This document shows positions 1 to 64,000 of a DNA stretch of 64,000 nt, one piece after another (position 1 is the first letter of the stretch; each line of letters opens with the position of its first letter). The translations under genes were made by a program, and so were the position numbers. Below the pieces are notes generated by a model. The model saw nothing but the letters and a program-made list of their open reading frames with translations. It had not been told where the DNA came from and did not search any database. Source of the DNA: Gemmatimonadaceae bacterium (GTDB taxonomy: Bacteria > Gemmatimonadota > Gemmatimonadetes > Gemmatimonadales > Gemmatimonadaceae); contig JADZDM010000025.1 of assembly GCA_020851035.1 (NCBI GenBank), forward strand, positions 62,001 through 126,000, written 5' to 3'.

Positions 1-1
1 G

Positions 2-175
2 CATCATCTGGAGGCGAAACGCCGCCCGGCGGCGCTCGGCAGATCAGCACCGCGCGAGGCGGCCGCAACTCTTCTGTATCTGGAAATCCCAGCCGCAGTT
101 GCGAACGAAGACGATCGTCTGGAGAATACCTCTTCACAGCTTCCCTGGGTAACGAAGTGGAAAAGAGAACACTAG
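2..175 (+). CDS. C-terminal end of an unidentified protein (partial)
   Basis: An open frame runs from the left edge (codon phase starting at base 2) to a TAG at 173-175 and gives about 57 residues ending in LPWVTKWKREH. It overlaps the GTG start of the next gene at 157 by 19 bases, the kind of overlap seen between co-translated genes, so it is probably the first visible member of the same operon. The tail is rich in charged residues with no recognisable motif. The next gene's own frame is also open to the left edge, so the assignment of this stretch is not certain. I do not recognise the family. Confidence 0.45.
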   Translation, partial: HHLEAKRRPAALGRSAPREAAATLLYLEIPAAVANEDDRLENTSSQLPWVTKWKREH

Positions 176-2367
176 ATTGGGCTCAACTTGTCGAGCTTGT
201 GAATACGCTTGATGGCCAACTCGACGAACTCGGCACACTGGTCGATGGTCTACTAGGCGATCGTATTGCTGTCTTCGATCAGAAGGACGGGCGGGTTCGA
301 GCTGACGCCGTGTTTGATCGGCTCGTCCTGCAGGTGGAGTATCGATCGAGAGCCGCTCTGCTCGAACTGTTGTTCGATCAGGCAGTGGTAGAGTTCTCCC
401 GCATTTTGTCGGGTGCTGAAGCCGAGTCGAATCGGATCCAGATTCTCTTCCGTCTTGGCACGGTGGTGGCGATGCAACCCCGAGCGTGCGCGCTCGGAGT
501 GCGGGCCGCGAATCAGGTGCTTGTTGCTTCGCATCATCGATGGGACATTCGCGTTTCCGCAGCGCAGTTCTTGGTCGATGTGGACGCGGTTGGGAACGAC
601 ATAAACTTCTGGCGTTCCTTGCCGGCATCCGGCGGTGAAAACGCTTGGAAGTTCGTGCCGACAGTTGCGCTCGCGCTCCTGAAGCAGTGGCCAGACGACT
701 CATTCAGGTTTTTGGTAGAGTCCGCTGTTTCGGCCGGAGGCGAGGCGGCGCAGGAGATCCTAAGCTTCGTTCGATTCTTTGGCCGGCGAATTGGTGATCG
801 CATCTCTCAGGGCGTCTATAGAGAGGTCGAACGGAGCCGATATGCAATGATGTCTCCACAACTCCGCGATGCCTTCGAGTTAATCGGACGAGGGGCTGGA
901 TGGAACCCAGGAGTTGGACTGACCATCGCGGCGTTACCGGTAGTCGCGCCCGGCGATACCATTGATCTATCGATACCAGTGGATCGACTCAATTCAAGCG
1001 CGGCGAGCAGAAACACCCGTCATGCAATGCTGTCAATGGTTAGTTCGTTGGCGCGCGTAAATGACAGCGCGACTGGATATCCACGACCGTTCTCCGACTC
1101 AATCGAGAGATCGGGCGCTTTCCGTTGGTTCAATCGACTTGGAGAAGCGGGTGTGTTCGGAGAGGGGGCGACGGAAGCAGACGTTCGAATGGGCCAACTA
1201 GACTTCGTCCGAGAGACAGTCCGACAAGATATCGACGATTCTCCCCCTTCTTCGACAGCATGTTCGGAGGGTGTGCTTCTCGAAAAGCTGAGGCACTTTG
1301 GCAAGTTTGACGATGCCGCTCGAGACGCAGCTAAGGCTCTGAAGGCGTGTGGGTTCACGGACCGGCCGTTTGTGTTCCTAAGCAGCGAGTACCACCAAGA
1401 CCGCCTATTGATGTCGCTCGCGGTGGAAGCACTCCGCCGCCATGGACTGCTGGGTGCTAGTCTTATGCTGAGACGTTGGGATGCTACCTCATTCAGAATA
1501 GGCAGCAACATCGACGGTCACGTCATGATGCGCGCGCACGTGACCTCAAAACCAACGCGTTTCGGTATTTACCGATTCAATGGCATGAACGCTTTTGTGC
1601 GTGTTGACAAGATCCGCGAACTTCATCGTGACGAGCCGACGGAGGCATCGCAGGCGATCCTGGAAATCGTCGATTCCTTCGCGCCGAGCATGATATCACG
1701 AGAAACCGGCGCAGAGGTCGAACGACGGTGCTTACAGATCGGTGTCAAGGCGCGTGCTCAGCTGGCACTGAGGCTCGGAAGATTCGGTTCAAAGGGATCG
1801 GTGTTCGAGGAGATCAGGCCCGCTTTGTCAAGGATCGCAGAGGCGCCACAACGGCGGGAGCGAGTATCCGAGAGTGACGATGAGAGTTTTGTCGGGTTCA
1901 TCAGGGGTGACGTCGGCGTCTACTGCGGCGGCGCAATAAATGCTCTGCTTGTCCGCACATGGTGGCAAGCTGCTGAGCCGCTCAACTTCTTGAAACTGTT
2001 GGGCCATGACGAGATTAGCGGCGGGTTGATATCAGGGCGGCGCCAAGACGGCGGCTCCCGCGCACATATTGAGAACTACTTGGACTTTGGTGGATTCGAG
2101 GCTAGTAGGCGAGCCTCAGCTGCGCAGCGTCACTTGACGACCCTGTTCCGAGATCTGGGGCGCTGTCTTTCGAAATGGGCAAAGGCTGTCCGTGGCCAAT
2201 CGCGGCTGAACGGATTGTCCGAATCATGCTACGCCGCTCGTCAATTGCTGGCTCCAAACCGTGACTTCAATTTTGGACGCTACGCTTTCGTGACTAGTAT
2301 CAAGGATCCTGCGACGTTAGTTCACGAGATCGACACCTTCGTCGAAGCCGGGGCAGCGCCGCAATGA
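157..2367 (+). CDS. Large protein of unknown function, operonic with an SsuABC-like importer
   Basis: This 736-residue protein is not recognised. It has no signal peptide and no clear membrane segment, so it is probably cytoplasmic. The N-terminal half is mostly helical with many Leu/Ala/Arg positions. Around residues 385-435 there is an alternating strand-helix-strand pattern (PFVFLSSEYHQDRLLMSLAV), and around 580-630 a GDVGVYCGGAINALL segment that loosely recalls the ligand-binding lobes of type-II periplasmic binding proteins; this resemblance is only by eye. The start is the GTG at 157, the first start in this frame, although the frame stays open to the window edge. The stop overlaps the next gene's ATG (ATGA), so translational coupling with the transporter genes is likely. 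GC content is clearly lower than in the photosynthesis genes, suggesting separate ancestry. A regulatory or substrate-sensing role for the transporter is a guess. Confidence 0.75.
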   Translation: MEKRTLDWAQLVELVNTLDGQLDELGTLVDGLLGDRIAVFDQKDGRVRADAVFDRLVLQVEYRSRAALLELLFDQAVVEFSRILSGAEAESNRIQILFRLGTVVAMQPRACALGVRAANQVLVASHHRWDIRVSAAQFLVDVDAVGNDINFWRSLPASGGENAWKFVPTVALALLKQWPDDSFRFLVESAVSAGGEAAQEILSFVRFFGRRIGDRISQGVYREVERSRYAMMSPQLRDAFELIGRGAGWNPGVGLTIAALPVVAPGDTIDLSIPVDRLNSSAASRNTRHAMLSMVSSLARVNDSATGYPRPFSDSIERSGAFRWFNRLGEAGVFGEGATEADVRMGQLDFVRETVRQDIDDSPPSSTACSEGVLLEKLRHFGKFDDAARDAAKALKACGFTDRPFVFLSSEYHQDRLLMSLAVEALRRHGLLGASLMLRRWDATSFRIGSNIDGHVMMRAHVTSKPTRFGIYRFNGMNAFVRVDKIRELHRDEPTEASQAILEIVDSFAPSMISRETGAEVERRCLQIGVKARAQLALRLGRFGSKGSVFEEIRPALSRIAEAPQRRERVSESDDESFVGFIRGDVGVYCGGAINALLVRTWWQAAEPLNFLKLLGHDEISGGLISGRRQDGGSRAHIENYLDFGGFEASRRASAAQRHLTTLFRDLGRCLSKWAKAVRGQSRLNGLSESCYAARQLLAPNRDFNFGRYAFVTSIKDPATLVHEIDTFVEAGAAPQ

Positions 2368-3071
2368 TCTCGTTCCGGAGCGTCGACTTCGCGTTCGGGA
2401 GGCGGCCCGTGCTGTCGGCGTTCAGCCTCGAATGCCATCCGGGCACGACTACTGCACTGCTAGGACCCTCGGGCTGCGGGAAAAGCACTCTCGTCCGGCT
2501 CGCATGCGGACTTCTGGCACCGCAAGCGGGGACCGTTCTTGCAGGTGAACGCAACGTCAAACTTGGAGACGTCAAGGGAGTCCTCTTTCAGGAGGACACG
2601 CTCCTGCCATGGCTCGGCGCATCGAAGAATGCGTGGTTTCCTAGGCGATATGATGGCCTGCAGAGGCCTGAAAAGTTGAGAGTGCTCTTCGACGAGTTCG
2701 GCCTCTCGGGTGCCGAAGCACTGTTGCCTCATGAACTCTCGATGGGAATGCGGAAGCGAGTCGAGCTGGTTCGCGCGTTGTGCGCTGACGATCGGTACCT
2801 TGTAGGTGACGAGCCGTTCTCAGCCTTAGATGTCCACCAGCGACATCGCCTTTGGTCTTTCTGGCGGAAGGAGATCGAGGAAACCGGTCGAGTGGCATTG
2901 CTCGTAAGCCACGACTTGGACGAGGCGTTGACTGTTGCCGACAGAATTTTGCTGCTATCGCCGGACGCACCGACTCGGATTCAACTCTCCGTGGCACGCG
3001 AGAACGGACGATTCCCAGGCGAGTTCCGCGAGAAGGTACTTGCGTTGATCCTCGGGCAGCGCGCAGTATGA
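2364..3071 (+). CDS. ABC importer ATP-binding protein (SsuB/TauB/NrtD type)
   Basis: The 235-residue protein is the ATP-hydrolysing subunit of an ABC importer. Walker A is GPSGCGKST (34-42), the Q-loop glutamine is in FQED (about 76), the signature is LSMGM (125-129), Walker B is YLVGDEP (145-151) and the switch histidine is in SHD (183). The LS-GM signature form is typical of the nitrate/sulfonate/taurine family. It overlaps the upstream unknown gene by 4 bases and the downstream permease by 4 bases, so all are probably co-translated. The ligand cannot be told from this subunit. Confidence 0.9.
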   Translation: MISFRSVDFAFGRRPVLSAFSLECHPGTTTALLGPSGCGKSTLVRLACGLLAPQAGTVLAGERNVKLGDVKGVLFQEDTLLPWLGASKNAWFPRRYDGLQRPEKLRVLFDEFGLSGAEALLPHELSMGMRKRVELVRALCADDRYLVGDEPFSALDVHQRHRLWSFWRKEIEETGRVALLVSHDLDEALTVADRILLLSPDAPTRIQLSVARENGRFPGEFREKVLALILGQRAV

Positions 3072-3874
3072 CTGCATCCCGCTCGTTGGACCCAGCGTTC
3101 GTAACAAGTAGCCGCCCTGTCTCCGCGATGGCACGCCTCTATTGGTTTGTGGCGTTTTCAGCGATATGGTTTGGGCTGGCCGAAACAGGTTTCGTGTCGT
3201 CACTTCTTCTGCCGCATCCACTGGACGTGCTCAGGGCAGTCGGGAATATCGGTTGGAAGCTGGTTCTGCACATTGTTGCTACTACCGTGCGAGCTAGTGT
3301 GGGCTTCGTGGTTGGCTTCGCTGCAGGCGTTGCGATTGGCTTCGCGATTCAGTACAGCCTGAGAGTCCAGCGAGTATTCGGACCAATGATCGACGCAATG
3401 CGACCTGTGCCTGCGCTCGCCACGCTTCCGCTGTTCATTCTGCTGTTCGGCTTCTCTGAGCTTGGGCGAGTCTGCCTGATCGCAAGTGGCACAGCCGTAT
3501 TCATGGCGACCTCAACCGTCGAGGCAGTTGCCAAGGTCCCGGAGCAGTGGACGCGATTTGCCCGTGTTTCCGGTCTTGATCGTCGGCGCGTGTTCAGGGA
3601 CGTGCTTGCTCAAGGCGTCGTGCCACTTCTGGTGGGACCGACTCGGCTCGCTGTTGCACTCGCCTTCACGCTAGCAATCGCGTCGGAGTTCATGGGGGCT
3701 CAGTCTGGATTGGGCTACTTGATCAACACGGCGAGAGTGAACTTGGCGATGCCGACGATCTGGCTGGCTGTAATTCTTCTCGGCCTTGTGAGCCAAGCTA
3801 TTGACCTTCTCGTGACGAGATTCTACGGTCGCTCGACAGGGTGGTACAGAGGCACTGAACAACTGGAGGCCTAG
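3068..3874 (+). CDS. ABC importer permease (SsuC/TauC type)
   Basis: This 268-residue integral membrane protein has about six hydrophobic segments. The cytoplasmic coupling loop is visible as VSGLDRRRVFRDVLAQGVVP followed by a long hydrophobic helix, matching the EAA loop of BPD_transp_1 permeases of the sulfonate/nitrate/taurine class. The ATG at 3068 was chosen because it overlaps the ATPase stop (ATGA) and gives a normal family length; the same frame is open further upstream but would only add out-of-context residues from the ATPase gene. It pairs with the ATPase before it and the binding protein after it. Confidence 0.88.
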   Translation: MTASRSLDPAFVTSSRPVSAMARLYWFVAFSAIWFGLAETGFVSSLLLPHPLDVLRAVGNIGWKLVLHIVATTVRASVGFVVGFAAGVAIGFAIQYSLRVQRVFGPMIDAMRPVPALATLPLFILLFGFSELGRVCLIASGTAVFMATSTVEAVAKVPEQWTRFARVSGLDRRRVFRDVLAQGVVPLLVGPTRLAVALAFTLAIASEFMGAQSGLGYLINTARVNLAMPTIWLAVILLGLVSQAIDLLVTRFYGRSTGWYRGTEQLEA

Positions 3875-3875
3875 C

Positions 3876-4946
3876 ATGTCCCGTCGTCGTCTCACTCTTG
3901 CAATCGCTTTCATCGCATTGGGAATCGGTACGGGGCTCTGGTTAGTCATGCGACGGAGTTCTTCCCCCGTAGAAATTCGGTACGGAATCACTCCGTTTCA
4001 GGACTCGGCACTTCCTGTAGTTCCCGCAGCGCTGGGATGGTACAAGGAAAGCGGCTTGAACGTGCGGTTGGTGGATCTTGGGTGGGAAGACGTGCCGTTG
4101 GCACTGGCGAGCGGATCGATCGACGTCGCACTGTACAACTTTGACTCATTCATGTCGTCGTGGCCGAGTTTGGCTAGTGGAGGAAAGGATGTCGTGTTTT
4201 ACGCGCCGTTGTACCTTTGGAACGGTGCGGCCATCATGGTCAGAGGTGGTGCCATGTCGCCGGCAGGTGACTTATCAGTTCTATCTCCTGCTCAGAGGTC
4301 TGAGAGGGTTCGCTCAGCCGTCGGCCAGCTTCGAGGTAAGCGCATCGGCATATCGGAAGGCACAACATTCGAGCAGACGGTTCTCGACGCGCTGCGTGTT
4401 GCTGGAATGACAAGGACCGATGTAGTTCTGGTGCATGCGAAGGCCGCAGATAACCTTGCGGCTTTTCTTTCCGGCGGTCTCGACGCATTTTCTGCCGGCC
4501 TTACTGAGCGCGTTCAAGCTCAGCGGTCTGGCGCTGTTCCGCTAGTCGAAGGTCCGGATGTGAGCCTGCCTGTTGTTGATGGGCTAGTGGCACGTCGCGA
4601 TTTTGTAGAATTGCACCCCGACGAGATGGCGCGACTCGTCGAGACGTGGTTTCGCACAGTAGAATATGTGTCGGCAAACCCAGCTGAAAGAGGCAGGCCT
4701 GTCCTCAACTACCTCTTAGGGAAGGCCAGCGTTGACTACAGCCCGGAAGAGTATGCTGTCGCGTGGACGTTTCAGTACTTTCCGAAGTCACGGGACGAAG
4801 CCGTGAGGGCCTTTCTGACTCCAGGAAGTCCCTATTTTTGGAGACCGATTTGGGCCCAGAACAGCTTGGATCTCGTTCAGCAGGGGAAGATAGCGAAACC
4901 GGTTCCGGAAAGAGTGTTTCTCGGAGAAGAGGCGCTGCGTCGCTGA
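3876..4946 (+). CDS. ABC importer substrate-binding protein (NMT1/SsuA-like)
   Basis: A 356-residue extracytoplasmic binding protein. An N-terminal Arg-rich stretch and one hydrophobic helix (about 6-25) look like a signal anchor with no clear cleavage site or lipobox. The following sequence (RYGITPFQDSALPVVPAALG, then WYKESGLNV and ALASGSIDVALYN) matches the NMT1/SsuA/TauA fold of type-II binding proteins, in which a large-to-small alternation surrounds the ligand pocket. It starts one base after the permease stop and is the last gene of the accessory operon. Ligand candidates from family membership are sulfonates, nitrate, pyrimidine precursors or similar small molecules; the sequence does not decide between them. 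Confidence 0.85.
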   Translation: MSRRRLTLAIAFIALGIGTGLWLVMRRSSSPVEIRYGITPFQDSALPVVPAALGWYKESGLNVRLVDLGWEDVPLALASGSIDVALYNFDSFMSSWPSLASGGKDVVFYAPLYLWNGAAIMVRGGAMSPAGDLSVLSPAQRSERVRSAVGQLRGKRIGISEGTTFEQTVLDALRVAGMTRTDVVLVHAKAADNLAAFLSGGLDAFSAGLTERVQAQRSGAVPLVEGPDVSLPVVDGLVARRDFVELHPDEMARLVETWFRTVEYVSANPAERGRPVLNYLLGKASVDYSPEEYAVAWTFQYFPKSRDEAVRAFLTPGSPYFWRPIWAQNSLDLVQQGKIAKPVPERVFLGEEALRR

Positions 4947-5075
4947 CGTCGACGCGGAGGACCGATGCAGTTTAAGGCGCCTCTGGCGCTATTCCTCGTA
5001 AGTTGGTACAACTAGACTCTCGTTTACGGCAGAGCGCATCGTGATCACAATCCGGCATGCCGGGCAGGAGGTCCG

Positions 5076-5242
5076 ATGAAGAATATTCGATTCACCCCCC
5101 GCTCGGATTTAGCAGACGTTGCGCCAGGCCGAATGCGGCACGGTCGTTGGCGAGACCTGTCGGAAGCTGGGCGTCAGGTAGTCCACGTTTTACCGCTGGC
5201 GGAAGCAGTACGCGGGCCTCGACATGGGCGAGCTGCGCTAGG
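5076..5242 (+). pseudogene. IS3-family orfA relic, 5' part (interrupted by IS481 element)
   Basis: The start reads MKNIRFT in one frame; after a frameshift the same strand reads QAECGTVVGETCRKLGV, stop, STFYRWRKQYAGLDMGELR. This is the helix-turn-helix orfA of IS3-type elements (typical pattern ETCRKLGVS-ATFYRWKKQYAGL). The frameshift, internal TAG codons and truncation show it is dead. It breaks at base 5242, exactly where the IS481-like element begins, and resumes at 6305. Confidence 0.75.
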
Positions 5243-6304
5243 TGTCGTTACCGGACAGGTTGTTCACGGTTGTAGACGGCTCATCGGGGGCAGTCGACCG
5301 TGCGCAGTGTGGGGCCGGGTGGTGTTGTAGGATGTGAGGAAGGCGGCGAGCGCGCCAGCGCGCCGTCGGGAGGAGCGGTAGGGTTTGGCGTAGGCCCATT
5401 CGCGGAGCGCGGTCTGGATGAAGCGTTCCGCTTTGCCGTTGGTGCGTGGCGTGTAGGGCCGCGTCCGGAGATGCCGGAGCCCATGCCGCGCGAGGGCGGC
5501 GGCGTGGGTCCGTTGCGTGTAGCAAAAGGCGTTGTCGGTCATCACGGCGACGACCGGGACGCCGAGCGTGGCCAACCAGGCGACGGCGTGATCGAGGAAG
5601 GTGACGGCACTCGCCGCGGTTTCGTCGGGCAGCAGCTCGGCATAGGCGACGCGGGAGGCATCGTCGACCGCGACGTGCAAACATTCCCAGCCGGTCGCTT
5701 GCCGCGGACCACGGCGCGCCCGGTCGCCCGTGATGCGATGGCCGATGATGCCGACGGCGATTTTCCCCAGCTTCTTCGCGTCAATGTGCAGCAGCTCGCC
5801 GGGCGTCTCGCGTTCGTAGCGCACGATGGGCGGGCGGGGCGTCAGCGACGGCAGCCGACCGAGGCCGAGCCGCCGCAACACGTCGCCCACCGTCGACAGC
5901 GGCAGCCCTAGGGCGTCGGCGATCTGCGGCCCACTGCGGCGCTGCGCGCGCAATCGGGTGATGCGCCGTTCGAGGCGTGGACTGACTTGCTGCGGCGAGT
6001 GCTGGGGCCGCGAGGACCGGTCGCGCAGCCCCGCCACGCCCTCCGCCTGATACCGCGCGACCCACTTCCAGACGGTCCGCACACTGACCCCGAACGCCGC
6101 CGCGATCACGGGGGCCGTCCACCCATCCCGGACATGTCGCTCCACGAGGCAGACTCGCCCCGCGAAGCCCAACCGGGCATTCTTGTGACTGTTCACGTGG
6201 TCCTCTGACGATCCGCTGCTGGTGGCCTAGAGAACCCCAGCTTCGCACCGTTACGACCCCGTGAACACCCTCACCAACCGTGAACAACGTCCCCGGTAAC
6301 GACA
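5243..6304 (-). mobile_element. IS481-family insertion sequence, copy A
   Basis: A 1062-bp element bounded by inverted repeats of about 30 bp (5243-5272 and 6275-6304; 27 of 30 positions agree), beginning TGTCGTTACCGG and ending in its complement. It carries one transposase gene on the - strand. Flanks are GCTAGG (5237-5242) and GCTAGT (6305-6310), consistent with the 6-bp NCTAGN target duplication known for IS481, with one differing outer base. It lies inside an IS3 orfA relic. Confidence 0.9.
5264..6196 (-). CDS. IS481-family transposase (copy A)
   Basis: A 310-residue transposase with an N-terminal helix-turn-helix (FGVSVRTVWKWVARYQAEG, about 35-53), a linker with DRSSRPQHSP, and an rve/DDE integrase core. 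The catalytic triad reads as D139 (LHIDAKKLG), D221 (VMTDNAFCY) and E257 (NGKAERF). The start is GTG at 6196, giving VNSHKNARL, the same opening as copy B; the stop lies within the terminal inverted repeat at 5264. No frameshift is seen, so it may be active. Confidence 0.92.
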   Translation of the reverse strand: MNSHKNARLGFAGRVCLVERHVRDGWTAPVIAAAFGVSVRTVWKWVARYQAEGVAGLRDRSSRPQHSPQQVSPRLERRITRLRAQRRSGPQIADALGLPLSTVGDVLRRLGLGRLPSLTPRPPIVRYERETPGELLHIDAKKLGKIAVGIIGHRITGDRARRGPRQATGWECLHVAVDDASRVAYAELLPDETAASAVTFLDHAVAWLATLGVPVVAVMTDNAFCYTQRTHAAALARHGLRHLRTRPYTPRTNGKAERFIQTALREWAYAKPYRSSRRRAGALAAFLTSYNTTRPHTAHGRLPPMSRLQP

Positions 6305-6341
6305 GCTAGTTCCGGTAACTGCGCAGGAGAACACCAAGCTC
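6305..6341 (+). pseudogene. IS3-family orfA relic, 3' part
   Basis: Directly after IS481 copy A the sequence reads on as the continuation of the orfA relic: TAG TTC CGG TAA CTG CGC, then GAGAACACCAAGCTC (ENTKL), matching the ELRQLRQL-EENTKL leucine-zipper region of IS3 OrfA with C-to-T type stop mutations. It is cut off at 6341, where a TGTCAGAG motif starts another repeat. Joining 5242 to 6305, less the 6-bp target duplication, restores the alignment. Confidence 0.6.
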
Positions 6342-6395
6342 TGTCAGAGATCGTCACACATTCCCCACCCAGAGATCGTCTCAAATGCCCCACCC
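6342..6395. repeat. Two tandem 26-bp repeats, IS21-like terminal structure
   Basis: After TGT, the 26-bp unit CAGAGATCGTC..CCCCACCC appears at 6345-6370 and again at 6370-6395 with 5 or so differences. Multiple terminal repeats beginning with TG are typical of IS21-family ends, so this may be a stranded IS end; no istA or istB gene accompanies it. Confidence 0.45.
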
Positions 6396-6678
6396 CCACC
6401 GCGGGAGCTGGGCAATGGATGGCAGACCGGAGTGGGTAGGACCGTTGGGTGGACCGGCATCTTCCGGCGTCTTCAGCGAAATCGTGTTGTGCCCATCGGG
6501 TTCTGGCTGGAGATGCGCAGCCCGGCGCGTGCACGTTGGGCTCCCTATATAGTAACATGCTGCATCGCTCAGCAATTGCGTAAGCCAGCTTGGATGCATC
6601 ATTCGGACCTGCGCCTGCTAAGACGCTGTGTTACGCGTTACGGTCTGCGTCAGGCGCACTTTCGCCGCATTGCGCAGT
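6396..6678. other. Non-coding spacer between the two IS481 elements
   Basis: I see no convincing gene here. Short open frames on both strands have no recognisable motif. Base composition is less GC-rich than the photosynthesis genes and includes an AT-rich TATATAGTAAC stretch near 6545. It is probably debris of earlier insertions. Confidence 0.5.
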
Positions 6679-6684
6679 GCTAGC

Positions 6685-7717
6685 TGTAGTTGACGGAGAG
6701 GTTGTTCACAGGGCGTAGCGGTTGAAAGCTGGGGTTGTCTGGACACTCAACCGGCAACCAGCCAGGGGCCCTGTGAACTCCCACAAGAATGCACGATTGA
6801 CCCCGGCGGGGCGACTCGCCGTGCTCCAGCGCGTGCAGGCCGGCGTGCCGGTCGCGGAGGTCGCGCGGGGCGCCTGTGTCTCCGCGCGCACGATCTGGAA
6901 GTGGTTGCAGCGCTTCAAGTTGGAGGGCGTGGCGGGGCTGCAGGATCGCTCGTCACGGCCACAGCGGTTGGCGCGCCGCCTGCCGCGCTATCAGCACCGG
7001 CAAGTCGAGAAGGCGCGACGGAAACGCTGGTCGTCGCTGCGCATCGCCTCGCACTATGCGCTGCCCGTCTCGACCGTCGTGACGATGCTGCGGCGCCTCC
7101 AACTCGATCGCCTGCCGTCGCTCGCGCCGCCACAACCCGTGGTGCGGTATGAGCACGCCCGGCCCGGCGCACTCCTTCACCTGGACATCAAGAAACTGGG
7201 GCGCATTCAGGGGATCGGCCACCGCATTCATGGGGATCGGCGGCGGACCGCGCGCGGCATCGGCTGGGAGTACGTCCACGTCGCCATCGACGATTGCACC
7301 CGCCTGGGCTACAGCGAAGTGCTCGACAATGAGACTGGACGGACCGCGGCCGGCTTCCTCGCCCGCGCCATCGCGTGGTACGCCGCCCACGGCATCCGCA
7401 TCACGGGGCTGCTGACCGACAACGGGGGGTGCTACCGCAGCGACGCCCACGCCGTCGTCGTCGCGCACCACCGCCTCACGCACCGCTTCACCCGACCCTA
7501 CCGCCCGCAGACGAACGGCAAAGCCGAACGCTTCATCCGCACGCGGCTCCACGAATGGGCCTATGCCCAGGCGTACTGCGCCTCCCGCTGGCGCACCGCC
7601 GCCCTCACCCGCTATCTCACCTACTACAACACGCGACGCCGCCACAGCGGCATCGCCATGTGCACCCCGGCAGAACGACTGGCGGCGCGACTGTGAACAA
7701 CGTCTCCGTCATCTACA
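6685..7717 (+). mobile_element. IS481-family insertion sequence, copy B
   Basis: A 1033-bp element with 27-bp inverted ends (6685-6711 and 7691-7717; 25 of 27 agree), starting TGTAG and ending CTACA. It is flanked on both sides by a perfect GCTAGC (6679-6684 and 7718-7723), a 6-bp target duplication of the NCTAGN type. Its transposase differs clearly from copy A, so these are two distinct elements and not a duplication. Confidence 0.93.
6773..7696 (+). CDS. IS481-family transposase (copy B)
   Basis: A 307-residue DDE transposase starting at GTG 6773 (VNSHKNARL), the same start as copy A; an upstream in-frame codon at 6722 would add 17 unrelated residues from the terminal repeat. The helix-turn-helix is around ACVSARTIWKWLQRFKLEG (34-52). 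Catalytic residues are D138 (LHLDIKKLG), D216 (LLTDNGGCY) and E252 (NGKAERF). The stop codon overlaps the right inverted repeat. It is intact. Confidence 0.92.
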   Translation: MNSHKNARLTPAGRLAVLQRVQAGVPVAEVARGACVSARTIWKWLQRFKLEGVAGLQDRSSRPQRLARRLPRYQHRQVEKARRKRWSSLRIASHYALPVSTVVTMLRRLQLDRLPSLAPPQPVVRYEHARPGALLHLDIKKLGRIQGIGHRIHGDRRRTARGIGWEYVHVAIDDCTRLGYSEVLDNETGRTAAGFLARAIAWYAAHGIRITGLLTDNGGCYRSDAHAVVVAHHRLTHRFTRPYRPQTNGKAERFIRTRLHEWAYAQAYCASRWRTAALTRYLTYYNTRRRHSGIAMCTPAERLAARL

Positions 7718-7746
7718 GCTAGCGACTCTCGCTTCGCGCCCAGGCT

Positions 7747-8844
7747 CTAGGCGCCCATCACGGCCAACACCCGCCGCCCCACCTCAATGAACCCACCCCC
7801 CAGCACCCGCTCCCCCTCGTAGAGCACCACCGACTGCCCCGGCGTGATCGCACTCAACGGCGACTCCAGCGCCAGCTCGATCTCATCCCCTTCAACCCGG
7901 ATGATCTCGGCCCCCACCGGCACCGCCCGATGCCGATGCTGCACCTGCACCCGATCACCAACCACGAGCGGGGCAGCGCACATCCAGGAGACACCGCGCG
8001 CCACGAGCCCACGGCCCAGCAGGGATTCCCGCGGCCCCACCACCACCTCACGGGACTGCGGCCGGATCGCCACCACGAACATCGCCTCCCCAAACCCCCC
8101 AGGTACACCGCGCCGCTGCCCGATCGTATACCGCGCGAACCCCTGATGCTCACCCACCACGGTGCCGTCCTCCAGCACGAACGGCCCCGCCTGGAGGGAC
8201 GGCGTCTCAGAGCCCAACTCCCGCCGGATGATCTTCACATGATCCCCATCCGGCACGAAGCAGATATCCTGACTCTCCACCTTCTCCGCGATCACCTCGA
8301 GCCCCAGCCGATGCGCGACCGCCCGCGTCTCCGCCTTCGTCTGATGCCCGACTGGCAGTAACAGCCGCTGCACGACGGACCGGGCGATCCCCCACAGGAA
8401 GTACGTCTGATCCTTGGCCGGATCCAGCCCCCGACACAGCTCGCCATCAATCACGCGCGCATAGTGCCCAGTAGCGATCCAGTCGCATTCGAGAGCGTCA
8501 GCCTTCCGCACCAGATCCCGGAACTTCGTGAACGTGTTGCACCGCACACACGGAATCGGCGTCCGCCCCTGCGCATACTCATTCACGAAATCCGTAACGA
8601 CATCGCGCGAAAACGCCGACTCGAGATTCAGCACGTAGTGCGGAACCCCCAGCTGCTGACACACCCGCCGCGCATCATTCACGCTATCCAAAGAACAACA
8701 GGGCCGGTCCGGCAAGTCTTCACCATGACAGAACAGCTTCATGGTCGCGCCAATGACCTCGTACCCTTGGCTATGCAGCAGTGCCGCGGCCACAGAGCTG
8801 TCCACGCCCCCGCTCATCGCCACCAGCACCCGCTTGCCTGCCAT
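7747..8844 (-). CDS. mnmA: tRNA-specific 2-thiouridylase MnmA
   Basis: This 365-residue cytoplasmic enzyme adds sulfur to uridine 34 of Lys, Glu and Gln tRNAs, using ATP and a persulfide donor. The PP-loop MSGGVDSS (10-17) binds ATP; the two catalytic cysteine regions are visible as IPCVRCN and the later SQDICFV; GHYARV and DQTYFLWG are conserved family stretches. It lies 4 bases after a cysteine desulfurase gene, the natural source of its sulfur. It ends a long same-strand row that begins with bchG, so read-through from the photosynthesis promoter is possible, though an own promoter cannot be excluded. Its 3' end is 24 bases from IS481 copy B's target duplication. Confidence 0.96.
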   Translation of the reverse strand: MAGKRVLVAMSGGVDSSVAAALLHSQGYEVIGATMKLFCHGEDLPDRPCCSLDSVNDARRVCQQLGVPHYVLNLESAFSRDVVTDFVNEYAQGRTPIPCVRCNTFTKFRDLVRKADALECDWIATGHYARVIDGELCRGLDPAKDQTYFLWGIARSVVQRLLLPVGHQTKAETRAVAHRLGLEVIAEKVESQDICFVPDGDHVKIIRRELGSETPSLQAGPFVLEDGTVVGEHQGFARYTIGQRRGVPGGFGEAMFVVAIRPQSREVVVGPRESLLGRGLVARGVSWMCAAPLVVGDRVQVQHRHRAVPVGAEIIRVEGDEIELALESPLSAITPGQSVVLYEGERVLGGGFIEVGRRVLAVMGA

Positions 8845-8848
8845 GGGC

Positions 8849-10012
8849 TTACGCCGCGCCAGCCAGGCGACGCGCCTTCTCGACCATCGCCGGGAACACC
8901 TCGCTCACCCGCGCAATGTCAGCGTCCGTGGTGAGCATGCCCACGCTCAAACGCACTGCCGCCCCGGCCAGGCTGCGCGACACACCCATCGCGCTCAGCA
9001 CATGACTCGGCGACACACTCCCGCTCTGGCACGCCGACCCACCGCTTGCCGCAATGCCCGCCAGGTCCAGCGCCATCAGCAGGCTCTCACTGTCCGTCCC
9101 AGGCACACTGATGCTGAGAATGTGCGGCGCACGCTGCGTGGCGTTCACACCATGCACGACCGCATCCGGCACCCGCGCCAGGATCGCCCCCTGCAGCGCA
9201 TCACGCATCGCCCCCAGCCGCGCACACTCCGCCTCACGCTCCGCCAGCTGCATCTCGGCAGCGACGGCGAGGGCAACAGCGAACGCCACGTTCTCCGTCC
9301 CAGGCCGACGCCCGCGATCCTGCGAGCCACCATGGAACAACGGCGCAAACGGCGTCCCCCGACGGATGTAGATCGCCCCGATGCCCTTGGGCGCCCCGAT
9401 CTTGTGCCCGCTCAACGACAGCAGATCCACCGGCAGGGAAGTCACGTCGATCGGCAGCTTCCCGAACGCCTGCACCGCATCGGTGTGCATCAACGCACCA
9501 ACGGCCCGCGCCCGCGCACCGATCGCCGGCACGTCCTGCACCACGCCGGTTTCGTTGTTGATCCACATCACGCTGCACACCGCCACCGCATCGTCCAGCA
9601 TCGCATCCAGCGACGCCTGCGGAATCTCGCCCTGCGCGTTCACCGGCAGGATGCGCTCCTCGCCCCCCTCGCGCGCCACCTGGTGCACCACCTCCAGCAC
9701 CGCCTTGTGCTCGGTGGGCGTGGTGACCACCGCGTTCCGCCCCTGTGCGCGCCGCATGTGCCACGGACCGAGGATCGCGAGGTTGTCGCCCTCGGTGCCG
9801 CCGCTGGTGAAGACGATCTCGTCCGGCTGCGCCCTGAGGCACGCGGCGACCCGCGACCGCGCCTCGTCCAGCGCCGTGCGCGCATCACGCCCCCAGCGGT
9901 GCACACTCGACGGGTTGCCGAAGCGGGCGCCGAAGAACGGCGTCATCGCCTCCAGCACCTCCGCGCGGACGGGAGTGGTGGCGGCGTGGTCGAGGTAGAT
10001 GTGCGGGGCCAT
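8849..10012 (-). CDS. iscS: Cysteine desulfurase, IscS/NifS type
   Basis: A PLP enzyme of 387 residues that takes sulfur from cysteine as an enzyme-bound persulfide for thiolation and Fe-S assembly. It starts MAPHIYLDHAATTP (family opening YLDHAATTP); SGGTEGDNLAI and SGHKIGAPKG (PLP lysine) follow, and the mobile catalytic-cysteine loop reads GGSACQSGS. The ATG at 10012 was chosen because upstream codons in the same frame precede the family's N-terminus. The neighbour mnmA (4 bases away) indicates a role in tRNA thiolation; abundant Fe-S proteins in the cluster (BchL, N, B, X, Y, Z) would be further customers, by inference. Confidence 0.93.
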   Translation of the reverse strand: MAPHIYLDHAATTPVRAEVLEAMTPFFGARFGNPSSVHRWGRDARTALDEARSRVAACLRAQPDEIVFTSGGTEGDNLAILGPWHMRRAQGRNAVVTTPTEHKAVLEVVHQVAREGGEERILPVNAQGEIPQASLDAMLDDAVAVCSVMWINNETGVVQDVPAIGARARAVGALMHTDAVQAFGKLPIDVTSLPVDLLSLSGHKIGAPKGIGAIYIRRGTPFAPLFHGGSQDRGRRPGTENVAFAVALAVAAEMQLAEREAECARLGAMRDALQGAILARVPDAVVHGVNATQRAPHILSISVPGTDSESLLMALDLAGIAASGGSACQSGSVSPSHVLSAMGVSRSLAGAAVRLSVGMLTTDADIARVSEVFPAMVEKARRLAGAA

Positions 10013-10046
10013 GGCTGAGAAGATACGGGTGCCGGGCCCGGTTGTC

Positions 10047-10685
10047 CTACCGTGCTGCTTCCAGCACGGCCCTGACCGGCGCCGCATCCGCACCGGCCAC
10101 GAGCACGGGATACGCCGTCAGGTGGTACAGCCCGGTCTCCACCCCATCCAGGTGCAGGTTCTCCAGCAGGTACGCCCCGCTGGTGAAGAGCCTGACATGG
10201 GTCACGAGCTCCTTCGCCTCCCGGCTGTCCACGCTCGGCGCGTCCACGCCCAGCAGCTTCAGCCCGCCGTGCAGCAGCCAGCCGGTGGCCTCCGGCGTCA
10301 GCACGGGCCAGTCGGCCGGGAAGGTGCCGCCGGCCACCGTGCGTCCGGTGCGGAGCAGCAGCCGCACGGGCATCGGCAGCCCCTCCAGCGCGGCCTCCAG
10401 CCACGCCACGGTCAGGGTGGGCCCCTCACCTGCGTCCTGGGCGTCCAGCACGATGGCGGGGCCGCTGAAGGCCTCCAGCGGCAGGCTCTCGCTGGCCGGC
10501 GCACCCTGCAGCACGTGCAGCGGCGCATCGGCGTGCGTGCCGACGTGCAGGCTGGTGGTCACCACCCCCACGTTCACGCTCGCCCCCGTCGCCATCTCCC
10601 ACGACCAGCCACACGAGAACGGCGTGTCGCCCGGCCACTCCGGGGTGGCTGCGCCCATGGGGATGCTGATGTCGCGCCGAGTCAC
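10047..10685 (-). CDS. kynB: Kynurenine formamidase KynB
   Basis: A 212-residue metal-dependent amidohydrolase (cyclase family) that converts N-formylkynurenine to kynurenine. ISIPMGAATPEWPGDTPF at the N-terminus, the metal-ligand motif HVGTHADAPLH and the later VTHVRLF and GLYHLTAYP stretches fit the family. The GTG start at 10685 overlaps the stop of kynA (GTGA) and gives the usual length of about 210 residues; the same frame continues upstream but encodes nonsense against the kynA gene. It performs the step after KynA. Confidence 0.9.
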   Translation of the reverse strand: MTRRDISIPMGAATPEWPGDTPFSCGWSWEMATGASVNVGVVTTSLHVGTHADAPLHVLQGAPASESLPLEAFSGPAIVLDAQDAGEGPTLTVAWLEAALEGLPMPVRLLLRTGRTVAGGTFPADWPVLTPEATGWLLHGGLKLLGVDAPSVDSREAKELVTHVRLFTSGAYLLENLHLDGVETGLYHLTAYPVLVAGADAAPVRAVLEAAR

Positions 10686-11413
10686 CGCTGGGCGCCGTAG
10701 AACTTCGCCCGCACGGCCCAGAGGGCGGGGAAGAAGCGGTTCGACAGCGTGCGGTTCAGGTACTTGGCGCCGAGGGTGCCGCCGGTGCCGCCCGTCTGCG
10801 GGCCGATGATCCGCTCCACCAGCTGCACGTGCAGGAACCGCCACTGCGCGAATTGCTGCTCGTACGCCAGCAGCCCCTCGGCCAGCTGGGCGAGGGCGCC
10901 GTGTTCGTGCTCGGTGTAGACCTGCTCCAGCGTCAGGTCGGCCCGGGCCACCAGCGCCAGGAACTGGTCCTGCATCAGCGGCGCATCCAGTGCCTTCTGC
11001 ACCAGCGCCGGCGGTTCGCCATGCTCGCGGATCACCTGCAGGAAGTGCTCGTCGCGCAGCCCGCTGCGGGCCTCGATGGCGCGGAACTGGTCACTCTGAG
11101 AGCCGCTGGACTGGCCGAGGTACCCACGGAACTGCGCGAAGCGCTGCGGCGGGAGCGTGTCGAGGGCGGCCAGCTGCTGGCTGACGATGGTCACCAGCAC
11201 GTTGATGCGGGTGATGCTCGACACCGCGCGCGGCGCGTCGTTCGCATCCATCGCCTCCGACAGCGTGTCCATCTCGTGCAGCAGCACCTTGAACCAGAGC
11301 TCACTGGCCTGGTGCACGATGATGAACAGCAGCTCGTCGGGGTGCTCGGGCTTGGACTGGATCGTCTGCAGCTTCAGCAGCTCGGGCAGGGCAAGGTAGG
11401 TGCCGTAGTCCAC
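10682..11413 (-). CDS. kynA: Tryptophan 2,3-dioxygenase KynA
   Basis: This haem enzyme opens the indole ring of tryptophan with O2 to give N-formylkynurenine. At 243 residues it is slightly short for the family. It starts at GTG 11413 with DYGTYLALPELLKLQ, followed by the family signature IIVHQASELWFKVLLHEM and, near the C-terminus, WRFLHVQLVERIIG and GTGGTLGAKYL. It overlaps kynB by 4 bases. No kynureninase or kynurenine hydroxylase is present in the window, so what follows kynurenine is unknown. Its place directly behind hemF and bshB1 may simply be operon append, or it may reflect haem dependence. Confidence 0.92.
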   Translation of the reverse strand: MDYGTYLALPELLKLQTIQSKPEHPDELLFIIVHQASELWFKVLLHEMDTLSEAMDANDAPRAVSSITRINVLVTIVSQQLAALDTLPPQRFAQFRGYLGQSSGSQSDQFRAIEARSGLRDEHFLQVIREHGEPPALVQKALDAPLMQDQFLALVARADLTLEQVYTEHEHGALAQLAEGLLAYEQQFAQWRFLHVQLVERIIGPQTGGTGGTLGAKYLNRTLSNRFFPALWAVRAKFYGAQR

Positions 11414-11423
11414 GGGTCGATCC

Positions 11424-12161
11424 TCAGAAGGTGGAGACGTCCAGCGACGCGATGTCGCTGACGCGGAGTGTCTCGGTGGTGTGGAACGGCTCGCCGTAGC
11501 GCGCGCGGATCAGCGTGCCGTAGTGCGCCGCCTGGTGGCGGATGATGTCGGGCAGGGGCTCGCCATTGGGATACACCTCACCCGCCTGCGTCAGCCCGTC
11601 GAACTGCGACGCGTAGCACGCAATGGCCTCGAGCTTCTTCTCGAAGACTTCCGAGATGTCCACCACGAAGCTCGGTGCGATGGCATCCTCGCGGAACGAC
11701 ATCGCATGCACGACCTTCCGCGGCCGGAACGGCGGCAGCTCCTGCACCAGGTTCTTCAGGCCGGCCAGGAAGCAGGCGTCACGCACCAGCTGCGCGGCCG
11801 CGATGTGATCGGGGTGCCGACCCTGCCGCGCATGGGTGATCACGATCGTGGGCCGCAGCCGGCGGATGGCGCGGATCACGACCTCACGCGCCTCGATGCT
11901 GTTGACGAGGTGCGCATCGGGGAGGTACAGGTTCTCGCGCACCGTCACGCCGAGGATCGCCGCCGCCCGCTGCGCCTCGGCGGCCCGGATCCCGACCGTG
12001 CCGCGGCTGCCGGTCTCGCCGGCGGTGAGGTCCACGACGCCCGTGCGACGGCCGTGGGCGGCGGCGGCCAGCAGGGTGCCGCCGCAGGTCAGTTCGACGT
12101 CGTCCGGGTGCGCCATGATGGCGAGGACGTCCAGCGGGTCCGTCATGGGTGGTGCCGTCAT
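11424..12161 (-). CDS. bshB1: Bacillithiol biosynthesis deacetylase BshB1
   Basis: A LmbE/PIG-L type zinc deacetylase of 245 residues that removes the acetyl group from GlcNAc-malate in bacillithiol synthesis. The metal motif AHPDDVE lies near residue 19, followed by VDLTAGETGSRGT and THARQGRHPDHI, all diagnostic of BshB1. Two ATGs are possible (12161 and 12146); neither has a strong ribosome-binding site, and the shorter form begins MTDPLDVLAIMAHPDD. It indicates that the cell uses bacillithiol as its low-molecular-weight thiol. The other bsh genes are not in the window. Confidence 0.9.
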   Translation of the reverse strand: MTAPPMTDPLDVLAIMAHPDDVELTCGGTLLAAAAHGRRTGVVDLTAGETGSRGTVGIRAAEAQRAAAILGVTVRENLYLPDAHLVNSIEAREVVIRAIRRLRPTIVITHARQGRHPDHIAAAQLVRDACFLAGLKNLVQELPPFRPRKVVHAMSFREDAIAPSFVVDISEVFEKKLEAIACYASQFDGLTQAGEVYPNGEPLPDIIRHQAAHYGTLIRARYGEPFHTTETLRVSDIASLDVSTF

Positions 12162-12224
12162 GGCGCAAACCTAACGCGCGCCACCGGCGCCGGCCGTCAG
12201 GCGTCCTGCGTCAGTCGGCCGGCG

Positions 12225-13217
12225 TCAGTCCGCCAGCCAGTCCCGCGGGGCCAGCATCGCCACCAGCTCCGCCTCGAAGCTGCCGTCCGGCCAGGTGGGG
12301 GCGTAGGGCCATGCCGCCAGCGGGGGCATGCTCATGAGCACGCTCTCGATTCGCGCGGCGGTGTGCAGCCCGAAGTGCGTGCCGCGGTCGTGCACGAGGT
12401 TGAACTCCACGTACCGCCCGCGGCGCACGAGCTGGAACGCACGCTCACGCTCCCCGTACGGCAGGTCGCGGCGCCGCTCCACGATCGGCGCATACGCCTC
12501 CTCGAGGCTGCGCCCGATGGCATCCACGAACGCCATCGTCGTCCCGGCATCCATCCCGCTCTCGTCCTCGCCGGGACGGATGTGATCGAAGAACACGCCG
12601 CCGCACCCGCGCGCCTCGTTCTCGCGGTGCGTGTTGCGGAAGTACTCGTCGCACCAGGGCTTGAAGCGCGCGTACAGCGACGGGTGGAAGGTCCCGCAGA
12701 TGTCGGCCAGCGCACGATGGAAGTGCCGCACGTCCTCGGCGCACGGATACATCGGCGTGATGTCCGTGCCGCCACCGTACCAGGCGTCGCGGAGGTTGCC
12801 CTCGTCGTCGCTCAGCTCGAAGTAGCGCACGTTGAGGTGCACCGTGGGGATCATCGGGCTGCGCGGGTGGAACACCAGGCTCACGCCGGTCGCGAAGAAC
12901 TGCGACTCGCCATCCGACACGCCGCGCCCCCCGAGCTTCGCCGCGGCGGCGGCCGGCAGGCGGCCATACACCACGCTGCGGTTCACGCCGCCCTTCTCGA
13001 ACGTGTTGCCGTCGATCAGCACGCGCGAATGGCCGCCTCCACCCTCGGCGCGCTCCCAGGTGTCCTCGCGGAACGCCACGCCCCGATCCAGCCGCGTGAA
13101 CATCGCCGTGATCTCGTCGTGCACCTCCGCGATCCAGGCGATGGCGCGGGCACGCCGCGCGTCGCCTGGTCCCGTGTCGTGTGTCGAGACGGGGGACGGG
13201 GACGCCGACGTGCTCAT
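12225..13217 (-). CDS. hemF: Oxygen-dependent coproporphyrinogen III oxidase HemF
   Basis: A 330-residue cytoplasmic enzyme that oxidatively decarboxylates coproporphyrinogen III to protoporphyrinogen IX with O2. Family stretches include EKGGVNRSVVYG, LVFHPRSPMIPTVHLNVR, WYGGGTDITPMYP and GRYVEFNLVHDRGTHFG. The ATG at 13217 overlaps the hemE stop (ATGA); the frame is open far upstream but only as a shadow of hemE. It uses oxygen, as does AcsF, fitting pigment synthesis under aerobic or micro-oxic conditions. No hemN is seen in this window. Confidence 0.95.
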   Translation of the reverse strand: MSTSASPSPVSTHDTGPGDARRARAIAWIAEVHDEITAMFTRLDRGVAFREDTWERAEGGGGHSRVLIDGNTFEKGGVNRSVVYGRLPAAAAAKLGGRGVSDGESQFFATGVSLVFHPRSPMIPTVHLNVRYFELSDDEGNLRDAWYGGGTDITPMYPCAEDVRHFHRALADICGTFHPSLYARFKPWCDEYFRNTHRENEARGCGGVFFDHIRPGEDESGMDAGTTMAFVDAIGRSLEEAYAPIVERRRDLPYGERERAFQLVRRGRYVEFNLVHDRGTHFGLHTAARIESVLMSMPPLAAWPYAPTWPDGSFEAELVAMLAPRDWLAD

Positions 13218-14356
13218 GACGCGAGGCGCTCCTTCGGGCGGAGGTGCGGCACCGAGGCCTGCGGGGCGCGCCACTCGCGCACCGTGTCGATGAACGCCTT
13301 GGCGTGGGCCACCGGGATGTCGGGCAGGATGCCGTGGCCGAGGTTCGCGATGTGGCCGCGGCCCCCGAACTCCTCCAGCATGCGCAGCGTGCGGGCGCGG
13401 ATGGTGCTCGGCGGTGCGTACAGCAGGCAGGGATCCAGGTTGCCCTGCAGCGCCACCGGGAGATGCTCCATGCGCTTGCGCGCCTCGGCGGCACCCACCT
13501 GCCAGTCCACCCCGATCACGTCCGCCATCGTGGCCTGCGCCAGCTCCTCCATGGCCCAGCCGGCGCCGGGCGCGAACACGATCAGCGGCACACCGGCGGT
13601 GCGGGCGATCGAGGCGACGCGTGCGAGGTAGGGCAGGGCGAACTGCCGGAACTCGTGCGGGGCCAGGGCACCGGCCCAGCTCTCGAAGATCTGCAGCGCC
13701 TGCGCCCCCGCAGCCGCCTGCGCCACGAGGAAGTTGCCGACCGCGGTCGCCAGCTTGTTGAGCAGCGCATGGGCGTCCTGCGGTGCCTCGTACAACATCC
13801 GCTTGGCGACGGCGAACTGCTTGGTGCCCTTGCCCTCGACCATGTAGGCGGCCAGCGTCCACGGCCCGCCGGCAAAGCCGATCAGCGGCACGCGTCCGTC
13901 CAGCTCACGCCGCGTCATCCGCACCGCGTCGAGCATGTACCCCAGGCCTTCCTCCGGCATCACCGGCTTCAGGCGCGCGATGGCGTCACCATTGCGCAGC
14001 GGCGAGGAGAACACCGGCCCCACGCCCTCGTCCACCGTGAGGTCCATGCCCATCGCCTGCGGCACCACGAGGATGTCGCTGAAGATGATCGCGGCATCCA
14101 CGCCCATGATGTCCACCGGCTGCAGCGTGACCTCGGTGGCCAGCTCCGGCGTGCGGCACATCTCGAGGAAGCCTCCCGACTTGGCGCGCACGGCGCGGTA
14201 CTCGGGGAGGTAGCGTCCGGCCTGGCGCATCATCCACACCGGCGGCCGCTCGACGATCTCGCGGCGGCAGGCGCGGAGGAACAGGTCGCTGCGGCGCGGG
14301 GTGACGCCGGCGGCGGGTGCCTCGGGCGTGGTGGCGGGGGTCGCTTTGGTCGGCAT
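13214..14356 (-). CDS. hemE: Uroporphyrinogen decarboxylase HemE
   Basis: This 380-residue cytoplasmic enzyme decarboxylates the four acetate side chains of uroporphyrinogen III to give coproporphyrinogen III. The active-site signature WMMRQAGRYLPEYR (about 41-54) and GFAGGPWTLAAYMVEGKG are visible. There is a short Thr/Pro/Ala-rich N-terminal extension (about 20 residues) before the family core. It lies between hemA (8-base gap) and hemF (4-base overlap), so the three tetrapyrrole genes form one translational unit behind bchP and tspO. Confidence 0.96.
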   Translation of the reverse strand: MPTKATPATTPEAPAAGVTPRRSDLFLRACRREIVERPPVWMMRQAGRYLPEYRAVRAKSGGFLEMCRTPELATEVTLQPVDIMGVDAAIIFSDILVVPQAMGMDLTVDEGVGPVFSSPLRNGDAIARLKPVMPEEGLGYMLDAVRMTRRELDGRVPLIGFAGGPWTLAAYMVEGKGTKQFAVAKRMLYEAPQDAHALLNKLATAVGNFLVAQAAAGAQALQIFESWAGALAPHEFRQFALPYLARVASIARTAGVPLIVFAPGAGWAMEELAQATMADVIGVDWQVGAAEARKRMEHLPVALQGNLDPCLLYAPPSTIRARTLRMLEEFGGRGHIANLGHGILPDIPVAHAKAFIDTVREWRAPQASVPHLRPKERLAS

Positions 14357-14364
14357 CGGCCTGG

Positions 14365-15696
14365 TCAGGAATTCGGTGGAACGAGCGCCGAGGCGCCGTC
14401 GTGCGCCATCGGCATGGAGGAGAGGTCGGTGGGCATGCCGCGCCGCGGGCTGTTGGCGAAGAGCTGGTCCAGGTGCACGGCCAGGTCGTCGACGTTCTCG
14501 CCGCGGGCGATGGCGTCGCTGAAGACGTTCATCGGGCGTGCGAGCAGCTTCGCGACGATGCGCTCGGCGGTGCGCTCGGCCACGTTGTCGCCGGCCACGA
14601 AGGCCACTTCGCGGCGGCAGAGGTCCACGAGGGCATCGTGCAGCGAGCGGATCGCGAGGCGGGCCGCGCCGGTGGCCAGCCAGTGCCGCAGCCAGCGCAT
14701 CTCGTGATCGACGATGCGCTCGGCGTCCGGCATGGCCGAGACGCGGGCGGCTTCCGCGGCCACGATCGGGCGGTGCAGCGAGTCCAGGTCCACCAGCGTC
14801 ACGCCCGGGATGTCGCCGGCGCGCGGGTCCACGTTGCGCGGCATCGCGAGGTCCAGCAGCAGCACCGGTGCGTGGTCGTAGCCCACGGTGCGGCGTGCCA
14901 CCTCGAGCTGCTCGGCCACCAGCGTGTGCGTGGCGGCCCCGGTGGCCACGATCACCACGTCGGCGAAGGCGGCCTCGAGGTGCAGCGTCTCGATCGGCGC
15001 CACGCGGCCGCGCAGGCTCTCGGCCAGCTCCTGTGCGCGCTCGATGGTGCGGTTCATCAGCACGATGTCCACCGCCCCCAGCTTGGCGAGCTGGCGGGCG
15101 GCGCGGGTGCCGGTCTTGCCGCAGCCGATCACCAGGCAGCGCGCATGCTGCAGGGAGCCGAAGCGCTGCAGCGCCACCGAGGCCGCCTCGGCGCCGATGG
15201 AGTTGCGGCCGGTGGAGAGGTCGGTGTCCGACTGCACGCGGCGCCCCGTGCGCAGTGCGATCTCGAACAGGCGGTGCAGCATCGGCCCGACCGTGTTCAT
15301 CTCGCAGGCGGTGCGGTAACTCGAGCGCACCTGGCCGAGGATCTGTCCGTCGCCGAGAATCTGGCTCTCGAGGCCGGCGGCCAGTCGCAGCAGGTGGCGA
15401 CCCACCTCGTCGCCGATGCGGATGTTCAGGGACTTGAGCAGCGCGTGTCGCTCCTCGAGGTCCGGCATCCAGACGGCGGTCAGGTGCTCCACCGCTGTCT
15501 CGAGGGCCATCTGGCCGCTGCTCTCGGTCCAGACGTACAACTCGGTCCGGTTGCAGGTCGAGACGAGCGCCAGCTCGCTCACCCCGCCGCCAAGGAGTGC
15601 GCCGTACATCTCGCCGAGCCGCTGCTCGGCGACATGGAAGCGCTCACGGGTCGCGACATCTGCGGTGCGATAATCGACCGCCAGGCAGATCAGCAT
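14365..15696 (-). CDS. hemA: Glutamyl-tRNA reductase HemA
   Basis: The first committed enzyme of the C5 tetrapyrrole pathway: it reduces glutamyl-tRNA to glutamate-1-semialdehyde with NADPH. The 443-residue protein has the catalytic cysteine motif STCNRTELY (about 46-54), the LESQILGDGQILGQV stretch, the nucleotide-binding VIGCGKTGTRAARQLAKLG and a C-terminal dimerisation region. Use of the C5 route (rather than ALA synthase) differs from the alphaproteobacterial phototrophs whose bch genes look similar. It starts 4 bases after the tspO stop, so pigment-gene expression and precursor supply are coupled. Confidence 0.95.
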   Translation of the reverse strand: MLICLAVDYRTADVATRERFHVAEQRLGEMYGALLGGGVSELALVSTCNRTELYVWTESSGQMALETAVEHLTAVWMPDLEERHALLKSLNIRIGDEVGRHLLRLAAGLESQILGDGQILGQVRSSYRTACEMNTVGPMLHRLFEIALRTGRRVQSDTDLSTGRNSIGAEAASVALQRFGSLQHARCLVIGCGKTGTRAARQLAKLGAVDIVLMNRTIERAQELAESLRGRVAPIETLHLEAAFADVVIVATGAATHTLVAEQLEVARRTVGYDHAPVLLLDLAMPRNVDPRAGDIPGVTLVDLDSLHRPIVAAEAARVSAMPDAERIVDHEMRWLRHWLATGAARLAIRSLHDALVDLCRREVAFVAGDNVAERTAERIVAKLLARPMNVFSDAIARGENVDDLAVHLDQLFANSPRRGMPTDLSSMPMAHDGASALVPPNS

Positions 15697-15700
15697 GCGT

Positions 15701-16189
15701 TCACCGATTTCCGAAGGGAGCGTTGCGTCGTACGATCGCGAAGTTCAGCACGGTGGCGAACAGCACCCAGCACAGGTACGGCACGAGGGCCCAGGCCGCC
15801 CGCCGGTCGAGCGGGGCGACCGTCCACGCCATCAGCACGATGCTGCCGAAGAACGGGAAGACCTCGATCAGGGCCAGATCCGGCCGGCGTCGGCCGAAGA
15901 ACAGGAAGCTCCACAGCGTGTTCAGCCCGCCGTTGAGTGCGAACACCCCGAACAGCCGGGCCTTCGCACCACTCGACGGGAGTTGTTCCCACGACACCAC
16001 GAACGCGAACGCCATCAGCAGGAAGATCGTCGTCCACGCCGGGCCGAAGAGCCAGTCCGGCGGCTGCCATGATGGCTTCCGCAGCCCGTAGTACCACGGG
16101 CCGAGCTGCGTCACGAGGGCTCCCCCCGCGGCGGTCACCACCAGACCCCCCGCGGCGAGCGCAATCGCCGTGACCGAATACCCGAGCAT
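15701..16189 (-). CDS. tspO: TspO/MBR family membrane protein
   Basis: A 162-residue protein with five predicted membrane helices, related to the mitochondrial benzodiazepine receptor and bacterial tryptophan-rich sensory protein. GPWYYGLRKPSWQPPDWLFGP is the hallmark loop, and ALNGGLNTLWSFLFFGRRRP is the later conserved region. In Rhodobacter sphaeroides TspO transports or senses porphyrin intermediates and modulates photosynthesis gene expression in response to oxygen; a similar role is inferred from its place between bchP and hemA. The ATG at 16189 overlaps the bchP stop by one base; the longer open frame upstream is a shadow. Confidence 0.92.
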   Translation of the reverse strand: MLGYSVTAIALAAGGLVVTAAGGALVTQLGPWYYGLRKPSWQPPDWLFGPAWTTIFLLMAFAFVVSWEQLPSSGAKARLFGVFALNGGLNTLWSFLFFGRRRPDLALIEVFPFFGSIVLMAWTVAPLDRRAAWALVPYLCWVLFATVLNFAIVRRNAPFGNR

Positions 16190-17385
16190 TAAGCAACCGG
16201 CGCCAGGCCTGTCAGATGTCCAATGTTCTTGAAGAAGATCCGCGCGTGCGCCAGCGGCTTTCCACGAACGAGCTTTTTCCGCATGTAGGCATCGAACGTC
16301 AGCCGCTGGATGTCCTCGTCCCGGCACATCGACACGAACCGTTCACGCCGGTTGTCGGTGGTGTACCAGAAGTTCTGCATCACGTCGAGCACCTTGAACA
16401 CCTGCCCGTGCTCCCACAGGAAGCGCTTGCGGGCCGCCTGCAGCCGCCGCGGATCGTTGTTGCGGATCGCGTCGGAGACGGCATCGGCGGTGAAGCGGCC
16501 ACAGGTCATGGCGTAGAAGATGCCCTCGCCGGACGCAGGCGCCACCACTCCCGCCGCATCGCCGCAGACGGCGACGTCCTTCCCGTTCTCCCACCAGCGC
16601 AGCGGGCGGAGCGGAATCGGCGCGCCCTCACGCCGGATGGTCTCGCACCCGGCCAGCCCGGTCTCGGCCCGGAGCTGCGCCACCGCCGCCCGCATGTCGA
16701 AGCCCTGCTGGAAGGTCCCGGTCCCGATGCTGGTCACGTCGCCATGGGGAAAGACCCAGGCGTAGAAGTCGGGGGAGTACTTGCCGTCGTAGTAGATGTC
16801 CGCGCGGGCGGCCTTGAAGTCGTCGGTCTCCACGCGCGGCGACTTCACGATCTCGTGGTAGGCCGTGACGCGGTTGCCTCCGGCGTACGAGATCGGGATC
16901 GCCTGTCGGGCAACGGAGGACAGCGCACCGTCGGCGCCGATCAGCATCCGCGCCTTGATCGTCTCCAGCGCGCCGGAACGCGAGCCACCCGCGGCGTAGT
17001 GCACCAGCAGGCGGCCATCGGTGTCGTGTGTGAAGTGGTCGAACAGCCCGGTGATGCGCTCGGCACCATGGTCGCGGGCGCGCTCGCGGAGCCACTCGTC
17101 GAAGGTGCCGCGATCGACCATGCCCACGTAGCCCTTGCCGACCGGGATGTCCACCTTCTGGCGGTGCGGCGACACCATGCGGGCGGTGCTCACGCGCGCC
17201 ACCAGCAGCTCGTCCGGCAGGTTGAAGTCCACCATGGCCTGCGGTGGCACCGCCCCGCCGCAGGGCTTCACGCGCCCCGCCTTGTCGAGCAGGGCCACGG
17301 CGAAACCCTGCAGCGCCAGGTCGTTCGCCGCCGTCGCCCCCGAGGGCCCCCCACCGACCACCACGACATCGTACATCTTCGGCAT
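16189..17385 (-). CDS. bchP: Geranylgeranyl-bacteriochlorophyll reductase BchP
   Basis: A 398-residue FAD-dependent oxidoreductase that reduces the geranylgeranyl tail of bacteriochlorophyll to phytyl. The dinucleotide-binding motif VVVVGGGPSGATAANDLA is at the N-terminus, followed by KPCGGAVPP (family hallmark) and later CGDAAGVVAPASGEGIFYAM (second FAD motif). The ATG at 17385 is preferred over the GTG immediately before it; a GAGGAGA ribosome-binding site lies just upstream. Its neighbours bch2 and bchG form the bchG-bch2-bchP order of purple bacteria, and tspO overlaps its stop. Confidence 0.95.
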   Translation of the reverse strand: MPKMYDVVVVGGGPSGATAANDLALQGFAVALLDKAGRVKPCGGAVPPQAMVDFNLPDELLVARVSTARMVSPHRQKVDIPVGKGYVGMVDRGTFDEWLRERARDHGAERITGLFDHFTHDTDGRLLVHYAAGGSRSGALETIKARMLIGADGALSSVARQAIPISYAGGNRVTAYHEIVKSPRVETDDFKAARADIYYDGKYSPDFYAWVFPHGDVTSIGTGTFQQGFDMRAAVAQLRAETGLAGCETIRREGAPIPLRPLRWWENGKDVAVCGDAAGVVAPASGEGIFYAMTCGRFTADAVSDAIRNNDPRRLQAARKRFLWEHGQVFKVLDVMQNFWYTTDNRRERFVSMCRDEDIQRLTFDAYMRKKLVRGKPLAHARIFFKNIGHLTGLAPVA

Positions 17386-17477
17386 CACGCGTCTCCTCGC
17401 GGGAGGTCCCTGCGGCGCAGCGCCGGCGCACGCAGGAAGGAACAGGACAGGGACGGGAACATGATGATGGCCATCGG

Positions 17478-18803
17478 TCAGCCCGCCGCGGCCAGGAGGG
17501 ACTCACTGGACTGCGCGCGGCCCGCCTGGCGGGCGGCAGAGGCCAGCACGGCGGCGCCGACGAAGAGCGCCGCCTCCATCGCGAACACGCTGCCGTAGCC
17601 CAGCCGGTCCGAGCCCAGCACGGCGCGCATCACGTCACTGGCACCGGCGCCGAGCATCCCGCCCGCCGCCATCGCCACCGCCTGCGCCGCACCGAAGACG
17701 CCCATGCGCACTCCCGTCTGCGCCTGCTCGCCCGCGGTGGACAGCGACATCATCGAGCCGATCGCGCCGATCGCGAACACGCCGTTCCCCACGCCCAGCG
17801 CCGCCAGCGCGGCCTTCAGCATCGGCAGGCTCGCCGAGACCGGCGACAAGGCGATGGCCAGCAGCGCGAGCGCCGAGGCGACGCAGCCGCCCCGCGCCCA
17901 GCTCGCGAGCGTGCCGATCCGCGTGGAGAGGATCGCCGTGAGCAGCATCCCCACCAGCGACCCGGCCTGGTGCACGCCGCTGATGGCCGTGCTCTCGCCC
18001 GGCGTGAGACCGAAGACGGCGCCGGCGAACGGCTCGAGGATCAGGTCCTGCGTGCTGTAGGCCAGCATCGACAGCGCGACGAAGAACGAGAAGCGCCGCG
18101 CGATGGGGTCCGCCCACACCACCCGCAACGCCGCGGTGAACGGCATCGCCGCCGCCCGCGCCTGCACCGTCGCCGGCCGCACCGCGTCCAGCCCGAGCAG
18201 CGCCAGCGTGGTGGCGAGGATCGCCGTTGCGCCGATGATCGCCGTGCAGCGCACCAGCGCCTCGTACGAGAACGGCTTCAGGAGCTTGCTGGCCACCACC
18301 GTGCAGACGATGAAGCCGGCGATCATGCAGAGCCACACGGTGGCCGCCGCGCGCGCATGGCGCTCGGCGGGCACGCGCAGCGAGAGGAGCGTGAGGAGCA
18401 GGGTGCCGGCGGTGCTGACGCCAAGGCCGACGAGCGTGAACGCAACGATGATCAGCGGGAAGCCGAGCGCCGGTGCCGAGCGCAGCACGGGCAGCAGTGC
18501 GGCGATGGCCAGCACGCCGGCGGCGAGCATCACCATGCCGAGCACGATCCAGCGGGTGAGCCGGCCATGCTGGTCGGCGAAGTGCCCCATGCGCGGGCGC
18601 AGCCAGAGCTGCACCGCGTAGTGCAGCGCCACCAGCGCGCCGGGCACCATCGCCGGCAGGCCGAGTTCCACCACCATCACGCGGTTCATGGTGGCCGTGA
18701 TCAGCACGATCAGCGCACCGAGGCACGCCTGCACCACGCCGAGGCGCAGCACGGAGGTGAAGCCGAACGGTGGCTGCGCCGGCAGCACGGCCGTCGCGCT
18801 CAT
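17478..18803 (-). CDS. bch2: PucC/LhaA-family major facilitator (bch2, orf428 type)
   Basis: A 441-residue membrane protein with about twelve helices of the PUCC family. The opening region FGFTSVLRLGVVQACLGALI followed by TMNRVMVVELGLPAMVPG is the same motif as in the second family member at 32809. In Rhodobacter the homologue lies between bchG and bchP, as here, and family members help assemble or supply pigment to light-harvesting complexes. The ATG at 18803 overlaps the bchG stop (ATGA). The 92-bp gap to bchP carries no obvious signal. Confidence 0.9.
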   Translation of the reverse strand: MSATAVLPAQPPFGFTSVLRLGVVQACLGALIVLITATMNRVMVVELGLPAMVPGALVALHYAVQLWLRPRMGHFADQHGRLTRWIVLGMVMLAAGVLAIAALLPVLRSAPALGFPLIIVAFTLVGLGVSTAGTLLLTLLSLRVPAERHARAAATVWLCMIAGFIVCTVVASKLLKPFSYEALVRCTAIIGATAILATTLALLGLDAVRPATVQARAAAMPFTAALRVVWADPIARRFSFFVALSMLAYSTQDLILEPFAGAVFGLTPGESTAISGVHQAGSLVGMLLTAILSTRIGTLASWARGGCVASALALLAIALSPVSASLPMLKAALAALGVGNGVFAIGAIGSMMSLSTAGEQAQTGVRMGVFGAAQAVAMAAGGMLGAGASDVMRAVLGSDRLGYGSVFAMEAALFVGAAVLASAARQAGRAQSSESLLAAAG

Positions 18804-19729
18804 GCCGCACCCCCCAGCGTGCGGATGGCGTGTGCACACACCATCATGCCGAGCACCGAGAACGGCACGCCGAACCCGCTGTACCAGAGCGCCTTGCGCA
18901 CGGGATCGCGCAGGAACACCGGCATCATCGCCTGCTGGATGCCCATCAGCGTGAGCAGCACGGCAGCGTGCATGGGCCGGTTCCACGCGAAGAGCAGCAG
19001 CGCCGCCGCGATCACCTGCGGCAGCATGATCACGATGCAGGCGAGGCGTGCGGCACGTGCGGGGCCAAGCTGCACGGGCAGCGACAGGACGCCGAGCGCG
19101 CGGTCACCCTCGATCGCCTTGAAGTCGTTGAGAGTCATGATGCCGTGCGCGCCGATGCTGTACAGCACCGCGAGCAGCATCACGCGCCGGTTTGGCCAGG
19201 TGCCGAGCATCACGACCGCGCCGGTGATCCACGCCAGGCCTTCGTACGTGAGGCCGACGGCGGCATTGCCGAACCAGCCATCGGCCTTCAGGCGCAGCGG
19301 CGGTGCACTGTACGCCCACGAGAGCGCGACGGCGATCACCGTGGCCACGAGTCCGGCGGCACCGAATGCCGCGCCGACGGCGATCGTCGCAGCACTCCAG
19401 GTGATCGCGATGATGAGTCCCCACACGCCGGGAATGCGTCCGGATGGAATCGGTCGCTGTGGCTCGTTGATCGCATCGACGTGACGGTCGAACCAGTCGT
19501 TCACGGCCTGGCTGCCGGCGCATGACAGAGGACCGGTGAGTGCGATGCCGAGTGCGAACAACCACCAGCGACCCTGCATCGGCACACCGGCACTCACGAC
19601 GCCGCAGGAGAACGCCCACATCGGCGGGAACCAGGTGACCGGCTTGAGCAACTCGAGGACAGCACCCGCACTCGGCAGACGTCGCTGAGTCGTGTGTAAA
19701 CGGGGGCTGACGGAGTCGAGTGTCAACAT
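18800..19729 (-). CDS. bchG: Bacteriochlorophyll synthase BchG
   Basis: This 309-residue UbiA-type prenyltransferase esterifies bacteriochlorophyllide with geranylgeranyl diphosphate in the membrane. The family opening LLKPVTWFPPMWAFSCGVVS and the Mg-diphosphate motif NDWFDRHVDAINEPQRPIPS are clear; several hydrophobic helices follow, with a second YEGLAWITGAV stretch. ATG 19729 gives a normal-length N-terminus (about 27 residues before LLKPVTW). Unusually, this start codon lies inside a PpsR-type operator and a second operator covers codons 6-12. It is the first gene of the long row running to mnmA. Confidence 0.95.
   Translation of the reverse strand: MLTLDSVSPRLHTTQRRLPSAGAVLELLKPVTWFPPMWAFSCGVVSAGVPMQGRWWLFALGIALTGPLSCAGSQAVNDWFDRHVDAINEPQRPIPSGRIPGVWGLIIAITWSAATIAVGAAFGAAGLVATVIAVALSWAYSAPPLRLKADGWFGNAAVGLTYEGLAWITGAVVMLGTWPNRRVMLLAVLYSIGAHGIMTLNDFKAIEGDRALGVLSLPVQLGPARAARLACIVIMLPQVIAAALLLFAWNRPMHAAVLLTLMGIQQAMMPVFLRDPVRKALWYSGFGVPFSVLGMMVCAHAIRTLGGAA
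19695..19712. promoter_or_regulatory. PpsR-type operator, second of the bchG pair
   Basis: TGTAAACGGGGGCTGACG matches TGT-N12-ACA at all but the last base. It lies inside the 5' end of bchG and is exactly 8 bp from the operator at 19721-19738. Confidence 0.6.
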
Positions 19730-19738
19730 TTCCTGACA
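19721..19738. promoter_or_regulatory. PpsR-type operator at the bchG start codon
   Basis: TGTCAACATTTCCTGACA is a perfect TGTCA-N8-TGACA palindrome, the PpsR/CrtJ consensus. It covers the bchG ATG (19727-19729) and lies 48 bp downstream of the ppsR stop on the same strand, so PpsR would repress bchG and the genes behind it. Confidence 0.8.
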
Positions 19739-19786
19739 GAGCTGCCAAAATCCGCCGGCCGCAAGGTCGTACCTGCCCTACGGCGG

Positions 19787-21211
19787 TTACTCGGGGTTGG
19801 CCAGGGCGTTGTCGGGGCTGTCCAGCAGGCGGTGGCGGCGGAGCTTGACGTACAGGCTCTGGCGGCTCACCCCCAGGACCTCGGCTGCGGAGGTCCGGTT
19901 GTCGTCGGTCAGCTCGAGGGCGGCCTCGATGAAATGGCGCTCCACCAGATCGGTGGTGTCCCGGACGAGCTCACGGAGCGAGACGCGGCCAACCAGCGAG
20001 GTCAGCTGTTCCACGGCGCGGGTCAGGTCCCTGGCGCCCTGCGGGCCCACCGCCAGGCGGCGTCCCACGTCGCGGAGCATGAACCCGATGGAGGGGTGCT
20101 CCGAATCGGGGAGCCAGGCGGCCGAGACCTCGACCTCCGTGGCGAGCCCATGCACGCCGCGGGCCGATGTCAACGCGAGGCGGACTGCGCCGTTGCGCTT
20201 GAGCATCGTCAGGAAGACGTCGAAGTCGGCGCCGGGGCGCCCGATCCACGCCCCGAACTCCTCGCCGCGGACCTGCTCGTCTGAGGCGAGCTGGACCAGG
20301 TCGAGGAAGGCCCGGTTGGCATAGGTGACCGTGCCGCCGATGTCGGTGATCACGAACGAGTCGGGCGACTGCTCGAGCAGGGCGGCGATCCGGGAGCGCT
20401 CGCCCCCCTCGCCGCCGGTGACGATGCCGTCGGCCGGCGAGAACCGGATGAGCAGCAGCGTGCTGCTGTCCTGCCGGAACGTCGAGGCGCTGAGGATGAA
20501 CTGCTCACCGGTCCGGGCGAGGTGCACTCGGACGTCGCCGCTCTTGCCGACCGCCCGGGCATTCGCGAGCGCATCGCCCACCGCGCGCAGGTCCTCCGGC
20601 GAGATGCCGAACGGGAAGTTGCGCCCGGTGAGCTTCTCCGGCGCCTCGCCGAACAGCTTGCCGGCGGCGGAGTTGGCGTCCATCACCTTCATCGACGCGC
20701 TGTCGACCACGAGGATGGTCTCGGCCGCGAGCTGGAAGAGCAGGCGATACCGCGTCTCCACGTGGCGCAGGCGCCAGTAGTCCCGCTCCATGGCCTGCTG
20801 CGCCTCGACGAGCCGCTGCTGGAGCGCCGAGACGGTGCGCATGTCGCGGCCGGCGGCGACGAATGCCCCGTCGCGGCCCACGCGCATCACGGTGTACGAC
20901 ACCGGCATGTCGTTCCCGCCCGGCAGGATGTGGTTCACCTGCCGCCGGCGGCCCGACGACTTGCTGCCGGCATCGCGCAGCAGCGCCTCGACCTTGCCAC
21001 GCGTCTCGAGCGTGACGGTCTGCGCCCAGTGCTGGCCCACCCACTGCGCGATGCCGGCGTCCCGCAGCTCGGTATCGGTCGCCACGACCGCGCGCACGAC
21101 GCCCGTCCGATCCACGACGACGGCGAGATCACCGGTGTTCGCGACGAGGTCCGCCGCGAGTTGGGGATCGAGATCCGCGAGGCCACCGTCGACGGCGCGG
21201 GAGGTTGTCAC
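19787..21211 (-). CDS. ppsR: Photosynthesis repressor PpsR (CrtJ), cysteine-free
   Basis: A 474-residue DNA-binding repressor of photosynthesis genes. An N-terminal region and two or three PAS-type modules (visible around 25-120, 155-260 and 285-375) are separated by a coiled QQRLVEAQQAMERDYWRLRH helix, and a Fis-type helix-turn-helix closes the protein (NRTSAAEVLGVSRQSLYVKL). In R. sphaeroides and R. capsulatus, redox control uses cysteines in the PAS2 linker and in the HTH. Scanning this protein I find no cysteine at all; the HTH position reads VERHFIEAALEL, with Phe where the relatives have Cys. The start overlaps the ppaA stop (ATGA). Matching TGT-N12-ACA operators are present at several bch promoters in the window. 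Confidence 0.93.
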   Translation of the reverse strand: MTTSRAVDGGLADLDPQLAADLVANTGDLAVVVDRTGVVRAVVATDTELRDAGIAQWVGQHWAQTVTLETRGKVEALLRDAGSKSSGRRRQVNHILPGGNDMPVSYTVMRVGRDGAFVAAGRDMRTVSALQQRLVEAQQAMERDYWRLRHVETRYRLLFQLAAETILVVDSASMKVMDANSAAGKLFGEAPEKLTGRNFPFGISPEDLRAVGDALANARAVGKSGDVRVHLARTGEQFILSASTFRQDSSTLLLIRFSPADGIVTGGEGGERSRIAALLEQSPDSFVITDIGGTVTYANRAFLDLVQLASDEQVRGEEFGAWIGRPGADFDVFLTMLKRNGAVRLALTSARGVHGLATEVEVSAAWLPDSEHPSIGFMLRDVGRRLAVGPQGARDLTRAVEQLTSLVGRVSLRELVRDTTDLVERHFIEAALELTDDNRTSAAEVLGVSRQSLYVKLRRHRLLDSPDNALANPE

Positions 21212-21999
21212 TGGGCCGCGTCGGACAAGGGGGGCGACGCCGTGTCGAGCGCCGCCGATGCGCGCCGCGACTGGACGAGCGTCCGGGCCACGAGCGGGCC
21301 CTGCGCGGCGTCGGCCGCCGAGGCGTCGGCGCCGACCTGGGTCACGAGCGCTGGATTGTCCACGAACGCTCTACCACCGACCATGATCGCAAGGTCCGCG
21401 TTGAGCGAGGTCGCCCGGACGGTGCGGATGAGCTCCGCCACCCGCGGGACGCGCTCGTTGACGCCCACCGACAGCCCGAGCACGTCATACCAATGCGCAC
21501 CGAGCTCATGCAGGATGTCCTCGGCACCCAGCGGCGGGCCGACGGTCACGCCCCACCCGTCGGCCACGAAGAACTCCGCCACCATGGCCAGGCCAAGCGA
21601 GTGCTGCTCGTCGGGCATGCCGCAGAGCAGCGCCTGGCCGGCGTCGGCGGACATCGGCGTCTCGGCTGCGACACGCCGGCCCAGGTCACGAACCACCCGC
21701 TGCATGCGGCCGAGGCCCAGGGTGACCTCGAGGAAGTCCGCCTCATCCTCTTCCCAGCGCACGCCGAGGATGCGGGCGGCCGGCGCGAGGAGGTCGAGGC
21801 AGATGCGCTCGAGGGAGGCCCCGGTGTCGATCAGCGCCGAGACGATGGCCGGACAGGCCTCCTCGTCATGGGACAGCGACGCCTGCACGAAGGCCGTGAC
21901 GTCGTCCGGGCCGATCGGCACCGCCTTCCGCACCGGCCAGTCGGGGGTGCCGTGGGCCCGGGCGTGGTTGAGCAACCGCGGAATCAGCTCCAGTTCCAT
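21208..21999 (-). CDS. ppaA: B12-binding antirepressor PpaA/AerR
   Basis: A 263-residue regulator with a cobalamin-binding (SCHIC) domain. MELELIPRLLNHARAH opens the protein in the manner of AerR/PpaA; the central helical part is followed by GMPDEQHSLGLAMVAEFF, the EQH--G corrinoid motif, and YDVLGLSVGVNERVP. ATG 21999 gives the family's length; the frame is open upstream to 22275 but that part has no family features and would cover the bchF operator. In Rhodobacter the protein relieves PpsR/CrtJ repression in response to light through B12. It is translationally coupled to ppsR (4-base overlap), and diverges from bchF. Confidence 0.88.
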   Translation of the reverse strand: MELELIPRLLNHARAHGTPDWPVRKAVPIGPDDVTAFVQASLSHDEEACPAIVSALIDTGASLERICLDLLAPAARILGVRWEEDEADFLEVTLGLGRMQRVVRDLGRRVAAETPMSADAGQALLCGMPDEQHSLGLAMVAEFFVADGWGVTVGPPLGAEDILHELGAHWYDVLGLSVGVNERVPRVAELIRTVRATSLNADLAIMVGGRAFVDNPALVTQVGADASAADAAQGPLVARTLVQSRRASAALDTASPPLSDAAQ

Positions 22000-22303
22000 C
22001 GAACGGCCGACCGCGCCCCCGCGTACACGCGGAGGATCGCAGTCGCCGTGACCGCCGGCACTGAAGTTCGACTGAAGCGGACTGGACAACGACCCCTCCG
22101 GACGGGGAGTTCGGGCGCGGACGCACCGGCGGCCCGGGAGCCGCACCGAGGCTGCATTGCCCCAAGTCAGGAATGCCGGTCTGGTGAAGAAAGCCCGCTG
22201 CCGCGCATTGTCAAATTTCGGGAAGCCGCGACCGCTGTTACGCTGTGGTGTCAGGTTTCCTTGACACTTTCCCATCCGGGTGTAGCGTCGGAGGAACGGT
22301 TAC
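22000..22303. promoter_or_regulatory. Divergent control region ppaA / bchF
   Basis: About 300 bp without a gene between the divergent ppaA and bchF starts. It holds one perfect PpsR-type palindrome (22249-22266), a half-site TGTCA at 22209, and a GGAGG ribosome-binding site for bchF. No clear terminator or second full palindrome is seen. Confidence 0.7.
22249..22266. promoter_or_regulatory. PpsR-type operator upstream of bchF
   Basis: TGTCAGGTTTCCTTGACA is a perfect TGTCA-N8-TGACA palindrome, 37 bp before the bchF start. It is placed to control the bchFNBHLM-acsF-lhaA-puh transcript and possibly ppaA-ppsR in the other direction. Confidence 0.82.
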
Positions 22304-24165
<1,862 letters not shown>

Positions 24166-24168
24166 CGC

Positions 24169-25863
24169 ATGCAACTGACCCTCTGGACCTACGAAGGCCC
24201 GCCGCACGTCGGCGCCATGCGCATCGCGACCAGCATGCGCGACGTGCACTACGTGCTCCACGCACCGCAGGGCGACACCTACGCCGACCTGCTGTTCACC
24301 ATGATCGAGCGGCAGGACAAGCGCCCGCCGGTGACCTACACCACCTTCCAGGCCCGTGACCTGGGTGGCGACACCGCGAACATCGTGACGCGCGCCGTGC
24401 AGGATGCCGTCGACCGTTTCCGGCCGAAGACACTGCTGGTGGGCGAGAGCTGCACCGCGGAACTGATCCAGGACAACCCGGGCAGCCTCGCGATGGGCAT
24501 GAACCTCGGCATCCCGATCGTGCCGCTCGAGCTGCCGTCCTACTCCAAGAAGGAGAACTGGGGCGCCGCCGAGACGTTCTACCAGCTCGTGCGCACGCTG
24601 CTGCTCGAGCGCTCGAAGACGCGCGAGCCGCGCCCGGGTCGCGAGGGCCGCCGCCCGCGCGTGAACCTGCTGGGCGGCACGATCCTCGGCTTCCGCTGCC
24701 GCGACGACATCGCGGAGGTGACCAAGCTGCTGGCCAGTATCGGCGTGGACGTGAACGTTTCCGCCCCGCTGGGTGCGGATCCTGACGACCTGCGACGAAT
24801 TCCGGATGCGGACGCGAATGTCTGCCTGTATCCGGAGATCGCGCTCTCCACCTGCAGCTGGCTCACGCGCACGTTCCAGATGCCGGTGATCACGACCGTG
24901 CCGATCGGCGTCGGCGCGACACGCGACTTCATCGCGGAAGTGGGACGCGTGCTGGGCCTCGACGTGAGTGCGGTGCTCGGCGGCGAGCTGCCCGGCGCGG
25001 CGTCACTCGGCAGCAGCCACTCGCGCATGCCGTGGTACTCGCGCTCGGTGGACGCCACGTACCTCACCGGCAAGCGGGTGTTCATCTTCGGGGACGGCAC
25101 GCACGTGGTGGCCGCGGCGCGCATCGCCAGCGAGGAGCTGGGCTTCAAGGTCGTGGGGCTGGGCACCTACAGCCGCGAGATGGCGCGCGAGGTGAAGGCC
25201 TGCGCCGAGAAGTACGGCGTGACCGCGCTCATCACCGACGACTACCTCGACGTGGAGCGCACCGTCGCCGAGCTGCAGGTGGAGCTGGTGCTCGGCACGC
25301 AGATGGAGCGGCACATCGCGAAGCGCCTGGGCGTGCCCTGCTCGGTGATCTCGACGCCGATCCACGTGCAGGACGTGCCGGCGCGGTACTCGCCGCAGAT
25401 GGGTTTCGAGGGCGCGAACGTGATCTTCGACGCCTGGGTGCATCCGCTGATGATGGGCCTCGAGGAGCACCTGCTGCAGATGTTCCGCGAGGACTTCGAG
25501 TTCGGTGACGGCGCCGCGCCGTCGCACCTGCACAGCGTCGCGCCGTCGAAACCCGACGCGCCTGCCAGTGCGCTGGCGCGGGTTCCGCAGGACACCGCCT
25601 CCACGCCCGTCGTCCCGGAACCGGCGCCCGCGCCGGTGCACACGTCCGCAGCCACCACTGCGTCCGGGGCGTCGGGTGCGCCCGCCGCCACCGAGGTCGT
25701 GACGCCGGTCTGGTCCCCCGACGGCGAGAAGGAGCTGGGCAAGATCCCGTTCTTCGTGCGCGGCAAGGCCCGGCGCAACACCGAGAAGTACGCGGCCGCG
25801 CAGGGCATCGGGCTCATCACCGTCGAGACGCTGTACGAAGCGAAGGCGCACTATGGCCGGTGA
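24169..25863 (+). CDS. bchB: Dark-operative protochlorophyllide reductase subunit B
   Basis: The 564-residue catalytic partner of Bch[21 protein letters not shown] is the family opening; [16 protein letters not shown] and [16 protein letters not shown] are further conserved regions. The C-terminal PCP-red helical domain ([20 protein letters not shown]) is present, but it is separated from the catalytic part by a Pro/Ala/Thr-rich linker of about 60 residues (roughly 455-515), making the protein somewhat longer than usual. The 3' end overlaps bchH by 11 bases. Confidence 0.95.
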
Positions 25864-28800
25864 GGTGATGCCGCCGCTGCGGTTCGTCATCATCACCCTG
25901 GACTCGCACCTCGCCGGTGCGGTCGCCGAGGCGTCGGCGATCGTGCTGCGACAGGTGCCCTCGATCGACCTGCGCGTGCACGTGGCGGCCGACTGGCCCG
26001 GGGATCCGGCCGCGCTCGAACGCTGCCGCTCGGACATCGCCACCGGCGACATCATCGCCGTCACGCAGTGCTTCCAGGATGAGCAGGTCACGGCGATCCG
26101 CGATGCACTGCTGGCGCGCCGCGAGCACTGCGATGCGATGCTGGTGGCCGTCTCGGCGCCGGAACTGGTGCGCTGCACGCGGATGGGGCGCTTCGACCTT
26201 GGCGGGGCCGAGGAGAAGAAGCCGAAGCCGTGGTCGCCGCTGGGCATCCTGAAGCGGCTCCGCGGCAGCCGCAGCGACGGCAAGTCGAGCGGCGAGCGGC
26301 AGATGACGGCGCTCAAGGCCATGCCGGCGCTGCTCAAGTTCATCCCGGGGCCCGCGCAGGACGTGCGCGTCTACCTGCTCAGCATCCAGTACTGGCTGGC
26401 CGGGACGTCGGAGAACATCGCCAACCTGATCCTCCTCCACGTCGAGAAGTACGCCGACGGGCCGCGGAAGGTGCTCCGGGCTCGCGTCAGGACGCAGGCG
26501 CCGAAGGTCTATCCGGAGGTCGGGCTCTGGCATCCGGACGTGCGCGGTGAACACGGCATCACCGAGGCGCTGTCCGCACTGCCGAAGCAGGGGCCGGCGG
26601 GCACCGTCGGCGTGCTGCTGGGCCGGAGCTACCTGCTGGCCGACAACGTCGCGCACTACGCGGCGGTGGTGCGCGCCTTCGAGCAGCGCGGCCTGCGCAC
26701 CATCCCGGCGTTCGCCAGTGCACTCGATGCGCGGCCGGCGATCGAGCGCTACTTCGTGGATGGTGCCGGCCGCGCGACGGTGGATGCCGTGGTCTCGCTG
26801 ACCGGATTCTCCCTCGTCGGCGGGCCGGCGTACAACGATGCCGAGGCGGCGCAGGCCACGCTCGGGGCTCTCGACGTGCCGTACTTCTGCCTCCAGACGC
26901 TGGAGTTCCAGTCCACGCCGGAGTGGCGGGACGACCCGCGCGGGCTGAACCCGCTCCAGGCCACGTTGCAGGTGGCGATCCCGGAACTCGACGGCGCCAT
27001 CGGGCCGACGGTCTTCGCCGGCAAGGTCGGTGCGGCGAAGGGGGTGGAGAACGCCGAGTCGCGGCCCATCACCGAGCGCGTCGGGACGATGGCGGACCGG
27101 GTGGCGCGGATGGTGCGCATGCGCCGCACCGCGCGCGCCGACCGGAAGGTGGCGGTGGTGCTGTTCAACTTCCCGCCGAACGCCGGCAACACCGGCAGCG
27201 CCGCCTACCTGGACTGCTTTCACTCGCTGTACAACACGATGCTCGCGATGCGCGATGCGGGCTACACGGTGACGGTGCCGGCGTCGGTGGATGCGCTGCG
27301 CGACGCCGTGACGCAGGGGAATCGCGAGCAGTACGGCTCGGTCGCCTCGGTGTTCGCGCGGGTGCCCACCGACGATCACGTGCGCCGCGAGCGGTACCTG
27401 CCGCAGATCGAGGGCGCGTGGGGGCCGGCGCCCGGCAGGCAGTTCGCCGACGGCCACGGGATCCAGATCCTCGGGGCGGAGTTCGGGAACGTCTTCGTGG
27501 GGGTGCAGCCGTCGTTCGGGTGGGAAGGGGACCCGATGCGCCTGCTCTTCGAGGGCAACTTCGCGCCCACACACGCCTTCAGCGCGTTCTATCGCTGGCT
27601 GCGCGAGGACTGGGGGGCCCACGTGGCGCTGCACTTCGGCACCCACGGCGCGCTGGAGTTCATGCCCGGCAAGCAGGCCGGCCTCACCGACCAGTGCTGG
27701 CCCGACCGGCTCATCGGCGACCTGCCGAACGTGTACCTGTATGCCTCCAACAACTCGTCGGAGGGCACGCTCGCCAAGCGGCGGGGCGGGGCGACGACGC
27801 TGATCAGCTACCTCACGCCCTCATTGTCATCCGCGGGGCTGTACAAGGGGCTCGTCGACCTGAAGGCCACCTACGAGCGGTGGCGCAACACCGACGACCG
27901 CACGAGCGAGGCCGAGCTGCTGTCGCTGGTCGCGTTGCTGCAGGAGCAGGCCTGCGCGATGGAGCTGACGCCGGCCACGCCGGCGTGGACACCGGCGGAT
28001 CGCGCCCTGATCGAGTCGGTGCGGCAGAAGCTGATCGAGGTGGAGCAGGCGCTGATCCCGGTGGGATTGCATGTGGTGGGGCGCACACCGACGGTGGAGG
28101 AACGCGCAGACATGCTGGCTGCGATCGCCAGCGTGGGTCGCCCTGAGGCGAACATCGCCGCCTTTGCCGAGACGGTGCGTGCAGCGGCGCGTCGTGCGCT
28201 GGATCCCGAGGCGCTGGATGCGGTGGCCCGCGAGATCGTGACGGCGGCCATCGGGGCCGGCGAGGTCGCGGCGGGGTTGCGCGCGGCGGAGCGGCTGGGC
28301 GTGTCGCCGATCGGCCTCGAGCCCACCCTGCAGGGATTGATGGCGCTCGACGCGCTGCTGGCCGTGGATGCGGAGATTCCCGGGATGCTGCGCGCCCTCG
28401 ACGGCCGGTTCGTCGCGGCGGCGCCGGCGGCCGACCTGGTGCGCAACGCGGCGGTGCTGCCCACGGGGCGCAACCTGTACGGCTTCGACCCGTACAAGGT
28501 GCCGAGCCCGTATGCGCTGAAGGAGGGGGCGGCGCGGGCGGAGCAACTGATCGCGCGGCATGTGGCCGACGGCAACGCGTTCCCGGAGACGGTGGCGTTC
28601 GTGCTCTGGGGCACCGACAACATGAAGTCGGAAGGGACGCAGCTGGCGCAGGTGCTGGCGCTGATGGGCGTGGTGCCGCGCTTCGATGGCGTGGGCCGCC
28701 TGTGTGGCGCGCGGCTGCTGCCGCTCGCACAACTGGGCCGGCCGCGGGTGGACGTGGTCGCGTCGCTCTCCGGCATCTTCCGTGACCTGCTGCCGCTGCA

Positions 28801-29650
28801 GGTGAAGCTGCTGGCCGAGGCGGCGCTGCTCTGCGCGGCCGCCGAGGAGCCGGAGGCGCAGAACTTCATCCGCAAACATGCGCTGGCCGCGATGCGCGAG
28901 GACGGTGTGGACCTGGAGACCGCGTCGCTGCGCGTGTTCGGGAACTCGGAGGGCTCGTACGGCTCGAACGTGAACCTGCTGCTCGAGACCGGGCGGTGGG
29001 AGGACGAGAACCAGCTCGCCGACCTGTTCGTGCAGCGGAAGGGCTTCGCGTATGGCGCCGACGGGAAGTGCCGCCAGGGGCAGCAGATGATGAAGCGTGC
29101 GCTCGGCACGGCGTCGCTGAGCTTCCAGAACGTGGACTCGGCGGAGCTCGGGGCGACCGACATCGACCAGTACGTCGAGGCGCTGGGCGGGGTGAACCGC
29201 GTGATCGAGCAGCAGCAGCAGCGGAAGGTGGCCTGCTACATGGGCGACCACACCGGCAAGGACGGGAAGATCCGGACGCTGGAGGAGCAGGTGGTGCTCG
29301 AGTCGCGCACCCGTGCGCTCAACCCCAAGTGGTACGAGGGGCAGCTGGTGCATGGCTACGAGGGGGTGCGCAACATCGCCGGCCACATCGCGACGACGGT
29401 CGGCTGGAGCAGCACGACCGGCAGCGTGCCGGGCTGGGTGTACGGCGACATGGCGCAGACCTTCGTGCTGGACGCCGAGATGCGCGACCGGCTGGCGAGC
29501 CTGAACCCGTCGGCCGCCGCCGGGATGGCGACGAAGCTGCTGGAGGCGAACGACCGCGGGTACTGGTCCCCCGATGCGGCGACGCTGGACGCGTTGCGTG
29601 ATGCGGCGGCGGAACTCGAGGACCGGCTGGAAGGGGTGGTGGCCCGGTGA
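25853..29650 (+). CDS. bchH: Magnesium chelatase subunit BchH
   Basis: The 1265-residue porphyrin-binding subunit of magnesium chelatase, which inserts Mg2+ into protoporphyrin IX together with BchI and BchD. The opening [20 protein letters not shown], the central [20 protein letters not shown] and [20 protein letters not shown], and the C-terminal [15 protein letters not shown] are diagnostic. Length and domain order are normal. The ATG at 25853 lies within the last codons of bchB; a second ATG at 25868 is also possible. It is by far the largest gene of the window. Confidence 0.96.
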
Positions 29651-29668
29651 GGGCGGGACGGTGCGTGA

Positions 29669-30634
<966 letters not shown>

Positions 30635-30637
30635 GCC

Positions 30638-31387
30638 ATGGCCCTGCCGACGACGGATGCAGGCCCGCCGGGCAGCCGCAGCTACACGGAGCGGCGTGCC
30701 TGGCTGCACGAGTACTTCGACCGGACCGCGGCGGCGGCCTGGGCCACGCTGACCTCGGACTCGCAGGTGAGCTGGGTCCGGCGCACGGTGCGCGAGGGGC
30801 GGGAGCGGATGCGGCACACCCTGTCCGGGTACCTGCCGGCCGACCTGCGGGGGGTGCGGGTGCTGGACGCGGGGTGCGGGACGGGGGTCCAGGCGGTCGA
30901 GCTCGCCAGCCGGGGGGCCTCGGTGGTCGCGATCGATCTCTCGCCGACCCTCGTGGGGCTAGCCGAGACGCGGTCTGCGGGGAAATTCGAGGGAGGAACG
31001 ATCGAGTGGCGGTCGGGCGACATGCTCGACCCGCAGCTCGGCTCGTTCGACTATGTCGTCGCCATGGACTCCCTGATCCACTACACCCTGTCCGACATGC
31101 TGGATGCCTACGCCGCGCTGGCGGCCCGCACGCGCATCGGGATGGCGGTGACGTTCGCACCGCGGACGCCGCTGCTGGCCACGCTGCACGCGGTGGGCAA
31201 GGCGTTTCCGCGCCGCGACCGGGCGCCGCAGATCGAGCCGGTCGCGATGGCCGCCCTGCTCGCCGGCGTCGCCGCCGACGCGTGCCTGGCGGACTGGGCG
31301 CCGGGGCGCACGCAGCGCATCGAGAGTGGATTCTACAAGTCCCAGGCGCTGGAGCTCCGGCGCCGCAATGCACAGGGGCAGGCATGA
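30638..31387 (+). CDS. bchM: Mg-protoporphyrin IX O-methyltransferase BchM
   Basis: A 249-residue SAM-dependent methyltransferase that esterifies the C13 propionate of Mg-protoporphyrin IX. SYTERRAWLHEYFDRTAAAA at the N-terminus is typical of BchM, the SAM motif is VRVLDAGCGTGVQAVELASRG, and FDYVVAMDSLIHYTLSDM follows. It starts 4 bases after bchL and overlaps the small downstream gene by 4 bases. Its product is the substrate of AcsF, encoded two genes downstream. Confidence 0.94.
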   Translation: MALPTTDAGPPGSRSYTERRAWLHEYFDRTAAAAWATLTSDSQVSWVRRTVREGRERMRHTLSGYLPADLRGVRVLDAGCGTGVQAVELASRGASVVAIDLSPTLVGLAETRSAGKFEGGTIEWRSGDMLDPQLGSFDYVVAMDSLIHYTLSDMLDAYAALAARTRIGMAVTFAPRTPLLATLHAVGKAFPRRDRAPQIEPVAMAALLAGVAADACLADWAPGRTQRIESGFYKSQALELRRRNAQGQA

Positions 31388-31710
31388 CCGCAGTGACGAT
31401 CTTCTGGGTGTCGGTGGCCCTGCTCACGGCCTGGTTCCTCTTCCGGCGGCGGATCGACGTGCCGGCGGTGATCGACCTCGAGGCGACCGACCGGGAGCTG
31501 CACGCGCACGTGGTGCTGGAGGGGGTGGAGGTGAACGAGGGGGACGAGGTGCTGGTGCACGGCGCCCCGTCGTACATCCCGCTCAACGAGAAGCGCACGA
31601 TGACGGCCAGCGCGACGGTGTCGAAGGCGAGCCTGCCGCGCCGGATGTGGGAACGCGTCATGGGACGCACCCGCATCACGGAACTCTACGAAGTCGGATT
31701 CGAGGGCTGA
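31384..31710 (+). CDS. Small single-helix membrane protein between bchM and acsF
   Basis: A 108-residue protein not recognised as a named family. An N-terminal hydrophobic helix (about 3-21, VTIFWVSVALLTAWFLFRRR) would anchor it, with a cytoplasmic or periplasmic remainder rich in charged beta-prone segments (HAHVVLEGVEVNEGDEVLVH) and a basic WERVMGRTR stretch near the end. The ATG overlaps the bchM stop (ATGA) and acsF starts 6 bases after its stop. This tight packing suggests a job in or around the Mg-protoporphyrin methyl ester to protochlorophyllide step, for example a cyclase accessory or membrane scaffold. That function is inference from position only. Confidence 0.75.
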   Translation: MTAVTIFWVSVALLTAWFLFRRRIDVPAVIDLEATDRELHAHVVLEGVEVNEGDEVLVHGAPSYIPLNEKRTMTASATVSKASLPRRMWERVMGRTRITELYEVGFEG

Positions 31711-31715
31711 CACAC

Positions 31716-32804
31716 ATGTACAACGTTGCAGACGATCGCGCGGAGCTCACCCCGGACGTGAAGTCGACGGCCGAGAGCACCGCCATCGCCGCCCAGGATG
31801 CGGCCCTCAACCCGCGGTTCTACACCACCGACTTCGACGAGCTGAACAAGCTCGACTTCTCGCGGATGCGCGAGCAGTGGGATGCGATGGTGGAGGAGTT
31901 CCGCTCGGACCCGAACAAGAACCACTTCAAGCGCACGGCCGAGTTCGAGGCCGATTTCTCCACGCTGCCGCCGAAGCTCCGCCAGGAGTTCGTGGACTTC
32001 CTGATCAGCTCCGTCACGGCGGAGTTCTCGGGGTGCATCCTCTACGCCGAGATCAAGAAGCGGTGCACCAACCCGGACGTGCGCGAGCTGTTCGGGTACA
32101 TGAGCCGCGACGAGGGCCGCCACGCGGGGTTCATCAACCACACGCTCAACGACTTCAACGTGCGGGTGGACCTGAGCTTCCTGACGCGGGCCAAGAAGTA
32201 CACGTTCTTCAAGCCCAAGTTCATCTACTACGCGACGTACCTGTCGGAGAAGATCGGCTACGCGCGCTACATCACGATCTTCCGCAACTTCGAGCAGCAG
32301 CCCGACAAGCGCTGGCACCCGATCTTCAAGTGGTTCGACAACTGGTGCCACGACGAGTTCCGGCACGGCGAGGCGTTCGCGGTGCTGATGCGCGCCAACC
32401 CGGAGACGCTGCAGGGGATCAACAAGTACTGGATCCGCTTCTTCCTGCTGGCGGTGTTCTGCACGATGTACGTGCGCGACCACCTGCGCGCCTCGTTCTT
32501 CGGCGCGATGGGCATGTCGGTGGACGACTACGACCGCAAGGTGATCAAGCTCACGAGCCTGATCAGCAAGCAGGTGTTCCCGGTGAGCCTGGACCTCGAG
32601 AGCCCGCGGATCTGGGAGCTGTTCGAGAAGATGTACCAGCTCACCCTCGCGATCGAGGCCACGAAGAAGGTGCCCGGCATCGGCTCGGCGCTGCGGCGCG
32701 CGATGATGAAGGTGGGCGTGGTGACGACCTTCGTGCAGCTCTACTTCCTGCCGGTGGAGTCGAACGAGCTGCCGGCCGACGTGCGCATGGAACCGGTCTG
32801 GTGA
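31716..32804 (+). CDS. acsF: Mg-protoporphyrin IX monomethyl ester oxidative cyclase AcsF
   Basis: This 362-residue di-iron enzyme closes the isocyclic ring E using O2, giving protochlorophyllide. FYTTDFDELNKLDFSRMREQ opens the core; the di-iron ligands are expected in TAEFSGCILYAEIKKR, SRDEGRHAGF and NWCHDEFRHGEAF. The ATG at 31716 gives the family length; the open frame upstream is a shadow of the previous gene. The anaerobic alternative BchE is not in the window, so ring closure as encoded here needs oxygen. Confidence 0.96.
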   Translation: MYNVADDRAELTPDVKSTAESTAIAAQDAALNPRFYTTDFDELNKLDFSRMREQWDAMVEEFRSDPNKNHFKRTAEFEADFSTLPPKLRQEFVDFLISSVTAEFSGCILYAEIKKRCTNPDVRELFGYMSRDEGRHAGFINHTLNDFNVRVDLSFLTRAKKYTFFKPKFIYYATYLSEKIGYARYITIFRNFEQQPDKRWHPIFKWFDNWCHDEFRHGEAFAVLMRANPETLQGINKYWIRFFLLAVFCTMYVRDHLRASFFGAMGMSVDDYDRKVIKLTSLISKQVFPVSLDLESPRIWELFEKMYQLTLAIEATKKVPGIGSALRRAMMKVGVVTTFVQLYFLPVESNELPADVRMEPVW

Positions 32805-32808
32805 GGCC

Positions 32809-34257
32809 ATGAGCACGGCCGCGACCCCGCGGAAGTCACCGCTCGTGGCGCGCCTGGTGACGCGCTTCGGGCCGAGCATCCTGCCGTTCGCCGACGTGGC
32901 GACGACGGAGCTGCCGTTGCCGCGCCTGCTCCGCCTGGGCCTGCTCCAGGTGACGGTGGCGATGGCGACCACGCTGCTGGCCGGCACGCTCAACCGGGTG
33001 ATGATCGTGGAGCTCAAGATGCCGGCGCTGGTGGTCGGCCTGATGCTCGCCATCCCGCTGCTGACGGCCCCGCTCCGCGCGCTCATCGGCTACCGCTCCG
33101 ACATCCACGTGTCGGTGCTGGGGTGGCGGCGCGTGCCGTACATCTGGCTCGGCACGATCCTGCAGTTCGGCGGACTGGCCATCATGCCGGTGGCGCTCTA
33201 CATCCTGGCCGGCGACACGCACGGCGACCCGCGGGTGGGCGTCGTCGCGAGCTTCCTGTCGTTCCTCTGCACGGGGCTCGGCTCGCACATGGTGCAGACC
33301 GCCGGCCTCGCCCTCGCCACCGACATCACGCCGGAGAAGGACCAGCCGCGCGTGGTGGCGCTGCTCTACGTCATGCTGCTGGTCGGCATGGTGCTCTCGA
33401 GCCTGGCCTACGGCGCGGCGCTGCGGAACTTCAACAAGGTCGTGCTGATCCAGGTGATCCAGGGCGCGGCGGAACTCACCATGTTCCTGAACATCTTCGC
33501 CGTCTGGAAGCAGGAGGTCCGTGGCTCGGCCCCGACGAAGGCACCGGAGGTGGCGCGGCCGCCGTTCCTGGTGGCGTGGCGCGCCTTCGTGGCCGAGAAC
33601 CCGCAGCTGATCCGCCTGCTGCTGGCGGTGGGCGTGGGCACCTTCGCGTTCACGCTGCAGGACGTGCTGCTCGAGCCGTTCGGCGGACAGGTGCTGCGGC
33701 TCGGCGTGGCCGCCACCACCTCACTCACGGGGATCATGGCGTTCGGCGCGATCGTCAGCTTCGCCCTGGCGCAGAAGCGCGCCTCGCAGGGCGCAGACCC
33801 CATCCGCCTCTGTGCCCTCGGCGCGGTGGTGGGTGTGGTGGGGTTCGCACTGGTGATCCTCTCGGCACCGATGCTCTCGCCACCGCTGCTGATGGCCGGG
33901 GCGCTCTGCATCGGCTTCGGGAACGGGTTGTTCAGCGTCGGCACGCTGCTGCGCGTGATGGCGCTGCCCCACCACGGCGAGCATGGGCTGGCGCTGGGGG
34001 CCTGGGGTGCGGTGCAGGCCACCTGTGCCGGAGTGGCGATGGCGGTGGCCGGGTTCATCCGCGACTGGGTGAGTGCCGGCCATGTCGCCCCGCGGCTGCC
34101 GATGGTCGAACCGATGCCGGGACCGGGCTACGTCGCGACGTACGCCCTCGCCGTCGTCGGGCTGTTCGTGTTGCTGGTCGTCCTTGGTCCCCTGGCCGCA
34201 AAGCGCCGCGCGGATGTCCGTGAGATGCCGTTCGGCATCGCGGAATTCCCGGCCTGA
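32809..34257 (+). CDS. lhaA: Light-harvesting 1 assembly protein LhaA (PucC family)
   Basis: A 482-residue, roughly twelve-helix PUCC-family protein. [34 protein letters not shown] is the family core and [18 protein letters not shown] the following loop. In purple bacteria lhaA precedes puhA and supports LH1 assembly; the same order here supports this role rather than a transport function. It starts 4 bases after acsF. The gap of 61 bp to puhA contains an AAGGAG site. Confidence 0.92.
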
Positions 34258-34318
34258 CCCTGATTCCGGTTCTCCACTCTCTGCAGTTGCTGGTGTCCCT
34301 CACCTCGAAGGAGCAGGC

Positions 34319-34528
34319 ATGTTCAGGAACTTCACGCCGTACATGGATGTCACGCAGTGGGTGCTGTATGCCTTCTGGTTCGCCTTCTTCGGGCTCATCC
34401 TGTACCTCCGCCGCGAAGACAAGCGCGAGGGCTATCCCCTCGTCTCCGACCAGCCGGACCGCCTGCACCAGGGATATCCGCCCTATCCGGGCCCGAAGGA
34501 GTTCATCCCCACCCACCCGGAGCACTAA
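34319..34528 (+). CDS. puhA: Reaction-centre H subunit, membrane-helix polypeptide
   Basis: Sixty-nine residues corresponding to the N-terminal part of PuhA: a short periplasmic tail, one transmembrane helix (about 11-31, [20 protein letters not shown]), and the first cytoplasmic segment [14 protein letters not shown]. It ends at TAA (34526-34528). The rest of the H subunit begins three bases later in the same reading frame. A normal PuhA is a single chain of about 250-260 residues; together the two parts make 260. An AAGGAG site precedes the ATG. I recall that the Gemmatimonas phototrophica reaction centre also has an H subunit made of two chains, so this is probably a lineage trait. Confidence 0.88.
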
Positions 34529-34531
34529 GCC

Positions 34532-35107
34532 ATGTCAGAACTCATTGTCCCGAAGAACGCGCGGCCGGTGGATTCGAGCTTCGGCGCCCCGCTGGAGCCG
34601 ATCGGCAACCCGCTCTCGGCCGGCATCGGTCCCGGTGCGTGGGCCGAGCGCGCCGACCGCCCCGACCTGACCCTCAAGGGGGCGCCGCGCATCGTGCCGA
34701 TGCGCGTGGCCACCGACTTCTACGTGGCGCACGAGGATCCTGATCCGCGCGGCCTCGAGGTGCGCGGGATGGATGGCGTCGCCGCCGGCACCGTGGTGGA
34801 CCTCTGGGTCGACCGCAGCGAGCCGTGCCTGCGCTACATCGAGATGGAGCTCAGCGGTGGCGGCCGTCGCCTGCTGCCGGTGCCGTTCCTGCGCGTGCCG
34901 CGGCCGGACACGTGGCTGCCGCTCATGACCAAGGAGCCGTCGGCGACGCACGTGCAGATCAACGTGCTGAAGGGGGCGGACTTCGCCGGCATCCCGGTGA
35001 CGAAGCACCCGGACCTCGTCACGCTGCTGGAAGAGGACAAGATCTCCGCGTACTTCGGTGCCGGGTCGCTGTGGAACTCCGATGTGCGCTTCGGGCCGCT
35101 GGTGTGA
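34532..35107 (+). CDS. puhA: Reaction-centre H subunit, cytoplasmic polypeptide
   Basis: The 191-residue soluble part of PuhA, covering the extended segment and PRC-barrel domain that caps the cytoplasmic face of L and M and shapes the proton path to QB. RIVPMRVATDFYVAHEDPDP, RYIEMELSGGGRRLLPVPFL and KISAYFGAGSLWNSDVRF match the cytoplasmic H domain. It has its own GGAG site (34519-34522) 9 bases before the ATG. It is in the same frame as the membrane-helix part, separated only by TAA-GCC. How it stays attached without the covalent link must rely on contacts with L, M and the helix chain. Confidence 0.9.
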   Translation: MSELIVPKNARPVDSSFGAPLEPIGNPLSAGIGPGAWAERADRPDLTLKGAPRIVPMRVATDFYVAHEDPDPRGLEVRGMDGVAAGTVVDLWVDRSEPCLRYIEMELSGGGRRLLPVPFLRVPRPDTWLPLMTKEPSATHVQINVLKGADFAGIPVTKHPDLVTLLEEDKISAYFGAGSLWNSDVRFGPLV

Positions 35108-35787
35108 TGGCGGAGAGCGTCGAGCATGTCGGGCCGGACGGGGAGGTGCGACGCCTCCCCGCCGGTGAACGTGTCCTCTGGCAGGGGGCGCCGGACCGGC
35201 GCTCGCTGGCCCGCTTCCTCCTGCGCGAGCGGTGGCTGCTGGCCTTCGTCGCGTTCTCGTTCGCCCTCGGGGCGGCCGAGGCGCTGCAGCATGCCGAGGG
35301 GGCGGGGGCGCGGCTGGTGGGCGTGGCGACGCTCAGCGCCGTCATGGCCGCGATTGCCATCGTCGCGGTGCGCATCTTCGCGTGGCTGTTGCAGCGCACG
35401 TCGAAGTACGTGATCACCGACCGCCGGCTGTACTTCAACATCGGGATCGTGCTGCGCGCGGACGCGAACGTGCCGTACACCAGCATCGAGGGGGTGGACC
35501 TGCTGCGCCACAAGGACGGCTCGGCGGACCTGATGGTGACGCTCGGCGAGTCGCAGGAGATCCCCTGGTTGTTGCTGTTCCCGCACATGTCGTGGCGGGG
35601 CGCGAAGCGGGGACGCCCGACCTTCCGCGGCCTGCGCGACGCCGATGCCGCCGCCACTGCGGTCGTGGGTGCGCTGCGCGCCTGCACCGCCGGCGGCGCG
35701 GATGCCGGCGCGACCGGAGCCACGGCGAATGCCGCACCGGTCGCTGCGCGGACCCACCTCACGGCAGCCACCCCGTCCCCCGCGTGA
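35107..35787 (+). CDS. puhB: Photosynthetic complex assembly protein PuhB
   Basis: A 226-residue membrane protein with two or three helices and a bPH-2-like domain; it helps assemble the reaction centre in Rhodobacter. GERVLWQGAPDRRSLARFLL, RTSKYVITDRRLYFNIGIVL and the IPWLLLFPHMSWRG region fit PuhB. The ATG overlaps the puhA stop by one base. The last 50 residues are Ala/Thr-rich and less conserved. No puhC follows, which would normally be next. Confidence 0.9.
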   Translation: MAESVEHVGPDGEVRRLPAGERVLWQGAPDRRSLARFLLRERWLLAFVAFSFALGAAEALQHAEGAGARLVGVATLSAVMAAIAIVAVRIFAWLLQRTSKYVITDRRLYFNIGIVLRADANVPYTSIEGVDLLRHKDGSADLMVTLGESQEIPWLLLFPHMSWRGAKRGRPTFRGLRDADAAATAVVGALRACTAGGADAGATGATANAAPVAARTHLTAATPSPA

Positions 35788-35815
35788 CGTCGTCGCGGGC
35801 CCGAGGCACCAGCGC

Positions 35816-36736
35816 ATGGTGACGTTCGAGAGTCTGGTGTGCGGCAACATCGTGCGGCGCCATGCGCGCACGTTCGCGCTCGCGAGCGCCTTCCTGCCGC
35901 TGACGAAGCGGCGCGGGACCTACGCGCTCTACGCCTTCTGCCGGCTGGCGGACGATGCCGTGGACCGCGCCGGTCCGGGCGATCGCGAGGCGGTGCGGCG
36001 GAACCTTGCCGCCCTGCGCAGCCAGCTCGACGACGCAATCGCGGGCGGCTTCGCCGGCCCCGTCATGCACGAGACGGCATGGGCCATCCGCCGCTTCGGC
36101 ATCCCGATGGCCCCGGTGGATGAGCTGGTGAACGGCGTGGCGCGTGACCTGGACCCCACCGACTACCGCGACTGGCCGTCGCTGCAGGCCTATTGCGAGG
36201 GCGTCGCGAGCAGCGTGGGTGAGCTCTGCACCCACGTCTTCGGCGTGATCGGCGGCGAGGCGAACCGCGAGCGCGCGATCGGGTTCGCGCGCACGCTCGG
36301 CGTGGCGATGCAGCTCACCAACATCCTGCGCGACATCGGCGAGGATGCCGGCAACGGGCGGTGCTACCTCCCGGACGACGCGCTGCTGAGTGTCGGGCTC
36401 ACGCGCGACCAGGTGATCGCGCGCGACGTGGACGTGCGCTCCCGCGCCTGGCGCGAGATGATGAAGCACTTCGTGTTCAGCGCACGCGCGCTGTACCGCG
36501 AGGCGCTGCCCGGCATCGCGATGCTGGCCCCGGACTCGCAGCGCTGCGCGCAGGCGTGCGCGGTGGGGTATGCGGCGATCCTCGAGGCGATCGAGGAGGC
36601 GGAGTACGACTCGGTGTCGATGCGCGCGCACATCGGCTTCCGCCGCAAGACGCGGCTGATGCTGTCACTCTACCGGCACGACCCGGTGGCCCTGGTGGCC
36701 GGCGCGACGACGACGACCCGGCCTGCGGTGGCGTAG
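35816..36736 (+). CDS. crtB: Phytoene synthase CrtB
   Basis: A 306-residue squalene/phytoene synthase-family enzyme. The two aspartate-rich motifs are YAFCRLADDAVDRAG and TNILRDIGEDAGNGRCYLP; ARTFALASAFLPLTKRRG opens the core and AEYDSVSMRAHIG lies near the end. The ATG at 35816 is 28 bases after puhB; the frame is open upstream but would read the 3' end of puhB. Making phytoene from two GGPP is the first step to carotenoids. The desaturase and most other crt genes are not in the window. A role in hopanoid precursor synthesis (HpnC/D) is less likely in this position. Confidence 0.85.
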   Translation: MVTFESLVCGNIVRRHARTFALASAFLPLTKRRGTYALYAFCRLADDAVDRAGPGDREAVRRNLAALRSQLDDAIAGGFAGPVMHETAWAIRRFGIPMAPVDELVNGVARDLDPTDYRDWPSLQAYCEGVASSVGELCTHVFGVIGGEANRERAIGFARTLGVAMQLTNILRDIGEDAGNGRCYLPDDALLSVGLTRDQVIARDVDVRSRAWREMMKHFVFSARALYREALPGIAMLAPDSQRCAQACAVGYAAILEAIEEAEYDSVSMRAHIGFRRKTRLMLSLYRHDPVALVAGATTTTRPAVA

Positions 36737-36744
36737 CCGGCCGC

Positions 36745-37539
36745 GTGCGAGTGAGAAACACCGGAGTGTCACCCGTGTGCCGGCCGCGCACGGCCGTCGC
36801 GCCGCTGCGCTGCCGCCTGGCAGCGGTCCTCGTGGCGCTGCTCGCGACGGCGGGGTGCCGCGACAACACCGGCGTCGACGGCGCCAGGAACGTGTACCAG
36901 GTCTCCCTGCGCGTGACCGGCAGGAGCCTGGTGCTCGGCGACACGCAACGCGTCACGCTCGAGATCCAGGACAGTGCGTTGCGGGAGATTCCGCTCGCCG
37001 AGCTGCGGGGCAGGGTGCGATTCGTCACCAGCGACAGCACCCGTGCCACCGTGTCCGGCGACGGGCTCGTCGCGGCGCGCGCGCTCGGCGCGGTGGAGAT
37101 CGGGGTCATGGTGGACACGCTCGTGCGCACACGCGAGGAGTTCCTGGTCATCATCCCGCCACGGCGGGTGACCGTCATCGCGACGGGTGACGGCGACGCG
37201 GATCTCGCCTGGCAGTCCACCTGCCTCGGCACGGACCGGCATCGCCTGCCGCTCCCGTGCGCCGGCGCGGACCTGCCGCGATGCCGCGTCCGCGCCGGCC
37301 GCACCGTCGAGCCCTGTTCCTGGGACCTGACCAACGACATTCGCCACATCCTCGTGGGTGTCCGGGTGATCCCGGATTCCTCGGTGACCGTGACACAGGT
37401 GCAGCAGGACGGGTCCGTCATCCCGCGCCGGAACTACGACGGGACCGGATCCCTCGAGTGCCTGCAGGGGCAGTGCATCATTCCACAGGCGGCGCTGCTG
37501 CGTCCCGATACGATCCGGCTCGTCGTCAGCCGGCGGTGA
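36745..37539 (+). CDS. Putative lipoprotein with a bacterial Ig-like domain
   Basis: About 264 residues, probably secreted. An Arg-rich start and hydrophobic stretch ending LLATAGC (cysteine about 41) resemble a lipoprotein signal, although Thr at -3 is not ideal. The following region (RSLVLGDTQRVTLEIQD, then VRFVTSDSTRATVSGDGLVA) matches BIG2-type Ig-like repeats. The second half has three further cysteine pairs and no family I recognise. GTG codons at 36745 and 36751 are the possible starts. It sits between crtB and the puf side but is not a photosynthesis gene by sequence. Confidence 0.65.
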   Translation: MRVRNTGVSPVCRPRTAVAPLRCRLAAVLVALLATAGCRDNTGVDGARNVYQVSLRVTGRSLVLGDTQRVTLEIQDSALREIPLAELRGRVRFVTSDSTRATVSGDGLVAARALGAVEIGVMVDTLVRTREEFLVIIPPRRVTVIATGDGDADLAWQSTCLGTDRHRLPLPCAGADLPRCRVRAGRTVEPCSWDLTNDIRHILVGVRVIPDSSVTVTQVQQDGSVIPRRNYDGTGSLECLQGQCIIPQAALLRPDTIRLVVSRR

Positions 37540-37578
37540 CGCGGGCCTGACGACGGATTCGGTGACCGGCGAATTCCG

Positions 37579-37798
37579 GTGACAGTGCACGAATATCTGG
37601 ACGAAATTCAGTGACAGTGCACGAATAGCGAATTCCGGTGACAGTGCACGAATATCTGACGGATTTCGGTGACAGTGCACGGACGAATTTCGGTGACAGT
37701 GCACGAATATCTGTCTCCGGACGAAATTCGGTGACAGTGCACGAATATCTGGACGAAATTCGGTGACAGTGCACGGACGATATTCGGTGACAGTGCAC
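37579..37798. repeat. Eight-copy irregular tandem repeat with GTGACAGTGCAC core
   Basis: The 12-bp core GTGACAGTGCAC occurs without mismatch at 37579, 37611, 37638, 37669, 37693, 37731, 37763 and 37787 (start to start 32, 27, 31, 24, 38, 32, 24). Between cores lie variations of GAATATCTGGACGAAATTCG, some shortened. The core contains the palindrome GTGCAC and the units are partly self-complementary (ATTCG ... CGAAT). Spacing is too irregular and the interspersed sequence too similar for CRISPR. Confidence 0.9.
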
Positions 37799-37929
37799 GA
37801 ATATCTGTACCCGAACGGGAGGGTTGCGATGCGGGAATTCGTCCCGGACTTCCGTGGGATCCCGGCGCGAGTGCGCGGGAGACGCGGTCTCCACCTGGGC
37901 GACCCGGACACCGACGTGCCCGAACGCGC

Positions 37930-37965
37930 CACGCGCCCGGATCGGCGAACCGACCCGGGCGCGTG
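37930..37965 (-). terminator. Strong hairpin downstream of pufC
   Basis: Read on the - strand, an uninterrupted stem of 16 pairs (CACGCGCCCGG with CCGGGCGCGTG, extended by GTCGG/CCGAT with one G-U pair) closes a TTCG tetraloop, 27 bases after the pufC stop. There is no T-run, so it is either a factor-dependent terminator or a 3' stabiliser of the puf message. Confidence 0.6.
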
Positions 37966-37991
37966 ACGAGGGCGATGTCTACAGGAGCGTG

Positions 37992-39164
37992 CTACTTGTT
38001 CGGTGTCGCGGTGGGCACCGGGGCCGCAGCGGGCATCGCAGCGGCGGGTGTGGTTCCCATCCCGACCGGAACGGCTGCCGGAGTCGCCATCGTCGGCGCA
38101 GCCGTCGCGAGCTTGGCACCGACCGGGGTCGGCACGGGCGTCGTGAGCGGTGCGCCGTCGTAGAGCGCCTTCCCGTTCGCATCGAGCGGGCCGAGTGTGT
38201 TGTCCCAGCCAGGGGCACCCCAGAGGGCAGGGTAGTCCTTGACCATCTTCGCGCCGTACAGCGGCTTGTAGATGCCGTTGTGGCACGTGATGCACTGGGC
38301 CTTGGGCGCATCACCATGCTCGCCCAGGCGACTGCGCGGGTACACCGGCTGCAGCGGGTTCAGGTAGTTCATGTTCATGTCGCGGAGCATGGCGGCTCCG
38401 TAGTAGGCGACCACGCGCTTCGGCGTGGACTCCTCCCAGGACGTCCAGGCCCGCGAGTTGTGGCAGTACGTGCAGTTGACGCCGAGTGCGTTCGACTGGC
38501 CGACCATCAGGGCGTACGTGTTGTACGTCTGGCGGATGGCGGTCCGGTTGCCGTTGCTCGGCTCGATCATGTGGCTCTGCACGCGGATGTCATCGCGATC
38601 CAGGTAGTGCCGGAGGATCTGGTTCTCGTTGCTGTAGAACCAGAGCCCGTTCGGGATGGGCTGGCCGCGGTGGCAGGTGTAGCAGGTGACGCCGGTGCCG
38701 GCGACGTGCTGGGTGTAGTCGCTGTTGATGCGGCGCGTCATGCGGAGCATCATGCGGGCGACCAGCTTCGCGTAGATCGGCTGCCCCTTGTTGGAGTCGG
38801 CCGCGAAGTTCGCCGTGTTGTGGCAGTAGGCGCAGTTGCCTGCGTTGCCGGCCACCCACTGGCTCATCGCCGTCATCGTGCGCCCGAACTCCGCGGCGCC
38901 GACATCGGTGAGCACCTGCACGTTCTTGTACTGGCCGGACGCCCCGCCCGGTGGTGCCGGCGGGAGCGGCTTCGGGGCCTGGTTGTACGCGGCCGTCTTC
39001 GCGATGTCGTTCGGGTCGTAGTTCGTCTCCATCGCGACGCCGCGGAAGCCATGCTGCGCGATCTTCTTCGGCCCGGGCTTCCACATGTCGGGATAGCCCT
39101 TGCACCCGCCCAGCAGCACGACCGACAGCAGGGCGCCAAGACGCACGGAGTGACGAGTGATCAT
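37992..39164 (-). CDS. pufC: Reaction-centre tetrahaem cytochrome subunit PufC
   Basis: A 390-residue periplasmic lipoprotein that re-reduces the special pair. The signal LSVVLLGGC places the acylated cysteine at 21. Four haem-binding CxxCH motifs are at 111-115 (CAYCH), 161-165 (CYTCH), 231-235 (CTYCH) and 291-295 (CITCH), with the expected spacing and several Met-containing helices ([28 protein letters not shown]). The C-terminal 50 residues (about 339-390) are a low-complexity Ala/Pro/Thr tail not part of the haem fold. The start overlaps the pufM stop (ATGA). Confidence 0.96.
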
Positions 39165-40681
39165 GGCGTGGTCCCCGCTGGCAGCACGACCTTGCCCTCC
39201 GACGAGATCTCGACACGGCGGTTCAGGCGGCGTCCTTCCGGCGTGGCGTTCGTTGCCGTGGGACGGGTCTGCCCGAATCCGCGCGCCTTGATGCGGTCGG
39301 CGGCGATCGCGTACTTGGTGGTGAGCATGTCGCGCACGCGCTCGGCGCGACCCTGGGACAGCGTCAGGTTGGCGGTCGGGTCACCGACGTTGTCGGTGTG
39401 GCCCTGCACCTCGACCTTCAGCGTCGGGTGCTGCGTGAGCAGCGCGGCGAGGTTGGCGAGCTCGGCGTCCGACTCCCCGCGCAGGCCATCCTTGCCGGTG
39501 TCGAAGTACACTGCGCTCATGATGAACAGGCCATCCAGGTTGAGCGAGTCACGCATGTCGGCCGTGGAGAGCACCGGCTTGTTGTACGCCTCGACATCGA
39601 CCGCGCCGGTGAGCTGTGCCCCCTGCGGGACGGGCAGCTTCTGCGGCACCAGGCGTCCGGTCGCATCCCGCATCATGCCCGGGAAGGTGTCCGGTGCGAC
39701 GCCCATGTACTGGCCGCGCAGGTACGGCGCCTGTTCCGCCTTCACCGCGTACTGCACCGGGTAGCTCGGGGCGACGCCATGCTTCTGTGCCCAGAGGAAC
39801 CAGTTGTCGACCGCGGTCCCCGTGAGGAGGATGCCGAGGCCACCGGTGAGGGTGGTGAGGGTGGCGAACCAGTAGGCCCAGCGGTGGATGGACTCCGTGG
39901 TGGCGTTGAAGCCCATCGTCCAGCGCCAGAACAGGCCCATGCGCTCACCGGCCGTGCCGCGGTCGGTGACCTGCTCGATCTCGCGTTCCGCCCCGTACCG
40001 GCTGCAGGCGAGCACCGTGGCCGCATGCATGGCGAAGAGCACCGCCGACCCGTAGAGGAAGGCGATCGACAGCATGTGGAACGGGTTGTAGAACAGGTTG
40101 CCGTAGCGGATGGAGAAGGCGGCCGTCCAGTCCAGGTGCGGGAAGATCCCGAAGGGGACCGCCTCGGACCAGCTGCCGACCATCAGGGGCCGGATGAAGC
40201 CGAGCACGAGGTACAAGAAGATCGCCGAGGCGAACGACCAGACGATGTGCGACCCCATGCCGAGGGCCCGCGTGCGCTGGTAGATGCGCACCCACCAGCA
40301 GAGGATGGCCAGGGTGAGGAAGAAGCCGGCCATCAGCCACCAGCCGCCTTCGGCGAGGGGCGGGATGTGCAGGCCGTACTTCGGCGCCGGCGGCTCGAGG
40401 GAGAGCCACGGGAGCTGGCGGATGAACTGGATGACGCTCCAGTTGACGGAGGCCATCATGTTGAGGCCGATGATCTCGATGGCGATGAAGCCGAAGATCA
40501 GCGAGAAGACGCCGAGGGTGCCGAGGTAGATCGGCCCGATCTGCGCATCGCCGAACTTGCCGGCCCAGTAGCTGAGGATCGGCTTGCCGTCGCGGCCCCA
40601 GGTGCCGCCACGAAGCGGGACACCGGGATCGACGGGGGCGTGCACCTGCACGCGGGTCCAGAGGTTCTGGTATTCAATCAT
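39161..40681 (-). CDS. pufM: Reaction-centre M subunit PufM fused to an OmpA-type domain
   Basis: Residues 1 to about 325 form a complete PufM with five membrane helices; pigment and iron ligands are seen in [14 protein letters not shown] (H202), [11 protein letters not shown] (H219), E234 and STHRW-like ESIHRWAYW (H266). Normal PufM ends near this point. Here the chain continues for 180 residues: a linker with [20 protein letters not shown], then an OmpA C-terminal domain (about 385-495) including [40 protein letters not shown] and [10 protein letters not shown]. The Asp (430) and Arg (445) that bind diaminopimelate in OmpA are both present, 15 residues apart as in OmpA. The C-terminus of PufM is periplasmic, so the domain could hold the reaction centre to peptidoglycan. 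The fusion is in one uninterrupted frame. Confidence 0.95.
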
Positions 40682-40687
40682 GGTGCA

Positions 40688-41518
40688 TCACCTCGGGGCC
40701 CAGATGGGCAGGTACAGCCACCAGTTCCACCAGTCCTGCCAGCCCCGGGTCCAGAACGGGCCGCTGATGACGATGCAGACGGCGCTCCAGAACGCGGCGC
40801 TGAGCGCCAGGAAGAGGCCGAGCCGGTGGATGCCGATGGCGCCGATGGAGTAGCCCACGGCGTCGCGGAAGAACGAGTTCTCGTGCTCGCTCGTCTTCAC
40901 CGACTCCCCCTTCGGCGGGCTGGTCACTGACAGGATCAGCGAGCCGTGCATCGCGAGGGCGAGGTTGTTGGTGAAGAAGAACGTGATCGCGATCATGTGC
41001 GCCGGGTTGTAATGGAAGTGCTGGAACTGGTACCCGACGTTCGACACCCAGTCGAGGTGACTGAGGATGCCGTACGGGAAGCCATGGCCCCATGCACCCA
41101 GCAAGACCGGGCGGATGATGACGAGCGTGATGTACGCGAACACCGCGACGGAGTACGCCACGGGGACATGGTAGCCCATGCCCAGCTTGCGGCTGATCTC
41201 CGCCTGTCGCAGCACCCAGGCCACGAACGAGACGGTGGCGCACATCGTGATGATCTGCCAGAGTCCCCCGTCGCGCAGGGGAGCGAGGCGCAGCCCGTAA
41301 CTCAGGTCGGGCGGCGCGATGTTGATCTGCCAGAGGTTCCAGGTGGGGCCGATCGCCGCGCCATAGACGCAGAGGGCGGTCCCGAGCACTGCTGCAAAGG
41401 CCGAGATCACGCCGAAGAACCCGACGTAGAACGGCCCGATCCAGAAATCGAACAAGTCACCGCCGAGGAGGGTGCCGCCTCGCACGCGGTACTTGTACTC
41501 GAAGGACATCATCGCCAT
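40688..41518 (-). CDS. pufL: Reaction-centre L subunit PufL
   Basis: The 276-residue L subunit with five membrane helices that binds the special pair, accessory bacteriochlorophyll, bacteriopheophytin and QB with Puf[20 protein letters not shown] is the family opening; [20 protein letters not shown] supplies a special-pair histidine and AMHGS and GIHRLG the iron ligands. The ATG at 41518 is preceded by AAGGAG. Length is normal. The gene is 6 bases from pufM and 115 bases from pufA, with a strong hairpin between. Confidence 0.96.
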
Positions 41519-41572
41519 CGGTTGTCGCTCCTTGCAGGCAAGGTCGTGACGCCGGCGTGGAGGGCTAGGGCG

Positions 41573-41612
41573 CCGGATGGCTCACGTGGTCTGGGCACAT
41601 GAAGCCATCCGG
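41573..41612 (-). other. pufA-pufL intercistronic stem-loop
   Basis: On the - strand CCGGATGGCT pairs perfectly with AGCCATCCGG (10 bp), continued after a single bulged T by CATGTG/CACGTG (one G-U). In purple bacteria a hairpin in this position protects the pufBA message and raises LH1 over reaction-centre subunits; the same role is inferred here. Confidence 0.75.
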
Positions 41613-41633
41613 GCCGCAGCCCGCGCGCCGTCG

Positions 41634-41828
41634 TTACCGACTTGCCGGCATCGGGGTGAGCGCGTCTGCCGTGGACACCTTGGCTGCGTTCCCATCAGGA
41701 TCGAGCCAGTTGTACCGCGTGGTGCTGAGCAGAATGAAGTGAATGACCAGCGCCAGCGCGAACATGAACGCGAAGATGCCGACCATCAGGCGCCGGGGAT
41801 CGAAGCCCTGCCACATTTTGTAAAGCAT
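41634..41828 (-). CDS. pufA: LH1 antenna alpha polypeptide PufA
   Basis: Sixty-four residues with one membrane helix. [20 protein letters not shown] is the typical alpha opening, and H30 in [12 protein letters not shown] is the bacteriochlorophyll ligand; RYNWLDPDG follows on the periplasmic side. GGAG precedes the ATG. The C-terminal 20 residues extend past the usual end. It lies 10 bases after pufB. Confidence 0.95.
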
Positions 41829-41838
41829 GGGTTTCTCC

Positions 41839-42039
41839 TCAGCTCAGGAAGCGAGTGGCGGAATGCGCGACGTCGATCAGCTGCGCCGACGCATAACCGA
41901 GCGGCTTGCCGAACCACGGACGCCACTGCCAGCACAGGTAGTGGAAAATCGCAGCGAAGAAGAAGAAGCCCACAAACGTCAGCATCGCCAACGAGTGAAC
42001 TCCACGTGCTTCTTCATCTGTCATCGGGGGCTTATCCAT
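41839..42039 (-). CDS. pufB: LH1 antenna beta polypeptide PufB
   Basis: Sixty-six residues with one membrane helix. [20 protein letters not shown] is the typical beta N-terminus; H33 in [15 protein letters not shown] is the bacteriochlorophyll ligand. The ATG at 42039 was chosen from the family opening ([12 protein letters not shown]); the frame is open upstream but has no antenna features. A C-terminal extension of about 20 residues follows the RPWF motif. It is the first puf gene; the 149-bp gap to the divergent bchO must hold the puf promoter. I see no TGT-N12-ACA operator there. Confidence 0.94.
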
Positions 42040-42188
42040 TCCAACCTCGGGAAATGGCTTGCTGCACGCTCCTGGCGCAGCGCAGGGCGCGACATTGAAT
42101 CCCGTCGCGCAGGGACGAACGATCCGCCGGCGTGCGCCGGCCCAGACCCGAATCGTTCGTGTTGACCAGACACACCTGGAGGGCATGC

Positions 42189-43076
42189 GTGCCTGATACC
42201 GAAGACCAGCGGCCGGTCATCCCGGCGGACTGGCCGAATGCAGACTGCTCGATGTTCATCCACGCCGCCGGCCTGCGCTGGCATGTGCAGCGGGCCGGCC
42301 GCGGGCCGGTCGCGCTGCTCGTGCACGGCACCGCCGGCGCCTCACACACCTGGCGCGACGTCCTCCCGCGGCTCACGCCACGGGCCGACGTGCTCGCCGT
42401 CGACCTCCCGGGCCACGGCTTCACCACCGGCGCGACCCCGGACCAGCTCTCGCTCCACGGCATGACAGCCGCCCTCGCTGACCTGCTGCGCACCCTGGGG
42501 GTCGCGCCGGTCATCGCTGCCGGACACTCCGCAGGCGCGGCAGTGCTGCTGCAGCTTGCGTCGTCCCGCGAGGTGGCACCACGTTCGATCATTGGTGTCA
42601 ACAGTGCACTCGTTTCACTCAACCCACTAGGGCAGCTCTTCCTGCCGTTCTCCCGCGCGCTCGCCGACCTGGCGCCGCTCCGCAGCGTCGTCGGGGCGGT
42701 CATGGAGTCCGGCACCATCGCCCGCGCCCTGCTGCGCTCCACCGGCTCGACGCTCGACCCGGCGCAGGAGGCGCGGTACGTCGCACTGCTCACCAGCGGC
42801 GAGCGTGTCACTGCCGCGCTCCGCATGATGGCGCGCTGGGACCTGCCCGCCCTGGTCGCCACATTCCCCTCAATAGTCCAGCCCGTCACGCTCATCCACT
42901 CGCGCAACGAACCCTGGGTGCCGTGGGACGACCTCATGGCGTCCACCCGCACGCTCCCGGACCGCACCGTGGTCGACGTCACCCCGGCCGGACACCTCAT
43001 CCCCGACGAGCAGCCGGCACGCGTCGCCGCCGTCATCACGGCCGCGCTCGACGCCCTCGCTGCCCGACCGGGATGA
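42189..43076 (+). CDS. bchO: Magnesium-chelatase accessory alpha/beta hydrolase BchO
   Basis: A 295-residue alpha/beta hydrolase. ADWPNADCSMFIHAAGLRWH matches the BchO opening; the nucleophile elbow is AAGHSAGAAVLLQL, the oxyanion region VHGTAGASHTWRD and the catalytic histidine lies in TPAGHLIPD. In purple bacteria bchO is linked to bchID; the true reaction is not settled. GTG 42189 was chosen as nearest the family N-terminus. It faces away from the puf operon and converges with bchZ (3 bases between the stops). Confidence 0.85.
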   Translation: MPDTEDQRPVIPADWPNADCSMFIHAAGLRWHVQRAGRGPVALLVHGTAGASHTWRDVLPRLTPRADVLAVDLPGHGFTTGATPDQLSLHGMTAALADLLRTLGVAPVIAAGHSAGAAVLLQLASSREVAPRSIIGVNSALVSLNPLGQLFLPFSRALADLAPLRSVVGAVMESGTIARALLRSTGSTLDPAQEARYVALLTSGERVTAALRMMARWDLPALVATFPSIVQPVTLIHSRNEPWVPWDDLMASTRTLPDRTVVDVTPAGHLIPDEQPARVAAVITAALDALAARPG

Positions 43077-43079
43077 CGC

Positions 43080-44537
43080 TCAGGCATACGCCCCGCCACG
43101 CATCGCGCGACGCGATGCCAGCACATGGTCGCGCGTGACCGTGCTGTCCTTCAGCTCGCGCGCGTCCCGCTCGGCCAGGTCGCGGATCCGCTTCGCCGCC
43201 GAGATCCGGATCAGCACCGGCTGCTCCTCGAGCAGCTCGTCCAGCGCCGCCTTCGCCTCGTCGGTCCACGGCAGCTCCTGGTGCAGCCGCGACGGCGTCG
43301 CCTCCACCTTGTCCATGTCGGTGGACAGCGGGATGATGTTGAACAGCGCGTCGAACAGCGCGTTGCAGACTTCCTGGATCAGGTACGTGGCACCCGAGTA
43401 GCCCATGAACGGCGTGCCGGTGTGCCGGCGGATGATCGCCCCGGGGAACGACGCGGGGATGTACATCGCCCGCGTCCCCGCCTCGGCCATGTACATCCGC
43501 TCGTTGTAGCTGCCGAACATGATCAGCGGCGGCGTGGTGCGGATCGCCTCGCGCACCGCGGCGTTGTCAGGCTTCACGCCCGCCCGCCGCGCGAACGCGA
43601 AGGTGCAGGGCAGCCCCATCTCGGTCTCGAGGAAGTGCCGCACGCCACGCGAGTACGTCTCGTTCGCCACGATCGCGAAGCTGGCCGTGCCGAAGAAGTC
43701 CTGCGTCACGCTCCGCCACAGGTCCCACAGCGGCTTGATCGTGGTGTGCTTCTCCTTCGTGATGAACGGCTCGGGATCGAGGCCCAGCAGCTCGCCCAGC
43801 GTGCGGAGGAACTTGGTGGTGGAGTGCAGCCCGATCGGCGCCTGCAGGTACGGGCGATCCAGTGACTCGCACAGCATGCGCCCGAACTCGCGGTACATGC
43901 AGATGTTCACGTCACCGTCCACCAGCCGCGGCACGTCGGCCAGGTGGCTGCCGAGCGGGAACACCATGTTGATCTCGGCCCCGATCCCCTCCACCAGGCG
44001 GCGGATCTCGGCGAGGTCGCTCCAGGTGTTGAAGTAACCGTACATCGGGCCGATCAGGTTCACGCGCGGCTTCGCCCCCTCGGCGCGCTCGGTGCGCTTC
44101 GGCATCACGCCCTTCTTCAGCCCGTACTCGGTCCAGAGCCAGTACAACGCGCGGTCGGCGGCCTGCCACTGGTCCTCGTCGATGGTGCGCGGCAGGAAGC
44201 GCACGATGTTCGTGCCCTCGGGTGTCACGCCGCCGCCGATCATCTCCGCGATGCTGCCCGTCACGACCACGGCCGGCAGTTCCGGATCGAGCGTGGTGTG
44301 CGCGCGACGCATCGCGCCCTCGGTGCCGTGCTGTCCGAGCTCCTCTTCCGACAGGCCGGTGACGACCACCGGCAGCTCGTGCGGCGGAAGCGCGTCGGTG
44401 TAGTGCAGCACCGACGTGACCGGCAGGTTCTCGCAGCCCACCGGACCGTCGATGACGACCTGCAGCCCCTTGATGGCGGTGAAGGCGTACACGGCCCCCC
44501 AGTAGCCGCCGGCGCGATCATGGTCGAGGACCAGCAT
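43080..44537 (-). CDS. bchZ: Chlorophyllide reductase subunit BchZ
   Basis: The 485-residue Z subunit of the nitrogenase-like enzyme reducing ring B of chlorophyllide a. [20 protein letters not shown] opens the protein; [21 protein letters not shown] carries a cluster cysteine, and [20 protein letters not shown] and the [10 protein letters not shown] region near the end are typical. The ATG at 44537 overlaps the bchY stop. It is the last gene of the crtF-bchCXYZ row. Confidence 0.95.
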
Positions 44538-46168
44538 CAGACCATCTCCTCCGCCTTGCGCTGCTTCGCCAGCTTGGCGAGGTGGCGACGGTAGTGCTCG
44601 CGGAACTCGGGCCGGTCCACCGGCACCTCCTCCCACACGCCGGCGGTGTGCCCCTCGCCCACGCCCTCGAAGAACGCCTTCATCTCGTCGAAGCGCGCGC
44701 GGTTGCCGAGCGCCGCATTGATCACCGTGGCCAGCGAGCCGGCACCGGCCGGCCCCATCAGCGGGCGCGCCGAGATCAGGTTCGTGAAGTACAGCGACGG
44801 GATGCCGAGTTCCTTGGCCGCCTGCACGACCGGCGTGGTGCCGATGGCGAGGTCGGGCTGGAATTCGCGCATCGCGGCCAGGTCCTGCTCCAGCGACGCG
44901 CGGTACTGCACGTGCACCCCGCGCGCCTGCAGCCAGTCGCGATCGGCCTCGCTGTACGGTGTGCGCGGGCAGGCGGTGCCCACGTAGCGCAGGTCGGCGC
45001 CGCTCTCCACCAGCAGCCGCGCCACCAGCAGTTCGCTTCCCTCGTAGCCGCTCATCGTGATCCGGCCCGTGATGGGCCTCGCGGCCAGCGCACCCTTGAT
45101 CGCCGGCAGCACGGCGTTCTGTGCCGCGCCGATCACGTCCGCGCTGACGCCCGCCGCCTCGCCGATGTGCCGCAGCCAGTCGGCGGTGCCGTCATGGCCC
45201 ACCGGTGCCGAGCCCACGATCGGGCGGCCGGCGTACTCGAACTCGCGGAACGAGGCCGTATAGAACGGGTGGATGGCCGCCACCACGGCACAATCGAGCG
45301 CCGCGTACAGCTCGCGCCACTCGCGGGTCGGCACCACCGGTCCGGCGGCCAGGCCCAGCGGCGCGAGCATCATCCCGATGCCGACCGGGTCGGCGGGGAA
45401 CATCTCGCCCACCAGCGTCACCGTCGGCTTCTCACTACGCCCGCCGCGTGGCGCGGCCACCGGCCCCTGCTCGGCCTCGGTGCGCGCATACCGCAGCATC
45501 GCACCGCTCAGCACGTCCTTCGCCTCGGCATGCGTTGGCACGCCGAAGCCCGGCACGTCGATGCCGATGATGCGCACGCCGTTGATCTCCTTCGGCAGGA
45601 GCTGCAGCGGCACGCCCGACGCCGTCGGCACGCAGAGGTTCGTGATCACCACCGCGTCGTACAGCGCCGGATCGGCGAGCTTGAACACCGCGTCGCGGAT
45701 GTCCTCGAAGAGCTGGCCGGTCACCAGCGTCTCGGAGTTGAACGGCACGTACCCGACCGTGCGCCGCGCCCCGTAGAAGTGGCTCGTGAACGTCAGGCCG
45801 TAGACGCAGCAGGCCGACCCGCTGAGGATCGTGGCGGTGCGGCGCATGCGCAGGCCAACGCGCAGTGAGCCGAATGCCGGGCACATCGACTGCGGCTGGT
45901 CGTGCGGCCCCTTCGGGTAGTCGGCGGCATACTGGTCGAGGATGCCGCCCTTGCCGCTCGCCATGGCGGCGGCCTTCATCTGCTCGGCGCCGGAGTGGCA
46001 GCCCACCCCGTCGGTCGGCGGGGCGGTGAGCACCGGCAGCGCGGAGCGCGTCGAGCCGGCGCCGAGGTCCAGGCCGGCCGCCAGCTGCGCGTCGTTCGTC
46101 ATCGGTGACGCGCCCGCGGCATCGTACGAGACCTCGCGGTTCGGCGTCGTGATCATCTCGTCAGGCAT
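44537..46168 (-). CDS. bchY: Chlorophyllide reductase subunit BchY
   Basis: The 543-residue Y subunit, partner of BchZ; together they hold the substrate site and a shared [4Fe-4S] cluster. [39 protein letters not shown] and [16 protein letters not shown] contain the conserved cysteines. The ATG at 46168 ([16 protein letters not shown]) is 8 bases after bchX; a second ATG at 46156 is possible. About 60 residues precede the conserved core. Confidence 0.94.
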
Positions 46169-46176
46169 CGTGCGGC

Positions 46177-47196
46177 TCAGACGGTGTCGTAGACGACTTC
46201 GAGCGAGGCCTTGTTCGACTCCTCGCGTCCGCACATGTCGAGGAACGACGCCGGCTCGAGCACCACGTTGCGGCCGACGGTGTCGGCGGAGAACCGGTTC
46301 AGCAGCTCGTCCTGCGTGAGCGGGTGCGGGCGCACCGGCGGCGCGTCGGCCACTGCCTGTGCGAGGCCGGCGAACAGCTCGCCCCAGTCGCCGCCGGGAA
46401 TGCCGATGATCTCGTAGTTGGCGCTCTTCTTCCGGATGTCGTCGTTGGCCGGGATCTTGGCGAGGATCGGGATGCCGACCTTGTTCGCGAAGGCCTCGGC
46501 CTCGCCGGTGCCGTCATCCTTGTTGATCACCACGCCGGCCACGCCCACGTTGCCGCCCAGCTTGCGGAAATACTCCACCGCCGAGCAGACGTTGTTGGCC
46601 ACGTAGAGTGACTGCAAGTCGTTGGAGGCGACGACGATCACCTTCTGGCACATGTCGCGCGCGATCGGCAGGCCGAAGCCGCCGCAGACCACGTCGCCGA
46701 GGAAGTCCAGGAGGACGAAGTCGAAGCCCCACTCGTGGAAGCCGAGCTTCTCGAGGGTCTCGAAGCCATGGATGATGCCGCGCCCGCCGCAGCCGCGGCC
46801 GACTTCCGGTCCGCCGAGCTCCATGGCGAAGACGCCGTCGCGCTTGAAGCAGACGTCGCCGATGGCCACCTGCTCACCCGCCAGCTTCTTCTTCGAGCTC
46901 GTCTCGATGATCGTGGGGCAGGCCTTGCCGCCGAAGAGCAGCGAGGTGGTGTCGCTCTTGGGGTCGCAGCCGATCAGCAGCGTCTTGCGGCCCTGCTGTG
47001 CCATCATGTACGACAGGTTCGCCAGCGTGAAGCTCTTGCCGATGCCGCCCTTGCCGTAGATCGCGATGATCTGCGTCTCCTTCGTGACCGGACGTTCCTC
47101 AACCTGTGCCGCGTCCGGACCGGCGGCTTCGTCACGAAGCGCCTGGTGCATGGTCGCGAGCACGTCATCCTTCGCGGTGGCCTGTTGTGTGGTCAT
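46177..47196 (-). CDS. bchX: Chlorophyllide reductase ATPase BchX
   Basis: A 339-residue NifH-like iron-sulfur ATPase delivering electrons to BchYZ. The P-loop is [58 protein letters not shown] and [20 protein letters not shown] are the expected motifs. The ATG at 47196 overlaps the bchC stop (ATGA). It is clearly distinct from BchL at 29735, with the longer N-terminus typical of BchX. Confidence 0.95.
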   Translation of the reverse strand: MTTQQATAKDDVLATMHQALRDEAAGPDAAQVEERPVTKETQIIAIYGKGGIGKSFTLANLSYMMAQQGRKTLLIGCDPKSDTTSLLFGGKACPTIIETSSKKKLAGEQVAIGDVCFKRDGVFAMELGGPEVGRGCGGRGIIHGFETLEKLGFHEWGFDFVLLDFLGDVVCGGFGLPIARDMCQKVIVVASNDLQSLYVANNVCSAVEYFRKLGGNVGVAGVVINKDDGTGEAEAFANKVGIPILAKIPANDDIRKKSANYEIIGIPGGDWGELFAGLAQAVADAPPVRPHPLTQDELLNRFSADTVGRNVVLEPASFLDMCGREESNKASLEVVYDTV

Positions 47197-48152
47197 GCGG
47201 GCGAGCTCCAGTTGAGGATCATCTTGACACAATCGGGGTCACCGAACGCAGTAGCGTACGCCTGGGCTGCATCGGCAGCGGGGGCGCGGTGCGTGATGAT
47301 CCCGTCCAGCGACAGGTGCCCGTCGGTCACCATGGCCGTGACATCGGCCAGGTCGGCGGGCGTGAATTCAGCCGCGATCCGCAGCGACAAGGCGCGCATG
47401 AACGCGAGGGGGAACGCAAACGACACGGGCTCGTGGTAGAACCCGCCGAGCACGATCTCGCCATGGCGCGCCAGGCGCGGCACGAGCGCGTCGAGGATGC
47501 CGGTGGCGCCGCTGAGCTCCAGGATGGCGGCGTGGTCGCGCCGCGGATCGTGATCCGGGTGCACGACCTGGTAGCCCGTCGCGCCGCTCACGCGCGCGGG
47601 CTCGATCTCGTGGACGGTGGGTGCCGGCCCGCCGAGTGCGAGCACCAGCCGCGCGGCCAGCCGGCCGAGGGAGCCATGGCCGGTGATGAGCGAGGGGAGG
47701 GTGCCCTCGCGGTGCGTGCGCAGCGCGTGCAGCGCCGTGGCGGCCAGCGACAGCAGCACGCCGCGCTCGCCAAGACCGCGCGGGATGCGGTGCGTCCGGT
47801 CACCCGCGACCACCAGGGTCTCCGCGGCGCCGCCGAAGAGTCCGCGGGTCTCGCCGAAGCAGCGGGCGCCGGCCACGAACACCTCGTCGCCGGCCTCGCG
47901 ACCCGACCGCGGGCCGGCGTGTGTGATGGTGCCGACACTCTCGTAACCCGGGACGAGTGGATACCCGAGCCCGGGGAAGGGCGGCATCGTTCCGGTGTAC
48001 AGCAGTCGCTCGGTGCCGGTGCTGATGCCGGTGTGGTGCACGGCGATCATGACGTCGGCATCGCCGGGTTCATCGAGCGGCAACGCGCGCAGGGCGAGCG
48101 TTCTCGGTTCGTCGAACACGACAGCGAGAGAGTTCAAACGAGACGGCTCCAT
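47193..48152 (-). CDS. bchC: 3-hydroxyethyl bacteriochlorophyllide dehydrogenase BchC
   Basis: A 319-residue medium-chain dehydrogenase that oxidises the C3 hydroxyethyl group to acetyl, the last ring-A step. TGISTGTERLLYTGTMPPFP and YPLVPGYESVG are diagnostic, and TGHGSLGRLAARLVLALGG is the NAD-binding region. The ATG at 48152 is preferred; an upstream in-frame TTG at 48188 lies inside the PpsR operator and has no support. Two operators with 8 bp between them lie 31-74 bases upstream. Confidence 0.93.
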   Translation of the reverse strand: MEPSRLNSLAVVFDEPRTLALRALPLDEPGDADVMIAVHHTGISTGTERLLYTGTMPPFPGLGYPLVPGYESVGTITHAGPRSGREAGDEVFVAGARCFGETRGLFGGAAETLVVAGDRTHRIPRGLGERGVLLSLAATALHALRTHREGTLPSLITGHGSLGRLAARLVLALGGPAPTVHEIEPARVSGATGYQVVHPDHDPRRDHAAILELSGATGILDALVPRLARHGEIVLGGFYHEPVSFAFPLAFMRALSLRIAAEFTPADLADVTAMVTDGHLSLDGIITHRAPAADAAQAYATAFGDPDCVKMILNWSSPA

Positions 48153-48182
48153 CCAGCGGGTGGGATCCCGAACGGGGTATTC

Positions 48183-48200
48183 TGTCAACCTACCCGTACA
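48183..48200. promoter_or_regulatory. PpsR-type operator 1 of bchC
   Basis: TGTCAACCTACCCGTACA is an exact TGT-N12-ACA match located 31 bp before the bchC ATG. Confidence 0.78.
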
Positions 48201-48208
48201 ACAGGAGG

Positions 48209-48226
48209 CGTCAATAAAGGTTGACG
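48209..48226. promoter_or_regulatory. PpsR-type operator 2 of bchC
   Basis: CGTCAATAAAGGTTGACG is a perfect palindrome in its arms with the same N12 spacing, differing from consensus at the two outermost bases. It is exactly 8 bp from operator 1, the arrangement known at the Rhodobacter bchC promoter for cooperative CrtJ/PpsR binding. Confidence 0.68.
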
Positions 48227-48332
48227 CTTTTTCGGGCCGGGTTCTCGCCTCGGATCACGTGCCCGCGCAGGGGCGTCGCCGAGGGGGATGAAGGGGGCGG
48301 CACGCCCCGTTCCAGTCTTCGTGGGTAACCGG

Positions 48333-49544
48333 TCAGGCCTGGGCCGCGAGGATACCGGACTGAACCGGATAGCGGGTCGCGACCACGCGGGTCCGTGAGA
48401 AGCCAGCGGCCCGCAGCAGCGCCTGGTGCTGGGCCACCGTCCGCGCCCGGCCGCGCCCCATGGCGAAGAGGTAGAGGCCGAAGTACGCGTCGCCCACCCG
48501 CTCCGCGCCCCGGACGCCGGAGAACGGTTCCACCACCAGCAGGGTGCCGCCCGGCTCCAGCGCCTCGCGGGCCCGACGGAGGATCGTGAGTGCCACCTCG
48601 TCGCCATGATCCAGCAGCACGCGCACGAGTGTCACCAGGTCGGCGCCGGCCGGCAGCGGATCCGTCTGGAAGTTGCCGGCGTGGACCGTGGCCCTGCTGT
48701 CGAGTCCGGTGCTGGCGAGCGCAGCGCGGGCGTGGACCGCCACGGCGGGCAGGTCGAACAGCATCAGCTCGAGATTCGGGGCCTTCTCGCCCATCAGGCT
48801 GAGGAACGCCCCGATCCCGCCACCTACGTCCAGCAGCCGACGGTGCGACGCCACGGGATAGGCATCCATGACCTCCTCGGCCAGCGGCGGCACCGTCGCC
48901 GCCATGAGGTCGCTGTATCGGGCGGCGGCGGCCGGGTCCACGTCCTCGGGGCGGCCCGCCTCGCCGTACGGGAAGTAGGCGGCGATGGCCGTCTGGCTGC
49001 GCCGGGGGTCGCGCAGCATGGCCACCGGGTCCAGCAGGTCACGGTAGAGGAGCTGGTTGTGCTCGATCAGCTTCTCGAGCCCCGTGTTCGGGGCGATCGA
49101 GGCACCGTTGACCGTCAGGCGCCAGCGGCCGTCCTCGGTGGCCTCGAGCAGGTCCAGTGCCTTGCACGCATGCACCAGGCGTTCCGTCCCCTCGATCGGG
49201 AGCCCGACGGCCGTGGCGATCTCGACCATGGTGAGCGGGCCGTTCCGAAGCTTCCCGAACAGGTTGAGCTGGATGCCGGCGTAGAGGACCTGCGAATAGA
49301 CGAAGCCGCTGCAGAGGTCGAACAGCTCGCGGGCGTGACGGCGGGCGATGAAGCGGGTGAGGAAGAACGAGCCCGCCCAGCGCTGGAAGCCCGGTGAGGC
49401 CGCCATCCGGTTCCGCCAGTCGGCGATCCGGTCCTTGATCGAGAGCGGGGCCCCGGCCGATTCGGTGCGTGGGCGGACGCCGGTGACCCCGGACGAGACA
49501 GCGGCGGCGGCCGCGCCGGCGGCGGGCTTGGGGCGGTCAGACAT
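48333..49544 (-). CDS. crtF: Carotenoid O-methyltransferase CrtF
   Basis: A 403-residue SAM-dependent methyltransferase of the hydroxyneurosporene/acetylserotonin type. FFLTRFIARRHARELFDLCSGFVYSQ is the CrtF opening of the dimerisation domain; the SAM-binding motif is RRLLDVGGGIGAFLSLMG, and the later LLDHGDEVALTILRRAREAL holds the catalytic region. It is upstream of bchCXYZ, as in purple bacteria. The exact acceptor (1-hydroxy or another hydroxyl of the native carotenoid) cannot be told. BchU-type C20 methyltransferases are related; the neighbourhood favours CrtF. The 175-bp gap to bchI carries two PpsR-like sites. Confidence 0.82.
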   Translation of the reverse strand: MSDRPKPAAGAAAAAVSSGVTGVRPRTESAGAPLSIKDRIADWRNRMAASPGFQRWAGSFFLTRFIARRHARELFDLCSGFVYSQVLYAGIQLNLFGKLRNGPLTMVEIATAVGLPIEGTERLVHACKALDLLEATEDGRWRLTVNGASIAPNTGLEKLIEHNQLLYRDLLDPVAMLRDPRRSQTAIAAYFPYGEAGRPEDVDPAAAARYSDLMAATVPPLAEEVMDAYPVASHRRLLDVGGGIGAFLSLMGEKAPNLELMLFDLPAVAVHARAALASTGLDSRATVHAGNFQTDPLPAGADLVTLVRVLLDHGDEVALTILRRAREALEPGGTLLVVEPFSGVRGAERVGDAYFGLYLFAMGRGRARTVAQHQALLRAAGFSRTRVVATRYPVQSGILAAQA

Positions 49545-49618
49545 GAAAATGCGGTGGTCCTGTCAGCAAGGGGGGCGCCACGCGGCCGAACGGACTTTTG
49601 CCTGCCGCGCTGCTGCTC

Positions 49619-49636
49619 TGTGATGCAGGCGCAACA
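49619..49636. promoter_or_regulatory. PpsR-type operator between crtF and bchI
   Basis: TGTGATGCAGGCGCAACA is an exact TGT-N12-ACA match in the divergent crtF/bchI promoter region. The inner arm bases (TGTGA/CAACA) are weaker than at bchF. Confidence 0.55.
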
Positions 49637-49643
49637 CGCACTC

Positions 49644-49661
49644 TGTCAAGCTTGCTGGACG
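49644..49661. promoter_or_regulatory. Second PpsR-like site between crtF and bchI
   Basis: TGTCAAGCTTGCTGGACG fits TGTCA-N8-TGACA except two bases. It is 7 bp from the first site, close to the 8-bp spacing at bchC and bchG. Confidence 0.5.
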
Positions 49662-49719
49662 GTGGGGGAGGGGGCACCTTCTGAACAGACAGGGCTGATT
49701 CACCGTTTCCGGGGACCGT

Positions 49720-50757
49720 GTGCGCGTTGCCTTTCCGTTCAGTGCGATCGTAGGGCAGGAACAGATGAAGCTGGCACTCCTCATCGCGACCGTCGACCCG
49801 TCGGTGGGGGGCGTCCTGGTGCTGGGCGACCGTGGCACGGGCAAGTCGACGGTGGTGCGTGCGCTGCCGGCGCTGCTGCCCGGCATGAAGGCGGTGGAGG
49901 GGTGCCGCTACGGCTGCGATCCCGCCGCCAACGGTGCGCGCTGTGACGAGTGCCGGGAGCGTGCCCTGCACGTGGCGCGTGGCAAGCTGCCCGTCACGGA
50001 GAAGCGCGTCCCCGTCATCGACCTCCCCCTCGGTGCCACCGAGGACAGGGTGGTCGGCGCACTCGACATCGAGAAGGCGCTGCGCAACGGCGAGAAGGCG
50101 TTCGAGCCCGGCCTCCTGGCGCGCGCGCATCGCGGGTTCCTCTACGTGGACGAGGTGAACCTGCTCGAGGATCACCTCGTGGACCTGCTGCTCGACGTGG
50201 CACAGACGGGCGAGAACGTGGTGGAGCGCGACGGCGTGAGCGTGCGGCATCCCGCCCGCTTCGTGCTCGTCGGCAGCGGCAACCCAGAGGAGGGCGACCT
50301 CCGGCCGCAGCTGCTCGACCGGATCGGCCTGAGCGTGGAAGTGCGCACCAGTGACGACGTGGGGCAGCGGGTGGAGGTGATCCGCCGCCGTGATGCGTAC
50401 GAGCGCGACACGAGTGCCTTCCTCGCGCACTGGGAGGCCGCGGACGGGGCGGTGCGCACGCGCATCCTCGCGGCGCGCAAGCGCCTGCCGGCGGTGCAGG
50501 TGCCGGATGCGGTGCTGCACAAGGCGGTGCAACTCTGTGTGGAGCTGGGCACCGATGGTGTGCGCGGCGAACTCACGCTGCTGCGTGCGGCGCGTGCGGC
50601 GGCAGCGCTCGACGGGCACAAGGTCGTGACCGACGCCCACATCAAGGCGGTGGCACCGATGGCGCTGCGCCATCGCCTGCGCCGCAACGTGCTCGACGAG
50701 GGCGGCAGCGGCACGCGCGTGGCGCGGGCGATCACGGCGATCTACGGCGCGGCGTGA
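49720..50757 (+). CDS. bchI: Magnesium chelatase ATPase subunit BchI
   Basis: A 345-residue AAA+ ATPase that powers Mg2+ insertion. It opens MRVAFPFSAIVGQEQMKLAL; Walker A is LGDRGTGKSTVVRAL; the family insert with cysteines (EGCRYGCDPAANGARCDECR) and the Walker B region FLYVDEVNLLEDHLVD are present. The GTG at 49720 is followed directly by the conserved core, so a start further downstream would damage it. It overlaps bchD by one base (TGATG). Confidence 0.95.
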   Translation: MRVAFPFSAIVGQEQMKLALLIATVDPSVGGVLVLGDRGTGKSTVVRALPALLPGMKAVEGCRYGCDPAANGARCDECRERALHVARGKLPVTEKRVPVIDLPLGATEDRVVGALDIEKALRNGEKAFEPGLLARAHRGFLYVDEVNLLEDHLVDLLLDVAQTGENVVERDGVSVRHPARFVLVGSGNPEEGDLRPQLLDRIGLSVEVRTSDDVGQRVEVIRRRDAYERDTSAFLAHWEAADGAVRTRILAARKRLPAVQVPDAVLHKAVQLCVELGTDGVRGELTLLRAARAAAALDGHKVVTDAHIKAVAPMALRHRLRRNVLDEGGSGTRVARAITAIYGAA

Positions 50758-52544
50758 TGACGGCGGCGGTGCCGGTGGCGGGTGCGCAGGACGGTGCCGT
50801 GGCTGCGGCACGCGCGCGCGCTGCCGCGGCGCTGTGTGTGGTGGCCGTCGCCGGTCGCGAGATCGGCGGGATCGTGCTGCGGGATTCGTCGGCGGGAGCA
50901 CAGCAGTGGATCGCCGCCCTGCGCAGCGTGCTTCCTGCCTCGGTGCGCGTGCTGCGCCTGCCCGCCTCCGCCACCGACGATCGCATCTTCGGCGGGCTGG
51001 ACCTGGCCGCGACCATCGCCACGGGCAGCCCGGTGGCGGAACGTGGCGTGGTGGCGGAGGCGCACGGGGGTGTGGTGGTGATTCCCCTCATCGAGCGCAT
51101 GCCGGTGGCGACGCAGGCGCGCCTCGGCGCGGTGCTCGACACCGGCGTGGCCACCGTGCTGCGGGATGGCGTGCGCGCGTCGTTCCCGGCGGAGTTCACG
51201 CTCATCGCCATCGACGAGAGCGAGGAGGAGGTGTGGGGCGTGGCGGCGCCGTTGCGTGACCGGCTGGCCCTGGTGCTGGACGGCGACGTGCGCGTGGACG
51301 AGGCGATGCTGCCGCCGGCGGCGACGGTGGCGGCGGCGCGTGCCATGCTGTCGCACGTGTTTGCGTCGGACGACGTGATGGTCGGCATCGGGACGATGTG
51401 CGTGGCGTTCGGCATCGCCTCGGATCGTGCGCCGCGGCAGGCGCTGTGGACCGCGCGTGCGCTGGCCGCGCTCGATTCGCGCCGCGACGTGGAGGAGGCG
51501 GACGTGGCGCTGGCGGCGCAGCTCGTGCTGGCGCCCCGCGCGACGCGCATGCCCGCGCCGCCGCCGGATGAGGACGAGCCGGAACAGGAGCAACCGCCCG
51601 AGCCGTCGCCGCCGGAGCCGACATCGTCCGACACGCCGCCGGACAGTCCCGATGACCGGCCGATGGAGGACCGCCTGGTGGACGCCGTGACGGCCGCGAT
51701 TCCCCCGGAACTGCTGGCCGAGTTGCTGGCACGGGCGAACCGGCCGAGCCAGGAGCTGGGGCGTGCGGGGGCGGAGAAGGAGAGCTGGATCCGTGGCCGG
51801 CAGGTGGCGGCGCGGCGCGGCAAGCCGGATGGTGTGCGCCGGCTGCACGTGCTCGAGACGCTGCGTGCGGCGGCGCCATGGCAGCGTGCGCGTGCGCGGG
51901 CGGCGGCCACGCGGGAGCTGCCGGTGCGGTCGCTGATCGTGGAGCGCGACGACTTCCGGATCCGTCGCTACGTGGAGCGCGCCGGCACGGCAGTGATCTT
52001 CGTGGTCGATGCGTCGGGGAGCGCCGCCGCGCAGCGGCTGGGCGAGGCGAAGGGGGCGGTGGAGGCGCTGCTGGCCGAGAGCTATGCGCGGCGCGACCGG
52101 GTGTCGTTGATCGCATTCCGGGGCACCACCGCCGAGATGCTGCTGCCGCCCACGCGGGCGCTGGCGCGGGCGCGGAAGCTGCTGGCCTCGCTGCCGGGGG
52201 GTGGTGGCACGCCGCTGGCGACGGCGATCGACATGGCGGTGACGGCGGGCGTGGCGGCGCGCCGATCCGGCACGCTGCCGGTGGTGGTGTTCCTCACCGA
52301 CGGGCGCGCGAACGTGGCGCGCGACGGGAAGGGTGGGCGCACCGAGTCGATGCGTGATGCGCTGGACGCGGCGGCGACGTTCCGTGCCAGCAACCTGGCC
52401 TGCGTGGTGATCGACACGTCGCCACGCCCGGAGCCGATGGCGCGGAAGGTGGCGGAGGCGATGGGGGCTCGGTACGTGCCGCTGCCGGTGGTGGATGCGC
52501 GCGCGATCGCGGGTGCCGTGCAACTGGCGAAGGAGGTCGGGTGA
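50757..52544 (+). CDS. bchD: Magnesium chelatase subunit BchD
   Basis: A 595-residue platform subunit: an inactive AAA+ domain at the N-terminus (no intact Walker A; GGLDLAATIATGSPVAERGV aligns to the AAA core), a Pro/acidic linker (about 262-300), and a C-terminal integrin-I domain with the MIDAS motif FVVDASGSAA and FLTDGRANVA. The ATG at 50757 is preferred to the GTG at 50754. It forms the motor with BchI and acts on BchH. puhE follows with a GTGA overlap. Confidence 0.94.
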   Translation: MTAAVPVAGAQDGAVAAARARAAAALCVVAVAGREIGGIVLRDSSAGAQQWIAALRSVLPASVRVLRLPASATDDRIFGGLDLAATIATGSPVAERGVVAEAHGGVVVIPLIERMPVATQARLGAVLDTGVATVLRDGVRASFPAEFTLIAIDESEEEVWGVAAPLRDRLALVLDGDVRVDEAMLPPAATVAAARAMLSHVFASDDVMVGIGTMCVAFGIASDRAPRQALWTARALAALDSRRDVEEADVALAAQLVLAPRATRMPAPPPDEDEPEQEQPPEPSPPEPTSSDTPPDSPDDRPMEDRLVDAVTAAIPPELLAELLARANRPSQELGRAGAEKESWIRGRQVAARRGKPDGVRRLHVLETLRAAAPWQRARARAAATRELPVRSLIVERDDFRIRRYVERAGTAVIFVVDASGSAAAQRLGEAKGAVEALLAESYARRDRVSLIAFRGTTAEMLLPPTRALARARKLLASLPGGGGTPLATAIDMAVTAGVAARRSGTLPVVVFLTDGRANVARDGKGGRTESMRDALDAAATFRASNLACVVIDTSPRPEPMARKVAEAMGARYVPLPVVDARAIAGAVQLAKEVG

Positions 52545-53395
52545 CGCCGCCGCGGGACGTGCCGGTGGCACCACACGCGGCGGATCGGGCGCCGGAGACG
52601 ACGGGGCGCCGCGGCTGGATCGCGCGGGCGCGGGAACACTGGAGCGCGGTGGGGAAGGGGACGCTGGCGGTGGTCGGCTTCTGGTGGCTGGTGACGGGGG
52701 TGATCGTCGCGCTGCAGCGGAACGAGTGGACGAAGCTGGCGGCGTGGGTGATCTCGACCGGGGTGGCGATCTGGGCGACGTACGTGGTCCACGCGGAGCG
52801 GGAGCGCCGGACGCCGAGTGCGGCGCGGCGGACGTTCCTCGCCAGCACCGCGATCTGGATGTGGATCAATGTCGGGTTGTACGGCGGCTGGATCGTCGGG
52901 CCGTCGCAGGCGGCGAGCGCGGCGGGGGAGCCGACGGTGCTGCGCGCGGCGGAGGCGGTGGTGTCGCTGCTGTGGCACGAGCTGCTCTGCGTGCTGATCC
53001 TGTTCGTGAGCTGGCTGCACGTGCGCACGTCGCCGAACCGGCTGTCTTTCCAGGCGCTGCTCACGTACTGGGCGGTGCTCCAGGTGGCGAAGCTGAACAT
53101 CTTCCTCGGGGTGGCGAATCCCGGGGCGCGGTTCCTGCCGCCGCACCTGCAGTTCCTGCTGTCCTACTATGGCCCGCCGGAGAACACCGGCTGGCTGCCG
53201 GTGTCGTTCTTCACGGCGATGGGGATCGCGCTGATCTTCTGGTGGCGCGGCTGGCAGGCGCAGGATGCGTTCCTGCGGCAGGGGCGGGCGCTGCTGGCGA
53301 TGCTGGTGGCGCTGGCCGCAGTGGAGTATGCGCTGCTGGGGGTGCACAGCGATGCGCCGCTGTGGGAGGTGTTCCTGAAGGCACGCGGGTTCTAG
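52541..53395 (+). CDS. puhE: Photosynthetic complex assembly protein PuhE (DUF3623)
   Basis: A 284-residue protein with about seven membrane helices. FLASTAIWMWINVGLYGGWI, SLLWHELLCVLILFVSWLHV and the PHLQFLLSYYGPP region fit the PuhE/DUF3623 family, which supports reaction-centre assembly. It starts at GTG 52541 within the bchD stop. Its TAG stop (53393-53395) is part of the CTAG duplicated by a MITE-like insertion, so the native C-terminus may have been slightly altered. Confidence 0.9.
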   Translation: MTPPRDVPVAPHAADRAPETTGRRGWIARAREHWSAVGKGTLAVVGFWWLVTGVIVALQRNEWTKLAAWVISTGVAIWATYVVHAERERRTPSAARRTFLASTAIWMWINVGLYGGWIVGPSQAASAAGEPTVLRAAEAVVSLLWHELLCVLILFVSWLHVRTSPNRLSFQALLTYWAVLQVAKLNIFLGVANPGARFLPPHLQFLLSYYGPPENTGWLPVSFFTAMGIALIFWWRGWQAQDAFLRQGRALLAMLVALAAVEYALLGVHSDAPLWEVFLKARGF

Positions 53396-53553
53396 TGGCG
53401 TGTAATCGAAGTTCCGGACGCAGTCGCCGGTCGGGGCATCCCGGCTGGCGGCATTGAAGATCCTCGCAATACCGCCGGTATTGCTGCGGTTTTCGGCTGG
53501 CCAGCCAGGCGCCGCATCCGGCTTTGTGCTATCCGAACTTCGATTACACGCCA
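53396..53553. mobile_element. MITE-like element with CTAG target duplication
   Basis: A 158-bp element bounded by inverted ends of about 22 bp (TGGCGTGTAATCGAAGTTC at 53396, complement ending 53553; one extra C in the left arm). It is flanked by CTAG at 53392-53395 and 53554-53557. The interior is non-coding and contains a perfect nested hairpin GCAATACC/GGTATTGC (53466-53484) and other partial palindromes. No transposase is encoded. It would fold into a long hairpin in RNA at the end of the bchID-puhE transcript. Confidence 0.85.
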
Positions 53554-53579
53554 CTAGTCGCGACGGTCTCCGGAGGTCG

Positions 53580-53612
53580 TGGAAGATCGTGAACCTTGTT
53601 GAAGGTCTTCCA
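53580..53612. terminator. Possible bidirectional terminator hairpin
   Basis: TGGAAGATC pairs with GGTCTTCCA (one mismatch) around a 15-base loop in the short gap between the convergent puhE side and the first FtsX gene. There is no T-run on either side, so termination strength is uncertain. Confidence 0.35.
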
Positions 53613-53630
53613 TGAAAGCGACGGAAGGCG

Positions 53631-54884
53631 TCACTCGTACCGCAGCGCCTCCACCGGATCCCGCCGCGCGGCGCGATTCGCCGGGATCAGCCCGAACAAC
53701 ATCCCGACCACGATCGACGACACCACGGCCACCAGCGTCAGCGTCACCGGGAAGCCGGTCGAGATGTCGAGCAGCATCGTCACCAGCCAGCCCAGCGCGG
53801 CACCGGTGAGCACGCCGATCACGCCGCCGATGCCGGTCAGCGTCGCGGCCTCAACGAGGAATTGCGTCCGGATGTCGCCGGTCGTCGCCCCCAGCGCCTT
53901 CCGCAAGCCGATCTCCTTCGTGCGGTCGGTGACCGACACCATCATGATCGCCATCACGCCGATGCCGCCCACCATCAGTGCCACGCTCGAGAGCACGATC
54001 AGCACCAGGAAGAACACGCTGGTCAGGCTGTTGAAGGTGTCCAGCACCTGGTCCTGCGTGACGAGGTCGAAGGTGTTGAGGTCGCGCGGCCGCAGCTTGC
54101 GCCCGCTGCGCAGCGCGACCGTCACGCTCGCCTGCGCATCCGCGACGGTCACGCCGGCGCGCGGCTTCACGGGGATCCAGAGCCCATTCGTCTTGTCCAG
54201 CTGGAACTGCGTGTCGAGCATGCGGAACGGCACGATCGCGCCGATCTCGGAGCCGGGGGGCGAGAAGATGTTGGCGGGCTGGATGTAGACGCCGATCACG
54301 CGCGCCGGCCGCCCACCCACACGCACCGTCTTGCCCAGCGGGTCGATGCGGCCGAAGACCTTGTCGGCGATCGCATCGCGCAGCACCACCACCGCGTCGC
54401 CACTCGCCACCTCGGCGCGCGTGAACCAGCGCCCGGACGCGAGCTCGCCGCCCTGGATGGCCGTGAAGCCCTCGTCGGCGCCGAACACGGACACGCTCTG
54501 GGTGCGCGTCCCCTCGTACTCCACCCGGACCAGCGTCTGGCCCCAGAGTGACGCATACTGGATCTCCGGCAGCGCACGGATCCGGGCCGCCTCCTCCTCG
54601 ACCAGGTCGGGCCGGATGCGGATGTGCTTCGGCAGCCGGTTCGGGTCGACCGGCGTCTGCGAGAACACCTTCAGCACGTAGAAGGTCGTCGGGCCGGCCA
54701 CCTCGATCGAGTGCACGATCTGGTCCCGGATGCCCTGCACGAGGCTCGCCATGGTCATCACCGTGGAGACGCCGATCACCACGCCGAGGATCGTGAGCGC
54801 CGACCGGAGCTTGCTGGCGCGGATCGCCGCCACGGCGACGGCGATGTTCTGCCCGAGCTGCGTGATCACGCGCGTCGCACTCAT
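53631..54884 (-). CDS. FtsX/MacB-type ABC permease 1
   Basis: A 417-residue permease: one N-terminal helix (ILGVVIGVSTVMTMASLVQG, about 33-52), a large periplasmic MacB-PCD domain, then three helices with GGIGVMAIMMVSVTDRTKEI and GLRKALGATTGDIRTQFLVE, the FtsX core. It is the most distal of four related permeases, all on the - strand. Its ending RRDPVEALRYE is the standard C-terminal motif. It should pair with the ATPase at 58734. Confidence 0.88.
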   Translation of the reverse strand: MSATRVITQLGQNIAVAVAAIRASKLRSALTILGVVIGVSTVMTMASLVQGIRDQIVHSIEVAGPTTFYVLKVFSQTPVDPNRLPKHIRIRPDLVEEEAARIRALPEIQYASLWGQTLVRVEYEGTRTQSVSVFGADEGFTAIQGGELASGRWFTRAEVASGDAVVVLRDAIADKVFGRIDPLGKTVRVGGRPARVIGVYIQPANIFSPPGSEIGAIVPFRMLDTQFQLDKTNGLWIPVKPRAGVTVADAQASVTVALRSGRKLRPRDLNTFDLVTQDQVLDTFNSLTSVFFLVLIVLSSVALMVGGIGVMAIMMVSVTDRTKEIGLRKALGATTGDIRTQFLVEAATLTGIGGVIGVLTGAALGWLVTMLLDISTGFPVTLTLVAVVSSIVVGMLFGLIPANRAARRDPVEALRYE

Positions 54885-54896
54885 CGGCCGGCCTCC

Positions 54897-56138
54897 CTAC
54901 TCGGCGCGCAGCGCATCGATGGGGTCGAGCCGCGCGGCCCGCGCCGCCGGATAGACCCCGAACAGCACCCCCACGCCCGCGCCAAGCGCCAGCGCGGCGC
55001 CCACCGACCACGGCGTCACGCGGGCCGGCAGCGGCGACAGCGACGACACCAGCCACGCCAGCACGGCGCCCAGCGACAGCCCGAGCACGCCGCCCAGCAC
55101 CGAGACGAACACCGACTCGGCGAGGAACTGCCGGCGGATGTCGGCGCGGGTCGCGCCCACGGCCATCCGGATCCCGATCTCGCGCGTGCGCTCGGTGACC
55201 GACATCAGCATGATGTTCATGATCACCACCCCGCCGACGACGATCCCGATGGCCACCACCGCGGGGATGATCGAGAACAGTGTCTTCGTGAGCTTCCGCC
55301 AGAACGCCACCAGCGCATCGGCGGTCTCGATCGTGAAGTCGTCGGCCTCACCCGGGCGGAGCCGGTGGGCCAGGCGCATCGCCTCCTGCGCGCGGTTCAT
55401 CGCGGCCGGCATGGTGGCGGGGTCGGTGACCTTCACGCTGATGGTGGTGGTGAGCCGCCGGCCGTAGAGCGCCTCGAACGCCGGGATCGGGATCAGCACG
55501 AAGCCGTCGAAGCTCTGGCCGAGCACGCGCCCCTTGGGCGCCACCACGCCCGAGACGGTGAAGAGCTGCCCCTTGATGCGCACCGACTGGCCGATGGGAT
55601 CCACCCCGTCGAAGAGGTGCGTCGCGATGTCGTTCCCGATCACGACCACCCGCCGGCGCTCGCGGACGTCGAGGTCGGTGAGCGGCTGGCCGGACTCGAA
55701 GGTGTAGTCCTGCACGCGCTGGAAGTCCGCGGTCACGCCGAAGATGGTGGCGCTGCCCACCAGCCGGTCGCGCCACTCGATGTCGGCCAGCGGGGTTGGC
55801 CAGCCCGACTGCAGGCTGATGGCGGCGGCGTCCGGCAGGGCCTCCCGGATCACGGCGGCGTCGCGGAGCGTGATCCGGGGCCGCTTGCGGATGCGGAGCA
55901 GCATCTCGTCGTCGATGAGCCCCAGCGAGATCGGGCCGCGACGGACCTGGAAGACGTCCTTGCCGATCATGGAGCCGGCGACCTGCTCGCTGACATACGC
56001 GTTCATCCCGTTGATGATCGCGATCACCGCGACGAGGAATGCCACGGACACCATGATGCCGAGCAGCGTGAAGAACGCGCGGAACCGGTTCGCGCGCAGC
56101 TGCGTGAAGGCAATGAGGAAGACGTCGTTCAGGCGCAC
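54897..56138 (-). CDS. FtsX/MacB-type ABC permease 2
   Basis: A 413-residue permease with the same layout: N-terminal helix FFTLLGIMVSVAFLVAVIAI, a periplasmic domain of about 230 residues (RRGPISLGLIDDEMLLRIRK onward), and the FtsX core VVIMNIMLMSVTERTREIGI with RLDPIDALRAE at the end. It is 12 bases from permease 1. By sequence it is closer to permease 4 (MQDDLVGKLLAVNTFEVRS and AGSMIGKDVFQVRRG align) than to permeases 1 and 3. Confidence 0.87.
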   Translation of the reverse strand: MRLNDVFLIAFTQLRANRFRAFFTLLGIMVSVAFLVAVIAIINGMNAYVSEQVAGSMIGKDVFQVRRGPISLGLIDDEMLLRIRKRPRITLRDAAVIREALPDAAAISLQSGWPTPLADIEWRDRLVGSATIFGVTADFQRVQDYTFESGQPLTDLDVRERRRVVVIGNDIATHLFDGVDPIGQSVRIKGQLFTVSGVVAPKGRVLGQSFDGFVLIPIPAFEALYGRRLTTTISVKVTDPATMPAAMNRAQEAMRLAHRLRPGEADDFTIETADALVAFWRKLTKTLFSIIPAVVAIGIVVGGVVIMNIMLMSVTERTREIGIRMAVGATRADIRRQFLAESVFVSVLGGVLGLSLGAVLAWLVSSLSPLPARVTPWSVGAALALGAGVGVLFGVYPAARAARLDPIDALRAE

Positions 56139-56229
56139 CCGGGAAAGCTATCGTCGCCCGACCGCTCCGGTGGGTGCGCCACCCGGCGCGCGCGGCTGGA
56201 AGCGGGGGCAGTCCCCCGGGAGCCGGCCG

Positions 56230-57480
56230 CTACTCGTACCGCAACGCCACCACCGGGTCCAGCCGCGCGGCGCGGAAGGCGGGGATGATGCCGAAGAGCA
56301 CGCCGGTGAGGATGCTGCCCCCGATCGCCGCGACCACGGACAGCAGCGGGATCTCGGCGGGGATCGGGAAGGCGCTCCGCACGCCGAACGCCACCAGGGC
56401 GCCGAGGGCGAGGCCGATGGCACCACCGATGCCGGTGAGCGTGGCGGCCTCCACCAGGAACTGCCACAGGATGATGCCGGCGGTCGCACCGAGGGCCTTT
56501 CGCACCCCGATCTCGCGGGTGCGCTCGGTGACGCTGATCATCATGATCGCCACCACGCCGACGCCGCCCACGAGCAGGCCCACCGCGGAGAGCGAGAGCA
56601 TCACGATGAAGAAGGTGCCGACGATCTTGTTGTAGGTCTCGAGGATCTTGTCCTGCGTGATGATGTTGAAGTTGTTCTCGGTCGCGGGGCGCAGCCGGCG
56701 GCGGGCGCGCAGCGAGGAGGTGACCTCGTCGATGGCCTGGTCGCGGCTCACGCCGTCGCGGGGCCGCACGGCGATGTTCACCCAGCGGGGCTGGGCGTTC
56801 AGCGCGGTGATGGCCGCCTGCATCGGCATGCTGACCACCGCGTCGTTGTCATTGCCGAGCGGGTTGAGCGGCTTGTCGTAGAGGCCGATGACCTCGAACG
56901 GCACGTTGCCGATGGTGACTTGCTTGCCGATCGGGTCGCTGTCGCCGAACAGCTTCTCGCGCATGGTCCGGTTGATCACGGCCACGCGGGCGCCGGCACT
57001 GTTCTCGGCGTCGGTCCAGGAGCGGCCGGCCACGATGTTGCCGCCGTCGACCATCAGCCAGTCGGTGCTGAACGCCTGCACCTGCACCGACGAGAGGAAC
57101 TGCGCGCGGTAGCGGGCGGCGGCGCTGGTGTTGATCTGCGTGATGACGGTGCGGATCGACGGCAGGCCCCGGAACGACTCCGCCTCGGCCACGGTCAGCC
57201 GCGGGTTGCGGCGCCACTTGCAGGTGTCCTCGCTGCCGTCGCAGGCCTCGAAGCTGATCGGGTTGCGCGTGACGTAGAACGTGTTCGGGCCGGCGGCCGC
57301 GATGTCGCGGGTGACGGCGCTGTTGATGCCCGTGATCATCGCGCCGATCGCGACCACCACGAACACCCCCACCGACACCCCGAGAATGGTGAGGCCGGCG
57401 CGCACCTTGTTCGCCCGGATCGACTCGAGGGCGATGCCCACGCCCTCGATCGTGCCGCTGATGGTGGTCTTCATCGACAT
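56230..57480 (-). CDS. FtsX/MacB-type ABC permease 3
   Basis: A 416-residue permease of the same family. Helix 1 is LTILGVSVGVFVVVAIGAMI; the periplasmic domain has three cysteines near residue 80 (FEACDGSEDTCKW), a possible disulfide absent from the other copies; the core reads GGVGVVAIMMISVTERTREI and the end RLDPVVALRYE. It resembles permease 1 most. The 91-bp gap before permease 2 shows no obvious promoter. Confidence 0.87.
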   Translation of the reverse strand: MSMKTTISGTIEGVGIALESIRANKVRAGLTILGVSVGVFVVVAIGAMITGINSAVTRDIAAAGPNTFYVTRNPISFEACDGSEDTCKWRRNPRLTVAEAESFRGLPSIRTVITQINTSAAARYRAQFLSSVQVQAFSTDWLMVDGGNIVAGRSWTDAENSAGARVAVINRTMREKLFGDSDPIGKQVTIGNVPFEVIGLYDKPLNPLGNDNDAVVSMPMQAAITALNAQPRWVNIAVRPRDGVSRDQAIDEVTSSLRARRRLRPATENNFNIITQDKILETYNKIVGTFFIVMLSLSAVGLLVGGVGVVAIMMISVTERTREIGVRKALGATAGIILWQFLVEAATLTGIGGAIGLALGALVAFGVRSAFPIPAEIPLLSVVAAIGGSILTGVLFGIIPAFRAARLDPVVALRYE

Positions 57481-57484
57481 GCGG

Positions 57485-58732
57485 TCACTCCGAGCGAAGG
57501 GCGACGACCGGATCCAGCCGGCTGGCGCGTGAGGCGGGGTATACGCCCGCCATGATGCCGACCCCGGCGCCGACGACGACGGCCAGGATCACCGACCAGA
57601 GCGCGATCGCGGCCGGCAGCGGCGTGACGGACGAGATCACCTTCGCGAGCACGGCGCCCAGCCCCACACCGATGGCGGCGCCGAGGATCGAGAGGGTGGT
57701 GGATTCCACCAGGAACTGGGCCATGATGTCACGCCGCCGAGCCCCCAGCGACTTGCGCACGCCGATCTCGCGGGTGCGCTCGGCCACCGCCACCAGCATG
57801 ATGTTCATGATCACGATCGCGCCCACGATCAGGCCGATCGCCGGCAGCACGACGCCGGCCAGCACGAGGTACTGCTTGATCTTGGCGAAGAAGGTCAGCG
57901 CGGAGCTGGAGGTCTCGAGCACGAAGTTGTCCTTCTGGCCCGGCCGCAGCTTCCGCACCGACCGCATGACCTCGCGCACGTCCTCCATGGTGCTGTTCAT
58001 CACGGCTTCCGACGGGCTCTTGATCATCACCGCGTCGATCACGCCCTTCTGCCGGTTGGTGAGCCGGCGGAGCGGGGAGTTGTACGGGGCGACCACGAAC
58101 TTGTCGAAGGAGATGCCGAGGGCGCTGCCCTGCGACTCGGCCACGCCGATGACGGTGTACGGCAGGTTGCCGAGGCGCAGCTCCTTGCCGACCGGGTCCA
58201 CGTTCGGGAAGAAGTGGTCCTTCACGTCCTTGCCGATGACCACCACCAGCGACCCCATCGCATCTTCCTGCGGGGAGAAGACGCGGCCGCTGGTCACGCC
58301 CATCTTCTTGATCTCGAAGTAGTTGCGCGTGGTGTTGACGGCGTTCACGCCCTTCGGCCGCCCGGTGAGGGTGGTGGCCGTGACGCCACCGTCGGAGCTC
58401 ATCGGGGCCCAGACGATGCCGTCCGGCAGTCCCTCGGTGATCGCCGGTACGTCGGCCTCCATCAGCCGTGGCCGGCGCTGCCACTCCAGCCACTCCTCCT
58501 CCGTCACGTTGCCGAGGTTCACGTTCGGCCGGCTGCGCACCTCGAACGTGTTCACCGCCAGCAGCTTGCCAACGAGGTCGTCCTGCATGTAGCGGCTCAT
58601 CCCCTCGACGATGCTGACGACGGCGATGAGGAAGGTGACGCCGATGCAGACGCCGAGCATGGTGAAGAAGCTCTTCAGCTTCTGCGTGCGGATGGTCTGC
58701 AGGGCGAGGAGGACGGCCTCGAAGAGCGGCAT
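57485..58732 (-). CDS. FtsX/MacB-type ABC permease 4
   Basis: A 415-residue permease; ATG 58732 gives MPLFEAVLLALQTIRTQKLK, the start expected for the family, and the longer upstream frame is out of context against the ATPase gene. Helix 1 is FFTMLGVCIGVTFLIAVVSI; the core is GAIVIMNIMLVAVAERTREI; the C-terminus is RLDPVVALRSE. It lies 1 base after the ATPase stop, so it is the primary permease partner by position. Confidence 0.87.
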   Translation of the reverse strand: MPLFEAVLLALQTIRTQKLKSFFTMLGVCIGVTFLIAVVSIVEGMSRYMQDDLVGKLLAVNTFEVRSRPNVNLGNVTEEEWLEWQRRPRLMEADVPAITEGLPDGIVWAPMSSDGGVTATTLTGRPKGVNAVNTTRNYFEIKKMGVTSGRVFSPQEDAMGSLVVVIGKDVKDHFFPNVDPVGKELRLGNLPYTVIGVAESQGSALGISFDKFVVAPYNSPLRRLTNRQKGVIDAVMIKSPSEAVMNSTMEDVREVMRSVRKLRPGQKDNFVLETSSSALTFFAKIKQYLVLAGVVLPAIGLIVGAIVIMNIMLVAVAERTREIGVRKSLGARRRDIMAQFLVESTTLSILGAAIGVGLGAVLAKVISSVTPLPAAIALWSVILAVVVGAGVGIMAGVYPASRASRLDPVVALRSE

Positions 58733-58733
58733 C

Positions 58734-59540
58734 TCAGTGCCCCGCGCCGGTGTGCAGGCGGCTGCGGAACACGTCGCCGCTGTCGTCGCTGGCGATGATG
58801 CCGTCACGCAGCACCACCACGCGCCGGGCGTGAGCGGCGATGTCCGGCTCGTGGGTCACCATGATCACGGTCTGGCCCTGCGCGGCGAGGCTCTCGAACA
58901 CGCGCATGATCTCCTCGGAGGTCTGCGAGTCGAGGTTGCCGGTGGGCTCGTCGGCGAGGAGGATCGAGGGCTCGTTCACGAGGGCGCGCGCGATCGCGAC
59001 GCGCTGGCGCTGGCCGCCGGAGAGCTCGTTCGGCTTGTGGGACATGCGCTCGGCGAGCTGCACGCGCGCGAGTGCGTGCGCCGCGCGCTTCTTCCGCTCG
59101 CTGCTCGAGACGCCGGCGTAGACGAGCGGGAGTTCGACGTTCTGCAGCGCACTGGCGCGGGGCAGGAGGTTGAACGTCTGGAACACGAACCCGATCTCCT
59201 TGTTGCGCACGTGGGCCAGCGCATCGTCCGACATCTTGGAGACCTGCTGCCCGTTGAGCCAGTACTCGCCGCTGCTGGGCGTGTCGAGGCAGCCGATGAG
59301 GTTCATCAGCGTCGACTTGCCGGAGCCGGACGGGCCCATGATGGCCACGTACTCGTTGCGCCGCACGGCGAGGTCCACGCCGCGGAGGGCGCGCACGATC
59401 TCGCCCCCCATCTCGTACTGGCGGGTGATGCCGCGCGTGACGATGACCCAGTCCTTGTCCGGCGCCGCGCCCTGCGCCGCCGAGACGGCGCGGCGCTCGG
59501 CGGTGACCGTCAGAGACTCCGGCGCGAGGGGCCCGCTCAT
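58734..59540 (-). CDS. MacB/LolD-type ABC transporter ATPase
   Basis: A 268-residue ATPase. Walker A is [15 protein letters not shown], the Q-loop [20 protein letters not shown], signature [15 protein letters not shown], Walker [14 protein letters not shown] and switch histidine VTHEPD. It has a 30-residue N-terminal extension before the ATPase core. It overlaps the fusion protein gene (4 bases) and is followed by four permeases, so several permeases may share it. Confidence 0.93.
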
Positions 59541-60823
59541 GCCTTCTTCCCCGGTGCCTTGGCCGAGTCGGCGGCCACTTCCTCCTTCACGGTGGCCCCG
59601 TCGCGCAGCTCGCGGATGGCCTGGTAGGTGCCGGAGACGATGCGGTCGCCGGCCTTCAGCCCGCCGAGCACCTCGAAGTAGCGGTCGCCGGCGATGCCGA
59701 CCTTGACCGGCCGGAAGCTCACGGTGTTGCCGGCGTTGAGGATGAAGACGCCCTCCACGTCGCGCTTGCCGATCTGCTTCGCCGGCTTCTTGCCGCCCGG
59801 CGCCTGTGCCGTGTCGCCGCTCGCGATCGCCGAGTCCTCGCGCACGGTGAGCGCGATGATCGGGATCGACAGCACGCGCTGGCGCACGTCGGTGATGACC
59901 TTGGCCGTGGCCGAGAAGTCGGGGCGCGTCTCGCTCGGCGCGTTCACGAGCTGCACGACCACCTCGTAGTCCACGGCCTGGTCGGTGGTGGTGGCGGCGG
60001 TGGTCGCCTTCACCGAGCTGTTCGCGATGCGCACCACGCGGCCGATGAAGGTGGTGTCGGGGAAGGCGTCGATCTGCACGACGGCCGAGTCGCCGAGCTT
60101 GATCCGCGAGACGTCGGTCTCGTCGACCTTGATCTTGGTCTCGAGGATCGAGAGGTCGGAGATCGTCAGCAGGGTGGCGGCGTCCTTGTTGAGCGTGCCC
60201 TGGATGGCGGTCTCGCCGTTCTCGACGTTGAGCCGGGTGATGCGCCCCGACATCGGGGCCTGGATCGTGGTGCGGCTGAGGGCGAAGCGCGCGTCACGCA
60301 CGGCGGCTTCGGACTGCTCGACGCTGAACTTCGCGGCATCGGAGAGCGCGGTGTTGACCTCGACCGCGGTGCGCAGCGTCTCCAGCTGCTCGTCGCTGAT
60401 CAGCGTCGGCGTGGCCTGCTTGATCTCGCTCGACCGGTCGAAGTTGCGCTTGGCCTGCAGGAAGTTGGCGCGGGCCTGTGCGAACTGCGCCTTCGCCGAC
60501 GCCAGCGCGGCGAGGGAGCGCTGCAGGGCGGCCTCGTACTGCTGCGGGTCGATCTGCAGCAGGAACTGGCCCTTCGTCACCTGGTCACCTTCCTTGACGG
60601 CGAGGCGGATGATGCGGCCGGTGATGTCGGCGGAGACGTCCACCTTCACGCGCGGGCGCACCTGCCCGCTGGCGGTGACGCTCGCCACCAGGTCACGGGC
60701 CTCCACCGCCTCGATCTTCACCGTGGCGGCCTTGTTCTTGTTCTTCTGCGAGGCGACGTAGCCCAGCGCGCCCAGTCCTGCGACAACAGCAACGGCGATC
60801 CCGATCTTCAAGCCTTTGGTCAT
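59537..60823 (-). CDS. Periplasmic membrane-fusion protein (MacA/HlyD type)
   Basis: A 428-residue adaptor. A single N-terminal helix ([20 protein letters not shown]) anchors it; [20 protein letters not shown] and [20 protein letters not shown] form the lipoyl half, a coiled-coil hairpin (about 95-185, rich in Ala/Gln/Lys) follows, then the second lipoyl half [20 protein letters not shown] and beta-barrel domain. It would bridge the inner-membrane permease and the TolC-like channel. A Lys/Ala/Gly-rich stretch near 330 is low complexity. Confidence 0.9.
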
Positions 60824-60841
60824 GTGATTCTCGTGGGTGGG

Positions 60842-62314
60842 TCAGCGCAGGCGGCGGCCGACAGCTTGCTCGAGCGCGGCAAACGCCCGGTGAAAGTCGT
60901 ACACGGCGGTGATGCGGTCATTCTCGGCCCGCGCGAACACCGCGCGCGCATCGGCGACATCGAGGAAGGTGGCCTGCCCGACGCGGTAGCGCGTCTCGGC
61001 GAGCAGCAGCGCCTGCCGGGCGAGCCGCCCGTTCTCCTCCTGGATCGTCACGGTCTGCTGCGAGGCATCGAGGTTCAGGTACGCCGTGCGCACCGCCTGC
61101 TGGGCGGCCAGCTCCTGCTGGCGCACCGCCTGGCGCGCGTTGTCGCGGGCCACGGCGGCTTCCGCCACCCGCTGCTCGCGCTGCCAGCCGTTGAACAGCG
61201 GCAGCGACACCTGCGCATTCACGCTGTACGGGTTGCGCGTGAGCGTGAACGGGAAGGCGCTGTTGGTGGACTTCGCCGCCGCGATCTCGGCCGGCGTGAG
61301 CGTGATGCCGGCGCAGGTGGCGGGGTCAAAGGCCTGCCCGACGATCGTCAGCACCGAGCCGCGCTGGTAGCAGCTGCTCTGCTTGCTGGAGAGCGCCTGC
61401 GTGACGGGGAAGTTGTCGTTGGTGTACGAGTTCGTGAACCCGCCATAGCCGGTCGAGAGCGAGAAGCTGGGGAAGTACGCGGCCCGCGCAATCCGCTGGT
61501 TCACCGCCGCGACGTCCTCGCGCTGCCGGCGCGCGAGGACGTTCGGGTTGGCACGCCGCGCGAGGTCGACCAGCTCCGTCACGCTGGTCGTGACGGGCGT
61601 GACGGCGTAGCCGGTGGTGAGTGCCACGTCCTGCGCCGGTGCCGCCACCCCGAGGTTCTCGAAGAGCCGCAGCTTCTCGATCGCCACCGCGTTCCGGGCC
61701 TGCACCACCTGCACGCGCTGCTGTCCGAGCGCCACCTCGGCGCGTTGCACGTCGAGGACCGTCGCGCTGCCGGCCGCGGCGCGCGCCTTGGCCAGTTCCA
61801 CCGAGAGCCGGGCACTCTCCAGCAGCGTGTCCTGCAGCACCGCGCGCGCCTGCGCCTGCAGCGCGATCAGGTACTGCGTGGTGACCGTCGTGCGGAGCTG
61901 CTGTCCTGCGGCATCCACCTCGGACTCGGTCGCCGCCTCGTTGAGCCTGGCCGCCCGCGGCTGCAGCAGCGCGTCGAGGCCGTACGAGACCGAGGCGTTC
62001 AGGCTGGCGCTGGACCCCATCGTGTTTGCGTTGGCACCGAAGCCGATGCCGTTGAACACCTGCTGCCGACCCTCACGCCACGACAGCCCGGCCGACGAGG
62101 CGAGATTGGGCAGCAACTGGCCATAGGCGCTGCGGGTGGCGGCTGAGGCCGTGCGCCGGGCGTTGGCCGACTGCCGGAGCTGCGGGTTGTTCGCGAGCGC
62201 CAGGTCCACCGCCTGTTCGACCGTCAGGGCCGCCGGCACCACCGGCGCCTGTTGCGCGCCGGCGGCGAGGGGAAGGAGCAAGGCAAGGGCGAGGCTGCGG
62301 GTAGGGACAGTCAT
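60842..62314 (-). CDS. TolC-like outer-membrane efflux protein
   Basis: A 490-residue outer-membrane factor. The signal peptide ends near LLLPLAAGAQQ; LTVEQAVDLALANNPQLRQS is the first OEP repeat and the long coiled segments (QLLAAQQAVRTAYLNLDASQ-like) show the alpha-barrel halves. RYRVGQATFLDVADARAVFA near the end is typical. It is 18 bases upstream of the fusion protein and is probably the first gene of the efflux operon. Confidence 0.92.
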   Translation of the reverse strand: MTVPTRSLALALLLPLAAGAQQAPVVPAALTVEQAVDLALANNPQLRQSANARRTASAATRSAYGQLLPNLASSAGLSWREGRQQVFNGIGFGANANTMGSSASLNASVSYGLDALLQPRAARLNEAATESEVDAAGQQLRTTVTTQYLIALQAQARAVLQDTLLESARLSVELAKARAAAGSATVLDVQRAEVALGQQRVQVVQARNAVAIEKLRLFENLGVAAPAQDVALTTGYAVTPVTTSVTELVDLARRANPNVLARRQREDVAAVNQRIARAAYFPSFSLSTGYGGFTNSYTNDNFPVTQALSSKQSSCYQRGSVLTIVGQAFDPATCAGITLTPAEIAAAKSTNSAFPFTLTRNPYSVNAQVSLPLFNGWQREQRVAEAAVARDNARQAVRQQELAAQQAVRTAYLNLDASQQTVTIQEENGRLARQALLLAETRYRVGQATFLDVADARAVFARAENDRITAVYDFHRAFAALEQAVGRRLR

Positions 62315-62415
62315 CGGCGTGATCAGGGATTTTGGGATCAGACTGAGCCAACGTACGGGCCCGGTCGCAATACAGTTTCACGGGGCATGTCGTTGACCCC
62401 GTGTGAGTTGTACCG

Positions 62416-63156
62416 TCAGGTGGGGGGATCGTCCCGCAGCAGCCGGCTGCGCCCGCCCCAGGCCACCCGGAGGAGGCGGCCCCGTGCGTCCCGCCACCAG
62501 CGCAGCGGTGTCGAGAGGCCGGTCACAGTCACGGGTACGCCGGTCACAGCGACCTCGGCCATTGAGATCTCGGCCGTCGGCGCGTAGTCCAGCGTTCCAC
62601 TCGAGAGCGTTCCGCGCCGCACGTCCAGGAAGAACAGCGGGGTGCTCCGGGCGGCGTGGCTGGCCAGGGTGACGAACGGCACCATGGCTGCGGTGTCCAG
62701 CAGCACCAGGTCCCGCTGTGCCGCATACTCCCGGACGCTCCGTCGCGTGGGCGTCACCCGCTCCAGCGTCACACGTCCCCCGGCGCTCGTCACCTGGATG
62801 CGATCGATGAGCCGGCCGGCGCTGTCGCGGGATTCGGCGACGTACCGCCGCAGGCCGAGCGTCGAGTCGGTGAGCAGCTCCGCCGTCACCCGCAGCCCGC
62901 GGCGCACCACGATGCCGGTGGTCACGAGGGCGAGATCGGTGCCGGACCGGACCTGCCGGAAGCGCATCGTGCCGCGTGCCACGGTCACGGAATCGAACTG
63001 CACCGAGATGGAGAGGGCGTCCAGCAGTGGGGAGGCGGGGGCCTGAGCGCCCGCCGGTGTGGCGGCGAGCGGGCCGAGCGTGCCGAGGCAGATGGCCAGG
63101 ACCGAACGACGACGTGCCCGGGAGGACCAGCGAGGTGTATGGATGAAACGCGTCAC
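62416..63156 (-). CDS. Secreted protein of unknown function
   Basis: About 246 residues. GTG 63156 gives an Arg-rich n-region followed by a hydrophobic stretch and an AQAP cleavage-like site (SVLAICLGTLGPLAATPAGA, then Q). The mature part is beta-rich, with repeated short strands (FDSVTVARGTMRFRQVRSG; LRRYVAESRDSAGRLIDRIQ) similar to DUF-type outer-membrane-associated proteins of the LolA-like or DUF6134 kind; this is not certain. The frame is open upstream, but those residues are not signal-like. It is 101 bases upstream of the tolC-like gene. Confidence 0.65.
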   Translation of the reverse strand: MTRFIHTPRWSSRARRRSVLAICLGTLGPLAATPAGAQAPASPLLDALSISVQFDSVTVARGTMRFRQVRSGTDLALVTTGIVVRRGLRVTAELLTDSTLGLRRYVAESRDSAGRLIDRIQVTSAGGRVTLERVTPTRRSVREYAAQRDLVLLDTAAMVPFVTLASHAARSTPLFFLDVRRGTLSSGTLDYAPTAEISMAEVAVTGVPVTVTGLSTPLRWWRDARGRLLRVAWGGRSRLLRDDPPT

Positions 63157-63228
63157 ACTGTAAACTGACCTGTTCCGCCTGCCGCGCGCGACCGGACGAC
63201 CGCAGATCACGCTCATGCTCCCACGCTC

Positions 63229-64000
63229 CTGACCCCGACCCCGACGCCGGAACCCCTGCTCACGCCGCGCCGACGGTGGCTGTTTCCGGCCGCAGCGGGG
63301 GTGGTGTGCGCCGCCTTCTGGCTGCGCTCCCCGTCGGTGGCCTGGCTGGGTGCCGTGGCCGGTGCGGTGCTCTTCACCGCCGCACTTGGACGCCTCGCGC
63401 AGCGCCGCCGCTCGCCGCGCATGGTGGTCTCGCTCGGCCTGCTCTTCCTCGGCACGGCGGCCTGGCAGCAGTTCGAGCTGAGCCGGATCGAGACGCGATT
63501 CGATGCGTGGGCCGCCGCCGCGATCCGCCGTGGCGACGCGAGTGCGGCGCGCGCGCTGCCGATCGCCGCCGAGCGCGTGCGGCAGCTCGCACGCAAGGCG
63601 CTGGCGGCACCGGTCGCGACAGCGGCGGGATTCCGGTTTCTCGGCAGCCTCGATGGCATCGACGCGCGCACCAGCGTGGTGCTCTACCGCAACGGGCTCC
63701 CGGTGGCGTGGGGCGGTGAGCCGCGCGCGGTGCCCGAGGTGCTGCGAGGCGACATCGGCGTCGAGCGGCTGCGGTTCTACCTCGTGCTGTATGCGGCCGA
63801 GCGGCAGGGTGACGCCGTGGCGGTGTCGACGATGGTGCTCGACGCCGATCCGCCGGCGCGCCACCTGGTGAACGGGCTGGGGGCCGACCTGGCGCAGCGG
63901 GCCTCGGTTGGCGCGATCGAGTTCGCCCCGCCGGGCCCTGCGGACGAGACGGGATTCCGCCCGTGGCTGGTGGATGGCGAACCGTTGCTCCGGTACCGCG
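63229..64000 (+). CDS. Membrane protein, N-terminal part (possible sensor kinase), cut by the window edge
   Basis: The frame is open from a TGA at 63166-63168 to the end of the window. The first plausible start is CTG 63229 (TPTPTPEPLLTPRRRWLFP); the GTG at 63301 would remove part of the first helix. Two or three membrane segments occur early (WLFPAAAGVVCAAFWL, VAWLGAVAGAVLFTAALG, VVSLGLLFLGTAAW), followed by a helical RFDAWAAAAIRRGDA stretch and a domain with GFRFLGSLDGIDARTSVVLY that may be extracytoplasmic. The layout fits a sensor kinase or related signalling protein, but no catalytic domain is visible. Confidence 0.6.
   Translation, partial: MTPTPTPEPLLTPRRRWLFPAAAGVVCAAFWLRSPSVAWLGAVAGAVLFTAALGRLAQRRRSPRMVVSLGLLFLGTAAWQQFELSRIETRFDAWAAAAIRRGDASAARALPIAAERVRQLARKALAAPVATAAGFRFLGSLDGIDARTSVVLYRNGLPVAWGGEPRAVPEVLRGDIGVERLRFYLVLYAAERQGDAVAVSTMVLDADPPARHLVNGLGADLAQRASVGAIEFAPPGPADETGFRPWLVDGEPLLRYR

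Follow-up and report, generated by a model that had tools for sequence, protein, structure and literature searches.

Organization of the puhA locus

The window analyzed here, by which we mean the whole 64-kb stretch of DNA, contained a bch-lhaA-puh cluster in which lhaA was the upstream neighbor of puhA1. The gene downstream of puhA2 was puhB, which adjoins puhA in relatives as well. The puf operon was located on the opposite strand, at approximately 38 to 42 kb of the window. The features of the puhA region are listed in Table 1.

Table 1. Genes and translation signals in the puhA region of the window
Feature	Positions	Strand	Details	Basis
lhaA (PucC family)	32809..34257	+		PF03209, E=1.6e-123
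puhA1 ribosome-binding site, AAGGAG	34308..34313	+	GGAG at 34310-34313, 5 nt ahead of the puhA1 ATG	sequence; duplex energy -7.3 kcal/mol
puhA1, Ht chain, 69 aa	34319..34528	+	ATG 34319-34321; stop TAA 34526-34528	PF03967, E=1.2e-20, profile 2-64 of 134
puhA2 ribosome-binding site, GGAG, within the puhA1 3' end	34519..34522	+	9 nt ahead of the puhA2 ATG	sequence; -5.8 kcal/mol
Junction TAA GCC ATG, in frame, +3 nt	34526..34534	+	GCC 34529-34531; puhA2 ATG 34532-34534, same phase as the puhA1 ATG and TAA	sequence; congeners TAG GAC ATG, TAG CCC ATG
puhA2, Hc chain, 191 aa, cytoplasmic PRC-barrel domain	34532..35107	+	stop TGA 35105-35107	PF03967, profile 84-134, E=5e-18; PF05239, E=6.5e-9
puhB, TGATG overlap with puhA2	35107..35787	+		bacterial PH domain PF03703 in frame (longer ORF)

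A single-chain PuhA is one unbroken frame carrying both domains. Here, that frame was interrupted by the puhA1 TAA. The coordinates agreed with the original prediction, which described frames of 69 and 191 residues in the same phase with only TAA GCC between them and a GGAG site belonging to the second frame. The prediction that the two frames represented one split PuhA was also borne out, as both matched PF03967. Shared phase alone is weak evidence, because chance yields it one time in three. The Ht chain contained one transmembrane helix (residues 11-36 in the predicted model) and the beginning of the cytoplasmic segment, and it matched the Ht chains of solved complexes (PDB chains 7o0u_H1, 9h19_H, and 9h22_H). 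The Hc chain matched the corresponding Hc chains (7o0u_H2, 9h19_K, and 9h22_K). It had its own start codon and ribosome-binding site and was thus a separate gene. Judged by sequence, the 69-codon and 191-codon genes encode the membrane-helix and cytoplasmic chains, respectively, of the reaction center H subunit.

The split is fixed in the phylum sample

We surveyed 395 Gemmatimonadota genomes, mostly metagenome-assembled relatives, and 43 of them carried PF03967. The H gene was split in all 43, in keeping with the prediction that the two-polypeptide arrangement is fixed. A second set of loci, a named collection whose Gemmatimonadota overlapped those of the survey, showed the split in 15 of 15 Gemmatimonadota loci versus 0 of 65 other loci. 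All 65 of the latter were fused; nearly all were from Pseudomonadota, and one was from Myxococcota. No relative turned up in a scan of viral contigs, and the plasmid matches, going by annotation alone, were all ordinary proteobacterial puhA.

When the split point was compared across Gemmatimonadota, as the original prediction had proposed, the break was found at a place shared throughout the phylum, and what varied was the junction itself. The 43 junctions comprised 32 TGATG overlaps, 4 ATGA overlaps, 5 in-frame junctions with a 3-nt gap, and 2 longer gaps (+19 and +50 nt). Thus, the two genes overlapped out of frame (TGATG or ATGA) in 36 of the 43 pairs, and the junction distance was -4, -1, or +3 nt in 41. 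The five in-frame junctions were those of the window, its two congeners (listed in Table 1), a genome from another family (G319; TGA GCC ATG), and a genome of genus g30 (G336; TGA TCC ATG). Ht length ranged from about 65 to 116 aa in relatives. The longer Ht chains included those of family f5 (L010, L013, L016, L032, L040, and L043), in which a longer low-complexity tail brought the total to about 90-116 aa; in that family, the end freed by the split has therefore been lengthened.

The interrupted frame by itself could be read as a sequencing error or as a sign of gene decay, a reading that had nothing beyond the interruption in its favor and to which we gave practically no credence. Termination was conserved at the same codon in the two congeners, where the stop was TAG rather than TAA, and because these junctions came from other assemblies, an assembly error was excluded. 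Furthermore, the ribosome-binding site was kept, the split was universal in the phylum sample, and dN/dS values between the three congeneric species (Ht, about 0.07-0.12; Hc, about 0.20-0.26) indicated purifying selection on both chains.

The original prediction also held that read-through of the TAA might still give a fused H alongside the two separate chains. The halves do share a phase with just two codons between them, and this arrangement is common to five genomes. The stops in the five in-frame genomes were TAA, TAG, TAG, TGA, and TGA, so no leaky stop had been kept. In addition, the second gene was in another frame in 38 of the 43 genomes, which means that read-through could not yield a fused form there, and the solved complexes of relatives contain two H chains. 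We therefore abandoned the read-through proposal and regarded partial read-through in the window as highly improbable. Programmed stop-codon read-through was rejected on the same grounds: neither the identity of the stop nor the frame was conserved across relatives.

Comparison with known H subunits

The two-chain H of Gemmatimonadota is already known from solved structures (PDB 7O0U, 9H19, and 9H22), and the sole local peculiarity is the reading frame shared by the two halves. The splitting of puhA into puhA1 and puhA2 in this phylum has been described (PMC12817894, 2025), and the same paper states that it took place before Gemmatimonas and Pseudogemmatithrix diverged; a split H was also shown in a 2023 review (PMC10214105). 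The original prediction had pointed to the two-chain H of Gemmatimonas phototrophica; the split found here is of that kind, and 7O0U chains did match both halves.

Compared to RC-Ht and RC-Hc of G. phototrophica (7O0U) and G. groenlandica (9H19 and 9H22), the window encoded the same two chains, with common ancestry, the same gene neighborhood, and the same break point in the loop that follows a GYP-rich segment. The Hc chain of the window was about 45-50% identical to the Hc chains of these two species. Whereas the pairs of these two species overlap out of frame (TGATG), the pair in the window kept one frame across a 3-nt gap. Two genomes of the survey tied the junction types to solved structures. 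The Hc of G039, a TGATG-type pair, had 100% identity to 7O0U chain H2 across the full 181 aa, and the Hc of G074, an out-of-frame TGATG pair, was identical to 9H22 chain K over 180 aa.

In purple bacteria, PuhA has the same domains in the same order but is one chain encoded by one gene, as in Rhodopila globiformis (7XXF) and Allochromatium vinosum (8WDU). We modeled the chain that read-through would produce, with the TAA rendered as Q purely to permit modeling. This joined chain matched purple single-chain PuhA at a Z of about 24 (up to 24.5 against single-chain H) with an overall rmsd of about 10-12 Å; the large rmsd probably arises because the model positions the helix and the domain differently. 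Against the separate Hc chain of G. phototrophica (7o0v_H2), the Z was 22.6 and the rmsd was 2.3 Å. Junction residues 71-75 were the least confident inner part of the model, with a pLDDT under 50. In view of this low-confidence loop, a break at the junction should leave both domains undisturbed.

The split most likely arose once

To place the split phylogenetically, we used LhaA, PufL plus PufM, and an eight-gene set (BchN, BchB, BchH, BchL, BchM, LhaA, PufL, and PufM). The split genomes formed one clade in each of these trees, with support of 100/95, 100/97, and 100/100 (3799 columns), respectively. A gene set that included H gave the same clade (100/100).

The H-only tree differed, as the genus of the window sat there on a long stem and joined the fused H sequences of proteobacteria (94/93). 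Taken at face value, this tree would mean that the split in this genus was recent, independent, and convergent with that of other Gemmatimonadota, and the Hc identities (51% to purple H versus 44-51% to other Gemmatimonadota Hc) are in line with such a history. H is short, however, and constraining the split rows together improved the fit of the H data by 2.86 log units over the free tree (p-AU 0.576). One split clade is therefore compatible with the H data, and in the larger gene sets the genus fell inside that clade with full support. We rejected an independent split, which we considered very unlikely. Because the LhaA, PufLM, and eight-gene trees each gave a single split clade, the split most likely happened once, before the photosynthesis clusters of Gemmatimonadota diverged.

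PufM and other photosynthesis genes

The PufM encoded in the window (39161-40681, minus strand; 506 aa) had a C-terminal OmpA-family domain of the peptidoglycan-binding type (residues 392-488; PF00691, E=7.8e-20). The same fusion was present in the congeners G393 and G281 and in G336, where it was possibly independent of that in the genus of the window. All 30 Gemmatimonadota PufM proteins examined had a C-terminal extension of 12 to 176 aa past the aligned core, often rich in Pro/Ala/Asp-Ser, whereas the extension was 0-6 aa in 25 of the 26 PufM proteins from purple bacteria or Myxococcota. The tails without the OmpA-family domain were 12-125 aa among those examined, and the longest (G244) had no Pfam match. 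The C-terminus of the M subunit lies on the periplasmic side, so the fusion could tie the reaction center to peptidoglycan, and the OmpA-family domain may anchor it to the cell wall. Our literature search, going by titles and abstracts, returned no report of a PufM-OmpA fusion, which may be more novel than the H split.

The frame downstream of pufM (37992-39164, minus strand) began like a lipoprotein and contained four CxxCH motifs (CAYCH, CYTCH, CTYCH, and CITCH), and it is probably a tetraheme PufC cytochrome. A second light-harvesting alpha/beta-like pair was found away from the puf operon (41634-42186 of the window), on another contig (G000 contig C1:35993-36235); this pair may encode an outer antenna.

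Translation of the Hc chain

The predicted ribosome-binding energy before Hc averaged -8.7 kcal/mol, compared to -3.4 kcal/mol at control sites inside puhA1. Energies of -5 or lower were found before Hc in 42 of 43 genomes versus 27% of the control sites, which, lying inside a single gene, are a rough yardstick. Distances of -8 to +10 nt between genes have been linked with termination-reinitiation and with heteromeric complex subunits (PMC10666635). The distance in the window was +3 nt, and 41 of the 43 genomes were within this range; the two relatives with gaps of +19 and +50 nt were beyond it.

Coupled overlapping gene pairs that use termination-reinitiation (PMC6728339, PMC10666635) resemble the puhA pair in their very short distance and in having the ribosome-binding site inside the upstream gene. 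Their products are subunits of one complex, as are Ht and Hc. They differ in that their distance is -1 or -4 nt rather than +3 nt in frame, and for the puhA pair coupling is proposed.

These comparisons point to the following mechanism. H would be made as two polypeptides, with Ht carrying the membrane helix and Hc carrying the cytoplasmic PRC-barrel domain. Most likely, a ribosome that ends Ht at the TAA would re-initiate, or a new one would initiate, at the ATG 3 nt downstream, with the GGAG inside the end of Ht serving the Hc start. A coupled start would hold Ht:Hc near 1:1. In the source organism, Ht and Hc would then associate on the L/M core and replace the single H chain of purple bacteria.

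The presence of two genes, their homology to H, the universality of the split in the phylum sample, common ancestry, and the conservation of termination and the ribosome-binding site were directly supported. We are confident in the joint reading of a two-chain H that arose by a single old split and is most likely expressed by coupled termination-reinitiation, with coupling, stoichiometry, and assembly being the parts that we infer.

Phase of the ancestral junction

The original prediction attributed the split to a single nonsense change plus a gained start. As a local event this did not stand, since the split is phylum-wide and goes back to one ancestor, but such a change is possible in that old ancestor. 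The split clade divided into two halves in the eight-gene tree, and the first branch of each was in frame (G319 in one and the genus of the window in the other). With the fused outgroup scored as phase 0 and the position of g30 taken from the tree that included H, an in-frame ancestor required 4 phase changes and an overlapping ancestor required 5. An in-frame nonsense origin was thus one step more parsimonious, a weak preference. Genus g30 was nested among TGATG genomes (97/96, with the gene set that included H), which means that the +3 in-frame state also arises secondarily. Given this secondary origin and the one-step difference, we did not take the in-frame state as conclusively establishing a nonsense origin. 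It is possible, if less than probable, that the in-frame stop-NNN-ATG junctions of the genus of the window and of g34 are the original state that followed the nonsense change and that TGATG and ATGA are later refinements.

The two-chain H appears as an old single event that has been kept across at least three families, well beyond a few cultured species. If the in-frame state is indeed original, the path from one chain to two would be readable in living genomes. The in-frame junction also offers a natural test of the passage from one chain to two, that is, of whether the fused form is functional and whether the overlap was selected for coupling.
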